Assembly: GCF_921293095.1 (NCBI RefSeq)
Contig: NC_060247.1
Coordinates: forward strand, 110,875,111-110,939,110
Source of the DNA: Ischnura elegans
Lineage: Eukaryota > Arthropoda > Insecta > Odonata > Coenagrionidae
DNA: 64,000 bases
Reading direction: 5' to 3'
Position 1 is the stretch's first letter; each line of letters starts with the position of its first letter. This document shows positions 1-64,000 of the stretch, piece after piece. The translations under genes were made by a program, and so were the position numbers. The notes beneath the pieces were generated by a model. It made no database searches. It worked only from the letters and a program-made list of their open reading frames with translations, and had not been told where the DNA came from.

Positions 1-132
1 AATCTCGCGGTTTTAAGATGTGCCTAACGAAGCACAAGATTATTCAAGAATATGACCGCGGACTAGCTAGAGGTGTTTATTTATTTGTTTGGGATTATTC
101 GTCGCTTTCCCAGTAAATTACTTGGATAAACA
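1..132. other. Sequence left of block A, no gene seen
   Basis: AT-rich sequence with no counterpart found elsewhere in the window. No coding or repeat signal recognised. Confidence 0.5.
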
Positions 133-134
133 TA

Positions 135-2672
135 CTTTCAAAACCCGAGAGAAACTTACCCGAAATATTTTCTGTAAAAAATCGAAGACACCTGAGTTAC
201 CTAACAACTATCACCTAAACGACGCAACCATTTTCAGTGCGATCATAAGCATGAAAGAAACTTTTAAGAGTGTTACAGAAAGAGTTACATATTGAGTCAG
301 CCTTGAAAAAATTCCTCTGCTCCGTTGTATTTTTAGTGGTTGATTTTATCCTAGAAAAAGGTATCCCTTTTTCGTGAGTAAAATCACGTTTTCCAGTACT
401 CAGAGCTTTTCGTCGATTTTAACACCGTATAAAGAATCTTCAAAATAATATTTTTGATGAAATACAGTAAAATATTTAAAACTCACCCAAAATGAGTAAT
501 GACAAGATTGAAGACGTAGATAAGGTATTGAGTAACTTCATCGTGACAGAAATATTACACAGAGGAGTATTTCCCGCGGAAAAATATGTTCGCAGAACTT
601 CAACGAGCTGTTAAAGTAAGATTCACAAGCACTGTCCTCTTCGGATCGCGGGCCTATATCGAATTAATTCTTTAGGAAAATATTCCCAACCCATTTTCCA
701 CTATCTATAATGGGGTCACGATCCTTTCGACGTGAAGGAGAGATAGGAAGAAATAAAATTCATCCCAGTTCCAATATCATCACTCAAGAACGTTTGGTTA
801 CAAGACTGGGGTGCCGAAAAAACGATACGTGCAGAGTTCTCAAGGTTGTCTTCATAATGAAATTTTATTCACACAGTTGACGCGCGTAACACATTTTAAA
901 GGCTTCACAAGGCTTCACCCATTTTTCTATATTTCAATTTGAAAAAAATAACCTCTTTCTTAGTTTAAGCTACCGAGCAAATGAGAAAATTCCCGTCCTT
1001 ATTATCTATAATGTAAATCAATCTAACAAAATAGATCAATGACAAAAATAAGGCAATTAGGTAATTATCCCTCAAGCTACTTATTTCAAGCAAAATAATC
1101 TAACAAGCCAAAAAAGTTAAGCAACTAATTTATTTTTCAACTTTGTTGTAGCATTCAAAACACAGAATTACTCCCGATTGAACCAGGTATTATAAGGAGA
1201 TTATAAGAAAAACCGGAAATTTCTTCAGCCGGGTAATAATAAGGCCACTACTAAAAGCATCGCACAGTGGTCGCAAATCGATTGATATAAAATAAAAATA
1301 TTTTTTTATAAAAACGAAGTTTTTATCGCGAACTAAAAAGAATACATGTAAACTTTTGTTCGATCAAATTTTAAATGGACTTTGATGTAAACAAATTTGT
1401 TCGTTTAAACGATCGCAGCAGATTTTGGTGGCCAATTTTTGAACTAATCTCCATACTTAGATTTTAATTATGAATAACAATCGAGATACAGTTAACATCA
1501 AAATAAAAGTGCTAGAATATTGCATTTCTGTCTAGTTCTGAATAATCCTGAAATTTTTAGCTTGATAACTAATCGAAAATTATTTTTAAATTAAGTCGCA
1601 AGATTTGACCCGGACAAGATGACACACATCAACGCGAGTTTATAAAAAAGAGAAATTTTGTTTTGAACCGAAACGTAAAAAAACAGTTCGTGATATGTGG
1701 ATTTTGCCGCACAAAAATCTCTATTTCCATTTGATGACGCATTATTTATTATTTTAAAAGCAAAACTATTCGATTTAAGCAATTTTAAGTCCTTTCATGG
1801 GAAATTGAGTGAACAGAGCAGAGTGGGACAAAGTGGTTTTTGGTGCGTCCTAAGTAAAATTAACTAGGTACGTCTGCTACTCAACAGGAAAATACGATGT
1901 TTTTTTTTCAACTTTTCCGCGACAAATAAAGCCAAGGAGATTGCATACAAGCAAGCCCAATGCAATTCCATAGTTGGCTGATTTCTGTTGTCACTTCACA
2001 TTTTAATCGGCTTTCAAAAATGTCCACGGCGCGGTGATGAGTGCCATGCGATCCGCTTATTTCCAATATTTTTCAGCATAGTCTTTTCAAATGTGAGGAA
2101 TATCATTGAAGAGTCATCAATTTCATAGATCACATCATCGTGAACGTAAATTACGGTTGACACCCCTAATTATTCCTTATTTTTCCGCGTAACTCGGATC
2201 AAATTGTCCGTCAGCGTCGCGAATGGCGACCTCTGTAAACCCATTTAAATGCGCGGTGGTTGACAGCATATTTAGAGTCTGAATTCATGATCCTCTTTTG
2301 TAATGTTCGTGAATAAAGGAACTATGAGGAATAATACGTGAACAAAGGAAAACTATGGAAAAGAAGGAACTGTGGAGATTATAATTTATTAGTGAAAGAC
2401 TTCCATGGAGGAAAAATTATTTTCCGAAACCCGGATGTCCTCCGTGACAGGAACGTAGCCGGGGATGGGGACAGGGGGGGGGGGGGGCTTTGAAGGCTGA
2501 AATTAAATTTCTCTCTAGCATAATAAGTTGTGGACGAAGCTCAAGCAATCAGATTCCTGGCCAGCTTAAAATCAGATTATATTAACTGCCTATTGCCGCG
2601 AGAGCACTAAAATTTTAAATATTTCAAAACAAATATGCGGATTTCGGAAACAAACGCTAACGAGGACCACAA
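135..2672. other. Non-coding part of block A
   Basis: No exon, RNA gene or transposon protein was recognised here. The first kilobase is well conserved in block B. The part from about 1715 is missing from B, which jumps directly to the equivalent of 2805. A run of about fourteen G lies near 2476. Confidence 0.5.
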
Positions 2673-2938
2673 AGGCGGATTCAGGATTTTTTTCTGGGAA
2701 GCACAGGGGCCTGACATGCAAATATTCTTCTCATATTTTAGATGAAAAAAAACTTACAACAATTACTGTACGAAATATTCTCTTTACTTTAATATGAAAG
2801 CTTCTATATAAAAGGACATTAAAAGATAGATGCTCCCTAATACACAAAAACAAAACCAATGTAATGATAACCGTATTATTAATTCTTTTCCATTTTTTAA
2901 GCATATGGGGGTTACGCACCCATCCCCAATCCGCCTAT
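2673..2938. mobile_element. MITE, GGCGGAT-type termini
   Basis: The left end begins AGGCGGATTCAGG and the right end is its approximate inverted match (ATCCGCCTAT). Flanks GGACCACAA and GGAAGACAA (2664-2672, 2939-2947) look like a decayed 9-base target duplication. The termini resemble those of the element at 17235-17497, which has a clean longer duplication. It contains no coding sequence. Confidence 0.5.
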
Positions 2939-3394
2939 GGAAGACAAATCCATAATTAATACAGCCGTTTGGTTAAGAACCGACGATGTCTACGAATTTC
3001 AGCCCAGGTAATGAACCGAGGCTTGTAGCTAATTTTATGAAACATGGTTTCCCGATGCGTGATTTGGCAAAAACTCAGCTGTGTGGGCAACCAACATACC
3101 ACCCAAGAACTTTCCCGATCTGATGCGGCGAGGGGGGGGGGATTAAACTCTCCCCCCCCTAGATCTCAGGAATTTTTTTTTAGTTTAACCCATTTTAATT
3201 AATTTGTTTGATTTCACTTAAAGAATAGTGTAAGGATATATAAAATATCCCTCCGAAAGCCGTAAAACTCACCATTTTTAACCATTTATCTCAAAAAATT
3301 TCTATGGGAGGGCCTATGCCCCTGGTGGGTATTCCATACCTCCCTTGCTCCGCCCCCGCCAGTATTAGTTGCGCCTAAACCTCCCCCTCCGCTT

Positions 3395-4061
3395 AATAGG
3401 GTGGTTTGCTATTATTTTTTATTGCCTAAATCGATAGATTATTACTCCTGGAGTACGTATTTCACGCTTTCAGATTCTTAAATGATGATATCAATTTTTT
3501 GCGATTAAATGAAAAGTGAAATTTTTCAAGCGCGCGAAAACGCGACGGCTAAGTATGAACGCCGGGAAATCTCCGTGTGACGTCGTTCTGGTTAAAACTT
3601 TAATTCCCAAAAGTGACCTTGGGGCGAGGCTCTGATCGCTGATACGACGTAGGATGCTAGCAGGTAGCAGAGTACCATGCTAGCTGGTAGCGTTTGGCTT
3701 AAATAAGGAAAATTAATACCCAATCAAACGAGGAAAACTTTCCGACCTTAGCCAGTTTTAATAAGTAATTATTAAGACATGTTTCCCTGAGCTCTGTGAC
3801 TCATGCATGCATTGGTAATCTCAGACGATGTAAAACTCCTATCTACTCGTATAGAAACTAGGTCCCTGTGACGTCACGTGGAGTGGCATCGCATGGGCGC
3901 CAATCTGGCTTTTTTCAAATGAGGATAAAAATTGACCAATGCCATTTTCTGAACCGGTATTTCTAAAACCAAATAATTTGTATATTATGAATACTCTAAT
4001 GGTGGGTAACGAATCGCAATCAATGGCTTTCGTTTTCTTTGATGAAGGAAACTACCCTATT
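3395..4061 (+). mobile_element. MITE with AATAGGGTRGTTTCC termini, copy 1
   Basis: About 667 bases bounded by inverted AATAGGGTGGTTT and AAACTACCCTATT. Related copies lie at 11344-12009 (minus), 34668-42066 (minus, interrupted) and 52010-52649 (+, paralogous), with a partial one ending near 61070. It contains an internal GTGACGTCAC palindrome. Non-coding. Confidence 0.8.
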
Positions 4062-4583
4062 CTTAGCTGCAGTATCCCTGCTCCCCCGAACCAAATCCAT
4101 ATTTACTAGGGTCGTTTTGGTAAATATTTCTCTGGTGCGAGCCTGCTCTGTATAATATCAGCGCTTTGTGTGAATTTGTGGGCGACTCCTTTAAGGCGCA
4201 GCGAGAGCTAAATCTTGCTTGTTCGTTGAACGACATTTTTTTTCTGATTCGATAACACGGCCAATAGGCCAAACTTCTCATTTATTTTCGCGCGAAACGA
4301 TGTTCAACCTTTGAGCTTATACTCTCCGTGTCTAAAGGTCAAATTCCCAAATCGCTGCCCATGAAGACCCACGCCTACATCAGATTAATTTTCATTGAGA
4401 CACAAGTTGGATAGGCTTTGGGTTGGATAGGGCTGGATAGATTGGAGACTTTTCACGTAAGACTACTGAGGAAGATTCTTTTCTGTCGGAATACTCATTT
4501 GGATCACATTCCGAGAAATATTCGCCCTTCACTGTGAAGATGACCTCGGCGACTTTGTTGACAGTACTGGGTAAGTACTAGCA

Positions 4584-5118
4584 TGGGCGTACCCAGCGGG
4601 GGGCAAGGAGGGAGCACCTCCCCCCTCCCCCAGGAGTAAAAATAGCATAAGCCTTTAAGGAAAATCAGGACTGAATTGAAACAAAAGTTTTCAAAAATTT
4701 ACTTTAAAGCTACGAAAAATGATATTAATTTAAGACATAACTAAAATAAAAATATATTTTCAAGATAATAATTTTAAAAACTAAAAAAGGGCTGTAATAA
4801 TTTTCTATAAATGTTGGTTTCATTCACCTTTTCCAAGCTAAATGTTACAACTTCCATGGGCGTACCCAGCTGCCCCCCCTAGAAGCAAAATCAAATTTTA
4901 GTTCGAAGAGATTTTTGAAAATTTTTCTTTAACTCCCAGAAAAGTGATAGTTGTATAAAACGTAATAAAAATAAAAATATTTTTCCAAGCAAATAGTTTT
5001 AAAAACTAATAAAGCGCTGTTTTAATTTTTTTTAAATTTTTGTTTCCATAACCTTTTCTGTGTTACAATCTGAACGATCTCGGCTTGCCCTCCTCTAGTT
5101 TTGATCCTGGGTACGCCC
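4584..5118. mobile_element. Two adjacent TGGGCGTACCCAG MITE units
   Basis: Units start at 4584 and 4856 with TGGGCGTACCCAG and finish at 5118 with the inverted form CTGGGTACGCCC. The first unit has no right terminus, so the two may be a nested or recombined pair. Related copies lie at 25043-25326, 45839-46220 and 53172-53706. Next to the termini are C-rich runs followed by an AT-rich body. Confidence 0.7.
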
Positions 5119-7055
5119 TAGACAACTTCAACAATCATGGCTGACCTCCCCCTTGTTTTGATCCTGGGTATGCCCTTGAGTACTAGGCATGCACTCTGGT
5201 TCAGTCACATAAAACCTTTTGTGGCCCCTTTGTGGCGACTACCCGCGACACACACATTCTGAGGAGGCCACTAGTTAAGGGCTCTCTTCCTCTGACATTT
5301 ATATATTCATAAAAGAGTACGTCTGTTTGTCTTTCCGCTATGCATTTCCATATGACTGCACAGATTGCAACCAAAGTTAGAACATAGGTGCATCCCATGC
5401 TCCCAAAGTCCTTAACACATTGCATACCTGGGTATTTAAATTCCTAGGAATTCTGGGTGGAGGTGTTGAGATTGGAAATATGTGCCTATTAGGGCGTAAT
5501 GCCTTTGTTTTAAACATGGTCAAAAAGCTAATGTTTAGAATATAACTTTACCCAATCAAACGTTATGAGGCATCAATTCATTATGAATAACGAACAACAA
5601 CTGAAAACGTACTAATGAGTACATATTGTACGCTTTAAAATTGTTTAAGTTGACATGCCTAAATGACGAGAATCTTCGTCATCCATCCAGAACGTTCGGG
5701 AAAAAAATGACGAGAATCTTCGCCATCTGTACGCAACGTGTTAATGCTGCTTGCTACTTCTGGTTGTCTTGGATATGCCCTTTGCTCATTACTGTTTGTT
5801 GCGTACCTTCAAACAACTTGTGGTTGGACATCATGCTGGGTATACACATCTCTTGACATGCTCAAAGGGAAAAAATAACTCTAAGGACTCAACACTTGAC
5901 TATTAATCCCTTGGCACAAACATTTTTGCTGGGGTATGAGTTCACGCGACTTTTTAGGTCTGCGCACACAGGGAGAGGAGCTAGGGGGGGCTACAGCCCA
6001 GCTCGGGTATTCGATTTACACGATTCGATTCGATTTTAGATATAATGGTAATTTTGTTTGGGCCCCCACTACTGCTGTGAGGTTACCCCCCTCTTGGACC
6101 CCCCTTGTCCCTATCTTGGATCTGCGGGGACATGTTGGTGAACTTGAACACACATGATCACCTCATGGCAGCCTTCCTGTAGGCACACTCATTCGTTGTG
6201 AGGATCTCTGTCACAGTTATCGAGAATTTGATATCTCATCTCCTTATTTTATATTATTATCCATAATTTTTCTCATCCTTGAATTGCGACCGCACTTCTA
6301 AACACATGTTCACAGAAATTGACATGCTTATTCTCGGCTCGTTTGCAGATGACTGGAAAAACATCAGACTCTTCGGAAGGCTCCCCAATAATACACCCAA
6401 GTGGTCCGATACCCCTCAAAAGCTCTATTCTCACTGTAAAAATACAGTCATGCTACTTCTTGAACCTACCCTGGGAATTACACAAGCTTAAAACACAAGA
6501 TCTTAAACTAATAGATGAATATCTAAAAGCAACTTGTCTATGCACATCTGCTTTAAAAAACATTATTCCTGAGAGGTATTGCTTACCACACATCAAGAGA
6601 CAGTGAAAATTTATGAATTTTGCCTTCCCTCCCCCCCCCCCCTCCCCTATGCAACATCCTCATCTGCCCCTGCTTCTCGTGGCACGTTGAACTGCAAAAT
6701 AAGCTGGAAAAATATATTTTTATACTCCTAGGAGACTTATTATAAGGAACGATTCAATGGTATGTGGGAGGGTCCTCATAAGTACCCTTTTATCCCACCA
6801 GAAAAAATACTTAACTCAGCCATAGCACCTGGTGTCATACACTTGGAAAGGAACTGTTTGTATTCTAGGACATTCTAGGATTTCGCTATAGAGATATACT
6901 CCTCAAGCAGATTTCTTCTCTAGCCAACAAAATATCACATGAGCTGGTAGTCCACGTCATGAAATTTGAAACTAATTACTGACGTATTTTTACTACTGTA
7001 ACATGACTGTCAATGGTACTATGCCATTTAATTTCTCTTTATTTCTTACCTGCAG
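5119..7055. other. Intronic or upstream sequence of the cysteine-rich gene
   Basis: No exon could be defined here. The missing start exon of the gene should lie in this region or further left. Bases about 5850-6873 are absent from block B, with a CAT microhomology at the join. A C-run lies near 6630. Confidence 0.4.
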
Positions 7056-7156
7056 GTACATGTGTGCCTCTATTTATTTTGGTGGCATCTGATTCACTTT
7101 TAGCAACACCCCCACCAGAGAGTGACTACGAAGAATGTTCAAGAAAGGCTATGAAT
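7056..7156 (+). CDS. Exon 1 (copy A)
   Basis: Preceded by a strong pyrimidine tract and acceptor ending CTGCAG, followed by the donor GTAAGT. It begins with the last two bases of a codon, so an upstream exon should end in phase 1. It encodes the apparent signal-peptide core and the first mature cysteine. An ATG at 7013 is in frame with no intervening stop and could be an alternative start if the acceptor is not used. Confidence 0.78.
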
Positions 7157-10100
7157 GTAAGTTCACCCCCTCCAATTTTCTGTCTGTTTCTGCAGACTGA
7201 ATATATCATTGAGGGGCACAATTTTTTGGGGTAAAATAGGTAAGCAACAATTCTGTGACTTCTTTTTCCATTTTTTTCTAAGGACAAAATGAAAGATTAT
7301 TTATCACAATTCATGTATGCAAAATATTCTCAGAAAATTCTACCTCATTCGTTTTCAAATGCTTGGAAATGAGTGCAAATTTATGCAGTTAGTAAATGCA
7401 CAAATAGTTACATATTTGCAAATGGAAATGTGGTATACCAGATCACAACCATTTTTGTCAAATGCACACAAGATAAGTTACTGATATAGAATATCTAATC
7501 CAGTGGGGAAAAAATGAATTATCCTTTATTGATAAATAAATGGGATTCTTCTCTCCTGGGTAAATATCCTATATCTGTCATTTATCTGGTGTTTATCTGA
7601 TTTGATTTGTTTTGGTTTCACACCCCGTGGGCTCGGGTTAAAATCAGAGAATTTATAGAGACTGCCCGATCCCTACTTGAATGTTGTGTATAGGACATTT
7701 CAAGGACAACACTCCATCCGTCGGATGGGAAGTTGAGCCATGGTCCCCTTGGTGCCTATTGTTAAGAGCAGGCTAATTATGACACCGGTTTGCTCTCCAC
7801 CCTTCCTTACCTACCCTTCCCTCATGGCTCAAATGACTTAAGCTGTCGGTCGCCTCCTCCAAATACCGTACCACACCATTTATCTGATTTGATTGTTTGT
7901 GTATTTAATGGCTTCATAAAAATCATGCAACCGTTCAAAAACAGTCTGAAATGGAAAGACAGAGCATTGCATGGAGTATTCCAAGCAGTGGTGGATCTAT
8001 GGGGGGGGTATGGAGACCCCCCCATTGGGTCGAAACACACACTAGGTGAAATCAAAGTACATATTTGTGGGTTACGTCTTTATACAAAAGTGTTTAGTTA
8101 TATTTTCCTACATATTTACCTTCTTTAACGAATTGAGATACAAATTAGCTCTAAACTTACGGCTTATTTTACACTCTTTTGGTATGTTACAATACAGTGG
8201 CAGATCCAGAGAGGCACACCCCCCCCCCAGAAATTCAATATTTACACTAGATAGAATCGTAATCTGAACCCCCCCCCCTTAGTCCCTATCCCGGATCTGC
8301 CACTGATTGCAAGTATATCTATTAAACCTTACTACATTCAACCAGTGGCGCAGCGAGGAGGGGGTGGAGGTTTGGGGGATTAAACCCCCCCCCTCCCCCC
8401 CCAGAGATCAGAGAAATTTTCAATTTTACTTAATTGGATTGCAATTACTTATGGAATAGTGTAAGGATTAATTAACCCTTTCCACTTCCATTAATTTTCT
8501 CTGAATATTCTCTACTAATTTATTTCTTCTATGGTTTTCTGTGGTGGTGAAATCAAAGTACCGTACAAGCGCGTGTAAGAGGCGCACCTTTTTTCCCAGA
8601 TATTGCAGCCGAAAATGGGGGTGCGCCTCTTACACAAACTTCTTATCTTCCCCCCCTCCCCTTCACCGGTTGCAAGTTCAAGGGGAACTGAGTGGCCTTG
8701 GTTTTCAGCGTGAGTCAGTCATCTGAAACCCTGGGTCAAAATCAAGCGGCAGGCAGGGGAGTTTCTCCCTTAGTGACGTATTTTTAAAATGCTCCTGTTT
8801 GAATTTCTTGCAAGCATCGCGCCGTCACGTCGGTACCCCAGAGGTGAACATTGAAAAGATCGCGCGGGGTGATTCGCTCCGGAGCACGCGCTAAATTTAT
8901 TGCCACGAGTGGGTATCCCGCGGCATTTATACTGCATATAGTAATATTGGTGTCAAAACCTGCGGTTGAAAAATTCGAACGAGTGTGCTCATTGTTGGAC
9001 TTAATGGTGGATAGAAGAAATCGGAAATGCTTATAAGTGAAGAGCGCTGAAGGGGAGGTCGAGGGGAAGAGGGCTCCCTCCCCTCCGTATTTAAAGCTAC
9101 GAGCGAAGGAGCAAGGGAAGAACACGTCCGATCTTGCATGTGACGTTGTTGCCTTTAAAGCGAAGGCGCAGCAATGTCATATACGCAGTTTGCGTTGCCT
9201 GAGTTTCCAGTACGTCTCGTCTTGTTTGAATGCGCTTATGCTACGCTTGTTTCTTCCGAAATTGTGCTGTTTAGACTATGTTGAATATTAGTAGCCTTAT
9301 TTTAGCTATAAATCTTTGTGTCAATCAATTAGAGCTCAAAAAACTTAAATGCTGTAAGATATACGTCACGATAGGTGTAATTCTTTTTAGAACCTCGTGC
9401 GTGTCATACAATTGCTAAAAGATATCAAGATATCTTCGAGCTCAGAAGGTGACTCACGTAGCATTTGACCTCCAGAAACTCGGGGCATTGAACCTGGTAG
9501 ACCGAAAAAGGTCAGTTGGTGGAATGGGGTAGGGATGAAACATGTTTCCATTGTTCCCCTTTAACTTGATATTTTCCTGTGGAGTCTCGGAAAGGAAAAA
9601 AACGGCAGAGGCATTAGCTGATGGAGAGCCGAGTGTAGTTCCGTTAGGCCCCTTGCACACACACCGATTTTGGACGGCCGGTAAAATATTGGCCGATATT
9701 TTACCGGCGAAGCGATGCTTGCACACACGCTGGATTTTTACCGGTCAAACGATACGTTGTTAAGTTTTTGAGCCGGCGTCGGCGATCCACAGTGACAATA
9801 GCCGGCAGCTAACCGGCATTTTGCCGGTGCCGGCGTGTGGTCGGTACGTGTGCAAGCTCCAATGCTCTCCCATTGTTCACTATTGGAATGTGGACGGCCG
9901 ATATTTTACCGGCCGTCCAAAATCGGTGCGTGTGCAAGGGGCCTTAAATCTACGACGTGGTTATTATCCTACGGCGCTGAGATTGCCCCGATTGTTGTTC
10001 AATCTCTTGGGAAAGCTCATACCATTTGCCTGTCGTGTTTTGCCTTAAAATTTTCCACGGCTGCAATTCTATTGCAATACTCCTGCGAGAGCTTTTAAAC

Positions 10101-13100
10101 AAAATTGTTCGTGAGTAGGACAAGCAACGTAGAGCGATGGCGTATGCAAAGAGAGGATCGGAACTCTTTCTACTCCCTCTTATGCCGCCGTAGTTATCAA
10201 AATTTCCTCTTTCAAATAGTACTGAAAGAGGACATTTCGATAACTGTCGAAATTCCAGACATACGTCTGCAACACCGCACGATAGAATTAAAAAAATGTC
10301 GAAAAATTTTTTTTCTTTATAGCTTCGATCCTCAAAATAGGGGTGCGCCTGTTACACGTATGCGCCTCTTACACAAGCTTATACGGTACATATTTGTGGG
10401 TTACGTCTTTATACAAAAGTGTTTAGTTATATTTTCCTACATATTTACCTTCTTAAACAAATTGAGATACAAATTCGCTCTAAACTTATGGCCTATTTTA
10501 CACTCTTTTGGTATGTTACAATACCGTGGCAGATCCAGAGAGGGACACCCCCCCCCCCCGGATATTCAAATTTACACTAAATAGAATCGTAATCTTAGCC
10601 CCCCCTCCTTGTCCCTATCCTGGATCTGCCACTGATTGCAAGTATATCTATTAAACCTTACTACATTCAACCAGTGGCGCAGCGAGGGGGGGTGGAGGTT
10701 TGGGGGATTGAACCCCCCCCAGAGATCAGAGAAATTTTCAATTTTAATCCATTTTACTTAATTGGATTACAATTACTTATAGAATAGTGTAAGGATTAAT
10801 TATCCCTTTCCACTTCCATTAATTTTCTCTGAATATCGTGCTTCTATTCTCTACTTATTTATCGTTTCTGCGGTTCTTTTTCAAATGGTAGGTAAGGATT
10901 AGACATTTTGTAATTTGAAATCAACGTAGAACCGTGAAGAAACAATGTGATTATTAAATATGGAGAACATAGCTATCGCTACTCGAATAAAACATTTTAA
11001 TCCTTCCAGCATCATGTTTCATGAAATATGAATTATTTATGTATACAATGAATGTTTTAACATTGCTAAGCTTTCATAATAATTATATTGTTACTCTAAA
11101 TAGTACTAAACTAATGAAAATCCAATGACGAGATACACTCGTCATTACGTGGTTTGCCATCGCAAGTTCATGACCAGCTAGACTCGTCATTACAGTGCAA
11201 GGGGTCAAATATCCCTTAGAAGGCCATAAAACTCACCTATTTGAACCATTTATCTTAAAAATCTTTTGGGGAGGCCCCCTGCATCTCCCGCATACCCTGG
11301 TGGGTATCCCATAGACTTCCCACCTTCTCTGGGCAGCTATCCCAATAGGGTAGTTTCCTTCATCAAAGAAAACGAAAGCCATTGATTGCGATTCATTACC
11401 CACCATTAGTGTATTCATAATATACAAATTATTTAGTTTTATAAATACCGGTTTAGACGAATGGCAATGGTCAATTTTTATCCTCATTTGAAAAAAGCCA
11501 GATTGGTACCCATGTGATGCCACTCCACGTGACGTCACAGGGACTTAGTTTCTATACGAGTAGATAGGAGTTTTACATTGTCTGAGATTACCAATGCATG
11601 CATGAGGCACAGAGCTCAGGTAAACATGTGTTAATAATCATATTAAAACTGGCTAAGGTCGGAAAGTTTTCTTCGTTTGATAAGGTATTAATAATCCTTA
11701 TTTAAGCCAAGCGCTACCAGCTAGCAGGGTACTCAGCTACCTGCTAGCATCCTGCGTCGTATCAGCACTCAAACCCTCGCCCCAAGGTCACCTAACTTGC
11801 GGCAGCGGGAATCAGAACGACGTCACATGGAGTTTTCCTGGCATTCATACTTAGCCGTCGCGTTTTCGCGTGCTTGAAAAATTTCACTTTTCATTTAATC
11901 GCAAAAAATTGATATCATCATTTAAGAATCTGAAAGCGTGAAATACGTACTCCAGGAGTAATAATCTTTCTATTTAGGCAATAAAAAAATAATAGGAAAC
12001 CACCCTATTGTCAAATTTTCTGACTTGTTGAGATCCACAGCTAACACACGTTTTCAAATATTGTTTCTATTTATTGAGTCAAATACTCTTGTAACAGAGA
12101 TGTGACTTTTTTATCATGAATTCCATCCCACATATTTATCATATTCTAATAACATGTATTTTTATGGTGCATTTAAACTTATTTCAGGTCCAGTGCACTG
12201 TGTTCGATAAATGCATGGAAAAAATATTCACTGAGGAAGGCATGAAGGAAACAGAGGAAATGTATAGTGGCACTGACTGTGTCTATTGCAAGCATTTTTG
12301 CAGGTGAGGAAATATTACATTCACCCTCATTCATTTTGCAAGGAGGTAGTGTAGATAGATGAATAGTGTTACGGTCAACTTTTTTTTGTGAGACTCTGTC
12401 AGTATCCTCCTCAGGATTTGGCTTCTTTGTCAAACTTATTTAGAATTAACTTACTCTTAACTATATATGGTTACACATGTAAGGTCAAGACCTGAGACTA
12501 TTCTGCCACATGATTGTTGTGTACTCAAATGAAGACCAACACGTTCGGATGCAGGGCAAGGACTGCCGCCAAAATGGCGGAGTCCAACTTTATTCCGTTA
12601 AACAACTGACATATGAAATACACTCACAATATACTACATCCCTCCCCAGGGAGAAAAAAAAAGTTTACAACATAAATAATGCAAGAGATAAAAGATTTTT
12701 TAAAGATAATAATAATAAATCACATACAAAAAAGCAAATTACACTCATTCACAAATTCAATCTCTTTTTCGGCACTCTCTGTATCAGGGGATATCGTCTT
12801 TCACAAGTGTCAACACTTTCTCTGGCATGGGCACTCGACATTTCACTTACCCCAACTCCCGCATGTTTATTGGAGGACAGTCTCTTAGACTCCCAGTAGC
12901 CCACAGGCTCACATTCTTCATCAGGGGTGGACACAGGCACTGAGGGGAACACTGACATTAGGCTGGCTAACCCATTTGAGATTTCCCTACTTTGATTCGT
13001 TCCATCACAAACTTTGAGAGGCCCCTTTTTTAATTCACTGCACTTGGATCCCACACTTCTCATTTGGTTGATGTGGCAATGCCACCGCTGTCCATTTTCC

Positions 13101-16100
13101 GTGAGGACGCGGTAGTTTCGGGAACCCAAAACATCCTCCACTGTGGCCTGCACCCAGTCTCTCGTGCCACCTCTGTTGTAGGCTGTGACCCACACTTCGT
13201 CGCCCACCTTGAAAATCCTCAACCCATCACCACTCTCTCTCTCCTTCTGAAAACTCTGTTTTAGGGCCACTGTCGAACTCAGATTCGGTTTCAGGAGTAT
13301 CAGTCAAGACCTCAGTGTGCGACCAAACATAAGTTTGCTGGGTGACTCTCCTGTGACACTATGAGGGCTTATCCTACAATTAAACAGGTATTGTGGTAAA
13401 GCAATGTGCAATGGAACCCCTGAATGTAACAGTTTTAATTTTATTTTTAAAACATTTAACTAAATTTTCTGCGGCCCCATTTGTGGCTGGATGGTACGGA
13501 GGAGAGAATGTATGAAAAATTCCATTTAATTTACAAAACTGTTGAAACTCTCCTGAAGTAAAAGGTGAACCATTGTCACTAACAATTTCTTCTGGCAGAC
13601 CAAAAATTGAAAACAATCCCTGCAAATGATTAACAATTTCCCCAGTTCCCCCATTCTTTAACTGGACCACCTCAGGCCATTTGGTTGAACTATCAACCAC
13701 TACTGAGAAAATTTTATTCAAAAATGGACCAGCCAAATCAATGTGTAAGTGCGTCCATGGCCTTTCCGGCCTATCCCAGCACTTGAGTGGTCCTTTTACT
13801 GGTAATGGTTTATTTACGGCACACAGCTCGCACGATCCCACCAAGGACTCCAGAGACTCATCCAACTTTGGCCACCAAACATAAGACCGTGCCAAGGATT
13901 TCATTTTAACAATCCCCTGGTGGCCTGCATGCAATTCCCTCAAAACCAAGGATCTCAATTTATCTGGAATACATAATAACCCCAGAGTATGCATCCCTGC
14001 TCCACAGTCAGCTCATTCTTCCTGTGCATAAAGGGTTTGAACTCTACATCAGGTTTGGTAGGCCACCCAAACATACAAAAATCTAGCACCCTACTAAGCA
14101 ATGGGTCCCTTTGTGTCTCTTGGCAAATGTCTTTTGCCTTTACAGGGAGGAACTCTCTCTCACCTAACTCAATATATGCAAAATCTTTCACATCAGCTTC
14201 CTCTCTCTGTAAGGGTAACCTTGAAAGGCCATCCGCTACTTTATTGTCTGCATCTCTAATGTACCGGATTTGAAAATAATACCCCTATAAAATTATAGCC
14301 CAATGCTGTAACCTATTGGCTGCCATTTGAGGAATTCCTTTCTTTTCCCCAAAGATATACAGAAGCGCCTTGTGGTCAGTTCTTAAAATAAAATTTCTTC
14401 CATAAATATACTGATTGAACTTTTGAACCCCAAACATTATTGCCAAGGCCTCCCGATCAATTTGTGAGTAATTTCTCTCAGCTTTACTGAGAGACCTTGA
14501 GGCAAAGGCAATGGGCCTTCCCTGTCCATTTGCAAACCGGTGCACTAAAACTGCCCCAAGGCCAAAAGGGGATGCATCGCACTCTAAAATTACTGGAAGA
14601 GATGGACTGTAATGCGCCAAAACTCTGCCTGAAACAATCGATGCTTTCACTGATTCAAAGGCCTTATCACACTCCCTTGTCCAAATAAAATCAGATTCTT
14701 TCCGGAGGAGACTGTGTAAGGGAGCCAATTTAGATGCTAAATTTGGTAGAAACTTTGAATAATACTACACCAATCCCAAGAAGGCTCTCAACTGAGACAC
14801 ATTCTCGGGAATCGGGGACTTGGTGATGGCCTCAATTTTGGAATTAGTAGGATGAAGTCCCTTTTTATCTAATCGGTGGCCCAGAAACTCCACAGACTCG
14901 AGCATAAACTTGCATTTCCCTTTGTTAACTTTGAACCCTAAATCAGCCAACTTATTCAGCACCCTTTCTAGGTTCATCAAATGATTCTCATTATTATTCC
15001 CAATTATGATAATATCATCCTGAAAGGAGGCAGTTCCTTTCAACCCCTGCATGGCTTGATCCATGATTCTCTGGAAAATGGCTGGGGCTGACGCCACTCC
15101 AAATGGTAATCTAGCATAACGGAACTACCCTCTATGCGTGTTTATGGTACAGGTCTCCTGGGATTTTTCATCTAACTCTAACTGCTGAAAGGCCTGAGAC
15201 AAGTCAATTGTGGAGAATTTCTCTCCGCCCTGCAATTTACAAAAAATTTCCTCCATGCGTGGTGAGGGGTATCTCTTAATTTCCAAGTTAGGGTTGAGTG
15301 TAATCTTAAAATCCCAACAAATTCTAACTCTGCCATCGCTCTTTGCTACTGGGACAATAGGGGTTGCCCATGCACTGAACTCGACCGGATACAAAATACC
15401 CAGGTTAACCAACCTATCCAGCTCCTTATCCACCCGGTTTTTGAGAACGAATGCTAACGCCCTAGGAGCACGATACACAGGTCTTGTACCCTCCTTTAAA
15501 CTCGAAGAAACTTTTCCCTTACTAAAAGTCCCTAACCCATCGTCCGTAATGAGGGGAACTTCCTTAAGATGCCCTCTAATGTCGCAACCGACCTTTCCGC
15601 CCCTAAGTGAAGTATCTGAAAGCTAAACTTAAAGGTTTTCAGCCAATCTCTGCCCAAAATGGGAGGACCACCATTCCTCACGACGAAAAGGGGTAGTTTG
15701 TATGGGGCTCCCTGAAACTGCACATGCAGCCGAATGATACCCAGCAGCCTAATGCATTCACTAGAATAGGTTCTTAGTTTCACATTCGTGTATTCCAAAG
15801 GGGAATTTAAGAATACCTTTTGTAGCAGTCCTCTGATACTGCTGAAATGGCAGAACCTGTATCAATCTCCATGCCCAGTTCAGTACCATCAATGTTAACT
15901 GTTATTTTCCACATCGTACAATCAACCCCGGACCTTAAATTAAACAAAGCTGGGAACGCATTTTCCCTGAGGTCCCTTACTCTCTCATTACTCTCCCACA
16001 CTCTAGTATCCCCACACACCCGTATTCCTCTGGGGCTTTCACTCTATTCCTTTTGGAATTGGTTCAAATTCTGGTGCTGAAGGTCAAGAACTGGTTGAAC

Positions 16101-19100
16101 AAAGATACGAAGAACCTAACCAACCCAATTCCAGTATAAATATTGTATGTTAAAAGGGTTTTTTCTTTTAAAAAACTTGTGATCCTCCAATTAGTCTCAA
16201 ATTTACCTAGTTGTGATGTTAGCAGCTAGTTCTGCAACACTCCACTAGACCTTGGAATTTATTTATTTATTTCTACACCACCAAAAATAGCACTTTAGAA
16301 CGGGGTTTTTGTGATAACATTTAACAAATTAACGCACACCAGCATCGATACCCTGGATAAGAGTAATTTAACCAGGCAGGACTCGAACCTACGACCTTTG
16401 GTTTAGAGCAGTCGTGGACTTTACCCCACCACCACCAAGGCTGCCAAAAATCATGATACAGTAAAACCTCTATGTAGTGAACCTCTTTACATCATTAACC
16501 TCCATACATCATACCACCCCTACGGTCCTGTCTGATTTACATGTAAATTTATAGGCAAACCTCTATGTAGTGAACCTCTTTATATTGTAAAACCTCCTAT
16601 GATAAGTGGATAAGTGGATACTTATCATACCAAGGAGATCCCCCCGAGACGGCCTAACTACCTCCGCAAATCGTACCGAGACAACTGGAGACCATTAATG
16701 CAGCCGTGATTACCTACATCGAATGACATTTTCAGCAATGAATGTTTCACTCTTTTTTTTCTTATATACCTTTAATATGCTGTAATTTTCACGTTAATCA
16801 TTAGTTGTGGCCATTTGGTTCCATATGAGAGCATACCTAACAGTAAATAAGAAAAAAGGTATCCAACTATCCTAATCATTTTAAGTGACTGTCGAATTGA
16901 GAGAGCTCACATCGTTTTCTCTCTAATCATGGTAAAAATCACTCTATTGCGCTCGCTTTCTGTAGTTATTAAATTATAAATATATGTTCACTAATGCATG
17001 CATGTTTGTTTAAACACATAAATATAATGGTTTAAAAGACAGTAGTGCCTTTCATTTCCAAAGAATATGAAAAAATGGTGCCTATCACTAAAACCTCTCT
17101 ATAGTGAACCTCCATACATCAAATTGCCCAAATTTTGGTCCCCTCCATCACGATGTAAAGAGGTTTTACTGTATCATCAAAAATCATGGAATTAGAGATA
17201 TCCATGTAAAGAATGAATCGACGGGTGCTCACCAAGGGCAGATCAAGGATTGTTTTCTGGGGGTGGAGGAAGGGCACCAGGGTATGTCAGTTAAATTGGT
17301 CTATTTGGGATTAAAAACTACATGCAACAATTACCATATGAAATATACTCTTAATTGTAATATAAAAGTTATTTATAAGTAAATATTTATAACTTTTATA
17401 TTAAAATATAAAATTTATTGATGTTCGTGTTAAAAATCTCGTCAATTTTTTTGGGCGTCTGGGGGGGGGGACGAGCCCCCTCCCTAAATCTGCCTATGGT
17501 GCTCACCATGCAACAGTGGCGGAAACATATGCAGATGCACTCCCCCCTTATAGGGCCGTCCATATTGCCGAACATTACAGAACCGCAATTGTACCTTTTT
17601 TAAACCATAAGATGTCATTGTCTTATATATGGTAGGTATATGGGTTTAATCATTAAAAAAAAACTTTCTTAAACTTTGCATGTGACTTGATTATTTTTTT
17701 ACTAGCATAAAAGTAAATGTGACCCCCCTTGAGTTTCTTCTGTATCCACCACTGCATTGCAATAATGTAATGTTTGTTCATCAATTTTGTGCAGTGAAAT
17801 TTGCTGTCATCATGCCTATACCTACATATTAAAGCTGTATATGTATATTCATATTTTCTCTGGCAGAAATGAAGATAAGGTAGTGGATTGTGTAAGGAAG
17901 TCCACGCAATCCCTCAAGAACCTTTCAGATACATCTGTAACTATGGTTCCATTTGGATCACAGCTGGTGGTGGAATTCATCTCTGCTCTTTGTGAAAAGG
18001 ATGCCAAAATATGCCTCAGTGAGTGACTTATGCCAATCTAATCAAGCAACACATTACGTTTCAAATTTTGATAGAAAATGTATTGAAAACTCTCATTAAT
18101 TATCACTTGTTCTCTTTTATTTTAACTATGTATATGTAATTTATCAGCCCAAGCAGCGCAAGAAAATATAGACTGCTGTCAAAGAATTCACAATGAGTGT
18201 TCTAAGTATCATCTCATGAACTTTAGGAATCCATATATTGTCTTGAGCTGTGGCAGAGAAAATCCTGCAGAGAGTGATCCCCCCACAATAGAGATGGCTT
18301 GTCAGTAAGTATACAAAAACTACAAGTACACTTTTTCATTTTCGATGCAATAACTGAATATTTAACTTGATTTTTTGGGTTAATATTTTAAATGTTCATT
18401 CCAAGGATTGGTCACAATCAGTGGTGTTGTAAGGCGGGGTTCCAGAGGATCTGGATCCCCCCAAAATATAAAAACACACTCACATAGTTTGCTTCATAAA
18501 ATAAAAACAATATGTTGAAACATCGTGAACTTAAAAAAGATTTCTTTTTTTAAGAAAAGTTTTTTCGGTGATAAAAAGGCGTTAAAATTTGCTTAAAACC
18601 TTGTATTTACTAAATACCCTGTTTTCAAAAAATTTTCCCTCTGGTTTTGGACCTCCCCCCCACCCGATGAAATTCCTGGCTACCCCACTGGTCACAATTT
18701 TTCTTACAATGGGAAATTATCATAGTTCACAAGTGACCATAGGCATGTCCAAGTTGGTGCCGTGTTTCCAAGGACCAATCACTAATGGGTACAGGAGTAA
18801 CTTTCAACACCAAAACAGTCTAATACATATAAACAGTCAATTGAATGGTAAAACCTATGATGAGGAATGGGTAAAAGCCTAAGTAATTTGAGATAGTTCA
18901 GACCAGGCGCCCAGCAAGGAATTAAGGTTAGGGGGGTTTTAGGAGCAACTAGTACTGGGGGTATGGAATACGGGTGCCCTCCCCCAAGAAAATTTTTAAG
19001 AGAAATGGTGATTTTTACGGCTTTCTGAGGGTTATTTTATCAATCCTTACGCTATTCTATATGTAATATTTATCCAATTAAGTAAAATGGATTGAATTTT

Positions 19101-22100
19101 AAAATTTCTTTCAGCTCTGGGGAGGGTTTTATCCCCCAAACCCCCCCTTCACTGTGTCACTGATTCAGACTGCCATCAAAGAATTCGCTCACAGAGTTTA
19201 AAATATCATTGTATGAACTTAACCCCGGAGAGGGCACATGACGAAATGTTGCGTTAGTAGGCGCATAAAAAAATATGTCTTTTTCTCTTTATTTGGAATG
19301 ATACAGTTATGTTGTGCTCTTTCTTAAAAATAGGTCCGACAAATTAGAATGATACTAAATATTTACTTTTACACTAAGACCAAAAAATTGATAATGGGAG
19401 TAATGTATTCAACCGAAGTTTCCTATGCACATTATTTGACATTCGGCAACGTATTTGATGTCAACTTTACAACTTTGAGTTTCAAGGCATGAAAAATCTT
19501 ATCAAACAAGCTGAATGTAATGTTCTATGTGCTAAAGGAGAAAAAAATAATTAGCTCTCGTGAAAGGAAAAAGCTCAGGGGAAGACCTGTGGCTCGGAAG
19601 AGGAACATGGACGGGCAGGTGGGGTGTAGGTGGACACCCCAGGACACTTTAACTCATTCCGATCCCAAACTTCAATGAAATTTTTATGGGATACTGGCAG
19701 TATTTTGTTAAAATGCAGGAGACTTGAAGGTGTAAGAACTAATAACACTGTAGATACCACGATTTATGCACAATGGGTCAAAGGAGAACCATGGGGTGTC
19801 ATTAACACCCCACGTGCCCTTTCGAGGGTTAAGGAATCCTTATTTTGTCGTGAAATAGCAGCTTGTAAACTCTTTTGCCCTTGGTATGATTTGTTGGTAT
19901 TTTATTGGAAAGCACTGGTAGTTGTAAATGAATTAAATGCAATAACTCTTCATATTTTAAAAGTTTTAGTAGTACCGTATTTTAACTTCACACACATAAG
20001 GATTGTTAACAAATACAGATCAATAAACAATCTTGGTAACCAACCAACAGAGACAAAACACAACTGAAAATTACAAATGTCAACACCCCCCCATAATTGA
20101 AGATGTGCTGAAACAGCTCTTTAGCATTTCCATCAAATGAATTACAAATTTTTTAAAATTATTTTTAAACCATGCCTAAACCTCTCATACATTTTTCATG
20201 TTTTATATGATTTAAGCCCTTGGTAAGTATGTCAGCTGTCATTTCCTCAGTGGAGAGAAAAACTACGTTTATATTACCGTTTTCTACTTGTTCTCTAACA
20301 AAATGGTATTTCACATCTACATGCTTCATTCTATCATGGAAAACAGGATTTTCTGCTAACTTGAGAGCGCTCTGATTGTCCTCAAAAATAGTAATAATTT
20401 CTTGTTCCTGAAATAATTCGGAAATAAGATGTTTTAGATGAATAGCCTCTCTAGTAGCCTCGGAAAGAGCAATATATTCTGCCTCACAAGACGATTGGGC
20501 AACACATTTTTGTTTTCTACTACTCCAGGAGACTGGTCCACCTGCACAAGTGAAAACATATCCAGAGTATGAATGCCTATCATTTAGATCATTTGCAAAA
20601 TCTGCATCAGAAAAACCAAAAATAGGCTTCCCAGTGCATTTGTATGTGAGTCCCATTTCCATAGTACCTTTTAGATAACGAAGTACCCGCTTGGCCATCT
20701 TCCAGTGTATATCTGTATGCTTCTTATTAAACTGGGAGAGATAGCTAGTAATGAAGGAAATATCTGGCCGCGTGTTGACGGAGAGATACATGAGAGTTCC
20801 AATTAATGACTGGTACGGGACATCTATGATATCCTTACCCTTCTCTTTCATTTGACTAACGTCAACTGGGGTCGAAACAATCTTACAATCTTCCATGCCA
20901 AAACTCTTTAAAGCATCTTTAATGTATTGTTTCTGGTCTATCTTGAATACTCCCCTCTTCTCATCTCTTGTAAAATTCATTCCCAGGGCATGTTTGATCT
21001 TGCCAAGATCCTTAATGACAAATCTCTTCTTCAATTCTTCCTTCAATTTCTTCTTTTCTTTCTCATCATTGGAGAATATAAAGAAATCATCAACATATAA
21101 TGTAATAATAACTATTTTAGTTCCAATATGTTTAAAGTAGACACAGGGTTCATGTTTTGATTTAATATACCCTATCTCATACAATAACTTGTGAACTGTT
21201 TTGTTCCAAGCACGACTAGCCTGCTTGAGTCCATAAATAGACTTCTGTAATAGACAAACCTTCTTCTCTTCACCTACAGCTATGAAACCTTCTGGTTGTG
21301 TCATATAGATGGTTTCATCTAAAGTGGCATTTAAAAAAGCAGTTTCGACATCCAGATGTTCAACATCAAGATTCAGTTCTGCTGCCATAGCCAACAGCAA
21401 ACGGATAGTTGAACCTCTGACTACCGGAGAAAAAGTTTCTTCAAAGTCTATACCATGAGTTTGAGCAAAACCTTTAGCAACTAAACGAGCTTTGTACTTG
21501 ATGATCTTACCACCATTGTCTCTTTTCAATTTGTAAACCCATTTACATGGTATTACACTTTTATTTGCAACTCGCACTAGCTTCCAAGTTTCATTTTTTC
21601 TAAGACACTCTAATTCCTCCATCATTGCTTTCATCCAATGCTCTTTGTCTTCACTTTGCATAGCCTCTTCAAATGTGGTAGGTTCTTTGTCAAAGAAATT
21701 TTTTGCTTGTAAAACAACATGATCAGGAAATTGTTTCTTGTTACGTACCCTTTGAGGATATCTAGGACTCTTAGCAGTTTCTTGAACATTAGTCCCAGCT
21801 TTATCTTCTGTTGAGTCTGCATTTTCACAAGGAGAATCCAAAAGAATTTTAACAGCAGCCGCAGCTTCATCTTTTGTTGAATCTGCATTTTCATTGTAAG
21901 AATCCAAAGGAATTTGAGCATCAGTACTGCTCTCACCGGAAAAATTATTTTCTAAAAAACACAACATCTCTAGCATGGACTACCTACATATAATTAGAAA
22001 GATCCCTAAATTTGTAAGCTTTCTTATTCTCACTATATCCTACAAATATATGTTCCTTGCTTTTGCTATCCCACTTCTTGCGTTCCTCCTTTGGAATATG

Positions 22101-24859
22101 TACAAAAGCTCGGCAGCCAAATACTCTTAAGTGTGTCAAGTTGGGACGCTCACCTGTCCATTTTTCTTCTGGAGTCATTCCTGTAACGGATCTATGAGGT
22201 GATTTATTCTTGAGATACGTAGCAGTTCTCACAGCTTCTTCCCAAAATGACTTAGGTAGTCTGGCACTATGCAACATGGAACGAGCCTTCTCCACAATGC
22301 TTCTGTTTCCCCTTTCAGCAACACCATTTTGCTGAGGAGTACGGGGTATGGAAGTCTGGTGAATAATTCCTTCTGACTTAAGATAATCTGAGAATTCCCT
22401 ATTAACATACTCAGAACCATTATCTGATCGTAAAATTTTAATTTTCTGGCCAGTTTGCTTTTCCATGAGGTTTTTAAACTCTTGAAACTTTACTCTAACT
22501 TGATCTTTTGTTTTAATGAAATAGGTAAATATCATTCTAGAGTAATCGTCTATAAATACAAGTAAATACTTATTTCCTTCTAATGATTTTACACTGAATG
22601 GTCCACAGAGGTCAGAATGAATCAACTCTAGGCATTTAGTCGCCCTTTTACTTTTGATTTTAAGAAAAGGTTCTCGACTCTGTTTCCCTTCTAGACATGC
22701 AGTACATACAGTTCTATTTTCCTCAGGGGCGTAATCAACTCCATCAGCTAATCCATTTCTCAGTAGATTCATACCATAGCGGCAGAGATGTCCCAACCTC
22801 CAATGCCAAAGAGTTTGCTGAGAAGGGTTAGTTGTAGCAGCCAGGGACTTTTCTGATACCTGTGACTCTATCTTATATAACCCGTTACTGGGAAGAGCAG
22901 TCATTAAAACATTCCCTGAAATACTACAATCATTATCATGAAAAAATTTAGCACCTTCTTTCGTAAATACTACAACAAAACCTTTTGAAACACATTTTGA
23001 CACAGATATAAGATTTGTAGCAAGATTAGGCACATGAACAACTTCAGAAATACTACTAATACTGTTGTTGTTATTACTTTTGTGAATCATGACATCACCT
23101 ATACTGTCACTCTGCAACTTACGTTTATCAGCACACACAATCTCCAAACCAGAGTTACTTTTAACATTGAACAGAATATCTTTATGAGGAGTCATATGGG
23201 CAGTTGCCCCGGAATCCACAAACCAATCATTTTTATTGCTTTGAGCACAACCACCAACACCTAAATCCGAGAATAAAGTGTATTGTTTCTTGTGTAGCTG
23301 CTTGTGGGTTGAACTCGATGTCTGTGCCGTTTTCTTGGTCTTGTTTGGACAGTCTGGTTTTTTATGGCCGGGTTGGTTGCATCCATAGCAGACGATACCA
23401 TCTTGAGAGTTGTTGCGTTTCGGGAACTTCTTTTTCTTCGGAATAGTTCGAGACGCATTGGATGCAAATGCAGTCTCAGTTGCACCATCATTTTTGGACA
23501 TTTCATTTAAGAGTTTAGTTTTCACCATGTTCACCGTTACTTCAACTCCTGAATTCTCGAGTGCCATTACTAGGGGGTCGTAATGTGAAGGAAGACCTCC
23601 AAGCAAAATAGCAACTAAATCCTCATCAGGAATCTCCTTCCCAATATCAGCAAGCTTCTGAGCGGTATCCATTACGGCAGTTAGGTACTCTTCAATGGAC
23701 GTATAATCTCCGAGGGATAACCGGTACAAAGTCTTTTGAAGGTTAAGTCTCCGGGCAAAACCCTTATCTTCATATGCATCGGCAAGAACTTTCCATGCTT
23801 CAGCAGCTGTTTTGCATCTTCTTACATGTATGATAGCGGAATCGTCCACGCACAAACAAATCTTAGCTAGGGCACGCTCATCCTTCCTGGACTTTGAAGC
23901 AGCATCAGTATGATCATCATTTGGGTATCCATCAACAGCATGCCACAAGTTTTGATCTATTAAATACGCCTTCAGCTTAAATTTCCAAGTTGGATATCCT
24001 TCACGCCCACACAACGGCTTAATGTGAGACGATATACCGGATGCGTCAGACGACATTATGAAGACTTCACTTACTTCTTATAATTTACCAGTGCTGGGCC
24101 CATAACCTCTGTTGGTATTTTATTGGAAAGCACTGGTAGTTGTAAATGAATTAAATGCAATAACTCTTCATATTTTAAAAGTTTTAGTAGTACCGTATTT
24201 TAACTTCACACACATAAGGATTGTTAACAAATACAGATCAATAAACAATCTTGGTAACCAACCAACAGAGACAAAACACAACTGAAAATTACAAATGTCA
24301 ACATGATTACTCAAAATTCACTGGTTAGTATAATTGAAAGAGATGGATCATACATTCATTATCATTTTCTATGCAATTTTTACTTTGGTTTCTGTAGCAT
24401 GATTTCTCAGCAACTTTTGCACCCATTCCCATTAATAACAACTTCTTAATTGGTGGGAAAAGTAGGATAAAGAAAGTTTGAGAGGGAATTAATAGGTAAT
24501 CCAATAATTCAATGAATGGTTTGTCTAATGATCAATTATCAACACACTACTTTCATGATATTGAAGATATCTCTAGTAATTTAGGTATAAGTCTAATAAG
24601 AGATACATATATATTAAGTGAATCGTAAGTATATATACATCTTATTTTAATTTAACAGTAGATGGTATAAAATCAGTTCATATTTATTCCATTAAACATA
24701 TGTCAAGTATTAACTTATTTTTTTTATTTTAGATCATTGAAGGATTACATGGCATGTGCAGGTGAGAAAGTAATAGAATGCTCAACAGATATGAGAGATG
24801 CTGTTTCTGTAGTCACAGAAAAGCTGAGGGACAGTGAAAATTGTAAAAATTTTATTTGA
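7056..24859 (+). CDS. Five-exon cysteine-rich secreted protein gene, copy A
   Basis: Spans exons 1-5 and introns 1-4. Joining them gives one frame: exon 1 ends in phase 0, exon 2 in phase 2, exon 3 in phase 1, exon 4 in phase 2, and each next exon supplies exactly the missing bases. The product is about 217 residues plus an unseen N-terminus. Exon 1 encodes a hydrophobic stretch ending near a small-residue/TPPP segment, consistent with a signal peptide. The remainder is hydrophilic with closely spaced cysteines (18 in total), including an adjacent pair in exon 4. I do not recognise the family with certainty; spacing in the C-terminal half weakly recalls the insect 27 kDa hemolymph glycoprotein type (DUF1397). 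Intron 2 holds Gypsy, a SINE and MITEs; intron 4 holds a copia. The start codon is unresolved. Confidence 0.8.
7614..7875. repeat. SINE-like repeat, copy A
   Basis: The segment contains a degraded B-box-like stretch (GGGTTAAAATC) followed by the 'actgcccgatccct' and 'aaggacaacactccatccg' body. The same repeat in block B (59640-59895) keeps a better B box followed by CCCGGCGGTGGCAAAG. I infer a tRNA-derived SINE or LINE tail. It lies in intron 1. Confidence 0.45.
8195..8305. mobile_element. Short MITE CAGTGGCAGATCC, copy in S1
   Basis: 111 bases bounded by CAGTGGCAGATCC and its inverted GGATCTGCCACTG, with a C-run next to each terminus. Equivalent copies lie at 10524-10634 and 60231-60333. 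No clear target duplication. Confidence 0.75.
8343..8480. mobile_element. CAGTGGCGCAGCGAGG MITE fragment
   Basis: The left terminus CAGTGGCGCAGCGAGG is followed by a G-run, then a C-run and an AT-rich body ('aatagtgtaaggatt'). Same family as 10674-10800, 60371-60490, 18905-19162 (minus) and 63095-63365. The right terminus is not present in this copy. Confidence 0.6.
8561..10386. mobile_element. TIR DNA transposon with TA target duplication (non-autonomous)
   Basis: The ends are CCGTACAAGCGCGTGTAAG and, inverted, CCGTATAAGCTTGTGTAAG; both continue into GAGGCGCA. TA flanks each side (8559-8560, 10387-10388). The GTGTAAGAGGCGCA-like word recurs inside both ends. A TA duplication suggests the Tc1/mariner/pogo group. 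It has no transposase and carries a nested MITE at 9647-9943. It sits inside the second S unit and is absent from block B. Confidence 0.8.
9647..9943. mobile_element. PIF/Harbinger-type MITE nested in the TA element
   Basis: Termini of more than 35 bases begin GGCCCCTTGCACACACACCG and end in its inverted counterpart; both flanks are TTA (9644-9646, 9944-9946). A three-base TTA duplication is typical of PIF/Harbinger. The interior is rich in CCGGC and CGGCCG palindromes, with a strong hairpin GGACGGCCGATATTTTACCG at the right end. No coding sequence. Confidence 0.7.
10389..10890 (+). repeat. Tandem duplication unit S2
   Basis: Continuation of the second S unit after the TIR element inserted at 8561-10386. 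It matches 8066-8543 closely and continues without a break into sequence that follows the single unit in block B. Confidence 0.85.
10524..10634. mobile_element. Short MITE CAGTGGCAGATCC, copy in S2
   Basis: Second copy created by the S tandem duplication; one base of the left terminus is changed (CCGTGGCAG). Confidence 0.7.
10674..11343. other. MITE remnant and intron sequence of copy A
   Basis: Begins with another CAGTGGCGCAGCGAGG terminus; matching right-hand sequence of this family appears near 11205-11340. The piece between holds a paired TGACGAG/CTCGTCA motif near 11127-11190. No gene seen. Confidence 0.4.
11344..12009 (-). mobile_element. MITE with AATAGGGTRGTTTCC termini, copy 2
   Basis: 666 bases, inverted relative to copy 1 at 3395-4061, bounded by AATAGGGTAGTTTCC and its inverse. 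It lies about 180 bases upstream of exon 2. In block B only its right part survives, next to a palindrome and a deletion. Confidence 0.85.
12188..12303 (+). CDS. Exon 2 (copy A)
   Basis: Acceptor ATTTCAG and donor AG/GTGAGG. It codes 38 residues plus two bases and contributes five cysteines. The block B equivalent at 61249-61364 has the same length and splice sites. Confidence 0.85.
12515..12638 (-). repeat. 3' LTR of the Gypsy element
   Basis: The 124-base segment reads TGTAGTATATTG...GTACACAACA on the minus strand, with canonical TG/CA ends, and contains AATAAA. The purine tract GGGGAGGGA abuts its start. The matching 5' LTR is not in the window. Confidence 0.7.
12749..13270 (-). pseudogene. 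Gypsy integrase C-terminal region
   Basis: The 173-residue frame starts after a break and contains the FKVGDEVWV and W..HINQMR type motifs of the small beta-barrel following the Gypsy integrase core, then a low-complexity tail ending in a basic RxPKKRLNL-like C-terminus. It should be continuous with the integrase core upstream (13380-13994) but the link is frameshifted. Confidence 0.75.
13380..13994 (-). pseudogene. Gypsy integrase core
   Basis: The frame contains the zinc-binding H-H-C-C arrangement (HAGHQGI, then CELC), followed by the catalytic triad: D in HIDLAGP, D in SDNGSPF and E in NGAAEN. It is interrupted before the C-terminal domain. The spacing matches Ty3/Gypsy integrases of the K02A2.6-like type seen in invertebrates. 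Confidence 0.85.
14285..15478 (-). pseudogene. Gypsy reverse transcriptase and RNase H
   Basis: Two frames (15125-15478 and 14765-15097) carry the reverse transcriptase palm and fingers; the catalytic box appears as FQDDIIII in place of the common YxDD form. A third (14285-14728) carries the tether and RNase H with LECDASPFG and the TDHKALLY motif. Stops and a frameshift separate the pieces, so no polyprotein can be made from this copy. Confidence 0.85.
15532..16019 (-). pseudogene. Gypsy aspartic protease
   Basis: The N-terminal piece (15807-16019) contains the active-site EIDTGSAIS; the following piece (15532-15798) contains the ILGRDWL motif of retropepsin C-termini. They are separated by a stop and frame change. 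The order protease, reverse transcriptase, RNase H, integrase fits Ty3/Gypsy. Confidence 0.8.
16256..16445 (-). repeat. tRNA-derived SINE
   Basis: On the minus strand the head resembles a tRNA, with A-box-like TGGTGGTGGTGG and B box GGTTCGAGTCC, followed by a 130-base body and an (AAAT)n tail at the low-coordinate end (16256-16270). This is the usual layout of a tRNA-related SINE. Confidence 0.75.
16459..17171. mobile_element. pogo/Tigger-like TIR element, non-autonomous
   Basis: The termini are CAGTAAAACCTCTATG and, inverted, CAGTAAAACCTCTTTAC; TA flanks both sides (16457-16458, 17172-17173). The terminal word CCTCTATAGTGAACC recurs internally near 16495, 16560 and 17100. No transposase is present. 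TA duplication with CAGT ends points to the pogo group. Confidence 0.78.
17235..17497. mobile_element. MITE with 11-base target duplication
   Basis: The ends AGGGCAGATCAAGG and CTAAATCTGCCTAT are approximate inverted repeats. GGTGCTCACCA is present exactly on both sides (17224-17234, 17498-17508). A long G-run precedes the right terminus. The duplication length is closest to Mutator-like elements; the class is inferred. Confidence 0.75.
17514..17754. mobile_element. hAT-like MITE CAGTGGCGGA
   Basis: Bounded by CAGTGGCGGAAAC and the inverted TGTATCCACCACTG. Flanks CCATGCAA and CATTGCAA (17506-17513, 17755-17762) look like an 8-base duplication with small changes. It abuts the preceding MITE. 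Same terminal type as 25726-25977. Confidence 0.7.
17867..18018 (+). CDS. Exon 3
   Basis: Acceptor TCTCTGGCAG, donor A/GTGAGT. Its first base completes an arginine codon begun by exon 2. It encodes about 50 residues with three cysteines, a Ser/Thr-rich middle and a possible N-glycosylation site (NLSD). Confidence 0.85.
18148..18304 (+). CDS. Exon 4
   Basis: Acceptor TTTATCAG, donor CA/GTAAGT. Intron 3 is only 129 bases. It encodes about 52 residues with five cysteines, two of them adjacent, and ends two bases into a glutamine codon that exon 5 completes. Confidence 0.85.
18305..19891. other. Intron 4, left part
   Basis: No coding sequence. It contains a MITE of the CAGTGGCGCAGCGAGG family in minus orientation (about 18905-19162; right end TCAGTGACACAGTGAAGG on the minus strand, with a G-run) and other C-rich repeat fragments near 18430-18680. 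Confidence 0.5.
19892..20085 (-). repeat. 3' LTR of the intron-4 copia
   Basis: 194 bases with TG/CA ends; matches 24110-24303 without differences by eye. Confidence 0.95.
20165..21976 (-). pseudogene. Copia reverse transcriptase and RNase H
   Basis: 603 residues in a frame one base off from the upstream gag-integrase. It contains the copia reverse transcriptase core (KARLVAKGF, then YVDDFFIF) and RNase H with CEAEYIALSEA. The frame change maps to a run of six T (minus strand; 21954-21959). The ATG at 21974-21976 is probably fortuitous: this would be the C-terminal half of a single polyprotein. The domain itself shows no internal stop. Confidence 0.9.
21984..24056 (-). pseudogene. Copia gag, protease and integrase
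   Basis: 690 residues. An N-terminal copia-type gag domain is followed by a CCHC zinc knuckle near residue 229 (CYGCNQPGHKKPDC), the protease site VDSGATAHM near 278, the integrase zinc finger H-H-C-C, and the catalytic core with D in HSDLCGP, D in RSDNGSEY and E in NGVAERGN. It ends at a TAG (21984-21986) just past the integrase GKR-like C-terminal region, where relatives continue into reverse transcriptase. The conserved frame can be followed a few codons beyond the stop, so I read this as a nonsense mutation and not a natural terminus. Confidence 0.9.
24110..24303 (-). repeat. 5' LTR of the intron-4 copia
   Basis: 194 bases with TG/CA ends; on the minus strand it is followed by GA and then the initiator-tRNA-type primer-binding site at about 24094-24107. 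Confidence 0.95.
24733..24859 (+). CDS. Exon 5 and stop codon
   Basis: Acceptor TTTATTTTAG; the first base completes a glutamine codon. It encodes 41 residues with three cysteines and ends in TGA at 24857-24859. Confidence 0.85.
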
Positions 24860-24865
24860 AGAACA

Positions 24866-24871
24866 TTAAAA
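24866..24871 (+). promoter_or_regulatory. Probable poly(A) signal
   Basis: ATTAAA begins about seven bases after the stop codon; a second possibility is not obvious within 100 bases. Confidence 0.5.
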
Positions 24872-24924
24872 CAAGGAAGTCATTTATGTACATTATTACA
24901 ATTCTATGTGCTAAAAGAGAATTA

Positions 24925-25021
24925 TTACTTATGTTAGAGAATTATTAATTATCACATTATTACTATCATTATTAATAGAGAATTATTAATTATCACATTA
25001 TTATTATTATCATTATTATCT
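24925..25021. repeat. Tandem AT-rich repeat and (ATT)n tract
   Basis: Two units of about 42 bases with the core agagaattattaattatca are followed by an ATT-rich microsatellite. Confidence 0.7.
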
Positions 25022-25042
25022 AAAATTTGTAATGGACCAACT

Positions 25043-25326
25043 CATGGGCAGACCCATCGAGGGGCAGGGTGGGGCAGATTTTGCAGCTACCCCTCCCTAG
25101 AAGCCAAGATTGCAAAAGTTTTTAAGCAAAATCAGTACTGAATTGAAACAAAAGTATTCAACAAATTTTCTTTAACCCCACGAAAAATGACAAATATGTA
25201 TTAGTATAAGATTTGTAACTAAAATAAAACTATTTTTTCAAGAAAATATTCCCATAAATCCCATAGCTTGCCCCCCTCCCAAGACCATGGTTTCCCCCCC
25301 TCTAGTTATGATCCTCGGTACGCCCT
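25043..25326. mobile_element. CATGGGCGTACCC-type MITE with 10-base duplication
   Basis: The ends are CATGGGCAGACCC and GGTACGCCCT. TGGACCAACT is present on both sides (25033-25042, 25327-25336). Same family as 4584-5118 and 45839-46220. A 10-base duplication suggests a Mutator-like origin. Confidence 0.75.
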
Positions 25327-25725
25327 TGGACCAACTTTGTATGCTATTCAATAATAAATTCTTCTCATATTAAAAACATGCAGAAGAGCAATGGCGAAAT
25401 AATTTTATTCACTGATTTTGTGCACATATTTTTCTATCCCCTCTTTTTGATTTTATTGCTGTTTGCTGGAATTGTATCCCAGACAGCACACTGGTAACGG
25501 TATACATATACCGTAAGTATACCAGGTGTATACTGTTTCCTTGAGAAACTGTATACATGTTTTAGATTCTAAGTATACATAAACAGTATCCTGAAGCGTA
25601 TACGTATACAGTATACGAAAGGTATCTGTATACCTTTCATATACTGTATACGTATGTGCTACATATGGAAACAGTATCTGAGAGGTATATGTATACCTTT
25701 CATATACTGTTTCCATATGTAATCT

Positions 25726-25977
25726 CAGTGGCGGATGCATATGGGAGGCACGCCCCCAACCCTTTCCTGGCCGCCCGCATAACCAAACATTGCAGGACTA
25801 CAATTTTAACTTTTTTATGTCATAAGATGGCTTTGTATTTCATGTGCGTATAATCAGTTCAAATAACACTTTCTTAAACTTTGCATCTGACTTGATTATT
25901 TTTTTAGGATAAAAGTAAAGGTTGGTCAAGATATCTTTTGCGCCCCCCTCTAGAGTTTTTTTCTGTATCCGCTACTG
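25726..25977. mobile_element. hAT-like MITE CAGTGGCGGATGC
   Basis: Bounded by CAGTGGCGGATGC and the inverted GTATCCGCTACTG; flanks TGTAATCT and TGTAGCCA may be a decayed 8-base duplication. The interior resembles 17514-17754 ('actttcttaaactttgcat.tgacttgatta'). Confidence 0.65.
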
Positions 25978-26984
25978 TGTAGCCATTAGTAAATAATATG
26001 TGCCCTTTAAAGGTTACTCTGTCCGTATACTATTTCCATATGTAGCCTTCAGTATACACAGCGTCCTTTCCAATGGGCTAAAACCTTTCCGTTACTTGCG
26101 TGCTCCTATGACCCCAAGAGCTACACTGACAGGAATAAATCTAAATTACCTCAGGAAGGGCCACTCACGCCAAATATGTGGAAGGGTAGGAGCCAGACGA
26201 ATGGTAGTCCACGTGATGGTGTCACGTGAAAAACACTGTTGGAATTTAGTTGGAAAACCTTACCAGCTAACTCTTCCCTGAAAACATGGAGTGGGACCTG
26301 TTCGCAAAGGGCAGGTGCCATTCACGGCAGCGAGGTTGGCAAAGCAAATAATTACGTTTGTACATGTATCTTCATTCTTTGTAAAGGTATCGGCTCGAGC
26401 CGCTACTCTCTTCTCATTCTCCTTCTGGTTTCATTGGATAAAGACGTCGTCTCATTTAATATCTTTAAACTGATTCATCAGTGAATTTATTTTCCCCGGT
26501 TGGCTTCAGGCAGCAGGCTAGCCCTGGCAAAAATGAAGGAGGCTGATAACGGTGATGGAGAGTTTTTTATCATTTCTGTTCGGAACACCCAAGAACGCCG
26601 TCCGCCTGGGTTATTAAGAAATGCAGATTAATTTAAAAAATCAATGAACTGCCTTAAGATGTAAAAAATCCTGCCATGAAAAGTCCCTATTTTCATAAAG
26701 AAAAATGCTCTTCGAAATGTGATTTCAATCGTGCTTTTTTATCTACTGAGGCGATGAAACAAAAAAGATATTTTTCAGTGGAATTTATTCCTCAAGTCAT
26801 AACGCGAAACTTAATTTTTTTGAATGCCAAGATTTGGACTCCCGCCCGTGATTTCGACCTATCGATAGTGGATTCCGTCGATAGTCGATTCCACCAGTAG
26901 TCGATTTCCACAGAAACATATGAAAACATAAATGCGTCCATAACCGCTTTCACAATGAAAGACCCCGCGAATAATGTTACGTTC

Positions 26985-27200
26985 ACTGTGTTGTGTTCGT
27001 CGTTTGCGAAATTGATCCTGCCGAAGTTTATCAGCCTCTTAAGTTCTTCATTTACTTGTTTCACCTGCACCTAGGCAATCAATTACCGTTATAACTTAAC
27101 TTTGTAGTGTTGTGTTTGCTGTTTGCGAAACTTGTCCAATGAAAGTTTATCAACCGCTCAAGTGCTACTTTCGCTTCCTTCATCAGAATCTGGGTAAGTA
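26985..27200. repeat. Two divergent copies of a ~115-base unit
   Basis: The core gtgttgtgttYgtcgtttgcgaaa...gaagtttatca occurs at about 26989 and 27108. The second unit ends in a donor-like CTGGGTAAGT. It may be a duplicated leader exon of the surrounding element; no open frame supports it. Confidence 0.45.
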
Positions 27201-28179
27201 GAAGTGTTGCCATTGCCACATTTTTTATTTTAAATGACGCAAATTCTTAATATTTTCAACCTTCTCACACTTTCTGAGACTGAGGGATCCATCTTCTATT
27301 GATTGAAAAACTTTGCATTTGCGTAAACTTTAATTTATTTATGTGCTTGACGCATTTAATCACCGTAGTGTGGGAGGAATGTGAACAAACATTTCTCGAC
27401 TTTACTATTTATTAAGTCATTTAAAGTTATTTACATTTTTTTAATTAGCTGTTGTGCCATTAGTGTTGCTTCCTTTAAAATGTAATCATATTTGTTGGAG
27501 ATCAGAAGGTATTTCACTCTTTAGGTTTAGACAAATTGGTTTTAAATTATTAAGAATTAAATTCTCAAATTAATTTAGTACTTCGATTATTCAAGGTGAA
27601 TAACTTATCGTTTTTTACATATAGAACTGATGGGGAAGTTTTTCGAAATATCCTTTGTTGAATGTTGGTATTTATATAGCTTAAGGGAAAATCCCATGAA
27701 TAGAGATTACTTTTTAACAAAGTGACTTACTTTAACTAGACAAATTAGATGTATCACTAATAGATTCTAATAAAGTTTATGTGATATTATTTACAGGTGT
27801 AGTAAGGAAGAATTTTCCAAATTGCCAATGATGAAGAAATACGAGGAAAAGTGAGCTTGTTCTTCATGGATTCTTGTGACCTTAAGGAAGGATAATCAGG
27901 CAAAAACATTGATATTGATCCTATTGGTCTTTATTTTCGTTTACATTGAATAAAGGCATTTCTAACGGTATTTGTTATTTATCAACACTCATCAAAATAT
28001 TCAGAAAATATTTGTCTTATTATATTTGACATCTAAATTCTTACTACTTCTTAAATTGACTTTTAACTTACTATGCTTAGTGAATTTACTCATACGATAA
28101 GATGTTTTTTTTACATTGGATGAATAGACTGATTAAATATTACTGTGAGAGGATCCGCTAAAACCTCTTGACGATAATT

Positions 28180-28560
28180 AAGCACAAAATGTGGTTTACT
28201 GTCCGGGCTTTGCCCCTTTATTGTGTCTAATGAATTCAATCTCTTATGTATTTCTGAGATTGTGTGGTATATTAGTAAAAATATGTGTAATATTTAGTTA
28301 AATATAATTATTTTGTTTTAACAGCACACATGTGTTTTCCATTTCCTCTGTAGACCCTGTAAGACCTGAATTTCACAGATTTTTTTTCTCTATTCAATTT
28401 ATTGTCAGCAAGAAGTCTCAGACAAACTGGTAAGTGTTCCCACAGAACAATGCAAAACACACTAGCATGTTACACTATGTTTATGAACGCTCTCTGCTGC
28501 TGAGACAGGATGTTCTCAAATGTACGTAAACACTCTGAAATGCTGGAGATGTCACTCACA
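28180..28560 (+). repeat. Sequence homologous to 44610-44960 (inverted)
   Basis: Shared words in the same order include tagaccctgtaagacctgaat, aatgcaaaacaca.tagcatgttaca and gttctcaaatgtacgtaaa. This is a truncated copy of the element whose CCCTGGCGAAAA end lies at 44353, without its GAGCGTTT array. Confidence 0.75.
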
Positions 28561-29667
28561 CTAAATGACAAAATGGATGTACTAGTACTTCCACGCTTGC
28601 ACTAAATACACACTGGCACCAGAACAGAGATTTAGTTTCTGTTTTGCTACTTTAATTTCAGTTTTAATACAGCAGTGCATGTCAACAACTGCATTCAGGA
28701 TTTTGCTCAATCAAGAAAAATATACTCAGGGTGTTCAGTGATTGGGAATCTGGAAATATGCATGATTTTTGGTCACTCAAAATATCCATGAATTTTTGCT
28801 CCTGCTTGGAATTTAAAATCTTTTATTCAAACTCGTTTCACATGAAATTTGTCTGTGCAAGGCCAATTTTCAGGCCTATTTTATATACTTACATGCATGC
28901 TTCAAAATGCATTGATTGCATTTTAAATTGCACTTTATGAGTGCAAACACGGATTAGATAACTTTTTCAATTTTAACAAATTTGTTGATATTCCAAGTGT
29001 TGCATTCATAAAATAAGTGAATAATTTCTTTGAAAAATGTAAGAATTTTAACTAGGATAATACATAATTATAGAATTAATTAAAAGTATTCAGTAAATGT
29101 AGTTTTGTAAAATTCATATACATAGCTTTTATCTCGTAAGATTGACCTGGAATTTAGTAAAATTTCCCTAGAAAACCTGGAATTCTGCAGGAATTTTTCT
29201 GCTTTCATACATATATACGTCTTGTATACTGTATATATATATGTCTTGTATACTGTATACGTATACTGTATATGCGTGGTAGGAGGACATTTGCTGCGTT
29301 ATATACATTTGGTAGATGGTGGGTAGAAGGTTTTTATACGTATACAGTATACGTGTATCTTCTACTGTATACGCATGTTATACACTATGTATACGTATAT
29401 TTAATGTATACAGTAGCATGTGTGCTGTCTGGGATGCCATTTACACAAGGATTTCATAATGAAGAGTTGATTAAAGTCACAGTCCCAACATCTTCTCAAT
29501 CACATTAAGGAAGGGGTGAGAGGAGGGAAAGTTTCCATGCATAAGACTTTCCTACAATCAATGAGATGACTATCCATAGAGATACGTGAAAATCGAGCTT
29601 TCAATAACAGTATTCGAGACTCAAGTCACCACTAGCGGCGCTAGTGTCGGTGACGTAAATTTCCAAT

Positions 29668-30071
29668 ATGGCCGACGAAAGCGGGATAAACTTTGAAGCT
29701 GTAAGTTGTGGTAAGTGGCTAGTCGTGCGTTGGAAGTGCTTTGTAGTGTTGTTGTAGGGAAGAGAAAGGGAAAAATGTCTGCCAGAGTGATTCTAAAGTT
29801 TGAGGAGATGGTTAGGTATTTGGGAGGGAATGTAGGATCGCGATGTGTGATTGAAGGCGAATGTGTTTTTAATGCGGGGCTCGTGATGGTAGTGGGCACT
29901 CGCGGAAGTAGAGAAGAAGGCAAAATAAATATTTTATCGTTTGTATTGCAAACAAGTGCACTTTCTAAAGATCCTGTGCAAGTTTCTGGCTCATTAGAGG
30001 TCACCGAGGAGGGAGATTAGTCTGTGCGAGTAATGAGTTGTTCGTGCAAAGCGGGGAACTCGGAGAAATAA
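29668..30071 (+). pseudogene. Decayed N-terminal part of a SWIM zinc-finger protein
   Basis: An ATG at 29668 opens a 43-base exon ending TGTG/GTAAGT. A 47-base intron ends TTGTTGTAG at 29757. The second exon continues in frame for 86 codons to a TAG at 30018-30020. Past that stop the same frame reads a short stretch with CxCKAG (30039-30056), the first half of a SWIM-type CxC...CxH zinc finger, then TAA. The middle contains VFNAGLV and LQTSAL segments like those I associate with N-termini of SWIM/YqaJ proteins carried by animal transposons. Two stops and loss of the CxH half make it non-functional. Family assignment is inference. Confidence 0.5.
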
Positions 30072-30839
30072 TTTTGGAGATTTTTAATGTTTTGGTAAGG
30101 ATTGGACCAACGTGAAATGTTTTTAGCTTTAGTAGTGTATTGCTTATTATAATTTGGCTCTCTCTAATTTGTAATAAATCTGTATATAGCTTTGAACTGG
30201 CATAAAATTTGAGGATAAGTAACCTTTTGTGTTATCCTTTGCATTATTGCTCACCCTTAGATGTAATCGAAATAGCTCTATGAGTATAAATGTTTTTCTA
30301 CCAATGAACGTGCCTTCTCATTGATTGACTCAGTTCCCAACAGGCAAGTAAGGTATCTTATTTAAATTTTAGTTGTCTTATGTTTCAAAGAACCCCCTAA
30401 TAGGCTAGACAGCAATGCTTTCAAAAGTGATATTTAAACTTGCAATGTATGGTGGTCTTCTTGTAAATGAAAAAATACCTATTAACTTCTTTGGAAATAG
30501 CTAAATTTTCATGCTTAATTATTCCCATACTTTTAACGCTCTAGAATAATACCTTATAATTAATTTTTTGATATAACTGGTGCTTGTTATCATTAGTATC
30601 ATAACTTTTCTTTGGAAACTGTTGGCGTGATAGTTAGTAAGGACAATATATCAGGGGATTTGATCTTATTTTTTAGCATATCATTCAGGAAGAAAATTCC
30701 AATATGTCTTCTACGACTTGAAAGTATTCGCAAATTCAAATTTTGTTCAAAAATATTGAGTCCTGGGTCATTATGTGACTTTCTCTTAATATTATAGTCA
30801 TTATTTTAAGAAATTTCTCTTGAATCATTTCTGAAGCAT
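30072..30839. other. AT-rich sequence, nothing recognised
   Basis: No open frame of note, terminal repeats or RNA gene seen. Confidence 0.5.
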
Positions 30840-31330
30840 TGGTGTGCCTCATACTATGGATTCCATATCACAGTACAGTATTCCAGATCAGATCTCTCTA
30901 GAGTAGCATAGAGCAGTGATAGTCAGTTTTTAAAATCTCTACAAATTCAGTAAATGAATGGCAACATTTTGTAAGTAATTTATTCAATATGCATTTCAAA
31001 GCCTAAATTATTTTCAAATAAAATTCCTAAGTCAGAGAAGCAACTAACTCTCTTCAAAGGGGTACTAGCTAAATCATAATGACATAATAGGCTTTACTTT
31101 TGAAAAAGACCTTGCACTTATCAAAATTTAATTGCATTTGGTTAGAACATCACCAAGAAAGTAAATTGTTAAAGAAATTTTTAAGTTTCTTGACATTCTC
31201 AGTGCAATCAATAGGGTGGTAAATTTTTAGATTATCAGCATATTGGATACATTTTGTGGGGGGAATGTAAGAACATCTTTATTAATAAATGTAAAAAAAG
31301 TAATGGTTCTAGGTCGGATACTTAATGTAT
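30840..31330 (-). pseudogene. Non-LTR retrotransposon reverse transcriptase fragment
   Basis: Reading the minus strand across several frame changes gives the order typical of a Jockey/CR1-like ORF2: an INDV-like segment, a DNLKIYHPI segment (the usual DDxK position), FNNLLSW, NQMQLNFDKCKV, DLGILFENNLGF.MHI and a SDLEYCTVIWNP end. Stops and shifts are frequent. Clade not resolved. Confidence 0.75.
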
Positions 31331-32884
31331 GCCCAAAGTTGCCCAAATGAAAATTCTTTTTGAAATGTGGATTTTTAACGATGACAGTAGTGTCAGGCTA
31401 AAAATGATGGAACTCCTTCATAATGAAACAAGTTAACAAGTGAATGAAAGAATTTTGATTTTTGTGGAGAGCTTTTGATTTTGTAGCTCATGGTAGTCTT
31501 AGAAATTGAAAGGAAGCTAAGCAACCATGTTTGGGATAGCCATAATTATGGAGCTTGCAAGGCATATGGAGCATAAAATTTAAGGGTAGATTTAGACTGT
31601 AAGAGAAGAATATCAGCAGGTAATAATCATAGGTCTTCTCAATGAGTCAAATAAGATGTGTTTGGCATTGCAGAAGGGTTACTGTGTAACTTCAAAGCAT
31701 TTATGAAACACTCCTAATCATGAACTATTGTAATAATGGGTCATGGTTGACATTACAATTACCTTCCATTATAGGATAAGCAAGCATGCAATATTTCACA
31801 GGACTCATGGGGTTGTTAGGGATGTAACTTTAAGGCCCTATGAACTAGTTTAATTTATCTCAAGTCAACACATCTGTTTCCAATGTAAGTCAAAGCATTT
31901 CTTTTCTATGGAAAATTACTTCTTCCTATATGTTTCCTGCATACATGATCGAAAACGACTTAAGCGAAGTTTAGGGTGAGTTCTCGCTTTGGAATTGCAC
32001 TGAGGGACGCAACAATTCCGATTGGAATTGTTTTTCCTCGGCAAAAACTTCGTACCTCCACTAGCCATTGCCAGAATCACTTCAAGACTAAGTGGCGATA
32101 CCTACTATCTAACGCAAAACCCGGAATACCTAAGTAACTAACCTATCACTAACAACTATAAAAAGTTTTAAACTAATGATGCGTGTAAATAACCAGTTAA
32201 ATGATTTAAAAAATGATCTAATAAAACTAGTACACTAGAACAATGCTAACCTACTTAAAGAAGAATAACAATGACCCTTAAAACTGAATGAGCTATTCTA
32301 AAAACTAGAGAGATTATCAACAAGATACAGATTACTAAAATTTTCAATCAATAACCGCCTAAGACTACAGAAAATTAAGGTAATAATAAATTAAAATCCT
32401 ACAAAAGAGGACCACGCGAGCCTCGTAACTAATAGCTTAATTAATAACTTAAAATGGTATACTAACTCAGCTAAAACTATGTTACGATGTAATTAATTAT
32501 CTCTAATACGACGAAAAATTAAATTATAGAGATTAAAGTCTACGAAAAAGATTTTAAATCTCAAAACACTGCTCAACACCACTGAATCTCAACGTGCTCC
32601 TTCTGAATGCTAATAGGGGTATCCCTCAACCTGTACTTGCGAATTCGGCCGCTAGATAGCGTCTCTCTTGTCTGGAATCTCGAATATGTATCGTATTTTG
32701 TAGCATCTATTTTTTATTTTCATAATGAGGTAGGTGACGATAAATGCATTTCCTCCGAGAAAAATTTCTGCTTGAGATTGCATACATTTTGCATACTCCT
32801 ATGGTTGTCTTTATTAAAGCAGTGAAATATTACGATGATACTTCGACTTGTTTCTTCAGGAAGACCTGCTGGCATATAGGTACA
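31331..32884. other. Unassigned AT-rich sequence
   Basis: No gene supported. A possible second degraded reverse transcriptase scrap lies near 31440-31690 on the + strand, too weak to annotate. Confidence 0.4.
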
Positions 32885-33170
32885 CCCTGGCGAAAAATCT
32901 GTGTAACAAATATGTGTAAAAATATGGTACATTATGTAAAATTACACATTTACTACACTTTTCTACTCACAAAGTTACACAAATCGTACAGTCTGTGCAT
33001 CCTGTACATCATTGATACCACAGCCGTACTCAATGTGATGCATCAGATGTTACACAGATTGTACCACTAAGTTACCAGTCTATTCATGCACCAGAATTGT
33101 ACTCAATATATACACATCAATCACTATTTTTGGGGACACAAATGTCATCACAATTTTACCACTGTGTCGC
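32885..33170. mobile_element. CCCTGGCGAAAA terminus with GTTACAC/TGTAC array
   Basis: Starts CCCTGGCGAAAA, as does 44353, then carries many copies of TGTGTAA/TTACACA and TGTAC/GTACA on both strands over about 250 bases. The other end was not located, so this may be one arm of a larger or truncated element. Confidence 0.55.
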
Positions 33171-33789
33171 GATACCATTATATTATGTAATTATTATTTT
33201 TTAATATAAAGGATTAAATATCGTATTTTGAAACTTGCGCCAAAGGCCAAAGCGACCGGCGGCCATCTTGCATACCATGTCCCAACAGCCGTCGCGCTGA
33301 AACATTCGCAGCTACTGTATTTTGTGACTTTTCGAATTAAGCTATGCTGTAGAATCTTATTTTACAAGCAAATTTACGTTGAAGTACGCAATGGAAGAAG
33401 TAAATAATCCGTGTTTCGCAATGAAGACTGGCAAAAAGGAATTGGTAGAATACTATTTCAGGGACTTTTTAAATCGACGCCGTTTTAAGTTCCTGTCTGT
33501 TTCTGTGTACTGAATTACCGGGTAAAGTGGATCCTAGCGGCACGAAGAGAGATATAAGAATATATCCTTGTCAGCATCAACACATATCTGCTGAGCTGAC
33601 CATGTAAATGTAAGTAAATGGAACATTTTTTCTATTCGCAGTGGATGGTAGCAAGGTCAGAATGAAAAGTTGTTTTAATTTCTACGAGTGACCTCGATAT
33701 GAAGGATGAATCTTCAGGGCAAGCTTATTTCTAGATGGAGGAAAGTTAAAATAATCTATGCACTGGCATTTCCTCTTTACTTTTACAAT
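33171..33789. other. Unassigned sequence between element arm and hAT-like element
   Basis: A 40-codon frame at 33391-33513 (+) follows a GC-rich stretch with a GGCGGCCATCTTG word, but there is no splice donor or relative to support it as a gene. Confidence 0.3.
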
Positions 33790-33989
33790 ACCTGCACCAG
33801 TGGCGGCTCGTGAGTCAAATGCTGGGGGGGCGCACTCCACCGGGGGGTCATAATTTTTTAATATTTCGTGCATTTTATTAAGTTTTTACGGCAATCAAGG
33901 AATAAAATTTTCTGATGCCATATGTTCCGTTTTTTTTCAACAAAAATACCTAGTTTTCCTAATAAATCTTGATTAATAAATACTAAATG

Positions 33990-34495
33990 CAGTAGACTCT
34001 CGGTCATACGAATCGGCATAGTCCGGACTCTCGATTATACTGATCAATGATCTCGAATTATAAAAATATATTTGCTGCGATATTTTGAAAATACAAACGA
34101 AAATACGTAACTTTAGGTTTTAGCGCCTACATTCTTCGTGCGGATATGCCCGCAATACACTTATGTTGTTCGTTTTGCAATCATAACGCGTTATTTGTCA
34201 AATCTATTCGACATTTGCAAAGATTTAGGTAGCAATGACACTTGTAACTCCTGAGGAGGGAGGGGAGTTTCACTGACTTCCACTAGGCAACAAACACTAC
34301 TAGAATGCGCGCGCTTTGCTATTGCAGATGTAAACTTTGATTGCGGTGTTCGCGTTGCTTCTTGAATATAGTATGATTTAAAATCAATAATTAAACATTT
34401 CTCACACATTTTTAACAAAATCTGAAATACTCACATGCCTTTAGTTGTATTGCAGAAGTCCATCCTTCTTTCCTTTTGCCCAGCAAAGTGATCAA
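33990..34495 (-). mobile_element. pogo/Tigger 3' fragment
   Basis: CAGTAGACTCTCGGTCATACG at 33990 resembles a pogo/Tigger terminus, followed by a second copy-like CTCTCGATTATAC. A 75-residue minus frame (34191-34418), with a possible Pro/Leu-rich tail, may be the decayed transposase C-terminus. The opposite terminus is not found. Confidence 0.35.
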
Positions 34496-36384
34496 TTACA
34501 CGTTCGTTGAAATCAGCGCCGGACAACAATTTCTTTCCGATTGAACACATAGCAAGGGCACTAGTCTATAAATAAACAAGGGACTTACTATACAAGGGAC
34601 GACACAAAATGGGCCGACAAAAAATACGACCAAAAAGAACAAAGTGCCAGGACACAGATTTGGGGACAATAGGGTAGTTTCCTTCATCAAAGAAAACAAT
34701 AGGCAATAATTGCGATTCGTTACCCACCATTAGTGTATTCATAATATACAAATTATTTCGTTTTAGAAATGCCGGTTTAAACGAATGGCAATGGTCCATT
34801 TTTATCCTCATTTGAAAAGGACCAGATTGGCGCCCATGCGATGCCACTCCACGTGACGTCACAGGGACCTAGTTTCTATAGGAGAAGATAGGAGTTATAC
34901 ATCGTCTGAGGTTACCAATGCATGCATGAGGCGCAGAGCTCAGGGAAACATGTCTTAATAATCACTTATTAAAACTGGCTAAGGTCGGAAAGTTTTCCTC
35001 GTTTGATAATGTATTAATAATCCTTATTTAAGCCAAGCGCTACCAGCCAGCAGGGTACTCAGCTACCCGCTGGCAGCCTGCGACGTATCAGCGCTAAGCC
35101 TCGCCTCAAGGTCACCTCAACGGGCGGGAGGGGGAACCAGAAATACGACGTACGGAGAGATTTCCCGGCATTCATACTTATGCGTCGCGTTTTCGCGCGC
35201 TTGAAATTTTTCACTTTTCATTTAAACGCGAAAAATAGATATTGTCATTTAAAAATCTAAAAGCGTGAAATACGTACTCAGCAGCTCGATTCTGTAAATG
35301 TGATATGGCCGTCACAAGCGGATTTCGTCAATGTATTCACGGCTTTGACGCTGGAGCGATTCTGAAACTTTTTAGTGACGTCACTCTCACAGCCGCGTCC
35401 GTGAAAGTATTCACGCCCAAGAGGGCCCGTGGTAGCTTCGTCGCGGCAATGCGCTCTAATTTTTCATTATGAATTTACGCTGTGATTGATAATTAATAGC
35501 ACATTATTCATTAATTACGATGGTGGCTATTTCATATTGTCACTTCCCATAAGTAATATGTATTAAAAACAAATAAAAGAAATGCGTAAAGTTAAATTTA
35601 CATTCGCGTCCTATTTAAATTGATTGGCCTTCATTGCGATTGAAGTTGGTGGGAAGTTAAACCTTGCGCTGAGGGTTTGACAATTATCTTATATTTGTGC
35701 ATCTTCTAGAATGTACAAGTAAAATACTCACAACTTAATGTTCATAATAATTTGGAGTAGAACCAATGGTAAAAGTATTGTGCGGTACTGAATGTTAACA
35801 GATTTATTTAATATTTGTTTCGTAAGTTCAAGCCTTCGATTTGTTTTTATTAACGAGAATGGAGGCTCTTTACATACCTCCGCTACTTTTGCATGAGCAT
35901 CAATGTCGACGGAGGCAATAGATGCACATACTTCGGCGGCAGATACGCGATATCAACAATCCCTGCGAGACGTGAGATTGGCGATGGATCACTGAGTTCA
36001 CACCACGATTAATTCGTAGACGATTAGATGGCTTGCCGGGGCATACTTTAGTACGTTAAGATAAACATTGATCATCTATTCCATCTCTTCCATGCATTAT
36101 TGCTGCCGTTCAGTAACACGACCAACATGATTCGTTTTTCTGTTGACACAATAGAAATACTAAGACATGTAAACATCTCGCCCTCTAGCAGAAACTGTTA
36201 ATAATCTACTCGTATTCGCGCCATAAACATTTTCATCAGTATAAATCGTGAATAGTGGCATGTGCTTGCACAATCAGACACATATATGTATACGCACCAC
36301 AGCGCATTTAAAATTATGTACTGAAATGATGAGAGCTCAAACGCATACGAGAATGAACCATTATTAAATAATAAAATAACACTT

Positions 36385-39300
36385 CCCAGCCAGCACAGAA
36401 CAGGACGTTGCCCCTTAAATTACGGCAACTTTCCATCAACGATAAAGAAACGGCTGAATACGTTGCTATAAACATGACGGCAACGAGGCAGCAACGAAGG
36501 GGCAAAAATGCCGTTAAATGTCGCCAACGATAAAGCAACAGTTTCTTTTCGGTGACGTCACAGACACAAGGGACACCTACCGGCACTTTCGAGAACTAAC
36601 TGGGCAGCATCGCGACTGTGGCGCTACCTAGCGGGATTTTTTGATACCACGTTGATACTGCTACCATGGCGGGGTATTCCAATAAATTCAAATAATAATT
36701 GATAGGTCTGGGTTTAATAGAGAAATCAATCATTGACAGAATTTTGAAAATAAACTTTTATTTTCGCTGCAAACATTAAAATCCATTAGATATTCAAGCA
36801 AACGGTATTAAGAGGTCACAACAGCAATGATATCAAAAGCACCTAACACACCACAGAGCAACTGATTTTGTAATCAGAGCAGCCCCACCTGGGGAAATGA
36901 CAGTTGGAAAAAACAATGAGCTACAGGGTAGTTCATAACCGAAAATGGAAAGAAATAGGTCTCCATCAATACAAAACAAAATATAATGCTAACCAAAAGA
37001 TAGCATGATCATTTTCAAGTGGAAATTATAGAATTACAGCAATATTTATGTTAAAGCCTCAAGCACAATAGATCCCCCACGAGGAACAGTACGAAAAATA
37101 TCAATCTCACACATGACTCCAATATCAAAATAGGAGAATAAACAAATTATAGTTTTACATCATTAATTACATAGTAAGGGTTGAGGTCTTAACAGAAACT
37201 TGCATTCAATTTTTTGGAGTCTAGATTTAATTTACTTTCAAATTTTCTGTTGCAGCAGATCCTAACAGGCAGGGGATTGTTTTGTAAAGTTATATTTGAC
37301 ATAACATATTGAAGTCTTATTCCGAACACGGAGGCATGAAATGCAATAGCAACACCAGTGTGCACTATTTAATGTGGCCTCTCATTTTAGTGGTCAACTA
37401 CTTAATTACCATGGAACACAGCCATTTCATACAAGGACATACACATTCAAGGTTGTGGTGACAGGGAACATTAGCATGTGGTAATTAGGAAATGTTATTT
37501 TTAAAGAAGTTTTCTTCATACAATGTACACATTCAGTTGTTCACTGCCATAGCAAGCACGATGCCCTATTATGAATGCCCTATTATTAAATTGCTGTGTT
37601 CTATGACAATAAGGAAGCTGATCACCACAAGCTAACACACCCTAGCGTTCCTGCAGCATTTTATGCCTCCATATATGGAATAAGACGTAAGCTTCACCAC
37701 TCCATGGAGCTGTTTAAGGGTAGGGCATTCTATAGCATTTGAGCTAGGTTCACAGGAAAGAAATGAAGTAAAATTAATTTATTTCAGCTATACGAAAGGC
37801 TATTCAACCAAACTTGGACCTATTCCTAGCAGCATTTGGCATTTTGAAAAATCATAAAAAATAGGGCATTTAAGAAGGTGAAGAAACATTCCTTCTCCCT
37901 TGTCAGGCAAAAATCAAGGAGCATTAATGACATAGCTGTGTCTGTCGTAACAGTGATCAGTCGCTGACCTCACCTTATCCCACAATCATGTTATGAGACT
38001 ACAAACAAAACTGCCTTTCCACACTGACAGGTTCTGAGATAGGCAAATTGAAAGAATCATGTTTCTTCGAGATCCCCTTTGAGTTGCCTTTCAGAACACT
38101 TTCTCGTTTCTTATTCCCTTTCTCTGCTCTGTATTTTGAGGCCTGGGATCATTCCCTGATGCTTCTTTTCACACTGATAGTACCAAATCAGGCTTATTTT
38201 GGCTTTTACACTCCCTGCAAGATAATCATAATTGGATTAGATATTATGCTGAATATGAAATATGAACATATGCTGAAAAGCTCTTTTCATTCAACTGTAT
38301 TCCAAGATAAGGGAAGAGTAAATCGAAAGCACCAATGATTAAAAAATACTTACCAAATGAGACATTTATAATGGAGCTAAAATGCACTTCTTGTTTTCTG
38401 AGTGTCCCTTCAAACAGAAAGACACAGCTAACTCATTCTATGTTAGGGTAGAACACTTGTTTTTGACTTTTGTTAAGCCCAGTCCTCATTTGATTGTTCT
38501 GACTGCTCTTAAACATGATGTTCGAAGATCTTTCCTTCATGAAATAAAATCTGAAAAATGAGATGACCAGATAATTAATTATCTATGGTAATTGCTGAGA
38601 ACCATTGAACATAGTGGCACAGCATTTTTAATTTCTAAGTACATCCCAGAGTTATCATAAAATTAAATATCAACAAGGAGGTGATGATGGTACCATAACT
38701 TAAGTTTAAGACTCAAAGTGATAATCTATACAAAGTACCATGAGCATATTAACACTTAGGAGGCTATGAAGTCAAACAGTTGACAATGTAAATGAAATAC
38801 CAACCAAATACTCCTCTTTCAGGTTCTTTCCCAGCAAACAATAGCAGTGAAGATTTCTCATGATTTGCACTGGATAAGGTCCTCCAGATCTCATTCAAAC
38901 GTTTCGACAAGCAACTTACCCATCGTCTTCAGGGATTCAAGAACCAAACGATTTAGGAATCCAACCTTGGAATCCAGAATCCCTGGAGACGATTGGTGAG
39001 TTGCTTGCGGAAACATTGGAAGGAGAAATGGAGGACCTTACCTGGTGCAAATCCTGAGAAATCTTCCCCGATAACTCTGACCTCATTGGGTGCACCAAGT
39101 GCTAACAATTGGACTTCACTGATTCTTCAGAAATAACACTCCAATTCTATAGAAAAGTTTAAGGCTCCTTCACTCCAACATTGTTTGAGGAATCTTTAAG
39201 TGCAACCTTTCCTTCTTAGGAGGCACTCATGCAACTGAAAACAGAATAGATAAGCTTTACACTTACATTTGCACATGATAAAGCACTCAAAAAAGCAAAT

Positions 39301-41497
39301 TCTTATATGCAAACATTTACCAGGTGATGGTGGTTTCAGTATTCTGTCATCATCAGTCTCCATAGATGAAGAATTACTTACATCAGGATACTTTCAATTC
39401 TTTTTTGTCCTTTTCCTTTCCCAGTATTTTTTGATTTCAGTGACTAAAATGCCTCCATGTCTGTTCTCCGTCTTCACAAGTAGCCATCTCTGTTCAATAG
39501 CGACAGCTGCCACTACAGTCTCTGGAAGATGATTATTATAAAATGCCACCATTAGCCACACATTTCAAAGCATGAAGTCAATGTCAAAATTAACTAAAAT
39601 AAAAATATTTAATACTTGGCTTAGAGAACTAGTTTAAAATGTACAACCAAGTCAGTGCTCTCACACACACACACCATGAAACAACCCCTTTGAATACATT
39701 TAAAAGGCACCCTGCCCTTGCAAGTCAAAGATGTTAACCCTCCCTTTAATCAAAACAAATGCTCACAAATATTGTTGCAAACTCACCAAATGGAGGCATG
39801 CAGAACTTCACGCCCAAGATACCCCATTCCTCACTGAGTCGAGAGCCATTTTATGACCTGTGACACTGAAGACCAGTTATAGCCTAGGGTAATATTCAAT
39901 AATCTTATCTCCATCCAATTTTACCCATGACTATGCAAAAGCCTGCACTGTGAGGCCAGTAAATTTTTTTATGTGGAAGAAATATTAACACTTGCCAAGG
40001 CATCCTGAAAAAAAGAGGAAAAAAAATCATGACTATGAGGCGTTCACTCTTCAGTTACTTAAAAACATGAGATCATAAAATTCCATTGAAAGTAAAGTTA
40101 ATTATTGTATATGAAGACTAGTTAATAGTGATGCATTAAATGATTGCACACTCCAGTAATTGAGGAAATATCTCTGCGATTATGCTAAATTTTACTGCTC
40201 AACTCAATATTTCAAGAGTGTTTGGTAGGGGGTGAGTTCTCACCAACGTGCAGTACTGAACGTTGCACTCCATTGAATGAAAAACTTAAGCGTTCCATCG
40301 TGCACCCACAAACTCGCAGTATGAGCACCCACCAGACATACATCGATCCATACTATAGAAACACAACAGAACTAACTCAATGGTAATGAAAACTTAAGTG
40401 TACTGTTAATGAATTTCATAATGAACGACGGTAAACAGAGTCTAGACTTACCTTTCACGAATCCTGGCGGAATACGGTGGTTGAACCCTCGAAGAGGCTT
40501 CTAACTTGCACTGCCCTAGCCAAATCCAAAAAAACTTGTAACCACTGAACACTTTTTCTCACTAAGAACACGATTTAACAAGAGTTAAAATCACTCGCGA
40601 AAACTTAAGTTAGTGAAAATTACAAACGAAAATTCACGTCAGTGAAAATTAGGAATACAATAAGGTCAGAGTACGACGGGTGGACATGATAATCGGATAT
40701 GAAGGTGAAATGAAATGAAAAGTGAAAATGGAGAAGCTGAAACCACGCTAAGTTTGACGGATGAAGTAAATGAACAATTTAAGTAAAATTAAAGTTCTTG
40801 AAAAAATCTATTTACTAAAGGTTTGGTGAACGAAAACCGTCCCTCGACCATTCAAAAAGGAGAAAAGCATCACGACGAACACAAAGCATGAATTCACATA
40901 TCAACAAAGCTATGTACCAAAGTTACTATGGCTACCGGCAACGGCGGATAACGGGTTCTTCCCAAAGTGCATTTCGCATTGCGCGCACGATGGTTTCGCA
41001 TGGCCTCGCTGTCGTGAGCAGACGATATGATCGAGCGTAAAATTTCATGCGAAGGAGGAAATCGTAATGGTACAGCCTTTAATTATCAATGGTATTTTAG
41101 TAATTTCACTTCGCCGATAATAAATATCCAGAGAATCGTCAACCTTGAGAGACGCTTATTATATTATCTCAATCTTTTTCCATCGCCACCGAGTGACTTG
41201 GAGACATATTAATTTATAAATCCACAAAATAGTCGAATAAATACCACTTATCCCATAAAACACATTATGCAAAGTTAATTGCGTAAGTCGTGAAACCTTT
41301 TATTTCTAGCAGATCGTTAATTAGAGCGAATGCATTCACATAAAATAGGATATGAAGCAGCCGTCCAAACTGAGCAACTTCACGGCAACGCGTTGCCGTC
41401 ATGTTGATATCATCCACGGCGCAACGTCAAAGGATAAACTGTTGCCGCTTCGTTGTCTTGGACGTTTACATAAACGTCGGCGAGTGTGCTGGCTGGG
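36385..41497. mobile_element. DNA element with terminal GCAACG/CGTTGC arrays
   Basis: Bounded by CCCAGCCAGCAC and its exact inverse. The first 175 and last 135 bases are filled with GCAAC/GTTGC words in both orientations. The termini resemble the CCCAGACAGCACAC of 25478-29433. The interior (about 36590-41360) is AT-rich, contains a foldback at 38853-39062 and has no recognisable transposase. Possible donor sites exist (for example minus-strand GTAAGT near 40450) but no gene model could be closed. Confidence 0.7.
38853..39062. repeat. Foldback with two ~86-base arms
   Basis: Arms 38853-38938 and 38977-39062 are inverted copies at roughly 85-90% by eye around a 38-base loop. Outer edges read atttctca / tgagaaat and inner edges agggattc / gaatccct. 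It would form a long RNA hairpin if transcribed. Probably a small foldback MITE. Confidence 0.8.
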
Positions 41498-42066
41498 TTG
41501 TTATCATTCCGCGTAAGCATTAGCTCCATACTATGAGGAAATAAGAGCTAATTGTGCAATTACGAGCCCGCTACGTGATAACTGACTTCGATACGCAGCA
41601 CTTGACAACATATAAAAGAGGTAATATACAGTTTATAGCTACAAACTAATTAAGCAACCGTAACTTATCATTAATAGGTACTTTTAAAAGAAAAGACCTC
41701 ACTCAAAATTGAGTAAAGAAGTATTATTTACTTTGGGAGTGAATATTCCACGGCATTGTATATGTTTCTCTATGGTAACTGAAGTTGCAGTTGGCCGCTG
41801 AAGTAAGTTTGTATCGGAGATTCTGATTCGTTCCTCGCGTCCGCACAGCTACCAACATAAGAAACTTAAGTGATCGTTCGCAATCCGTCAAACATCTCAC
41901 GACACAGGCTTACAGGATCGCTTGAACGTCTTTCACGGTGAGAGGCGTGAGAACTCCGCTGTGGTTCGAACCACGCGAAGCACAGGTATGACATTTACAG
42001 AATCGAGCTGCAGGAGTAATAATCTTTCGATTTAGGCAATAAAAAATAATAGGAAACCACCCTATT

Positions 42067-43565
42067 TTTCCCTATATTTCCCTATAACAAAAACGAGCAC
42101 TGCTGATTAATTCAAAATTGTCTTCTTGAATGTACACACAGCACTAAGAAACTTCTTAATCGGCAATTAAGCACAGTTAACTCCTCAAAAATGATGTCTG
42201 AACTCATTTCACTCCGTTCTTTCCGAGAGTCTTGCGTTACTATAAGGAAGACTCAAGGGAGGTAGAAGTCGTGGTCCACTAATGCTGATTCAGCTGAGGG
42301 ACGAATTTAAGGTCAGAAAAGGCAGTCAAGCAAACAAAAGCCGTCACGGACCATCTCCTTGAGTCTAAGATTCATATGTGGTAAACACACGAAACACCAA
42401 CGGGTCGCACTTGGAATAACCATGTCTTCGAAATCATTGCAATGATATAATAGAAAATAAATTCTAGATCGTAAAGAAGACGACTCTGAACCACAGATAG
42501 GAGCTGTAAGGATCTCCGCACTGATATGAACTCTTCGAAGCCAATTAAATCAGACCCAAGTGGACATTTTCCGTTGGACAGCTACCGCTCTGCCACTGAG
42601 GAATTAGGTGAACATGAACTAATAGAACAAGGACGGCTAGAAAAATGATGAACCTACACACAAAAGGTGCATTGTACTCGGAACTTCTTGACATTCAATG
42701 AATGACTCTATTTAAAGTGACGTTTTACGGGTTAAATCATGTTTAATCCTTCACCCTATCACGCATGCACCTATTTCTTAAATTATAAATCAGTAGGGAA
42801 TGTTAACTGATTTTTCCTAATACTGCAGGTTTTTGATAAATTTATCTGAAAAATAGGTACCGCATTTCTAATCACCGGGAAGATATGAATACATTGTTCA
42901 GGCCTAAACATTATAATATTAGTTTCCCCAAGGTTCTTGAAATTCGTAATCATAACAGAACTGTGGCAAATACTCGAGAATAGTTTTCCTACGTCAATAC
43001 GGCCTTTAACTGGTAGGATTTTATGTGTTCCGGAATTCAAACACCCAAAAACGCAAGCATAATGAGATAATTTATTTTCTGTAGCAATACCTACCAATAA
43101 TTAAAAATTAAAATCGTATAACTACACCCAGTACAGTGACCATTCTGATTCCGTACGTCCCTTTTCTGTGGCAGCACCAAGTAGACGCCAGATTATACGC
43201 CCGCCGGCCTGTGCAGCGATGTCAACTCACACGTCGCTCTGCGCATTCTCGGACGACGTCCCAAGACTTCCATAAGACACAACGTTAGACGCGTCATAGC
43301 ACCAGCGGCCCCCACCACTACCACTCTCCATATAACTGCATGGGGATGGATTGGGACGTTTCGGCCAGCGCCCCACGGCTACAAATACGAACTTCTCGCG
43401 CTATTTCTTTTCGTGTTTTTCCAACACTTTCGATGTATGGGACTGAAAAAACACTTTGATTAATTAGATGTATAATTATAAATTAATGGATATTTATTTT
43501 TTTTTACTTTTTCAAATATTTGGGAGGGGCGGCGTCCGAGAGTCCTTATGGGCAAGCCGCGACTG
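42067..43565. other. Right arm of the hAT-like element
   Basis: No recognisable protein. A 104-residue minus frame at 42783-43097 has no motif I can identify. A tRNA-like A-box scrap (GTGGCAGAGCGGTAGC on the minus strand) lies near 42565-42600. 43140-43400 is relatively GC-rich. Confidence 0.4.
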
Positions 43566-43573
43566 ACCTGCAC

Positions 43574-44045
43574 GCAATTTACTGGCAGTAGTCGTCCATA
43601 CAGACAATAGGCATCCATATTGAATTTCCGTTTCTCACCCAGGATATCCTATATATATATATAGCCATGTGGCTATGGTGGGTGGAAATGGGTTTAGAAG
43701 GGGTATCTGATTTTAAAAATTTAGTTCAGCTGCTAATTGGTCTGCATTGAAATTGCTGAAGATAGGAAAATCTGAATGCTAATTTAAGTTGGAAAAATGT
43801 TTGGGTAACTAGTACTAATTTTGAAATAGCAAAAACTGGTCTATGGTCTTGTTCTATCTTTTACGAGCATTCAGGACTTTTCCTATCTTTGGACCGTTTA
43901 AATGTTCCCTGACTTTGACTTTGTTGACTGAAATACAATTGCCTTGGATGTGGTTGGTTATGCAAATAATTGTGTTGATGTTAAGGGCAAATTAGTTGAT
44001 TGAAAGTTTATCACTGCTTGAGATTTTTGTATCATTTTTGTGATA
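43574..44045. other. Spacer, nothing recognised
   Basis: A short TATATA run near 43650, otherwise unremarkable. Confidence 0.4.
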
Positions 44046-44216
44046 CCCTAACAACACATGGACATCCAACGGATGTCCGACGGATATCCAAGGCGGTGTT
44101 GCGGATGGGCCATGGATATCCGATTAGAAATTCCGGCGATATCCCTTGGGCATCCGTCGGATATCCATATGTCCCAAAATCCGATATCCATAGGACGTCC
44201 CCTTCCGGATATTAAT
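44046..44216. mobile_element. CCC-ended arm with GGATATCC array
   Basis: Starts CCCTAACAACACATGG, similar to the CCCAG.CAGCACA termini, and contains at least ten variants of the palindrome GGATATCC (such as CGGATGTCC, GGATATCC, GGCATCC, GGACGTCC) in 160 bases. The opposite end was not found. Confidence 0.5.
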
Positions 44217-44352
44217 ACCATTTTTTGCATATTGTTGCAAGAATATGCACCAAATAGATCCCTTCACATGATAGACAACCTTAACAAGGTGGGAGGATTC
44301 TTCATTCAAAAGTTTCATTGGTGTCTGCTTAGTAACCATTGATGAATGATTA

Positions 44353-44960
44353 CCCTGGCGAAAATGTGAGCGTTTTCAGATTGTTTAAGAACGCACCATG
44401 GAGGTGATCATGAACAGCGAAGAACACTCAAAGAACACTTTTTCCAGTGCGTTTTCGAGCGGAAATGTGAACGCCTTGGAGTGTTCTCAAACACTCTACA
44501 GAGCGTTTCACCGAGCGTTTAGCTATGTTTGCGACTGTTTGTCAATGTTTCCAAACGTTCATGAGCGCCCTGTGAGTTACCATCTTCATCGTTTTGGAGC
44601 ATTTACGTACATTTGAGAACACCCTGTCTAGGCTATCGAGAGTGTTCATGAACGTAATGTAACATGCTAATGTGTTTTGCATAGTTCTTGAACGCTATGG
44701 GAACACTTGCCGGTGCGTTTATGAACTCTTGCATTGAATAAATTTAATAAAGAATAAATCGGCGAGATTCAGGTCTTACAGGGTCTACAAAGGAAATGAA
44801 AACCAGATACAGTTTGCTGTAATGACAAAACAATTATATTTAACTAAATATTACACACTTATTTACAACAACACCACACAATCACCTGGGTACTTTAGAA
44901 AATGAATTCATCATGCATAACAAAGAGACCACGCCCAGGTGGTATTCCACCTTTTGTGCT
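44353..44960. mobile_element. CCCTGGCGAAAA element with GAGCGTTT/GAACACTC array
   Basis: Starts CCCTGGCGAAAA, then about 270 bases with numerous GAGCGTTT, GAACRC and GTGTTC words on both strands, then the segment shared (inverted) with 28180-28560. The right end is lost where LINE sequence begins. Confidence 0.55.
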
Positions 44961-45229
44961 TAAATATTGTCAAGAGATTTTAGCATATCCTCCCTCACTT
45001 AGTCTATCCATCCAACCTAAGAAGTAGTTACGTAGTCCCAACCCATAAATCAGGTGATAAGACTCACACCACTAATTACAGACCTATTTAAATCCAGTCA
45101 TTTGTTGTTAAGATCTTGAGAGAGAGTCTTGCACTTAAGCCTTATATCCTCTCCTACAAACATATAGCTATACCAGAGCACCATGGTTTTCATGAAGAAA
45201 GGTCTTCAACTACGTATCTCATGGTCATT
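44961..45229 (+). pseudogene. LINE reverse transcriptase N-terminal fragment
   Basis: Across frame changes the translation shows a VPTHKSGDK...NYRPI stretch, a KILRE segment and an EHHGF..ERSSTTYL segment, in the order of non-LTR retrotransposon reverse transcriptase motifs 1-2A. It ends abruptly where mariner sequence starts at 45233. Confidence 0.7.
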
Positions 45230-45232
45230 AAG

Positions 45233-45502
45233 GGTGTGTTGCTGGTCGATATTTTGACTTGCGGCGACACAATCAATTCAACAGCGTACTGTGCGACTTT
45301 ACAAAAACTGCGCCGCGCTATTCAAAACAAAAGGCGTGGCATGCTGAGTGCAGGTGTGGTTATGCTCCACGATTATGCCCGTCCACACACAGCAAATCGA
45401 ACACAAGACCTTATCACTTCTTTTGGCGGAGAACAATTAAACCACCCTCCATACATTCCCGATCTAGCGCCGAGCGACAACCATTTGTTTATGCACTTGA
45501 AC
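45233..45502 (+). pseudogene. mariner transposase, central part
   Basis: Contains the mariner hallmark around the second catalytic Asp (HDYARPHTA) and the third (DLAPSDNHLF), i.e. the D34D arrangement. The N-terminal DNA-binding half is missing, replaced by LINE sequence. The C-terminal end continues at 49283 after a 3.8 kb insertion. Confidence 0.85.
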
Positions 45503-45838
45503 TTAGACCATTTAAGTAAGTATTGCCGTTCGGGCGGAACGCTGTGGCCAACATCGCACGGCGGGGAAGTGAGTGGGATGAGGGAGCGTGACGTCACGGT
45601 TGGGACTGCAGACGATATTCCGTATGCGCGCTTGAGATATTTTAACGCTCGTCCGCTGCAAAGTTGCTAAAAAGTGACGATATGGGGCACGCAAAATGAT
45701 TATACACTTAATAAATACATTTTTACGATGAACTAAGGCATTTTATAGCCTTGAAAGTGCGCAAAAAGCTAAATAAATCAAGATAAAGCGAGAAGCGATC
45801 GTATAAAATAAATTGATGAAGAATGTCATATGTAAACA

Positions 45839-46220
45839 TGGGCGTACCCAGCGAGGGGCAGGGGGAGCAGCTGTCCCCCTAGATGTAAAAATCGCAAAAG
45901 TCTTTAAGCAAAATTAGTATTGAATTGAAACAAAAGTATTCAACAAATTTTCTTTAAACCAACGAAAAATGATATGTATTAGTATAAGTTAAGTAACTGA
46001 AATAAAACTATTTTTTCAAGGAAATAATCTCATAAACTATTAAAGCGCTGTTATAATTTTCTTATAATGTTGGTTTCATTCATCTTTTCCATGCTAAAAT
46101 TTCACAACTTGGCTTGCCCCCCCCCCCCCACTCCTAGATCATGGCTTCCCCCCCTAGACCATGGCTTTCCTCCCCCTAGACCATGGCTTTCCTCCCCCTA
46201 GACCATGGCTTCACCCCCTC
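45839..46220. mobile_element. TGGGCGTACCCAG MITE with tandem repeat
   Basis: The left terminus TGGGCGTACCCAGCGAGG and body match the family at 25043-25326. The right part holds about four repeats of a ~25-base unit CCCCCTAGACCATGGCTTTC (46134-46215) in place of a normal right end. Confidence 0.65.
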
Positions 46221-49136
46221 TAGGTAAAAAGAAGGGGTCCTGGCAAGTATCACGTAATTATTTCCGCAAAAACCAGTTTATTGCGATCTCGGTAATTTTC
46301 AATAAAAATAATTAAACAAATCGTTTTATTTATAAACCCAACACAATGAAGCCTAGATTAACGTATTTACACTGAAAATACGCATTTTGAAAAATCCTAC
46401 GTGAGATTAGAAAGAAGGCATGGAGAAAAATCCCACGATATCTCACAAAGGATGAAGGGAGGGGTCCATAAAAAGGCAAAATTATTTTAGAAATATAACT
46501 TATTTACTAGTAGATTAACCTAACGGTGACATTCCTAGAAAATGAATATTAAGACTGTCCCAACGGTCGTGTGTCATTTTTAACCCGTAATTTTAGTAAC
46601 TTTGCATCAAGCAAAATTCATGAAAATTGGCACACTTATGGGGAAAGGTCCTAAGTTTTGTTCAGTGTAGGCAAAAGTTTACAATTTTGACCTTTTGACC
46701 TAACAATGTGGGTCTAAACCAAAAATTTTAATTTGCCTTATGTGGTTTTAATGAAAAAAAAATCGAGATAGAAAAAAATCTCATTTCATTGACCAAGATG
46801 TCAATTCTCAGGTTTTCGGATCCGAGAAACCCGAAAATAGCACTTTCATTTACGAAAATTCAACCGTTGACCCAGTAAGGTCACCGTCAAGGTCATAAGG
46901 GTGGCAAAAAGAATATCAAATATGATGCATTAAAAATTAAGTTTAGTATAATTTTTTCTTTGGCATATTTCTTATATTTGAGTGATTTTTTTTCTTCATT
47001 TCTTTTGCGGAAAAGGTCGTGAAAATTTTCACACGAATTTGTTTAGTTATATTTCACACATTTGGTAAGGGCAAAGAATATTCCTTAATTTTAGTGCAAT
47101 ATTGTATGGAATATGCTTTTTTTCAAATGATGAAATATTTATAACCATTTGTACTCTACCAAGATTCGTGCTGAAGCCCAAGATTTTACCCTTTTCTAAC
47201 CAATATATTTTTCTAAATAATGATACCTCATTAAAAAGATCGTTTTTGGAAATATTATTATATGGAAAATTTTATGCACAATGATCGAATGATTTTAGAA
47301 CATCATTCCAATTAAGTTCATCTTTTAATGTAATCCAATGAAAATGTTCAATATAATTTTAATATAGCGTCCACTCTTATAAATAATCTTTGTAGTTACG
47401 ATACAAATTTTTAACGTGATTCATGATATCTGCATGATTTATTGCACCCACTTCGAGCTCACTTATGCTCTTACCGATGGTTAATGGAAGAAAATTACTT
47501 TCTGACCGCTTTTGGTTCAGATATTTTTAACTTCATTCATACTTCGATTACCAAAATTTTATCATCTTCAATAGCATTTTGAAAAAGAGGTGATTGATTG
47601 TTTTTAAACTCTAGCTAAATTTGAGGGTTCTTTTTCAAAACTCTCTTCTACAATTCTAGGACATTACACCTGATATAGAAAGTAGGAATTCATAGTGTGG
47701 TATAATTTAAAAATTCTATCTACAACTGACGAAAGAGGTAACTAGCGCGTTTTACAGTAAACAAGTATTTTCTTATACATGCGACTTCCGCAGTATCACA
47801 AAATTCTTTCAGCATTTGAAGACGCACAGTGTAATGCAGAAATAAAAATATATTTTCATGACAATATTTTCCGCATCTGCGGGAAAGAAAACAGCAGCTG
47901 TTTGAACGGCGTTATGTACCATGTGCGCTGCAAAACCGATTTGATAACTTGTGATGTGCAGGCCTTAGATCTGAAGGAATGACTATGAAAAATAGCATGG
48001 AAAGACATCGTTCTGCTAATGCCAGTTTCTTTTCTTCGTCTCCATAAATTGTTTTTACTAAAAATTTCTGTATTTTGGAGGAAGATGCAGCTGTATTTAA
48101 ATATCTTTTATGCTCTTGCGTCTCCAAGTGCTGCGAAATATCATACTGCCGTGAAAAATAGAAAATTATCCGTTACATTTCACACATTTGACAGAGTAAT
48201 CGCTTCTGGATTTTTTAATAAAATGAGATTCACTTCTTAGATGATCTTTGAATCCGCATCCTCTTTTCTTACGTATAGTGACAAGAATATAAAAAATTAA
48301 ATTATGTCTTAAATTGTTTAAAAAAGTTTAATTGAAAACTCTGTAAGTACATACGTACAACATTACATGAAAATATTTAATAAGTTATTCAATATATTCA
48401 ATTTAATTGATTATTTTAAAGCAAATTTATGTTTAAAATTATTTTAATCCAATCCTCTCTTTCTTTCTAATTATAAATATGTTAATAGGTATTATTTATT
48501 CCCAGATTTTTCCGTAGCGTACTTAAATCGTAGGTGTCACTTGCAAAGCCGGCGCTAGACCTTTTTCCACCATCACAAAATATAAATAACACGAGAGCTG
48601 TCTGCTAAGTAATAAATTATGCATTTATTAAATAACTAAATTACTTACCTAAATCATATGAATGCTGATTTATTGACATCCCTTTTTAATAGCACTAGCG
48701 CGCAGTTCAATTTGCATCGCATAACTGACCGTTGAAAAATTACTATATGCGAAGGCGTTGCCGCGTTACTTCGTAGACGACCGGCAAATTCTTTACAATA
48801 TGACCCTTTTCCTCTCTAAAATTCCCCCCGTTTACAACTTTTGTGCAAGATTTCATGTTTTTATAACGATGTTCCGAATGATGCTAGATCGCTAACGAGA
48901 AAAGAAAAAATTCTGCGGAAGTTTACAAAGGGCTTGGTCTTCATTTTAATGCCGATGCCAATGCCGAAAAATGCCACTGTTCATTAATTGTAAGTTCACC
49001 AATCCAACCATGCCTGAGAGAATACTTCTCGTACATAACGCAATAAATATTAGTACTTTTAATTGAAAAACAGCGAAGAAAATGGTCAAAATACCGCAGT
49101 GATACAGTGAATCCCCATTCGTAGCCATGCGCTACG
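46221..49136. other. Interior of the 3.8 kb element
   Basis: AT-rich; short frames at 47779-47982 and 48019-48240 (+) have no recognisable motifs. I see no gene. Confidence 0.4.
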
Positions 49137-49282
49137 ACGATGAGCGTCCCAACCGTGACGTCACGCCACTTTAAAAGTGGGTGGGGAAGGAAGGGAGCGG
49201 AGGGGAGATGTTGGCCACACGGCGAGCTATGGATAGAGGTGGGGAACGGCGGGTCTACTTTTATATGGTCTAAGCACTTGAG

Positions 49283-49390
49283 CAGTGGTTGTCTAATAAG
49301 GCGGAAAGCTTCTTTGACGATGGCATACAAAAGCTGGTCCCAAGATACGATAAATGTCTCAATAGTAATGGGAATTATGTAGAAAAGTAG
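49283..49390 (+). pseudogene. mariner transposase, C-terminal part
   Basis: 36 codons to a TAG that match the conserved mariner end (WLSNKAESFF...GIQKLVPRYDKC...). It follows directly after the right target duplication of the 45503-49273 element, so it is the other half of the 45233-45502 fragment. Confidence 0.85.
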
Positions 49391-49487
49391 AGAAAAGTAT
49401 GGCTTTTCATGTGAATAAATTATTTTTGAAAAAAATTCACTTGTTGTTTATTATGTCAAAACGGTACTTACTTTAAAAACAGCCTCG
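49391..49487 (+). repeat. mariner 3' untranslated region and terminal repeat
   Basis: The sequence ends aaaaacagcctcg, read inward as CGAGGCTGTTTTTAAAG, which resembles mariner termini. It is followed by TA (49488-49489), the same TA that opens the homology with copy A at 133-134. Confidence 0.65.
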
Positions 49488-50554
49488 TACTTTCAAAACC
49501 CGAGAGAAACGTACCCGAAATATTTTCTGTAAAAAATCGAAGACACCTGAGTTACCTAACAACTATCACCTAAACGACGCAACCATTTTCAATGCGATCA
49601 TAAGCATGAGAGAAACGTTTAAGAGTGTTACAGAAAGAGTTACTTATTGAGTCATAGCCTTGAAAAAATTCCTCTGCTCCGTTGTATTTTTAGTGGTTGA
49701 TTTTATCCTAGAAAAAGGTATCCCTTTTTCGTGAGTAAAATCACGTTTCCCATTACTAAGAGCTTGCCGTCAATTTTACCACAGTACAAAGAATCTTCAA
49801 AATTATACTTTTGATGGAATAAAGCAAACTATTTAAAAAATAACTCACCCAAAATGAGTACTGACAAGATTGAAGACGTAGAGAAGGCATTGAGTAACTT
49901 CATTGTGACAGAAATATTACACAGAAGAGTATTTCCCACGGAAAAATATGTTCACAGAACTTCAACGAGCTGTTAAAGTAAGATTCACAAGCACTGTCCT
50001 CTTCGGATCGCGGGCCTCAATCGAATTAATTCATTAGGGAAATATTCCCAACCCATTTTCCACTATCTATAATGGGGTCACGATCCTTTGGACGTGAAGG
50101 AGAGATAGGAAGAAATAAAATTCATCCCAGTTCCAATTTCATCACTCAAGAACGTTTGGTTACAAGACTGGGGTGCCGAAAAAACGATACGTGCAGAGTT
50201 CTCAAGGTTGTCTTCATAATGAAATTTTATTCACACAGTTGACGTGCGTAACACATTTTAAAGGCTTCACAAGGCTTCACCCATTTTTCTATATTTCAAT
50301 TTGAAAAAAATAACCTCTTTCTCAGTTTAAGCTACCGAGCAAATGAGAAAATTCCCGTCCTTATTATCTATAATGTAAATCAATCTAACAAAATAGATCA
50401 ATGACAAAAATAAGGCATTAAATTATCCCTCAAGCTATTTATTTAATGTAAAATAATCTAGCAAGCTAAAAAAATTTAAGCAACTAATTTATTTTTCAAA
50501 TTTGTTGTAGCATTCAAAACACAGAATTACTCCAGATTGAACCAGGTATTATAA

Positions 50555-50890
50555 GAAGAGTATATTGTGTAAAAATCTGTCATAATCGTCTCAACATTAT
50601 TATTGCACAAAGTATCCACATCGATGTAGAAGAAAACAGATATTTACTTGAGTTTGATAGTTGAAGAAATTGAAAAATATTTTCAATCAGAATAAATTCC
50701 TGAACTTTTGAAACTTCTCTCTTTCATTGAATTCATTCCTACTAGTGCTCCTGCACCATAATCCTGAGTTTTATAAATGAAAGGTAGACTATTTTTTTTC
50801 TGATTTAAATTCAACTGATACCCGTGGCCAAAGTTTCGAAGTTTGTCACGTCATAAGTGAGGTGAGAGAGCGGACTATAAAAGCTAAAAA
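50555..50890. other. Block B-specific segment
   Basis: About 330 bases with no counterpart in block A, between homologous flanks near 1200 of A. Either an insertion in B or a deletion in A. No terminal repeats seen. Confidence 0.6.
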
Positions 50891-52009
50891 CCATAAATTT
50901 CTTCAGCCGGGTAATATTAAGGCCACTACTAAAAACACCGCACAGTGGTCGCATATCGATTGATATAAAATAAAAATATATTTTTATAAAAACGAAGTTT
51001 TTATCGCGAGCTTAAACGAAAACACGTAAATTTTTGTTCGATCAAATTTAAAATAAACTTTGATGTAAACAAATTTGTTATTACGACTCTTTTCCGTTCG
51101 TTTAAACGATCGCAGAAGATTTTGGTGGCCAATTTTTGAACTTAGATTTTGAACTTAGAATCTCCATACTTAGATTTTAATTTTGAATAAAAATCGAGAC
51201 AAAATTAACATCAAAATAAAAGTGTTAGAATATTGCATTGCCATTTAGTTCTGAATGATCCTGAAATTTTGAGCTTGATAACTAATCGGAAATTATTTTA
51301 AAATTGAGTTGCGAGATTTGACCCGGACAAGAGGACAAACAACAGCGCGAGTTTATAGAAATGAGAAATTTGGTTATGAAGCGATACATAAAAAAACAGT
51401 TCGTGATATGTCGATTTTGCTATATAAAAGGACATTAAAAGATAGATGCTCCCTAATACCCAAACCAAAACGAATGTGATGATAACCGTATTGTAAATCT
51501 TTTCCATTTTTTAAGCATTTGGGGGTTACGCACCCATCCCCAATCCGCCTATGGAAGACAAATCCATAATTAATACGGCCTTATTGGTAAGAACCGACGA
51601 TGTCTACGAATTTCAGCCCTAATGAACCGAGGCTTGTAGCTAATTTTATGAAACATGGTTTTCCGATGCGTGATGAGTTGGCAAAAAGTCAGCAGTGTGG
51701 ACAACCAACATACCACCCAAGCACTTTCCCGATCTGATGCGGCGAGGGGGGGATTAAACTCACCCCCCCCCCAGATCTCTGGGAATTTTTTTTTAGTTTA
51801 ACCCATTTTACTTAATTGGTTTGATTTCACTTAAAGAATAGTGTAGGGATAAATAATAAATCCCTCAGAAAGCCGTAAAAATCACCATTTTGAGCCATTT
51901 ATCTCAAATTATTTCTGTGGGATGGCCTATGCGCCTGGTGGGTATTCAATTCCTCCCTTGGCCCGACCCCACCAGTATAAGTTGCGCCTAAACCTCCCCC
52001 TACGCTTAA

Positions 52010-52649
52010 TAGGGTGGTTTCCTGTTACTTTTTTATCGCCTAAATCGAAAGATTATTACTCCTGGAGTACGTATTATCCTGGTATACGCGATTAAATGAA
52101 AGGTGAAAATTTTCAAGCGCGCGAAAACGCGGCGGCTAAGTATGAATGCCGGGAAATCTCCATGTGACGTCGTTCTGGTTAAAACTTTAATTCTCAAAAG
52201 TGACCTTGGGGCGAGGCTCTGAGCGCTGATACGACGCAGGATGCTAGCAGCTGGCAGAGTACCATGCTACCTGGTAGCGCTTGGCGTAAATAAGGATAAT
52301 TAATACCTTATCAAACGAAGAAAACTTTCCGACCTTAGCCAGTTTTAATAAGTAATTATTGAGACATGTTTCCCTGGGCTCTGTGACTCATGCATGCATT
52401 GCTAATCTCAGACGATGTAAATCTCCTATCTACTCGTATATAAACTAGGTCCCTGTGACGTCACGTGGAGTGGCATCGCTTGCGCGCCAATCTGGCCTTT
52501 TTCAAATGGGGATAAAAATTTACCATTGCCATTCGTCTAAACCGGTATTTCTAAAACTAAATAATTTGTATATTATGAATGCACTAATAGTGGGTAACGA
52601 ATCGCAATCAATGGCTTTCGTTTTCTTTGATGAAGGAAACTACCCTATT
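52010..52649 (+). mobile_element. MITE AATAGGGT, paralogous copy of 3395-4061
   Basis: Same termini and position as in block A, with a ~50-base deletion after the cgtatt near 52075. Confidence 0.8.
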
Positions 52650-53171
52650 CTTAGCTGCAGTATCCCTGCTCCCCCGAACCAAATCCATATTTACTAGGGT
52701 CGTTTTGGTAAATATTTCTCTGGTGCGAGCCTGCTCTGTATAATATCAGCGCTTTGTGTGAATTTGTGGGCGACTCCTTTAAGGCGCAGCGAGAGCTAAA
52801 TCTTGCTTGTTCGTTGAACGACATTTTTTTTCTGATTCGATAACACGGCCAATAGGCCAAACTTCTCATTTATTTTCGCGCGAAACGATGTTCAACCTTT
52901 GAGCTTATACTCTCCGTGTCTAAAGGTCAAATTCCCAAATCGCTGCCCATGAAGACCCACGCCTACATCAGATTAATTTTCATTGAGACACAAGTTGGAT
53001 AGGCTTTGGGTTGGATAGGGCTGGATAGATTGGAGACTTTTCACGTAAGACTACTGAGGAAGATTCTTTTCTGTCGGAATACTCATTTGGATCACATTCC
53101 GAGAAATATTCGCCCTTCACTGTGAAGATGACCTCGGCGACTTTGTTGACAGTACTGGGTAAGTACTAGCA

Positions 53172-53706
53172 TGGGCGTACCCAGCGGGGGGCAAGGAGGG
53201 AGCACCTCCCCCCTCCCCCAGGAGTAAAAATAGCATAAGCCTTTAAGGAAAATCAGGACTGAATTGAAACAAAAGTTTTCAAAAATTTACTTTAAAGCTA
53301 CGAAAAATGATATTAATTTAAGACATAACTAAAATAAAAATATATTTTCAAGATAATAATTTTAAAAACTAAAAAAGGGCTGTAATAATTTTCTATAAAT
53401 GTTGGTTTCATTCACCTTTTCCAAGCTAAATGTTACAACTTCCATGGGCGTACCCAGCTGCCCCCCCTAGAAGCAAAATCAAATTTTAGTTCGAAGAGAT
53501 TTTTGAAAATTTTTCTTTAACTCCCAGAAAAGTGATAGTTGTATAAAACGTAATAAAAATAAAAATATTTTTCCAAGCAAATAGTTTTAAAAACTAATAA
53601 AGCGCTGTTTTAATTTTTTTTAAATTTTTGTTTCCATAACCTTTTCTGTGTTACAATCTGAACGATCTCGGCTTGCCCTCCTCTAGTTTTGATCCTGGGT
53701 ATGCCC
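53172..53706. mobile_element. Paired TGGGCGTACCCAG MITE units, block B
   Basis: Block B counterpart of 4584-5118; most of it lies in the tract that is identical by eye to copy A. Confidence 0.7.
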
Positions 53707-54646
53707 TTGAGTACTAGGCATGCACTCTGGTTCGTCTACATAAAACCTTTTGTGGCCCCTTTCTGGCGACTACCTGCGACACATATATTCTGAGGAGGCC
53801 ACTAGTTAAGGGCTCCCTTCCTCTGACATTTATATATTCAAAAAAGAGTACGTCTGTTTGTCTGTCCGCAATGCATTTCCATACGACTGCACGGATTGCA
53901 ACCAAAGTTAGAACATAGGTGTATCCCATGGAGAGTGCATCCCATGCTCCCGAAGCCCTTAACACATTGCATACCGGGGTATTTAAATTCCTAGGAATTC
54001 TGGGTGGAGGTGTTGAGATTGGAAATATGTGCCTATTAGGGCATAAAGCCTTTGTTTTAAATATGGTCAAAAAGCTAATGTTTAGAATATAACTTTACCC
54101 AATCAAACGTTATGATGCATCAATTCATTATGAATAACGAACAACAACTGAAAACGTACTAATGAGTACGTGTTGTACGCTTTAAAATTGTTTAGGTTGA
54201 TGTGCCTAAATGACGAGAATCTTCGTCATCCGTCCGGAGCGTTCGGGAAAAAAATGACGAGAATTCTCGCCATGCGCACGCAATGTGTTAATGCTGCTTG
54301 CTACTTCTGGTTGTCTTGGATGTGCCCTTTGCTCATTACTGTCTGTTGCATACTGTCATACAACTTGTCGTTGGACATCCTGCTGGGTATACGCATTCTA
54401 GGATTGCACTATAGAGATATACTCTTCAAGCAGATTTCTTCTCTCGCCACAAAATATCAAATGAGCTGGTAATCCAAGTCATGAAATTTGAAACTAATTA
54501 CTAACCTATTTTTACTTTTGTAACATGACTGTCAATGGTACTATGCCATTTAATTTGTCTTTATTTCTTACCTGCAGGTACATGTGTGCCTCTATTTATT
54601 TTGGTGGCCTCTGATTCGCTTCTAGCAACACCCCCACCAGAGAGTG

Positions 54647-54848
54647 TGTTGTAAATAGTTACTGGGGGGACGATGGTTTTAGATTCAGGAGGAGTGGTAA
54701 ATGAACACGACCACACGTGTTGAATAACATGGCGAAACTGCAATTTATTAAAAGAACCAACTTCCGGTGAAGAACAAAAAACAAATGAATACAGTAATAC
54801 GATAGTTGGGAGATTACCAGCCATATTCAAACAAAAACAATCACAACA
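54647..54848 (-). repeat. 3' LTR of the exon-1 copia
   Basis: 202 bases, TG/CA ends, AATAAA on the minus strand; matches 58929-59130 by eye. Confidence 0.95.
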
Positions 54849-54869
54849 CTCTCCCTTAATCTACCAACT

Positions 54870-57800
54870 TTACATTGCATTTTTACAATTAACCATACCC
54901 AGAGGAATAATGCACTTGCGGTGTGCAGTCACATTAAGTGCCTTAGTAAACACATCGGCAATCATTTTTTCAGATTCCATGTAATTGAGGACAACCTTCT
55001 TATGCTTAACAAGTTCCCTGATGTGATGAAACTTCACTTCTATATGCTGAGTGCGAGCATGCAATCCATTGTCAGAGGCTAATTTTAGTGCACTCTGGTT
55101 ATCATTCCATAAAAGAATTGGCCCCTTCCTACCACATAACTCAGAGAGTAACCCCTTCAAGTAAGTGGCCTTCCTACCTGCAGAGTCAATGGCAATATAC
55201 TCTGCCTCGGTTGAAGACAAGGCAGTTACACTTTGTTTTTTACTCTCCCAGCAGATTGGTCCACCAGCAGACACAAAAACATACCCAGTCACTGATTTTC
55301 TGTTGACGTCATTAGCAAATGACGCATCAACAAAACCACAAATATCCGGATTATTCTCAGTCCTTCGGAATTCTATTCCTGCATCAATTGTTCCTTTTAA
55401 ATACCTTAACACTCTTTTCACACACTGCCAGTGTTCATTTCCATAGCAGTTGTTGAACTGGCTGAGGTAATTGGTAGCATAGGATATATCAGGCCTGGTA
55501 CACACTGATAAATACAGTAAACTTCCAATCACTTGTTGGTAAGGTACACTATCACACGTTATCGATTCACCCTTGGTCAGTCGAGTGCCAGGAACCATAG
55601 GGGTTGACACAGATTTACATTCTGCCATCCCCACCTTACTCAGCAAGTTCAAAATTACCTGTTTTTGGTTCAACTTTACTTTACCATTACCCATTTCTAC
55701 CCTCATTCCCAGGCAATCCACGACTGATCCTAAGTCTTTTACCTTAAAACAAGAGTGGAGCTTTTGTTTCAGTTTCTCAGCTTGAACTTCATCATTAAAG
55801 AATACAAAAAAGTCATCAACATAAACACATATTATAACCATGGATGCACCATCTCTCCAAAAATAAACACAAGGCTCATGTTGAGATTTCTTAAAACCAA
55901 CACTTAATACGACTTCATCCATTCTCTCATACCAGGAATGCGAAGCCTGTTTCAGGCCATAAATGGCCTTCTTTAACTTATACACTTTACTTGCATCTGA
56001 AACAAAACCTTCCGGTTGGTACATGAAAATGTCTTCACTTAGTGAACCATTCAAAAAGGCTGTGGAAACATCCAAGTGATGTACATGCAAACCATGAGCA
56101 ACAGCAATTGAAAAACACAATCGTAAGGTATCATGTCTCACCACAGGAGCAAAAGTGTCAAGATAATCAATACCATAACGCTGAGAGAAACCCTTAGCTA
56201 CCAGGCGAGCCTTATACTTGTCCACTTCTCCCTCCCCATTCCGCTTCAATTTAAAAACCCATTTGCATTGCACTATATTTCCACCCTTAGGTCTGTCTAC
56301 AAGATCCCACACATCGTTTTCCTGAAAAGAACTGATCTCTCTTTCCATAGCTTCTTTCCAATGAATTTTATCAGTACCATTTAATGCCTCGGTAACTGAT
56401 GTAGGTTCTACCTTTTCATCACATGCTAAATATAACTCAAAACCAGGAAATTCCTTCCTTTGCCTTTCCCTCATAGGATACCTCCTTTCACCTTCATCGA
56501 CATTATTTCCAGGATTTATTTGCACCTCATTTGCATCCGCAAAAGACAGATTTTCAATATCATTCTCTGCTCCATGAATGTGATTGACATTGGCATTTGT
56601 TTCACTCTGACAATGAACATCATCACTGACATTACACACTGAAGTAAATGGCAAATCATCATCTAAGTTTACAGGCACAGGCATACTGAAAGAACCCTTC
56701 TTCCCTTTACCAATAGCCTTAATTGCAGTGAAACTATTTTCAATGAATTTAACATCACGAGCAACAAGAATTTCTCTCGGGTTTTCAGGATTAAGCAAAC
56801 GATACCCCTTGGAAGCTGAAGAGTAACCCACAAAGACCATTTTCTTGCTCCTAGGATTTAGTTTATCCCCCCTTATTTCCTCAGGGATTAGAGCATATGC
56901 ATCAGAACCAAACACCCTGAGCTGATCATAGCTGACTTTCTTACCTGACCACAGGACCTCAGGGACATTGTCAGGGACACTCCTGTGGGGGCTTCTGTTT
57001 AATAAGTACACAGCAGTGTTAGCTGCTTCTGCCCACATCTCCTTAGGACTTCCTGCGTGAAAGAGCATGCATCGCACTTTCTCCAGAATGGTGCGATTCA
57101 GTCTCTCTGCTACACCATTTTGCTGTGGAGTATACCTTACAGTTCTCTGATGTGTGATTCCTCTGCTTTTAAAGAAATTCTGTAACTCATCACTCAAGAA
57201 CTCAGTTCCATTATCAGACCTGAAAATTTTCAACCTTTTACCAGTTACATTTTCAGCCATATTTACAAAATCAATCACTCTCTGCTTGGTTTCAGACTTG
57301 CTCTTTAAGAAATAAACAGTCGTTCTGCGAGAGAAATCATCTATCAAAGTAAGAATGTACCTTGACCCACTCCATGACTTTACATTAGAACCAAAATCAC
57401 ACAGATCAGAGTGAACAAGACCTAGTACCTCATCTGCCCTAGTACCTCCTTCCTTAGGAAAAGGATTTCTGTGCTGTTTTCCAAGAACACAAGCATTACA
57501 ATCATCAGCAGGTTCATACTTGAAATCAATGCAATCACTTAATTTATCCCGCAACAATATCATATTTTGCATACCCAAATGACCCATTCTTTGATGCCAC
57601 AATTCATAATCATTAATATTGCACACAAATGCCTGCTTTGATTTAACATCCAAACGGTATAACCCATTACTCGTTCTACTTGCAGTAGCTAGTTCTGTAC
57701 CATTACAGACAAAGTCATCATCATACATTTTACAACCCTTTTTATCATAAACAACAGTGATCCCTTTGTCGGCAACTTGACTTACAGAAATCAAATTTTC

Positions 57801-58871
57801 TTTCAATCCAGGAACATGCACAACATGTTTAAGTTCACAAATGTGATCACTTACATTTAGGTTCACAGATCCAACACCTCTGCTTTTAAGCTTACCGTTA
57901 TTTCCGACAGTAATCTCAATATGACTGTCAACGTCACGACAATAATCATGCATACGGTCTTCATGGGGTGACATATGCACGGATGCTCCGGAATCTACAA
58001 ACCAATCTGAGTCACACGATGCAGCCGACAGGGCACACAGAAGACTTCTCAGCGGTTTCCTATTTTCTCCTTTCTTCTCTCCCTTAACCTCGGCTCTGTT
58101 CTCGTTCGGATCCCTCTTCTTCTGCGACTGCGGGCATTGTGTTTTAAGATGCCCCTTTTCACCACAGTTCCAGCACTTCCACGCCTTCACAACTGATGAA
58201 CTCCCAGCCATGGTCGAAGAGTTGTACTTCTTGCCCTTGGAATACAGGGCAGTGGTTTCGGGAACACTCGCATTTTGACCGGCACTCACGCTCTTCCGGT
58301 AGCTTTCGTCTAGCAAAATCGTCTTCACACGATCCAAATTTAAGACATTCTCCCCACTCGTGATGGCCATGACAAGATTGTCATACGAATTTGGCAGCCC
58401 CTGAAGCAACATTGCTGCAACAAAGTTTTCCGCCATCGGCTCACCGATACCCTCGAGCTTGTGTGCCAACATTATCACCTCGCTGATATAAGTGTCCATG
58501 GTTTCAAACTTTTCGAGCCTCATTTGGCACATAGAACGAAGCAGGGATACATACCGCCACTTGCCTTTATCCTCATATGCCTTGGATAAAGCATTCCAGG
58601 CATCCTTTGCCGTTTTAGCTGGCCTTACATGGGGATATACCACAGGCTGCACCATAAGGCAAATGTCTGCTAAAGCTTTCTCGTCCCTACGTTCTTTACC
58701 TTCGCCATTATCACTTCCCTGGACACAACTCCACAATCCATTACGACGTAAATAGTTCGTCATCGCGAACGACCAGTCATAATAGTTTTCCCGCCCAACG
58801 AGTTTTTCGAAACCATACGCCTGCGAAGTGACCTGAGATTCTTGCATCTTTGCTACCACACGGTTTACCAC
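54870..58871 (-). CDS. Copia gag-pol polyprotein, intact
   Basis: A single frame of 1333 residues. Domains in order: copia-type gag; CCHC knuckle near residue 234 (CWNCGEKGHLKTQC); aspartic protease near 292 (FVDSGASVHM); integrase zinc finger near 427 and core with D near 487 (HSDLCDF), D near 552 (RSDNGTEF) and E near 587 (NGVAERLN); reverse transcriptase with KARLVAKGFSQ and YVDDFFVF near 1018; RNase H with DASFAND and STEAEYIAI near 1220. All catalytic residues I can check are present. The length is close to the usual copia size of about 1400. With matching LTRs and a target duplication, this copy looks recently active. Confidence 0.95.
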   Translation of the reverse strand: MVNRVVAKMQESQVTSQAYGFEKLVGRENYYDWSFAMTNYLRRNGLWSCVQGSDNGEGKERRDEKALADICLMVQPVVYPHVRPAKTAKDAWNALSKAYEDKGKWRYVSLLRSMCQMRLEKFETMDTYISEVIMLAHKLEGIGEPMAENFVAAMLLQGLPNSYDNLVMAITSGENVLNLDRVKTILLDESYRKSVSAGQNASVPETTALYSKGKKYNSSTMAGSSSVVKAWKCWNCGEKGHLKTQCPQSQKKRDPNENRAEVKGEKKGENRKPLRSLLCALSAASCDSDWFVDSGASVHMSPHEDRMHDYCRDVDSHIEITVGNNGKLKSRGVGSVNLNVSDHICELKHVVHVPGLKENLISVSQVADKGITVVYDKKGCKMYDDDFVCNGTELATASRTSNGLYRLDVKSKQAFVCNINDYELWHQRMGHLGMQNMILLRDKLSDCIDFKYEPADDCNACVLGKQHRNPFPKEGGTRADEVLGLVHSDLCDFGSNVKSWSGSRYILTLIDDFSRRTTVYFLKSKSETKQRVIDFVNMAENVTGKRLKIFRSDNGTEFLSDELQNFFKSRGITHQRTVRYTPQQNGVAERLNRTILEKVRCMLFHAGSPKEMWAEAANTAVYLLNRSPHRSVPDNVPEVLWSGKKVSYDQLRVFGSDAYALIPEEIRGDKLNPRSKKMVFVGYSSASKGYRLLNPENPREILVARDVKFIENSFTAIKAIGKGKKGSFSMPVPVNLDDDLPFTSVCNVSDDVHCQSETNANVNHIHGAENDIENLSFADANEVQINPGNNVDEGERRYPMRERQRKEFPGFELYLACDEKVEPTSVTEALNGTDKIHWKEAMEREISSFQENDVWDLVDRPKGGNIVQCKWVFKLKRNGEGEVDKYKARLVAKGFSQRYGIDYLDTFAPVVRHDTLRLCFSIAVAHGLHVHHLDVSTAFLNGSLSEDIFMYQPEGFVSDASKVYKLKKAIYGLKQASHSWYERMDEVVLSVGFKKSQHEPCVYFWRDGASMVIICVYVDDFFVFFNDEVQAEKLKQKLHSCFKVKDLGSVVDCLGMRVEMGNGKVKLNQKQVILNLLSKVGMAECKSVSTPMVPGTRLTKGESITCDSVPYQQVIGSLLYLSVCTRPDISYATNYLSQFNNCYGNEHWQCVKRVLRYLKGTIDAGIEFRRTENNPDICGFVDASFANDVNRKSVTGYVFVSAGGPICWESKKQSVTALSSTEAEYIAIDSAGRKATYLKGLLSELCGRKGPILLWNDNQSALKLASDNGLHARTQHIEVKFHHIRELVKHKKVVLNYMESEKMIADVFTKALNVTAHRKCIIPLGMVNCKNAM

Positions 58872-58928
58872 AAAAATAAAGAAATCTGAATTCAGCAGCG
58901 CAGTGGAAAGTGCGATGGGCCCATAACC

Positions 58929-59130
58929 TGTTGTAAATAGTTACTGGGGGGACGATGGTTTTAGATTCAGGAGGAGTGGTAAATGAACACGACCACACGT
59001 GTTGAATAACATGGCGAAACTGCAATTTATTAAAAGAACCAACTTCCGGTGAAGAACAAAAAACAAATGAATACAGTAATACGATAGTTGGGAGATTACC
59101 AGCCATATTCAAACAAAAACAATCACAACA
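58929..59130 (-). repeat. 5' LTR of the exon-1 copia
   Basis: 202 bases, abutting the primer-binding site at about 58916-58928. Confidence 0.95.
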
Positions 59131-59639
59131 GAGTGACTACGAAGAATGTTCAAGAAAGGCTATGGATGTAAGTTTACCCCCTCCAATTTTCTGTCTGTTT
59201 CTGCAGACTGTGAATATATCATTGAGGGGCACAATTTTTTGGGGTAGAATAGGTAAGCAACATTTCTGTGACTTCTTTTTCCATTTTTTTCTAAGGACAA
59301 AATGAAAGATTATTTATCACAATTCATGTATGCAAAATATTCTCAGAAAATTCTACCTCATTCGTTTTCAAATGCTTGGAAATGAGTGCAAATTGATGCT
59401 GTTAGTAAATGCACAAATATGTACATATTTGCAAATGGAAACGTGGTATACCAGATCACAACTATTTTTGTCAAATGCACATGAGATAAGTTACTGATAT
59501 AGAATATTTAACCCAGGGGGGGAAAAATCAATTATGTATCCTTTATTGAAAAATAAAGGAGGTTCTTCTCTCCTGGGTAAATATCCTATACCTGTCATTT
59601 CTCTGGTGTTTATCTGATTTGATTTGTTTTGGTTTCCCA

Positions 59640-59895
59640 CCCAGTGGGCTTGGGTTAAAATCCCGGCGGTGGCAAAGAATTTTTAGAGACTGCCCGATCC
59701 CTGCTTTAGTGTTGTGTGGAGGACATTTCAAGGACAACACTCCATCCGTCAGATGGGAAGTTGAGCCGTGGTCCGCTTGGTGCCTATTGTTAAGAGCAGG
59801 CTAATTATGACGCCATTTTTCTCTCTACCCTTCCTTACCTACCCTTCCCTCATGGCGCAAATGACCTTAGCTGTCAGTCGCCTCCTCCGAATACC
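59640..59895. repeat. SINE-like repeat, copy B
   Basis: Block B counterpart of 7614-7875, with a better preserved start ttaaaatcccggcggtggcaa. Confidence 0.45.
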
Positions 59896-60230
59896 GTACC
59901 ACACCATTTATCTGATTTGATTGATTGCGTATTTAATGGCTTCATAAAAATTATGAAACCGTTCAAAAATAGTCTGAAATGGAAAGACAGAGAATTGCAT
60001 GGAGTATTCCAAGCAGTGGTGGATCTATGGGGGGGTATGGAGACCCCCCGCCATATATTGGGTCGAAAAACACACATTGGATTAGGTGAAATCGAAGTAT
60101 TTGTGGGTTACGTCTTTATACAAAAGTGTTTAGTTATGTTTTCCTACATATTTACCTTCTTTAACGAATTCAGATACAAATTAGCTCTAAACTTACGGCC
60201 TATTTTACACTCTTTTGGTATGTTACAATA

Positions 60231-60333
60231 CAGTGGCAGATCCAGATCCCCACCCCCGGATATTCAATATTTACACTAGATAGAATCGTAATGTTAGCCC
60301 CCCCCCCTTGTCCCTATCCCGGTTCTGCCACTG
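60231..60333. mobile_element. Short MITE CAGTGGCAGATCC, block B
   Basis: Single copy in B corresponding to the two in A at 8195-8305 and 10524-10634. Confidence 0.7.
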
Positions 60334-60732
60334 ACTGCAAGTACATTTTTTAAACCTTACTACATTCAACCAGTGGCGCAGCGAGGGGGGGTGGAGGTTT
60401 GGGGGATTTAACCCCCCCAGAGATCAGAGAAATTTTCTATTTTAATCCATTTTACTAAATTGGAGTACAATTACTTATAGAATAGTGTAAGGATTAATTA
60501 ACCCTTTCCACTTCCATTAATTTTCTCTGAATATCGTGCTTCCATTCTACACTCTTTATTTTTTCTGTGGTTCTTTTTCAAGTGGTAGGTAAAGAAATGA
60601 CATTTTGTAATTTGAAATCAATGTAGAACCGTGAAAAACAATGTGATTATTAAATATGGAGAATATAGCTATCGCTACTCGAATAAAATCATTTTAATCC
60701 TTCCAATGCATCACGTTAAATGAAATATGAAT

Positions 60733-60788
60733 TATGTATTTATGTATACAATGAATGTTTTAACATTCATTGTATACATAAATACATA
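60733..60788. repeat. Perfect 27-base palindrome with TT loop
   Basis: Arms 60733-60759 and 60762-60788 are exact inverse copies (core ATGTATACAATGAATGTT). Copy A has only the left arm (about 11034-11055). It is followed at once by a deletion of about 660 bases relative to A. Confidence 0.9.
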
Positions 60789-61248
60789 CACTCTGCTAAC
60801 TGCTAGCATCCTGCGTCATATCAGCGCTCAAAGCCTTGCCCCTAGGTCACCTAACTTATGGCAGCGGGAACCAGAATGACGTCACATGGAGTTTTCCCGG
60901 CATTCATACTTAGCTGTCATGTTTTCCCGCACTTGAAAAATTTCACTTTTCATTTAGTCGCAAAAAATAGATATCGTCATTTAAAAATCTAAATGCGTGA
61001 AATACGTACTCCAGGAGTAATAATCTTTCTATTTAGGCAATAAAAAAATAATAGGAAACCACCCTATTGTCAAATTTTCTGACTTGTTGAGTGCCACAGC
61101 CAACACACATGTTTTCAAATACTGTCTCTATTTATTGAGTCAAATACTCTTGTAACAGAGATGTGACTTTTTTATCATGAATTCCATCCCACATATTTAT
61201 CATATTCTAATTACACGTATTTTTATGGTACATTTAAACTTATTTCAG

Positions 61249-61364
61249 GTCCAGTACACTGTGTTCGATAAATGCATGGAAAAAATATTCACGAAGGAAG
61301 GCATGAAGGATACTGAGGAAATATATAATGGCACCGAATGTGTCTATTGCAAGCATTTTTGCAG
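61249..61364 (+). CDS. Exon 2 (copy B)
   Basis: Same length, phase and splice sites as 12188-12303; the donor is GTAAGG. Six amino-acid differences from copy A, including loss of the first cysteine (Cys to Tyr). Open throughout, so this exon could still be used, but the upstream exon is interrupted. Confidence 0.8.
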
Positions 61365-61652
61365 GTAAGGAAATATTACATTCACCCTCATTCATTTTGC
61401 AAGGAGGTCGTGTAGGTAGATGAATAGGGTTACGGTCAACTTTTTTTTGTGAGACTCTCTCAGTATCCTCCTCAGGATTTGGCTTCTTTGTCAAACTTAT
61501 TTAGGATTAGCTTACTCATAACTAAATATGGTTACACATGTAAGGTCAAGACCTGAGACAATTCTGCCACGTGATGTAAAGTTAAACTTCAGCAAAAGTC
61601 ATTTTGGCATTACTCTGGCACGTAGCCAGAGGTAGGAGCTTTTAGGGAAAAA

Positions 61653-62385
61653 TCCAGTGGCGTAACTAGGAATATGCTTTGTGGGGGATGAGGGTGCTTG
61701 GGGAGGGGATCCCAACCCCAGGCAATGGGGGTTTGCGGGAAATTTTTGAAAAATTACATGCCTGGAGATACATTTGACATAATTTTGACACTTAAAATTC
61801 AAATAGTGCGAAAAATCCGCAGAGGAAAAATCATTCGCCTTGACCGGGATTCGAACCCGGATCCCTCGATTTCCGGCCGAGTGCTTTAGCCAGTTAAGCT
61901 ACTAAGGCGTCATTCTCCCCTGTTCAAAGTTCGAGCTTTGCTCTCCGGCTGTGGCACCATGCCCATGACCTGGACTGCTAGTTGCATAATATGGTCAGCA
62001 GTCCATACCACCTTGTCCGGTATAGTCCACAAATTTCCAAAGGGGAGAATGACGCCTCGGTAGCTTAACTGGCTAAAGCATTCGGCCGGAAATTGAGGGA
62101 TCCAGGTTTGAATCCCGGTCAAGGCGAATGATTTTTCCTCTGAGGATTTTTCGCACTATTTGTGCATTGCGGGTGACTCCGTAAAAGTTATCACCGTGGC
62201 TAGTCCCTGTATACTTAAATATTGCTTAAAATTCAACTTTAAGCAGGTGCAGTTATTATAAGTCAAAACTAAATGATAGTTTTAAATGTTATTTTTTATC
62301 TCCATGAGGCTTTGGGGGGATCTATCCCCTCATCTCTCACCCCCTCCCCCCCCCCCCCCCCGTAATTACGCCACTGGCTGAAGCC
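61653..62385. mobile_element. MITE CAGTGGCGTAACTAGG with an internal tRNA-like palindrome
   Basis: Bounded by CCAGTGGCGTAACTAGG and the inverted CGTAATTACGCCACTGG, with G- and C-runs next to the ends. The middle (61801-62161) is an inverted pair of tRNA-like units. Confidence 0.65.
61801..62161. repeat. Inverted repeat of tRNA-derived SINE heads
   Basis: Two 120-base arms (61801-61920, 62042-62161), about 94% inverse by eye, around a 121-base spacer. Each arm carries a 72-base tRNA-like fold: 61837-61908 on minus and 62054-62125 on plus, with acceptor, D, anticodon and T stems, A box TAGCTTAACTGG and B box GGTTCGAATCC (GGTTTGAATCC in the plus copy). The anticodon loop CCGGAAA lacks the usual U33, so these are unlikely to be functional tRNAs. 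Confidence 0.8.
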
Positions 62386-63094
62386 ATCCAAAACTTTTTG
62401 CCTTTATGATAATTGTTGAGGAGACCGCTGGCACAGGGGCACCTATGGTTGTGATTTTTATTCCAACCAATGGTTGTAATTTTTATTCTGCCACCATAAT
62501 ATGTTGAGTGCCTATTTCAGTGCTCTTTTGTCTTTAGTGTTTATTCAATTTTTTCTCATGCTTCCAGTTTATTACTTCCTGAGTCTTCGTTGCAAATAAA
62601 AAAGGTTTGTGAACCATGTGACTTCAGAATCTCTCTTAATATGGTATTTTAAAGAAACATCCCAACACCTACGACCCTCGAGAGCATATCCTTTGCGGGG
62701 CCCACCCTGGGACCCCCAAACTGTCCCGTCTAAGCCGTACTTTCTGGATCTTCAAGGATCTTGATTTGCCTATTTAGCATTTACGATCCCATAACAGCCT
62801 CAAGATTTATGTAAATTCCTCAGATACTTCCTTCATGTCAAATTAGGGTCAATATCCGCACAAAACACCTGGGGAACTCACCTATTAATAAAATCTCATT
62901 TCTCTTTATATATATATATATATAGTATAAGACTCGTAAGTGGATATTAGTTGCATACGGAAGCGAAGAAAGGCCCCCGTCCGACCGGCAGAGCACGTCA
63001 ATTTACGCGCTCCGTATTGCGGCTTGGATGGGACCACGTCAATTGACGTTCTCCGTGCTGAATGTGTTAAATATAAGGATACAGTCTGTGAAGC
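62386..63094. other. Unassigned sequence
   Basis: Contains a (TA)n run at about 62908-62924 and no gene I can support. Confidence 0.4.
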
Positions 63095-63365
63095 CAGTGG
63101 TGCAGCGAGGGGGGGTTTTGGGGGATAAAAAGTTCAATTCATTTCACTAAATTGGATTAATATTACTTAAAAAATAGAGCTAATATTAATGAAATATCCC
63201 TCAGAAGGCCGCTAAACTCACCACTTTGAACCATTTACATGAAAATTTTTCTAGGGGAGGGCCCCCGCACCTTCCGATTACCCTGGCGGGTATTCCACAC
63301 CCTCAGACACCCCAGTATTTTGTACCCAAAAACCCCCCTAGCCTTAATTTCTAGCTGCACCCCTT
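63095..63365. mobile_element. CAGTGGTGCAGCGAGG MITE with 8-base duplication
   Basis: Left end CAGTGGTGCAGCGAGGG, right end inverted AGCTGCACCCCTT. Flanks TGTGAAGC and TGTGAGGC (63087-63094, 63366-63373) differ by one base. The most complete member of this family in the window; supports a hAT-like origin. Confidence 0.75.
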
Positions 63366-63629
63366 TGTGAGGCAAACATAAACCATGTGTTGAGTGTGAA
63401 AAATTGTCCAAATTCAATATCTTCAATCAGCTATGGTCTCTTAACTAAGGGTTTTTAAAGGTCATAAAACTGATCAAGCAATGAAATTCTCATCCCCATT
63501 ACGTTTCATGACATTGGGCTCATTAGGTCTTTGGTTGAAATCTGAAACCACAAAGAGGTAGAATATACTGAAGGTTCTTCTTCCGGAGTCCCTGTAGAAT
63601 ATCTGAAAAAAATTATAGTAAAATCAGAA

Positions 63630-64000
63630 AGTCGTTATTATTATTATTTGAGTTTATGCACTTTCTCAGCTGATTAAAACCAGCTGGAAATATTCACCTA
63701 TCCCAAGGTCAATTTAGGATTAGGCTCGGATGCTAAGGAAGAGAATTCACCCTATCCTACACTGTCCGATCATGCCCGACCCAGGAATCTTCTCATGATC
63801 TGGCAGGTCTGTAGTAAAACAGCTTTTTGCCCGAGGTTAATCAGTTGTTTTTTTATTCCCATGTCTTCGACTTCTTTTTTGAATCTTTTAGACAAGACTC
63901 CCTCCGCAGAGATTATCAGTGGGTGTATACTGACGTCTTTCAACTTCCAAATATTTTTTATTTCACCGGCCAAATTCTGATATTTTTGTGTTTTCTCTCT
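63630..64000 (-). pseudogene. LINE ORF2 C-terminus and 3' tail, running off the window
   Basis: The minus frame open to the window edge reads a YQNLAGEIKNIWKL stretch, then VSIHPLIISAEGVLSKRF and a GQKAVLLQTC segment, ending at a stop near 63770. This matches the C-terminal end common to several invertebrate non-LTR retrotransposons. About 130 bases of 3' UTR are followed by an (AAT)n tail near 63635-63650. The rest of the element lies beyond the window. Confidence 0.7.

Follow-up and report, generated by a model that had tools for sequence, protein, structure and literature searches.

Published accounts of animal CACTA (TRC) elements give, in the passages that deal with them, CCC termini and a 2-bp target duplication as the hallmark of the group, with printed termini for Tribolium (CCCTAGTAGCAC...), Aedes (CCCAGTCAAC) and Hydra (CCCAGCCAACATTGAC) (PMC1636069, PMC4298943). 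The motif (LVI)-D-x-(LM)-H-x3-L-G has been reported for animal TRC, and SmTRC1 carries an internal repeat in its 54-bp terminus together with a region of tandem repeats, a layout which may be related to the arrays described here; the word 'subterminal' does not occur in that account (PMC1636069). For the zebrafish element EnSpm-N6_DR, which carries p53 sites, the passages on this element describe no array (PMC3485254). In plants, the sections consulted report that a second protein of En/Spm, TNPA, binds the subterminal repeats, and the idea has been raised for soybean CACTA elements that such repeats co-evolve with the protein binding them (PMC2613891).

The window analysed here, a 64,000-nt stretch of the Ischnura elegans genome (NC_060247.1, positions 110,875,111 to 110,939,110), contains seven element ends in which a short word is repeated above chance, the word varying from element to element. 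All seven start with CCC. The earlier note had described five ends of this kind; its arrays and CCC starts are real and the ends it named lie at, or next to, the positions it gave, but their number is seven. Repeated 7-mers exceeded chance in six of the seven (p ≤ 0.004, 500 dinucleotide shuffles per end), the end at 41497 being weaker (p = 0.03). Expected word counts were taken from the word frequency in the remainder of the window.

Element 1 (25478..29433, 3956 bp) is a non-autonomous TRC/CACTA-type element with exact 13-bp inverted termini (CCCAGACAGCACA), and reading of its end pairs placed the two copies of an AT target duplication at 25476..25477 and 29434..29435. GTATAC arrays occupy both of its ends, as had been proposed: 11 copies against 0.11 expected on the left (25478..25740, plus strand) and 9 against 0.10 on the right (29190..29433, minus strand, GTATAC / ATACAGTA), each with support from shuffles. 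Forty scored places, the window's own included, are 98–100% identical over about 520 bp; this family has amplified recently, and empty paralogous sites are present elsewhere in the genome. A stretch inside the element (28149..28560, minus strand) is, by sequence comparison, an inverted 76% relative of 44571-44992. A further 72% sequence common to element 1 and locus L118 looks like an unrelated repeat and was dropped.

Element 2 (36385..41497, 5113 bp), also non-autonomous, was delimited by its inverted termini (CCCAGCCAGCACA), a TT duplication (36383..36384 and 41498..41499) and an empty site that was contiguous at each of the 40 scored places, four of which had the top score; a second copy, at locus L019, is flanked by a CT duplication. 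The CGTTGC/GCAACG arrays claimed for both ends were recovered, with four copies against 0.03 expected on the left (36385..36560, plus strand; supported by shuffles) and, on the weaker right side (41330..41497, minus strand), three copies each of CGTTGC and AACGTC against 0.04 and 0.02.

The remaining three ends, all on the plus strand, are single, partner ends being absent from the window (for the 44046 type, as judged by exact pattern alone). One (CCCTAACAACACA, 44046..44216) carries a GATATCC/GGATATCC array, with GATATCC found 8 times against 0.02 expected. Two others share the terminus CCCTGGCGAAAA: at 32885..33184 it is followed by a TGTGTAA/TGTAC array (TACACA 6 against 0.15 in 32885-33170), and at 44353..44740 by a GAACACTC / AAACGCTC array (GAACAC 6 against 0.17, AAACGC 5 against 0.07).

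Two general statements about these words held in part. They had been called often palindromic, and 8-bp palindromes were indeed enriched (p < 0.05) in 4 of 20 tested ends, which does not amount to a general rule. The motif had also been said to have changed wholesale on a constant layout; the layout does persist, and different words occur even where the 13-bp terminus is identical, but the change is not always wholesale, TGTA, ATAC and CAGTA cores being common to several array words. Enrichment of CTGTA in 7 and of CAGTA in 4 of 15 chosen arrays speaks against wholly unrelated words; these counts come from preselected arrays with an arbitrary threshold and no shuffle control.

Searching the genome with the termini, as the earlier note had advised, returned CCCAGMCAGCACA 379+373 times, where its reversed control gave 10+17, and CCCTGGCGAAAA 305+303 times against 26+37; CCCTAACAACACA, the 44046 end, was weak (68+66 against 41+19, i.e. 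134 against 60). A 2-bp target duplication was seen in 14 of 14 end pairs read for CCCAG[AC]CAGCACA elements, a count from which L022, whose two ends face away from each other, was kept out. Because of these duplications and the empty sites of both window elements, the CCCAG[AC]CAGCACA elements are real transposons; the reading of the arrays as belonging to element ends is supported as well. The 100 unique ends fell into 34 subterminal clusters. With a single representative tested per cluster (500 shuffles), word enrichment reached p ≤ 0.01 in 12 of them, compared with 12 of 100 control window segments (100 shuffles each; Fisher p = 0.004). Three of the 12 significant clusters are ends of the single GTATAC family and one, from a 131-bp element, folds back on itself instead of forming an array. 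Two L022 ends shorter than 180 bases and three duplicates were left out of the subterminal comparison, and four of 100 termini listed from the genome search are absent from the end set.

No transposase was detected by tblastn for the CCCAG[AC]CAGCACA ends in the window or in loci L001-L088, where the copies read are non-autonomous; the observation that no transposase is visible thus extends to remnants inside the window elements. The four transposase places listed on C2 are all more than 100 kb from any listed terminus (compared by eye), and no such place was listed on C1. Two long copies were considered as autonomous and rejected. In the 11.5-kb copy (C1:162907753-162919287) the transposase-like frames sit in a nested element of another kind (termini GGGTCATTCCA..., repeat TACT, by eye), and the 9.7-kb copy (C2:9808413-9818149) owes its length to two inverted reverse-transcriptase inserts. 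The missing link to a transposase would suit another superfamily with a CCC start and a 2-bp duplication, a reading we consider very improbable given that L121, a family with a Transposase_21 frame, starts CCCAGCTAAAA, and that the published TRC termini are close, as far as the parts of those papers that print them go (PMC1636069, PMC4298943). A search of the literature for the terminus strings gave no match on transposons, judged by title.

Transposase_21 (PF02992) matches the genome 26 times, and 17 of these matches fall in open frames of at least 668 aa. Locus L116 holds an uninterrupted 804-aa frame with this domain (E = 2.1e-11), and its right end is the same end as that at 32885 in the window (94% over 301 bp), which identifies the latter as an end of the L116/L120 family. 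CCC also starts the termini of L116, L117 and L121. Array-bearing ends adjoin uninterrupted transposase frames in L116/L120 (CCCTGGCGAAAAATCTGTG, two copies) and L121/L122 (CCCAGCTAAAATTTTC, two copies), and probably also in L117 (CCCATACAAAAATATC, one copy) and in L115. The N-terminal parts of the frames are long and variable, and a Cys cluster is conserved among them. Only 2 of 11 frames contain the full motif published for animal TRC; D-x-(LM)-H-x4-G is present in 10 of 11 and L-G in 7 of 11.

These families bear on a reading in which slippage, or rearrangement of the ends, produced the arrays as a side effect and they have no binding role. Arrays are not universal, many clusters behind the CCCAG[AC]CAGCACA terminus having none detectable, and some units are long (about 60 bp in L117, by eye), as such a process might leave. 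We nevertheless judge it quite improbable, since two families, probably four, have array-bearing ends next to uninterrupted frames and elements 1 and 2 carry arrays at both ends.

The window elements most likely belong to the animal CACTA (TRC/EnSpm) group. This class is already known and not new: animal CACTA is recognised by a CCC start with a 2-bp duplication, and the end at 32885 is that of a family with Transposase_21. On the same two grounds, the separation from En/Spm that had been drawn is not supported. Nor does one motif per family with other termini offer a contrast, because in plants, too, the subterminal motif varies between CACTA families, with two types within soybean alone according to the relevant sections of PMC2613891.

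What does appear to be new is a probable partner gene. In three of the five families that were read at length, the transposase has a divergent neighbour that encodes a BEN-like DNA-binding domain; L116 and L118 have no BEN domain within the stretch read. Single sequences fall under Pfam's cut-off (BEN E = 0.0016 for L121, 0.081 for L117, no Pfam match for L115 alone), and against PDB L121 alone matched only BEND6 (0.048). The match to a BEN sequence profile came from profile A2, built from four rows that include two near copies from a single family; its only two matches were BEND6 (2.6e-7) and 4ix7 (RE55538p; 0.017), which we take to be Drosophila Insensitive.

Of 38 BEN places, 12 had a transposase place no more than 15 kb away, every one of them in divergent orientation, against a permuted mean of 0.51 and maximum of 4 (2000 trials; 12 of 69 transposase rows merged as pieces of listed places, 7 of 26 PF02992 places added); the other 26 had no transposase inside 15 kb. 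At four of the 12 divergent loci a CCCAGCTAAAA terminus, the transposase and the BEN place follow in identical order. A Pfam BEN search of the genome gave 13 matches, 8 above the cut-off and 5 below. Four of the latter lie beside transposases (C2:86610509, C3:27225282, C7:64460739, C12:48914334), and by eye none of the former is near a listed transposase place. Homologous places coincide with the Pfam-passing places C6:40266270 and C8:49932980. The literature searched, mostly short of full texts, returned no link between BEN and CACTA.

The account we favour, and consider rather probable, is that several animal CACTA families are represented in the window by ends and non-autonomous copies, with Transposase_21 acting in trans and a BEN protein binding the arrays. 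Transposase_21 from autonomous copies elsewhere would cut at the short conserved CCC terminus, and its insertions would give the 2-bp duplication. The BEN protein, probably a multimer formed through a coiled coil, would bind the subterminal array and present the two joined ends to the transposase. TNPA has this role in maize En/Spm, and we propose the BEN protein as its animal counterpart. The tip would stay fixed because the transposase reads it, and the array word would drift or be replaced together with the BEN protein, so that each family mobilises its own copies. Several results weigh against this account: no transposase was tied to CCCAG[AC]CAGCACA ends, many clusters show no array, palindromes are enriched in few ends, the TRC motif is mostly incomplete, single BEN sequences score under Pfam's cut-off, two families have no BEN domain in the stretch read, and most BEN places, including all 8 above that cut-off, are away from transposases. 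Concerted change of the array word and its binding protein is plausible, with the BEN gene as candidate. The fuller proposition, that animal CACTA is a two-gene system with BEN in the TNPA role and that families sharing a tip have swapped word and BEN protein together, seems to us evenly balanced.

Alternatively, the variable N-terminal part of the transposase itself could recognise the array as well as the tip, BEN then being a regulator or anti-silencing factor. The long variable N-termini beside a conserved Cys cluster, and the two families lacking a BEN domain in the stretch read, are consistent with it; the divergent BEN place at 12 loci and the binding of En/Spm repeats by a second protein, as related in the cited part of PMC2613891, make it unlikely. 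Host BEN or insulator proteins might instead be drawn to the arrays, for transcribability or shielding, with element proteins not the binders. Eight BEN places over Pfam's cut-off do lie away from listed transposases, and Insensitive binds a palindrome and multimerises, partly via a coiled coil, in the passages describing it (PMC6317261), but words that differ by family within one genome do not favour a fixed host factor, and we hold this reading to be decidedly doubtful.

These observations offer a testable system, in which the same tip stands before different arrays and related autonomous families hold a candidate reader gene. If BEN reads the array, the families would provide a naturally assembled collection of BEN proteins paired with their target words, from which to learn how BEN domains choose DNA; they would allow a direct test of the co-evolution idea from soybean CACTA, and would suggest that some BEN genes derive from transposons.

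Among known systems, Zisupton (KDZ) elements have subterminal repeats and an 8-bp target duplication, which differs from the 2 bp found here; the KDZ transposase domain PF18758 had no match in the genome, and control genomes were equally silent. Insensitive, BEND6 and NAC1 share the BEN domain with the family gene but are host factors, and we know of none encoded beside a transposase; Insensitive and NAC1 have short palindromic targets, NAC2 a non-palindromic word. TRC elements (SmTRC1 of Schistosoma, those of Tribolium and Aedes, Hydra Spongebob/EnSpm-4N1_HM) resemble those described here in CCC start, 2-bp duplication, Transposase_21 gene and similar termini, and differ in that the published passages on them describe no BEN gene. 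En/Spm, Tam1 and soybean Tgm/Tgmt*, in the sections that treat them, likewise combine a conserved tip with subterminal repeats differing by family, although Tgmt* has a CACTA tip and a 3-bp duplication (PMC2613891). Plant CACTA elements pair a transposase with a second, repeat-binding protein, for which BEN is the candidate here (PMC2613891, same sections); in plants that protein comes from mosaic transcripts (TNPA/TNP1), whereas here it would be the product of a divergent BEN-domain gene.

All of the element ends named in the earlier note were present in the window (contig C2 of the 1.72 Gb genome), each with its word enriched over expectation. GTATAC occurred 11 and 9 times at the two ends of element 1 (25478-29433; ~ 0.1 expected), CGTTGC 4 and 3 times at those of element 2 (36385-41497; 0.03-0.04 expected) and GATATCC 8 times at the single end at 44046 (0.02 expected). 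Repeated 7-mers exceeded dinucleotide shuffles at p ≤ 0.004 in six of the seven window ends, and at p = 0.03 in the one at 41497. Genome-wide, with both strands summed and the reversed pattern as control, the termini CCCAGMCAGCACA (752 matches vs 27) and CCCTGGCGAAAA (608 vs 63) were far over chance, while CCCTAACAACACA showed a weak excess (134 vs 60). Ends of the CCCTAACAACACA and CCCTGGCGAAAA types lay 293-307 bp apart in at least three places among the matches listed (window 44046-44353, C2:110962351/110962657 and C2:144127437/144127144), a spacing suggestive of a compound element that spread as a single unit or, for the nearby pair, of local duplication. Just downstream, window 45092-45667 holds a transposase fragment (Transposase_1, E = 6.9e-7), presumably of mariner type.

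Elements with CCCAG[AC]CAGCACA termini are transposons. A 2-bp flanking repeat of varying sequence (AT, TT, TA, GA, AC, AA, TC, CT) was seen in all 14 two-ended elements read (the two window elements, L009, L010 with L011, and L012-L021), which had been chosen by paired termini, flanks not being used. When the flanks of element 2 were joined and one TT removed, the resulting 500-base query ran uninterrupted at 97-100% identity through all of the best 40 scored places, four of them at top score; the insertion target is another young repeat. For element 1, two of 40 rows crossed the junction without the element (C2:110960144, 95%, query 1-418; C2:111007898, 92%, query 1-289), two others were the window's own flanks and the remainder matched one flank only. 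Element 1 is itself young, since its copies share 98-100% identity over ~ 520 bp among the best 40 scored places, the window's own included. The surroundings of the window are locally duplicated (C2:110900338 to 111010588): flanks of element 1 recur at 91-95% about 60 kb and 108 kb further downstream.

Some copies carry insertions. Positions 1985-7216 of L009, a copy of element 1, contain two inverted copies of a reverse-transcriptase element, which we take to be Penelope-like; RVT_1 was matched in one, the other is nearly identical by eye, and a GIY-YIG-like tail was likewise recognised by eye. L010/L011 (C1:162907753-162919287) harbours a nested element whose termini are GGGTCATTCCA...; it has long inverted arms and, by eye, the repeat TACT, and encodes a transposase-like protein of FSDGCAGRYKN type whose frame had no Pfam match.

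The central claim of the earlier note was that the array word changes between related elements, and within limits this holds. One hundred unique CCCAG[AC]CAGCACA ends, drawn from 96 of 100 listed terminus places plus the element 1 copies, fell into 34 clusters by subterminal sequence, and the words behind this one tip include GTATAC, GTATTAC/GTAATAC, CGTTGC, TCGAATA, ATGGAATCC and TTGTATACAAAT. The claim is narrowed by the many ends that show no array and by a TGTA/ATAC/CAGTA core common to several of the words. Repeated 7-mers exceeded shuffles at p ≤ 0.01 in 12 of the 34 clusters vs 12 of 100 control segments (Fisher p = 0.004), the latter taken from the window, which itself contains repeats. 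A 131-bp fold-back element with tip CCCAGACAGCACA (L020, L021; C1:39202847-39202977 and C2:122732537-122732667) bears the 2-bp duplication and lacks a significant word array, so for some copies the tip by itself may be enough.

The observation is real, and animal CACTA explains most of it. TRC elements, the animal CACTA/EnSpm group, are defined by DeMarco et al. through a CCC terminus, a 2-bp duplication and a Transposase_21 domain; the accessible text gives the termini CCCTAGTAGCACC... for Tribolium and CCCAGTCAAC for Aedes, and a duplication in 7 of 14 SmTRC1 copies (PMC1636069). The Hydra element Spongebob ends in CCCAGCCAACATTGAC in the available part of PMC4298943. Transposase_21 (PF02992) had 26 matches in the damselfly genome, 17 lying within open frames of 668-882 aa, and protein L109 as query returned 69 rows of places of this type. 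Fifteen of the 26 matches lie on four small contigs (C13, C14, C16, C17; 10-21 Mb), possibly a special compartment that is rich in elements.

Five transposase families were read at length. L116 has an uninterrupted 804-aa transposase frame; window 32885-33184 has the sequence of its right end (94% over 301 bp). L121 and L122 (99.6% identity over 7.1 kb) start with CCCAGCTAAAATTTTC followed by a CTACTGAA array, 0.7 kb past the end of a 774-aa frame. L117 (844 aa) ends in CCCATACAAAAATATC with a ACTGTACT array, as judged on one copy. L115 combines an 882-aa frame with a AATACTGG array; its exact end is only probable, the sister copy L119 having an unrelated element directly next to it. A further array in L115 (7360-7640, TGTATACAATT), starting at CCCAACGAAAATTTTG, probably marks the end of one more family of this kind. 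In 11 aligned frames the Cys pairs and TDG were invariant; the animal TRC motif (LVI)-D-x-(LM)-H-x3-L-G was complete in two, and the looser D-x-(LM)-H-x4-G was found in ten. The CACTA class assignment rests on Pfam match, tip and duplication. For the CCCAG[AC]CAGCACA group, the autonomous copy sought after the earlier note was not found: no transposase occurred within the window elements or the copies read, or was linked to the group among the listed transposase places. Its assignment to TRC is based on tip, duplication, array and kin.

In L121, L115 and L117, exons on the strand opposite to the transposase end in a BEN-like domain; L116 and L118, the other two families, showed none. Single-sequence Pfam scores were all under the cut-off (L121, E = 0.0016; L117, 0.081; L115, no match), and L121 alone reached BEND6 in PDB at 0.048. 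A profile of four stretches, two of them near copies, retrieved two solved sequences only, BEND6 (2.6e-7) and 4ix7/RE55538p (0.017), the latter presumably Drosophila Insensitive. The L121 domain had 38 homologous places in the genome, two of them over Pfam's BEN cut-off. Twelve lay within 15 kb of one of 64 transposase places (merged PF02992 and L109 protein matches), in divergent orientation in all 12, vs a mean of 0.51 and a maximum of 4 neighbours in 2000 random placements on the same contigs, whose spans were approximated by the largest coordinate seen. These 12 loci represent fewer independent families: one family accounts for three (C2, C3:27 Mb, C7), whose scores are identical, and L121/L122 make up two more (C13, C14). 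The other 26 places had no transposase within 15 kb, nor was a listed transposase place near any of the eight Pfam-passing BEN places. Among the 100 of 141 pattern matches compared, CCCAGCTAAAATTTTC or its variant CCCAGCTAAAAATTTC lay ~ 0.7-1.2 kb past the transposase match at four of the 12 (C13, C14, C3:125.7 Mb, C8), with the BEN place on the side of the transposase away from the terminus.

The BEN protein is a good candidate for the array binder: it would bind the dense subterminal array and gather the element ends. By composition, and by weak matches under Pfam's cut-offs, the accessory genes contain coiled-coil-like stretches. BEN domains have short target words. In the accessible part of PMC6317261, an Insensitive dimer binds CCAATTGG, and larger multivalent complexes of the protein assemble in part via a coiled coil; according to that of PMC7764960, NAC1 selects ACATGT and NAC2 targets a non-palindromic word.

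Compared with known CACTA elements, the two-gene architecture with a BEN partner and the scale in one animal genome appear new, neither having been found in print in a search mostly without full texts; in the available part of PMC5704228, CACTA occurs in the text and 'BEN domain' in the reference list only. The maize transposase acts together with TNPA, a binder of subterminal repeats, and both are needed, as described in the accessible text of PMC2613891. The principle of a varying motif and binder is already known: according to the same text, CACTA families differ in their subterminal motifs, and the proteins that bind these show little similarity to each other.
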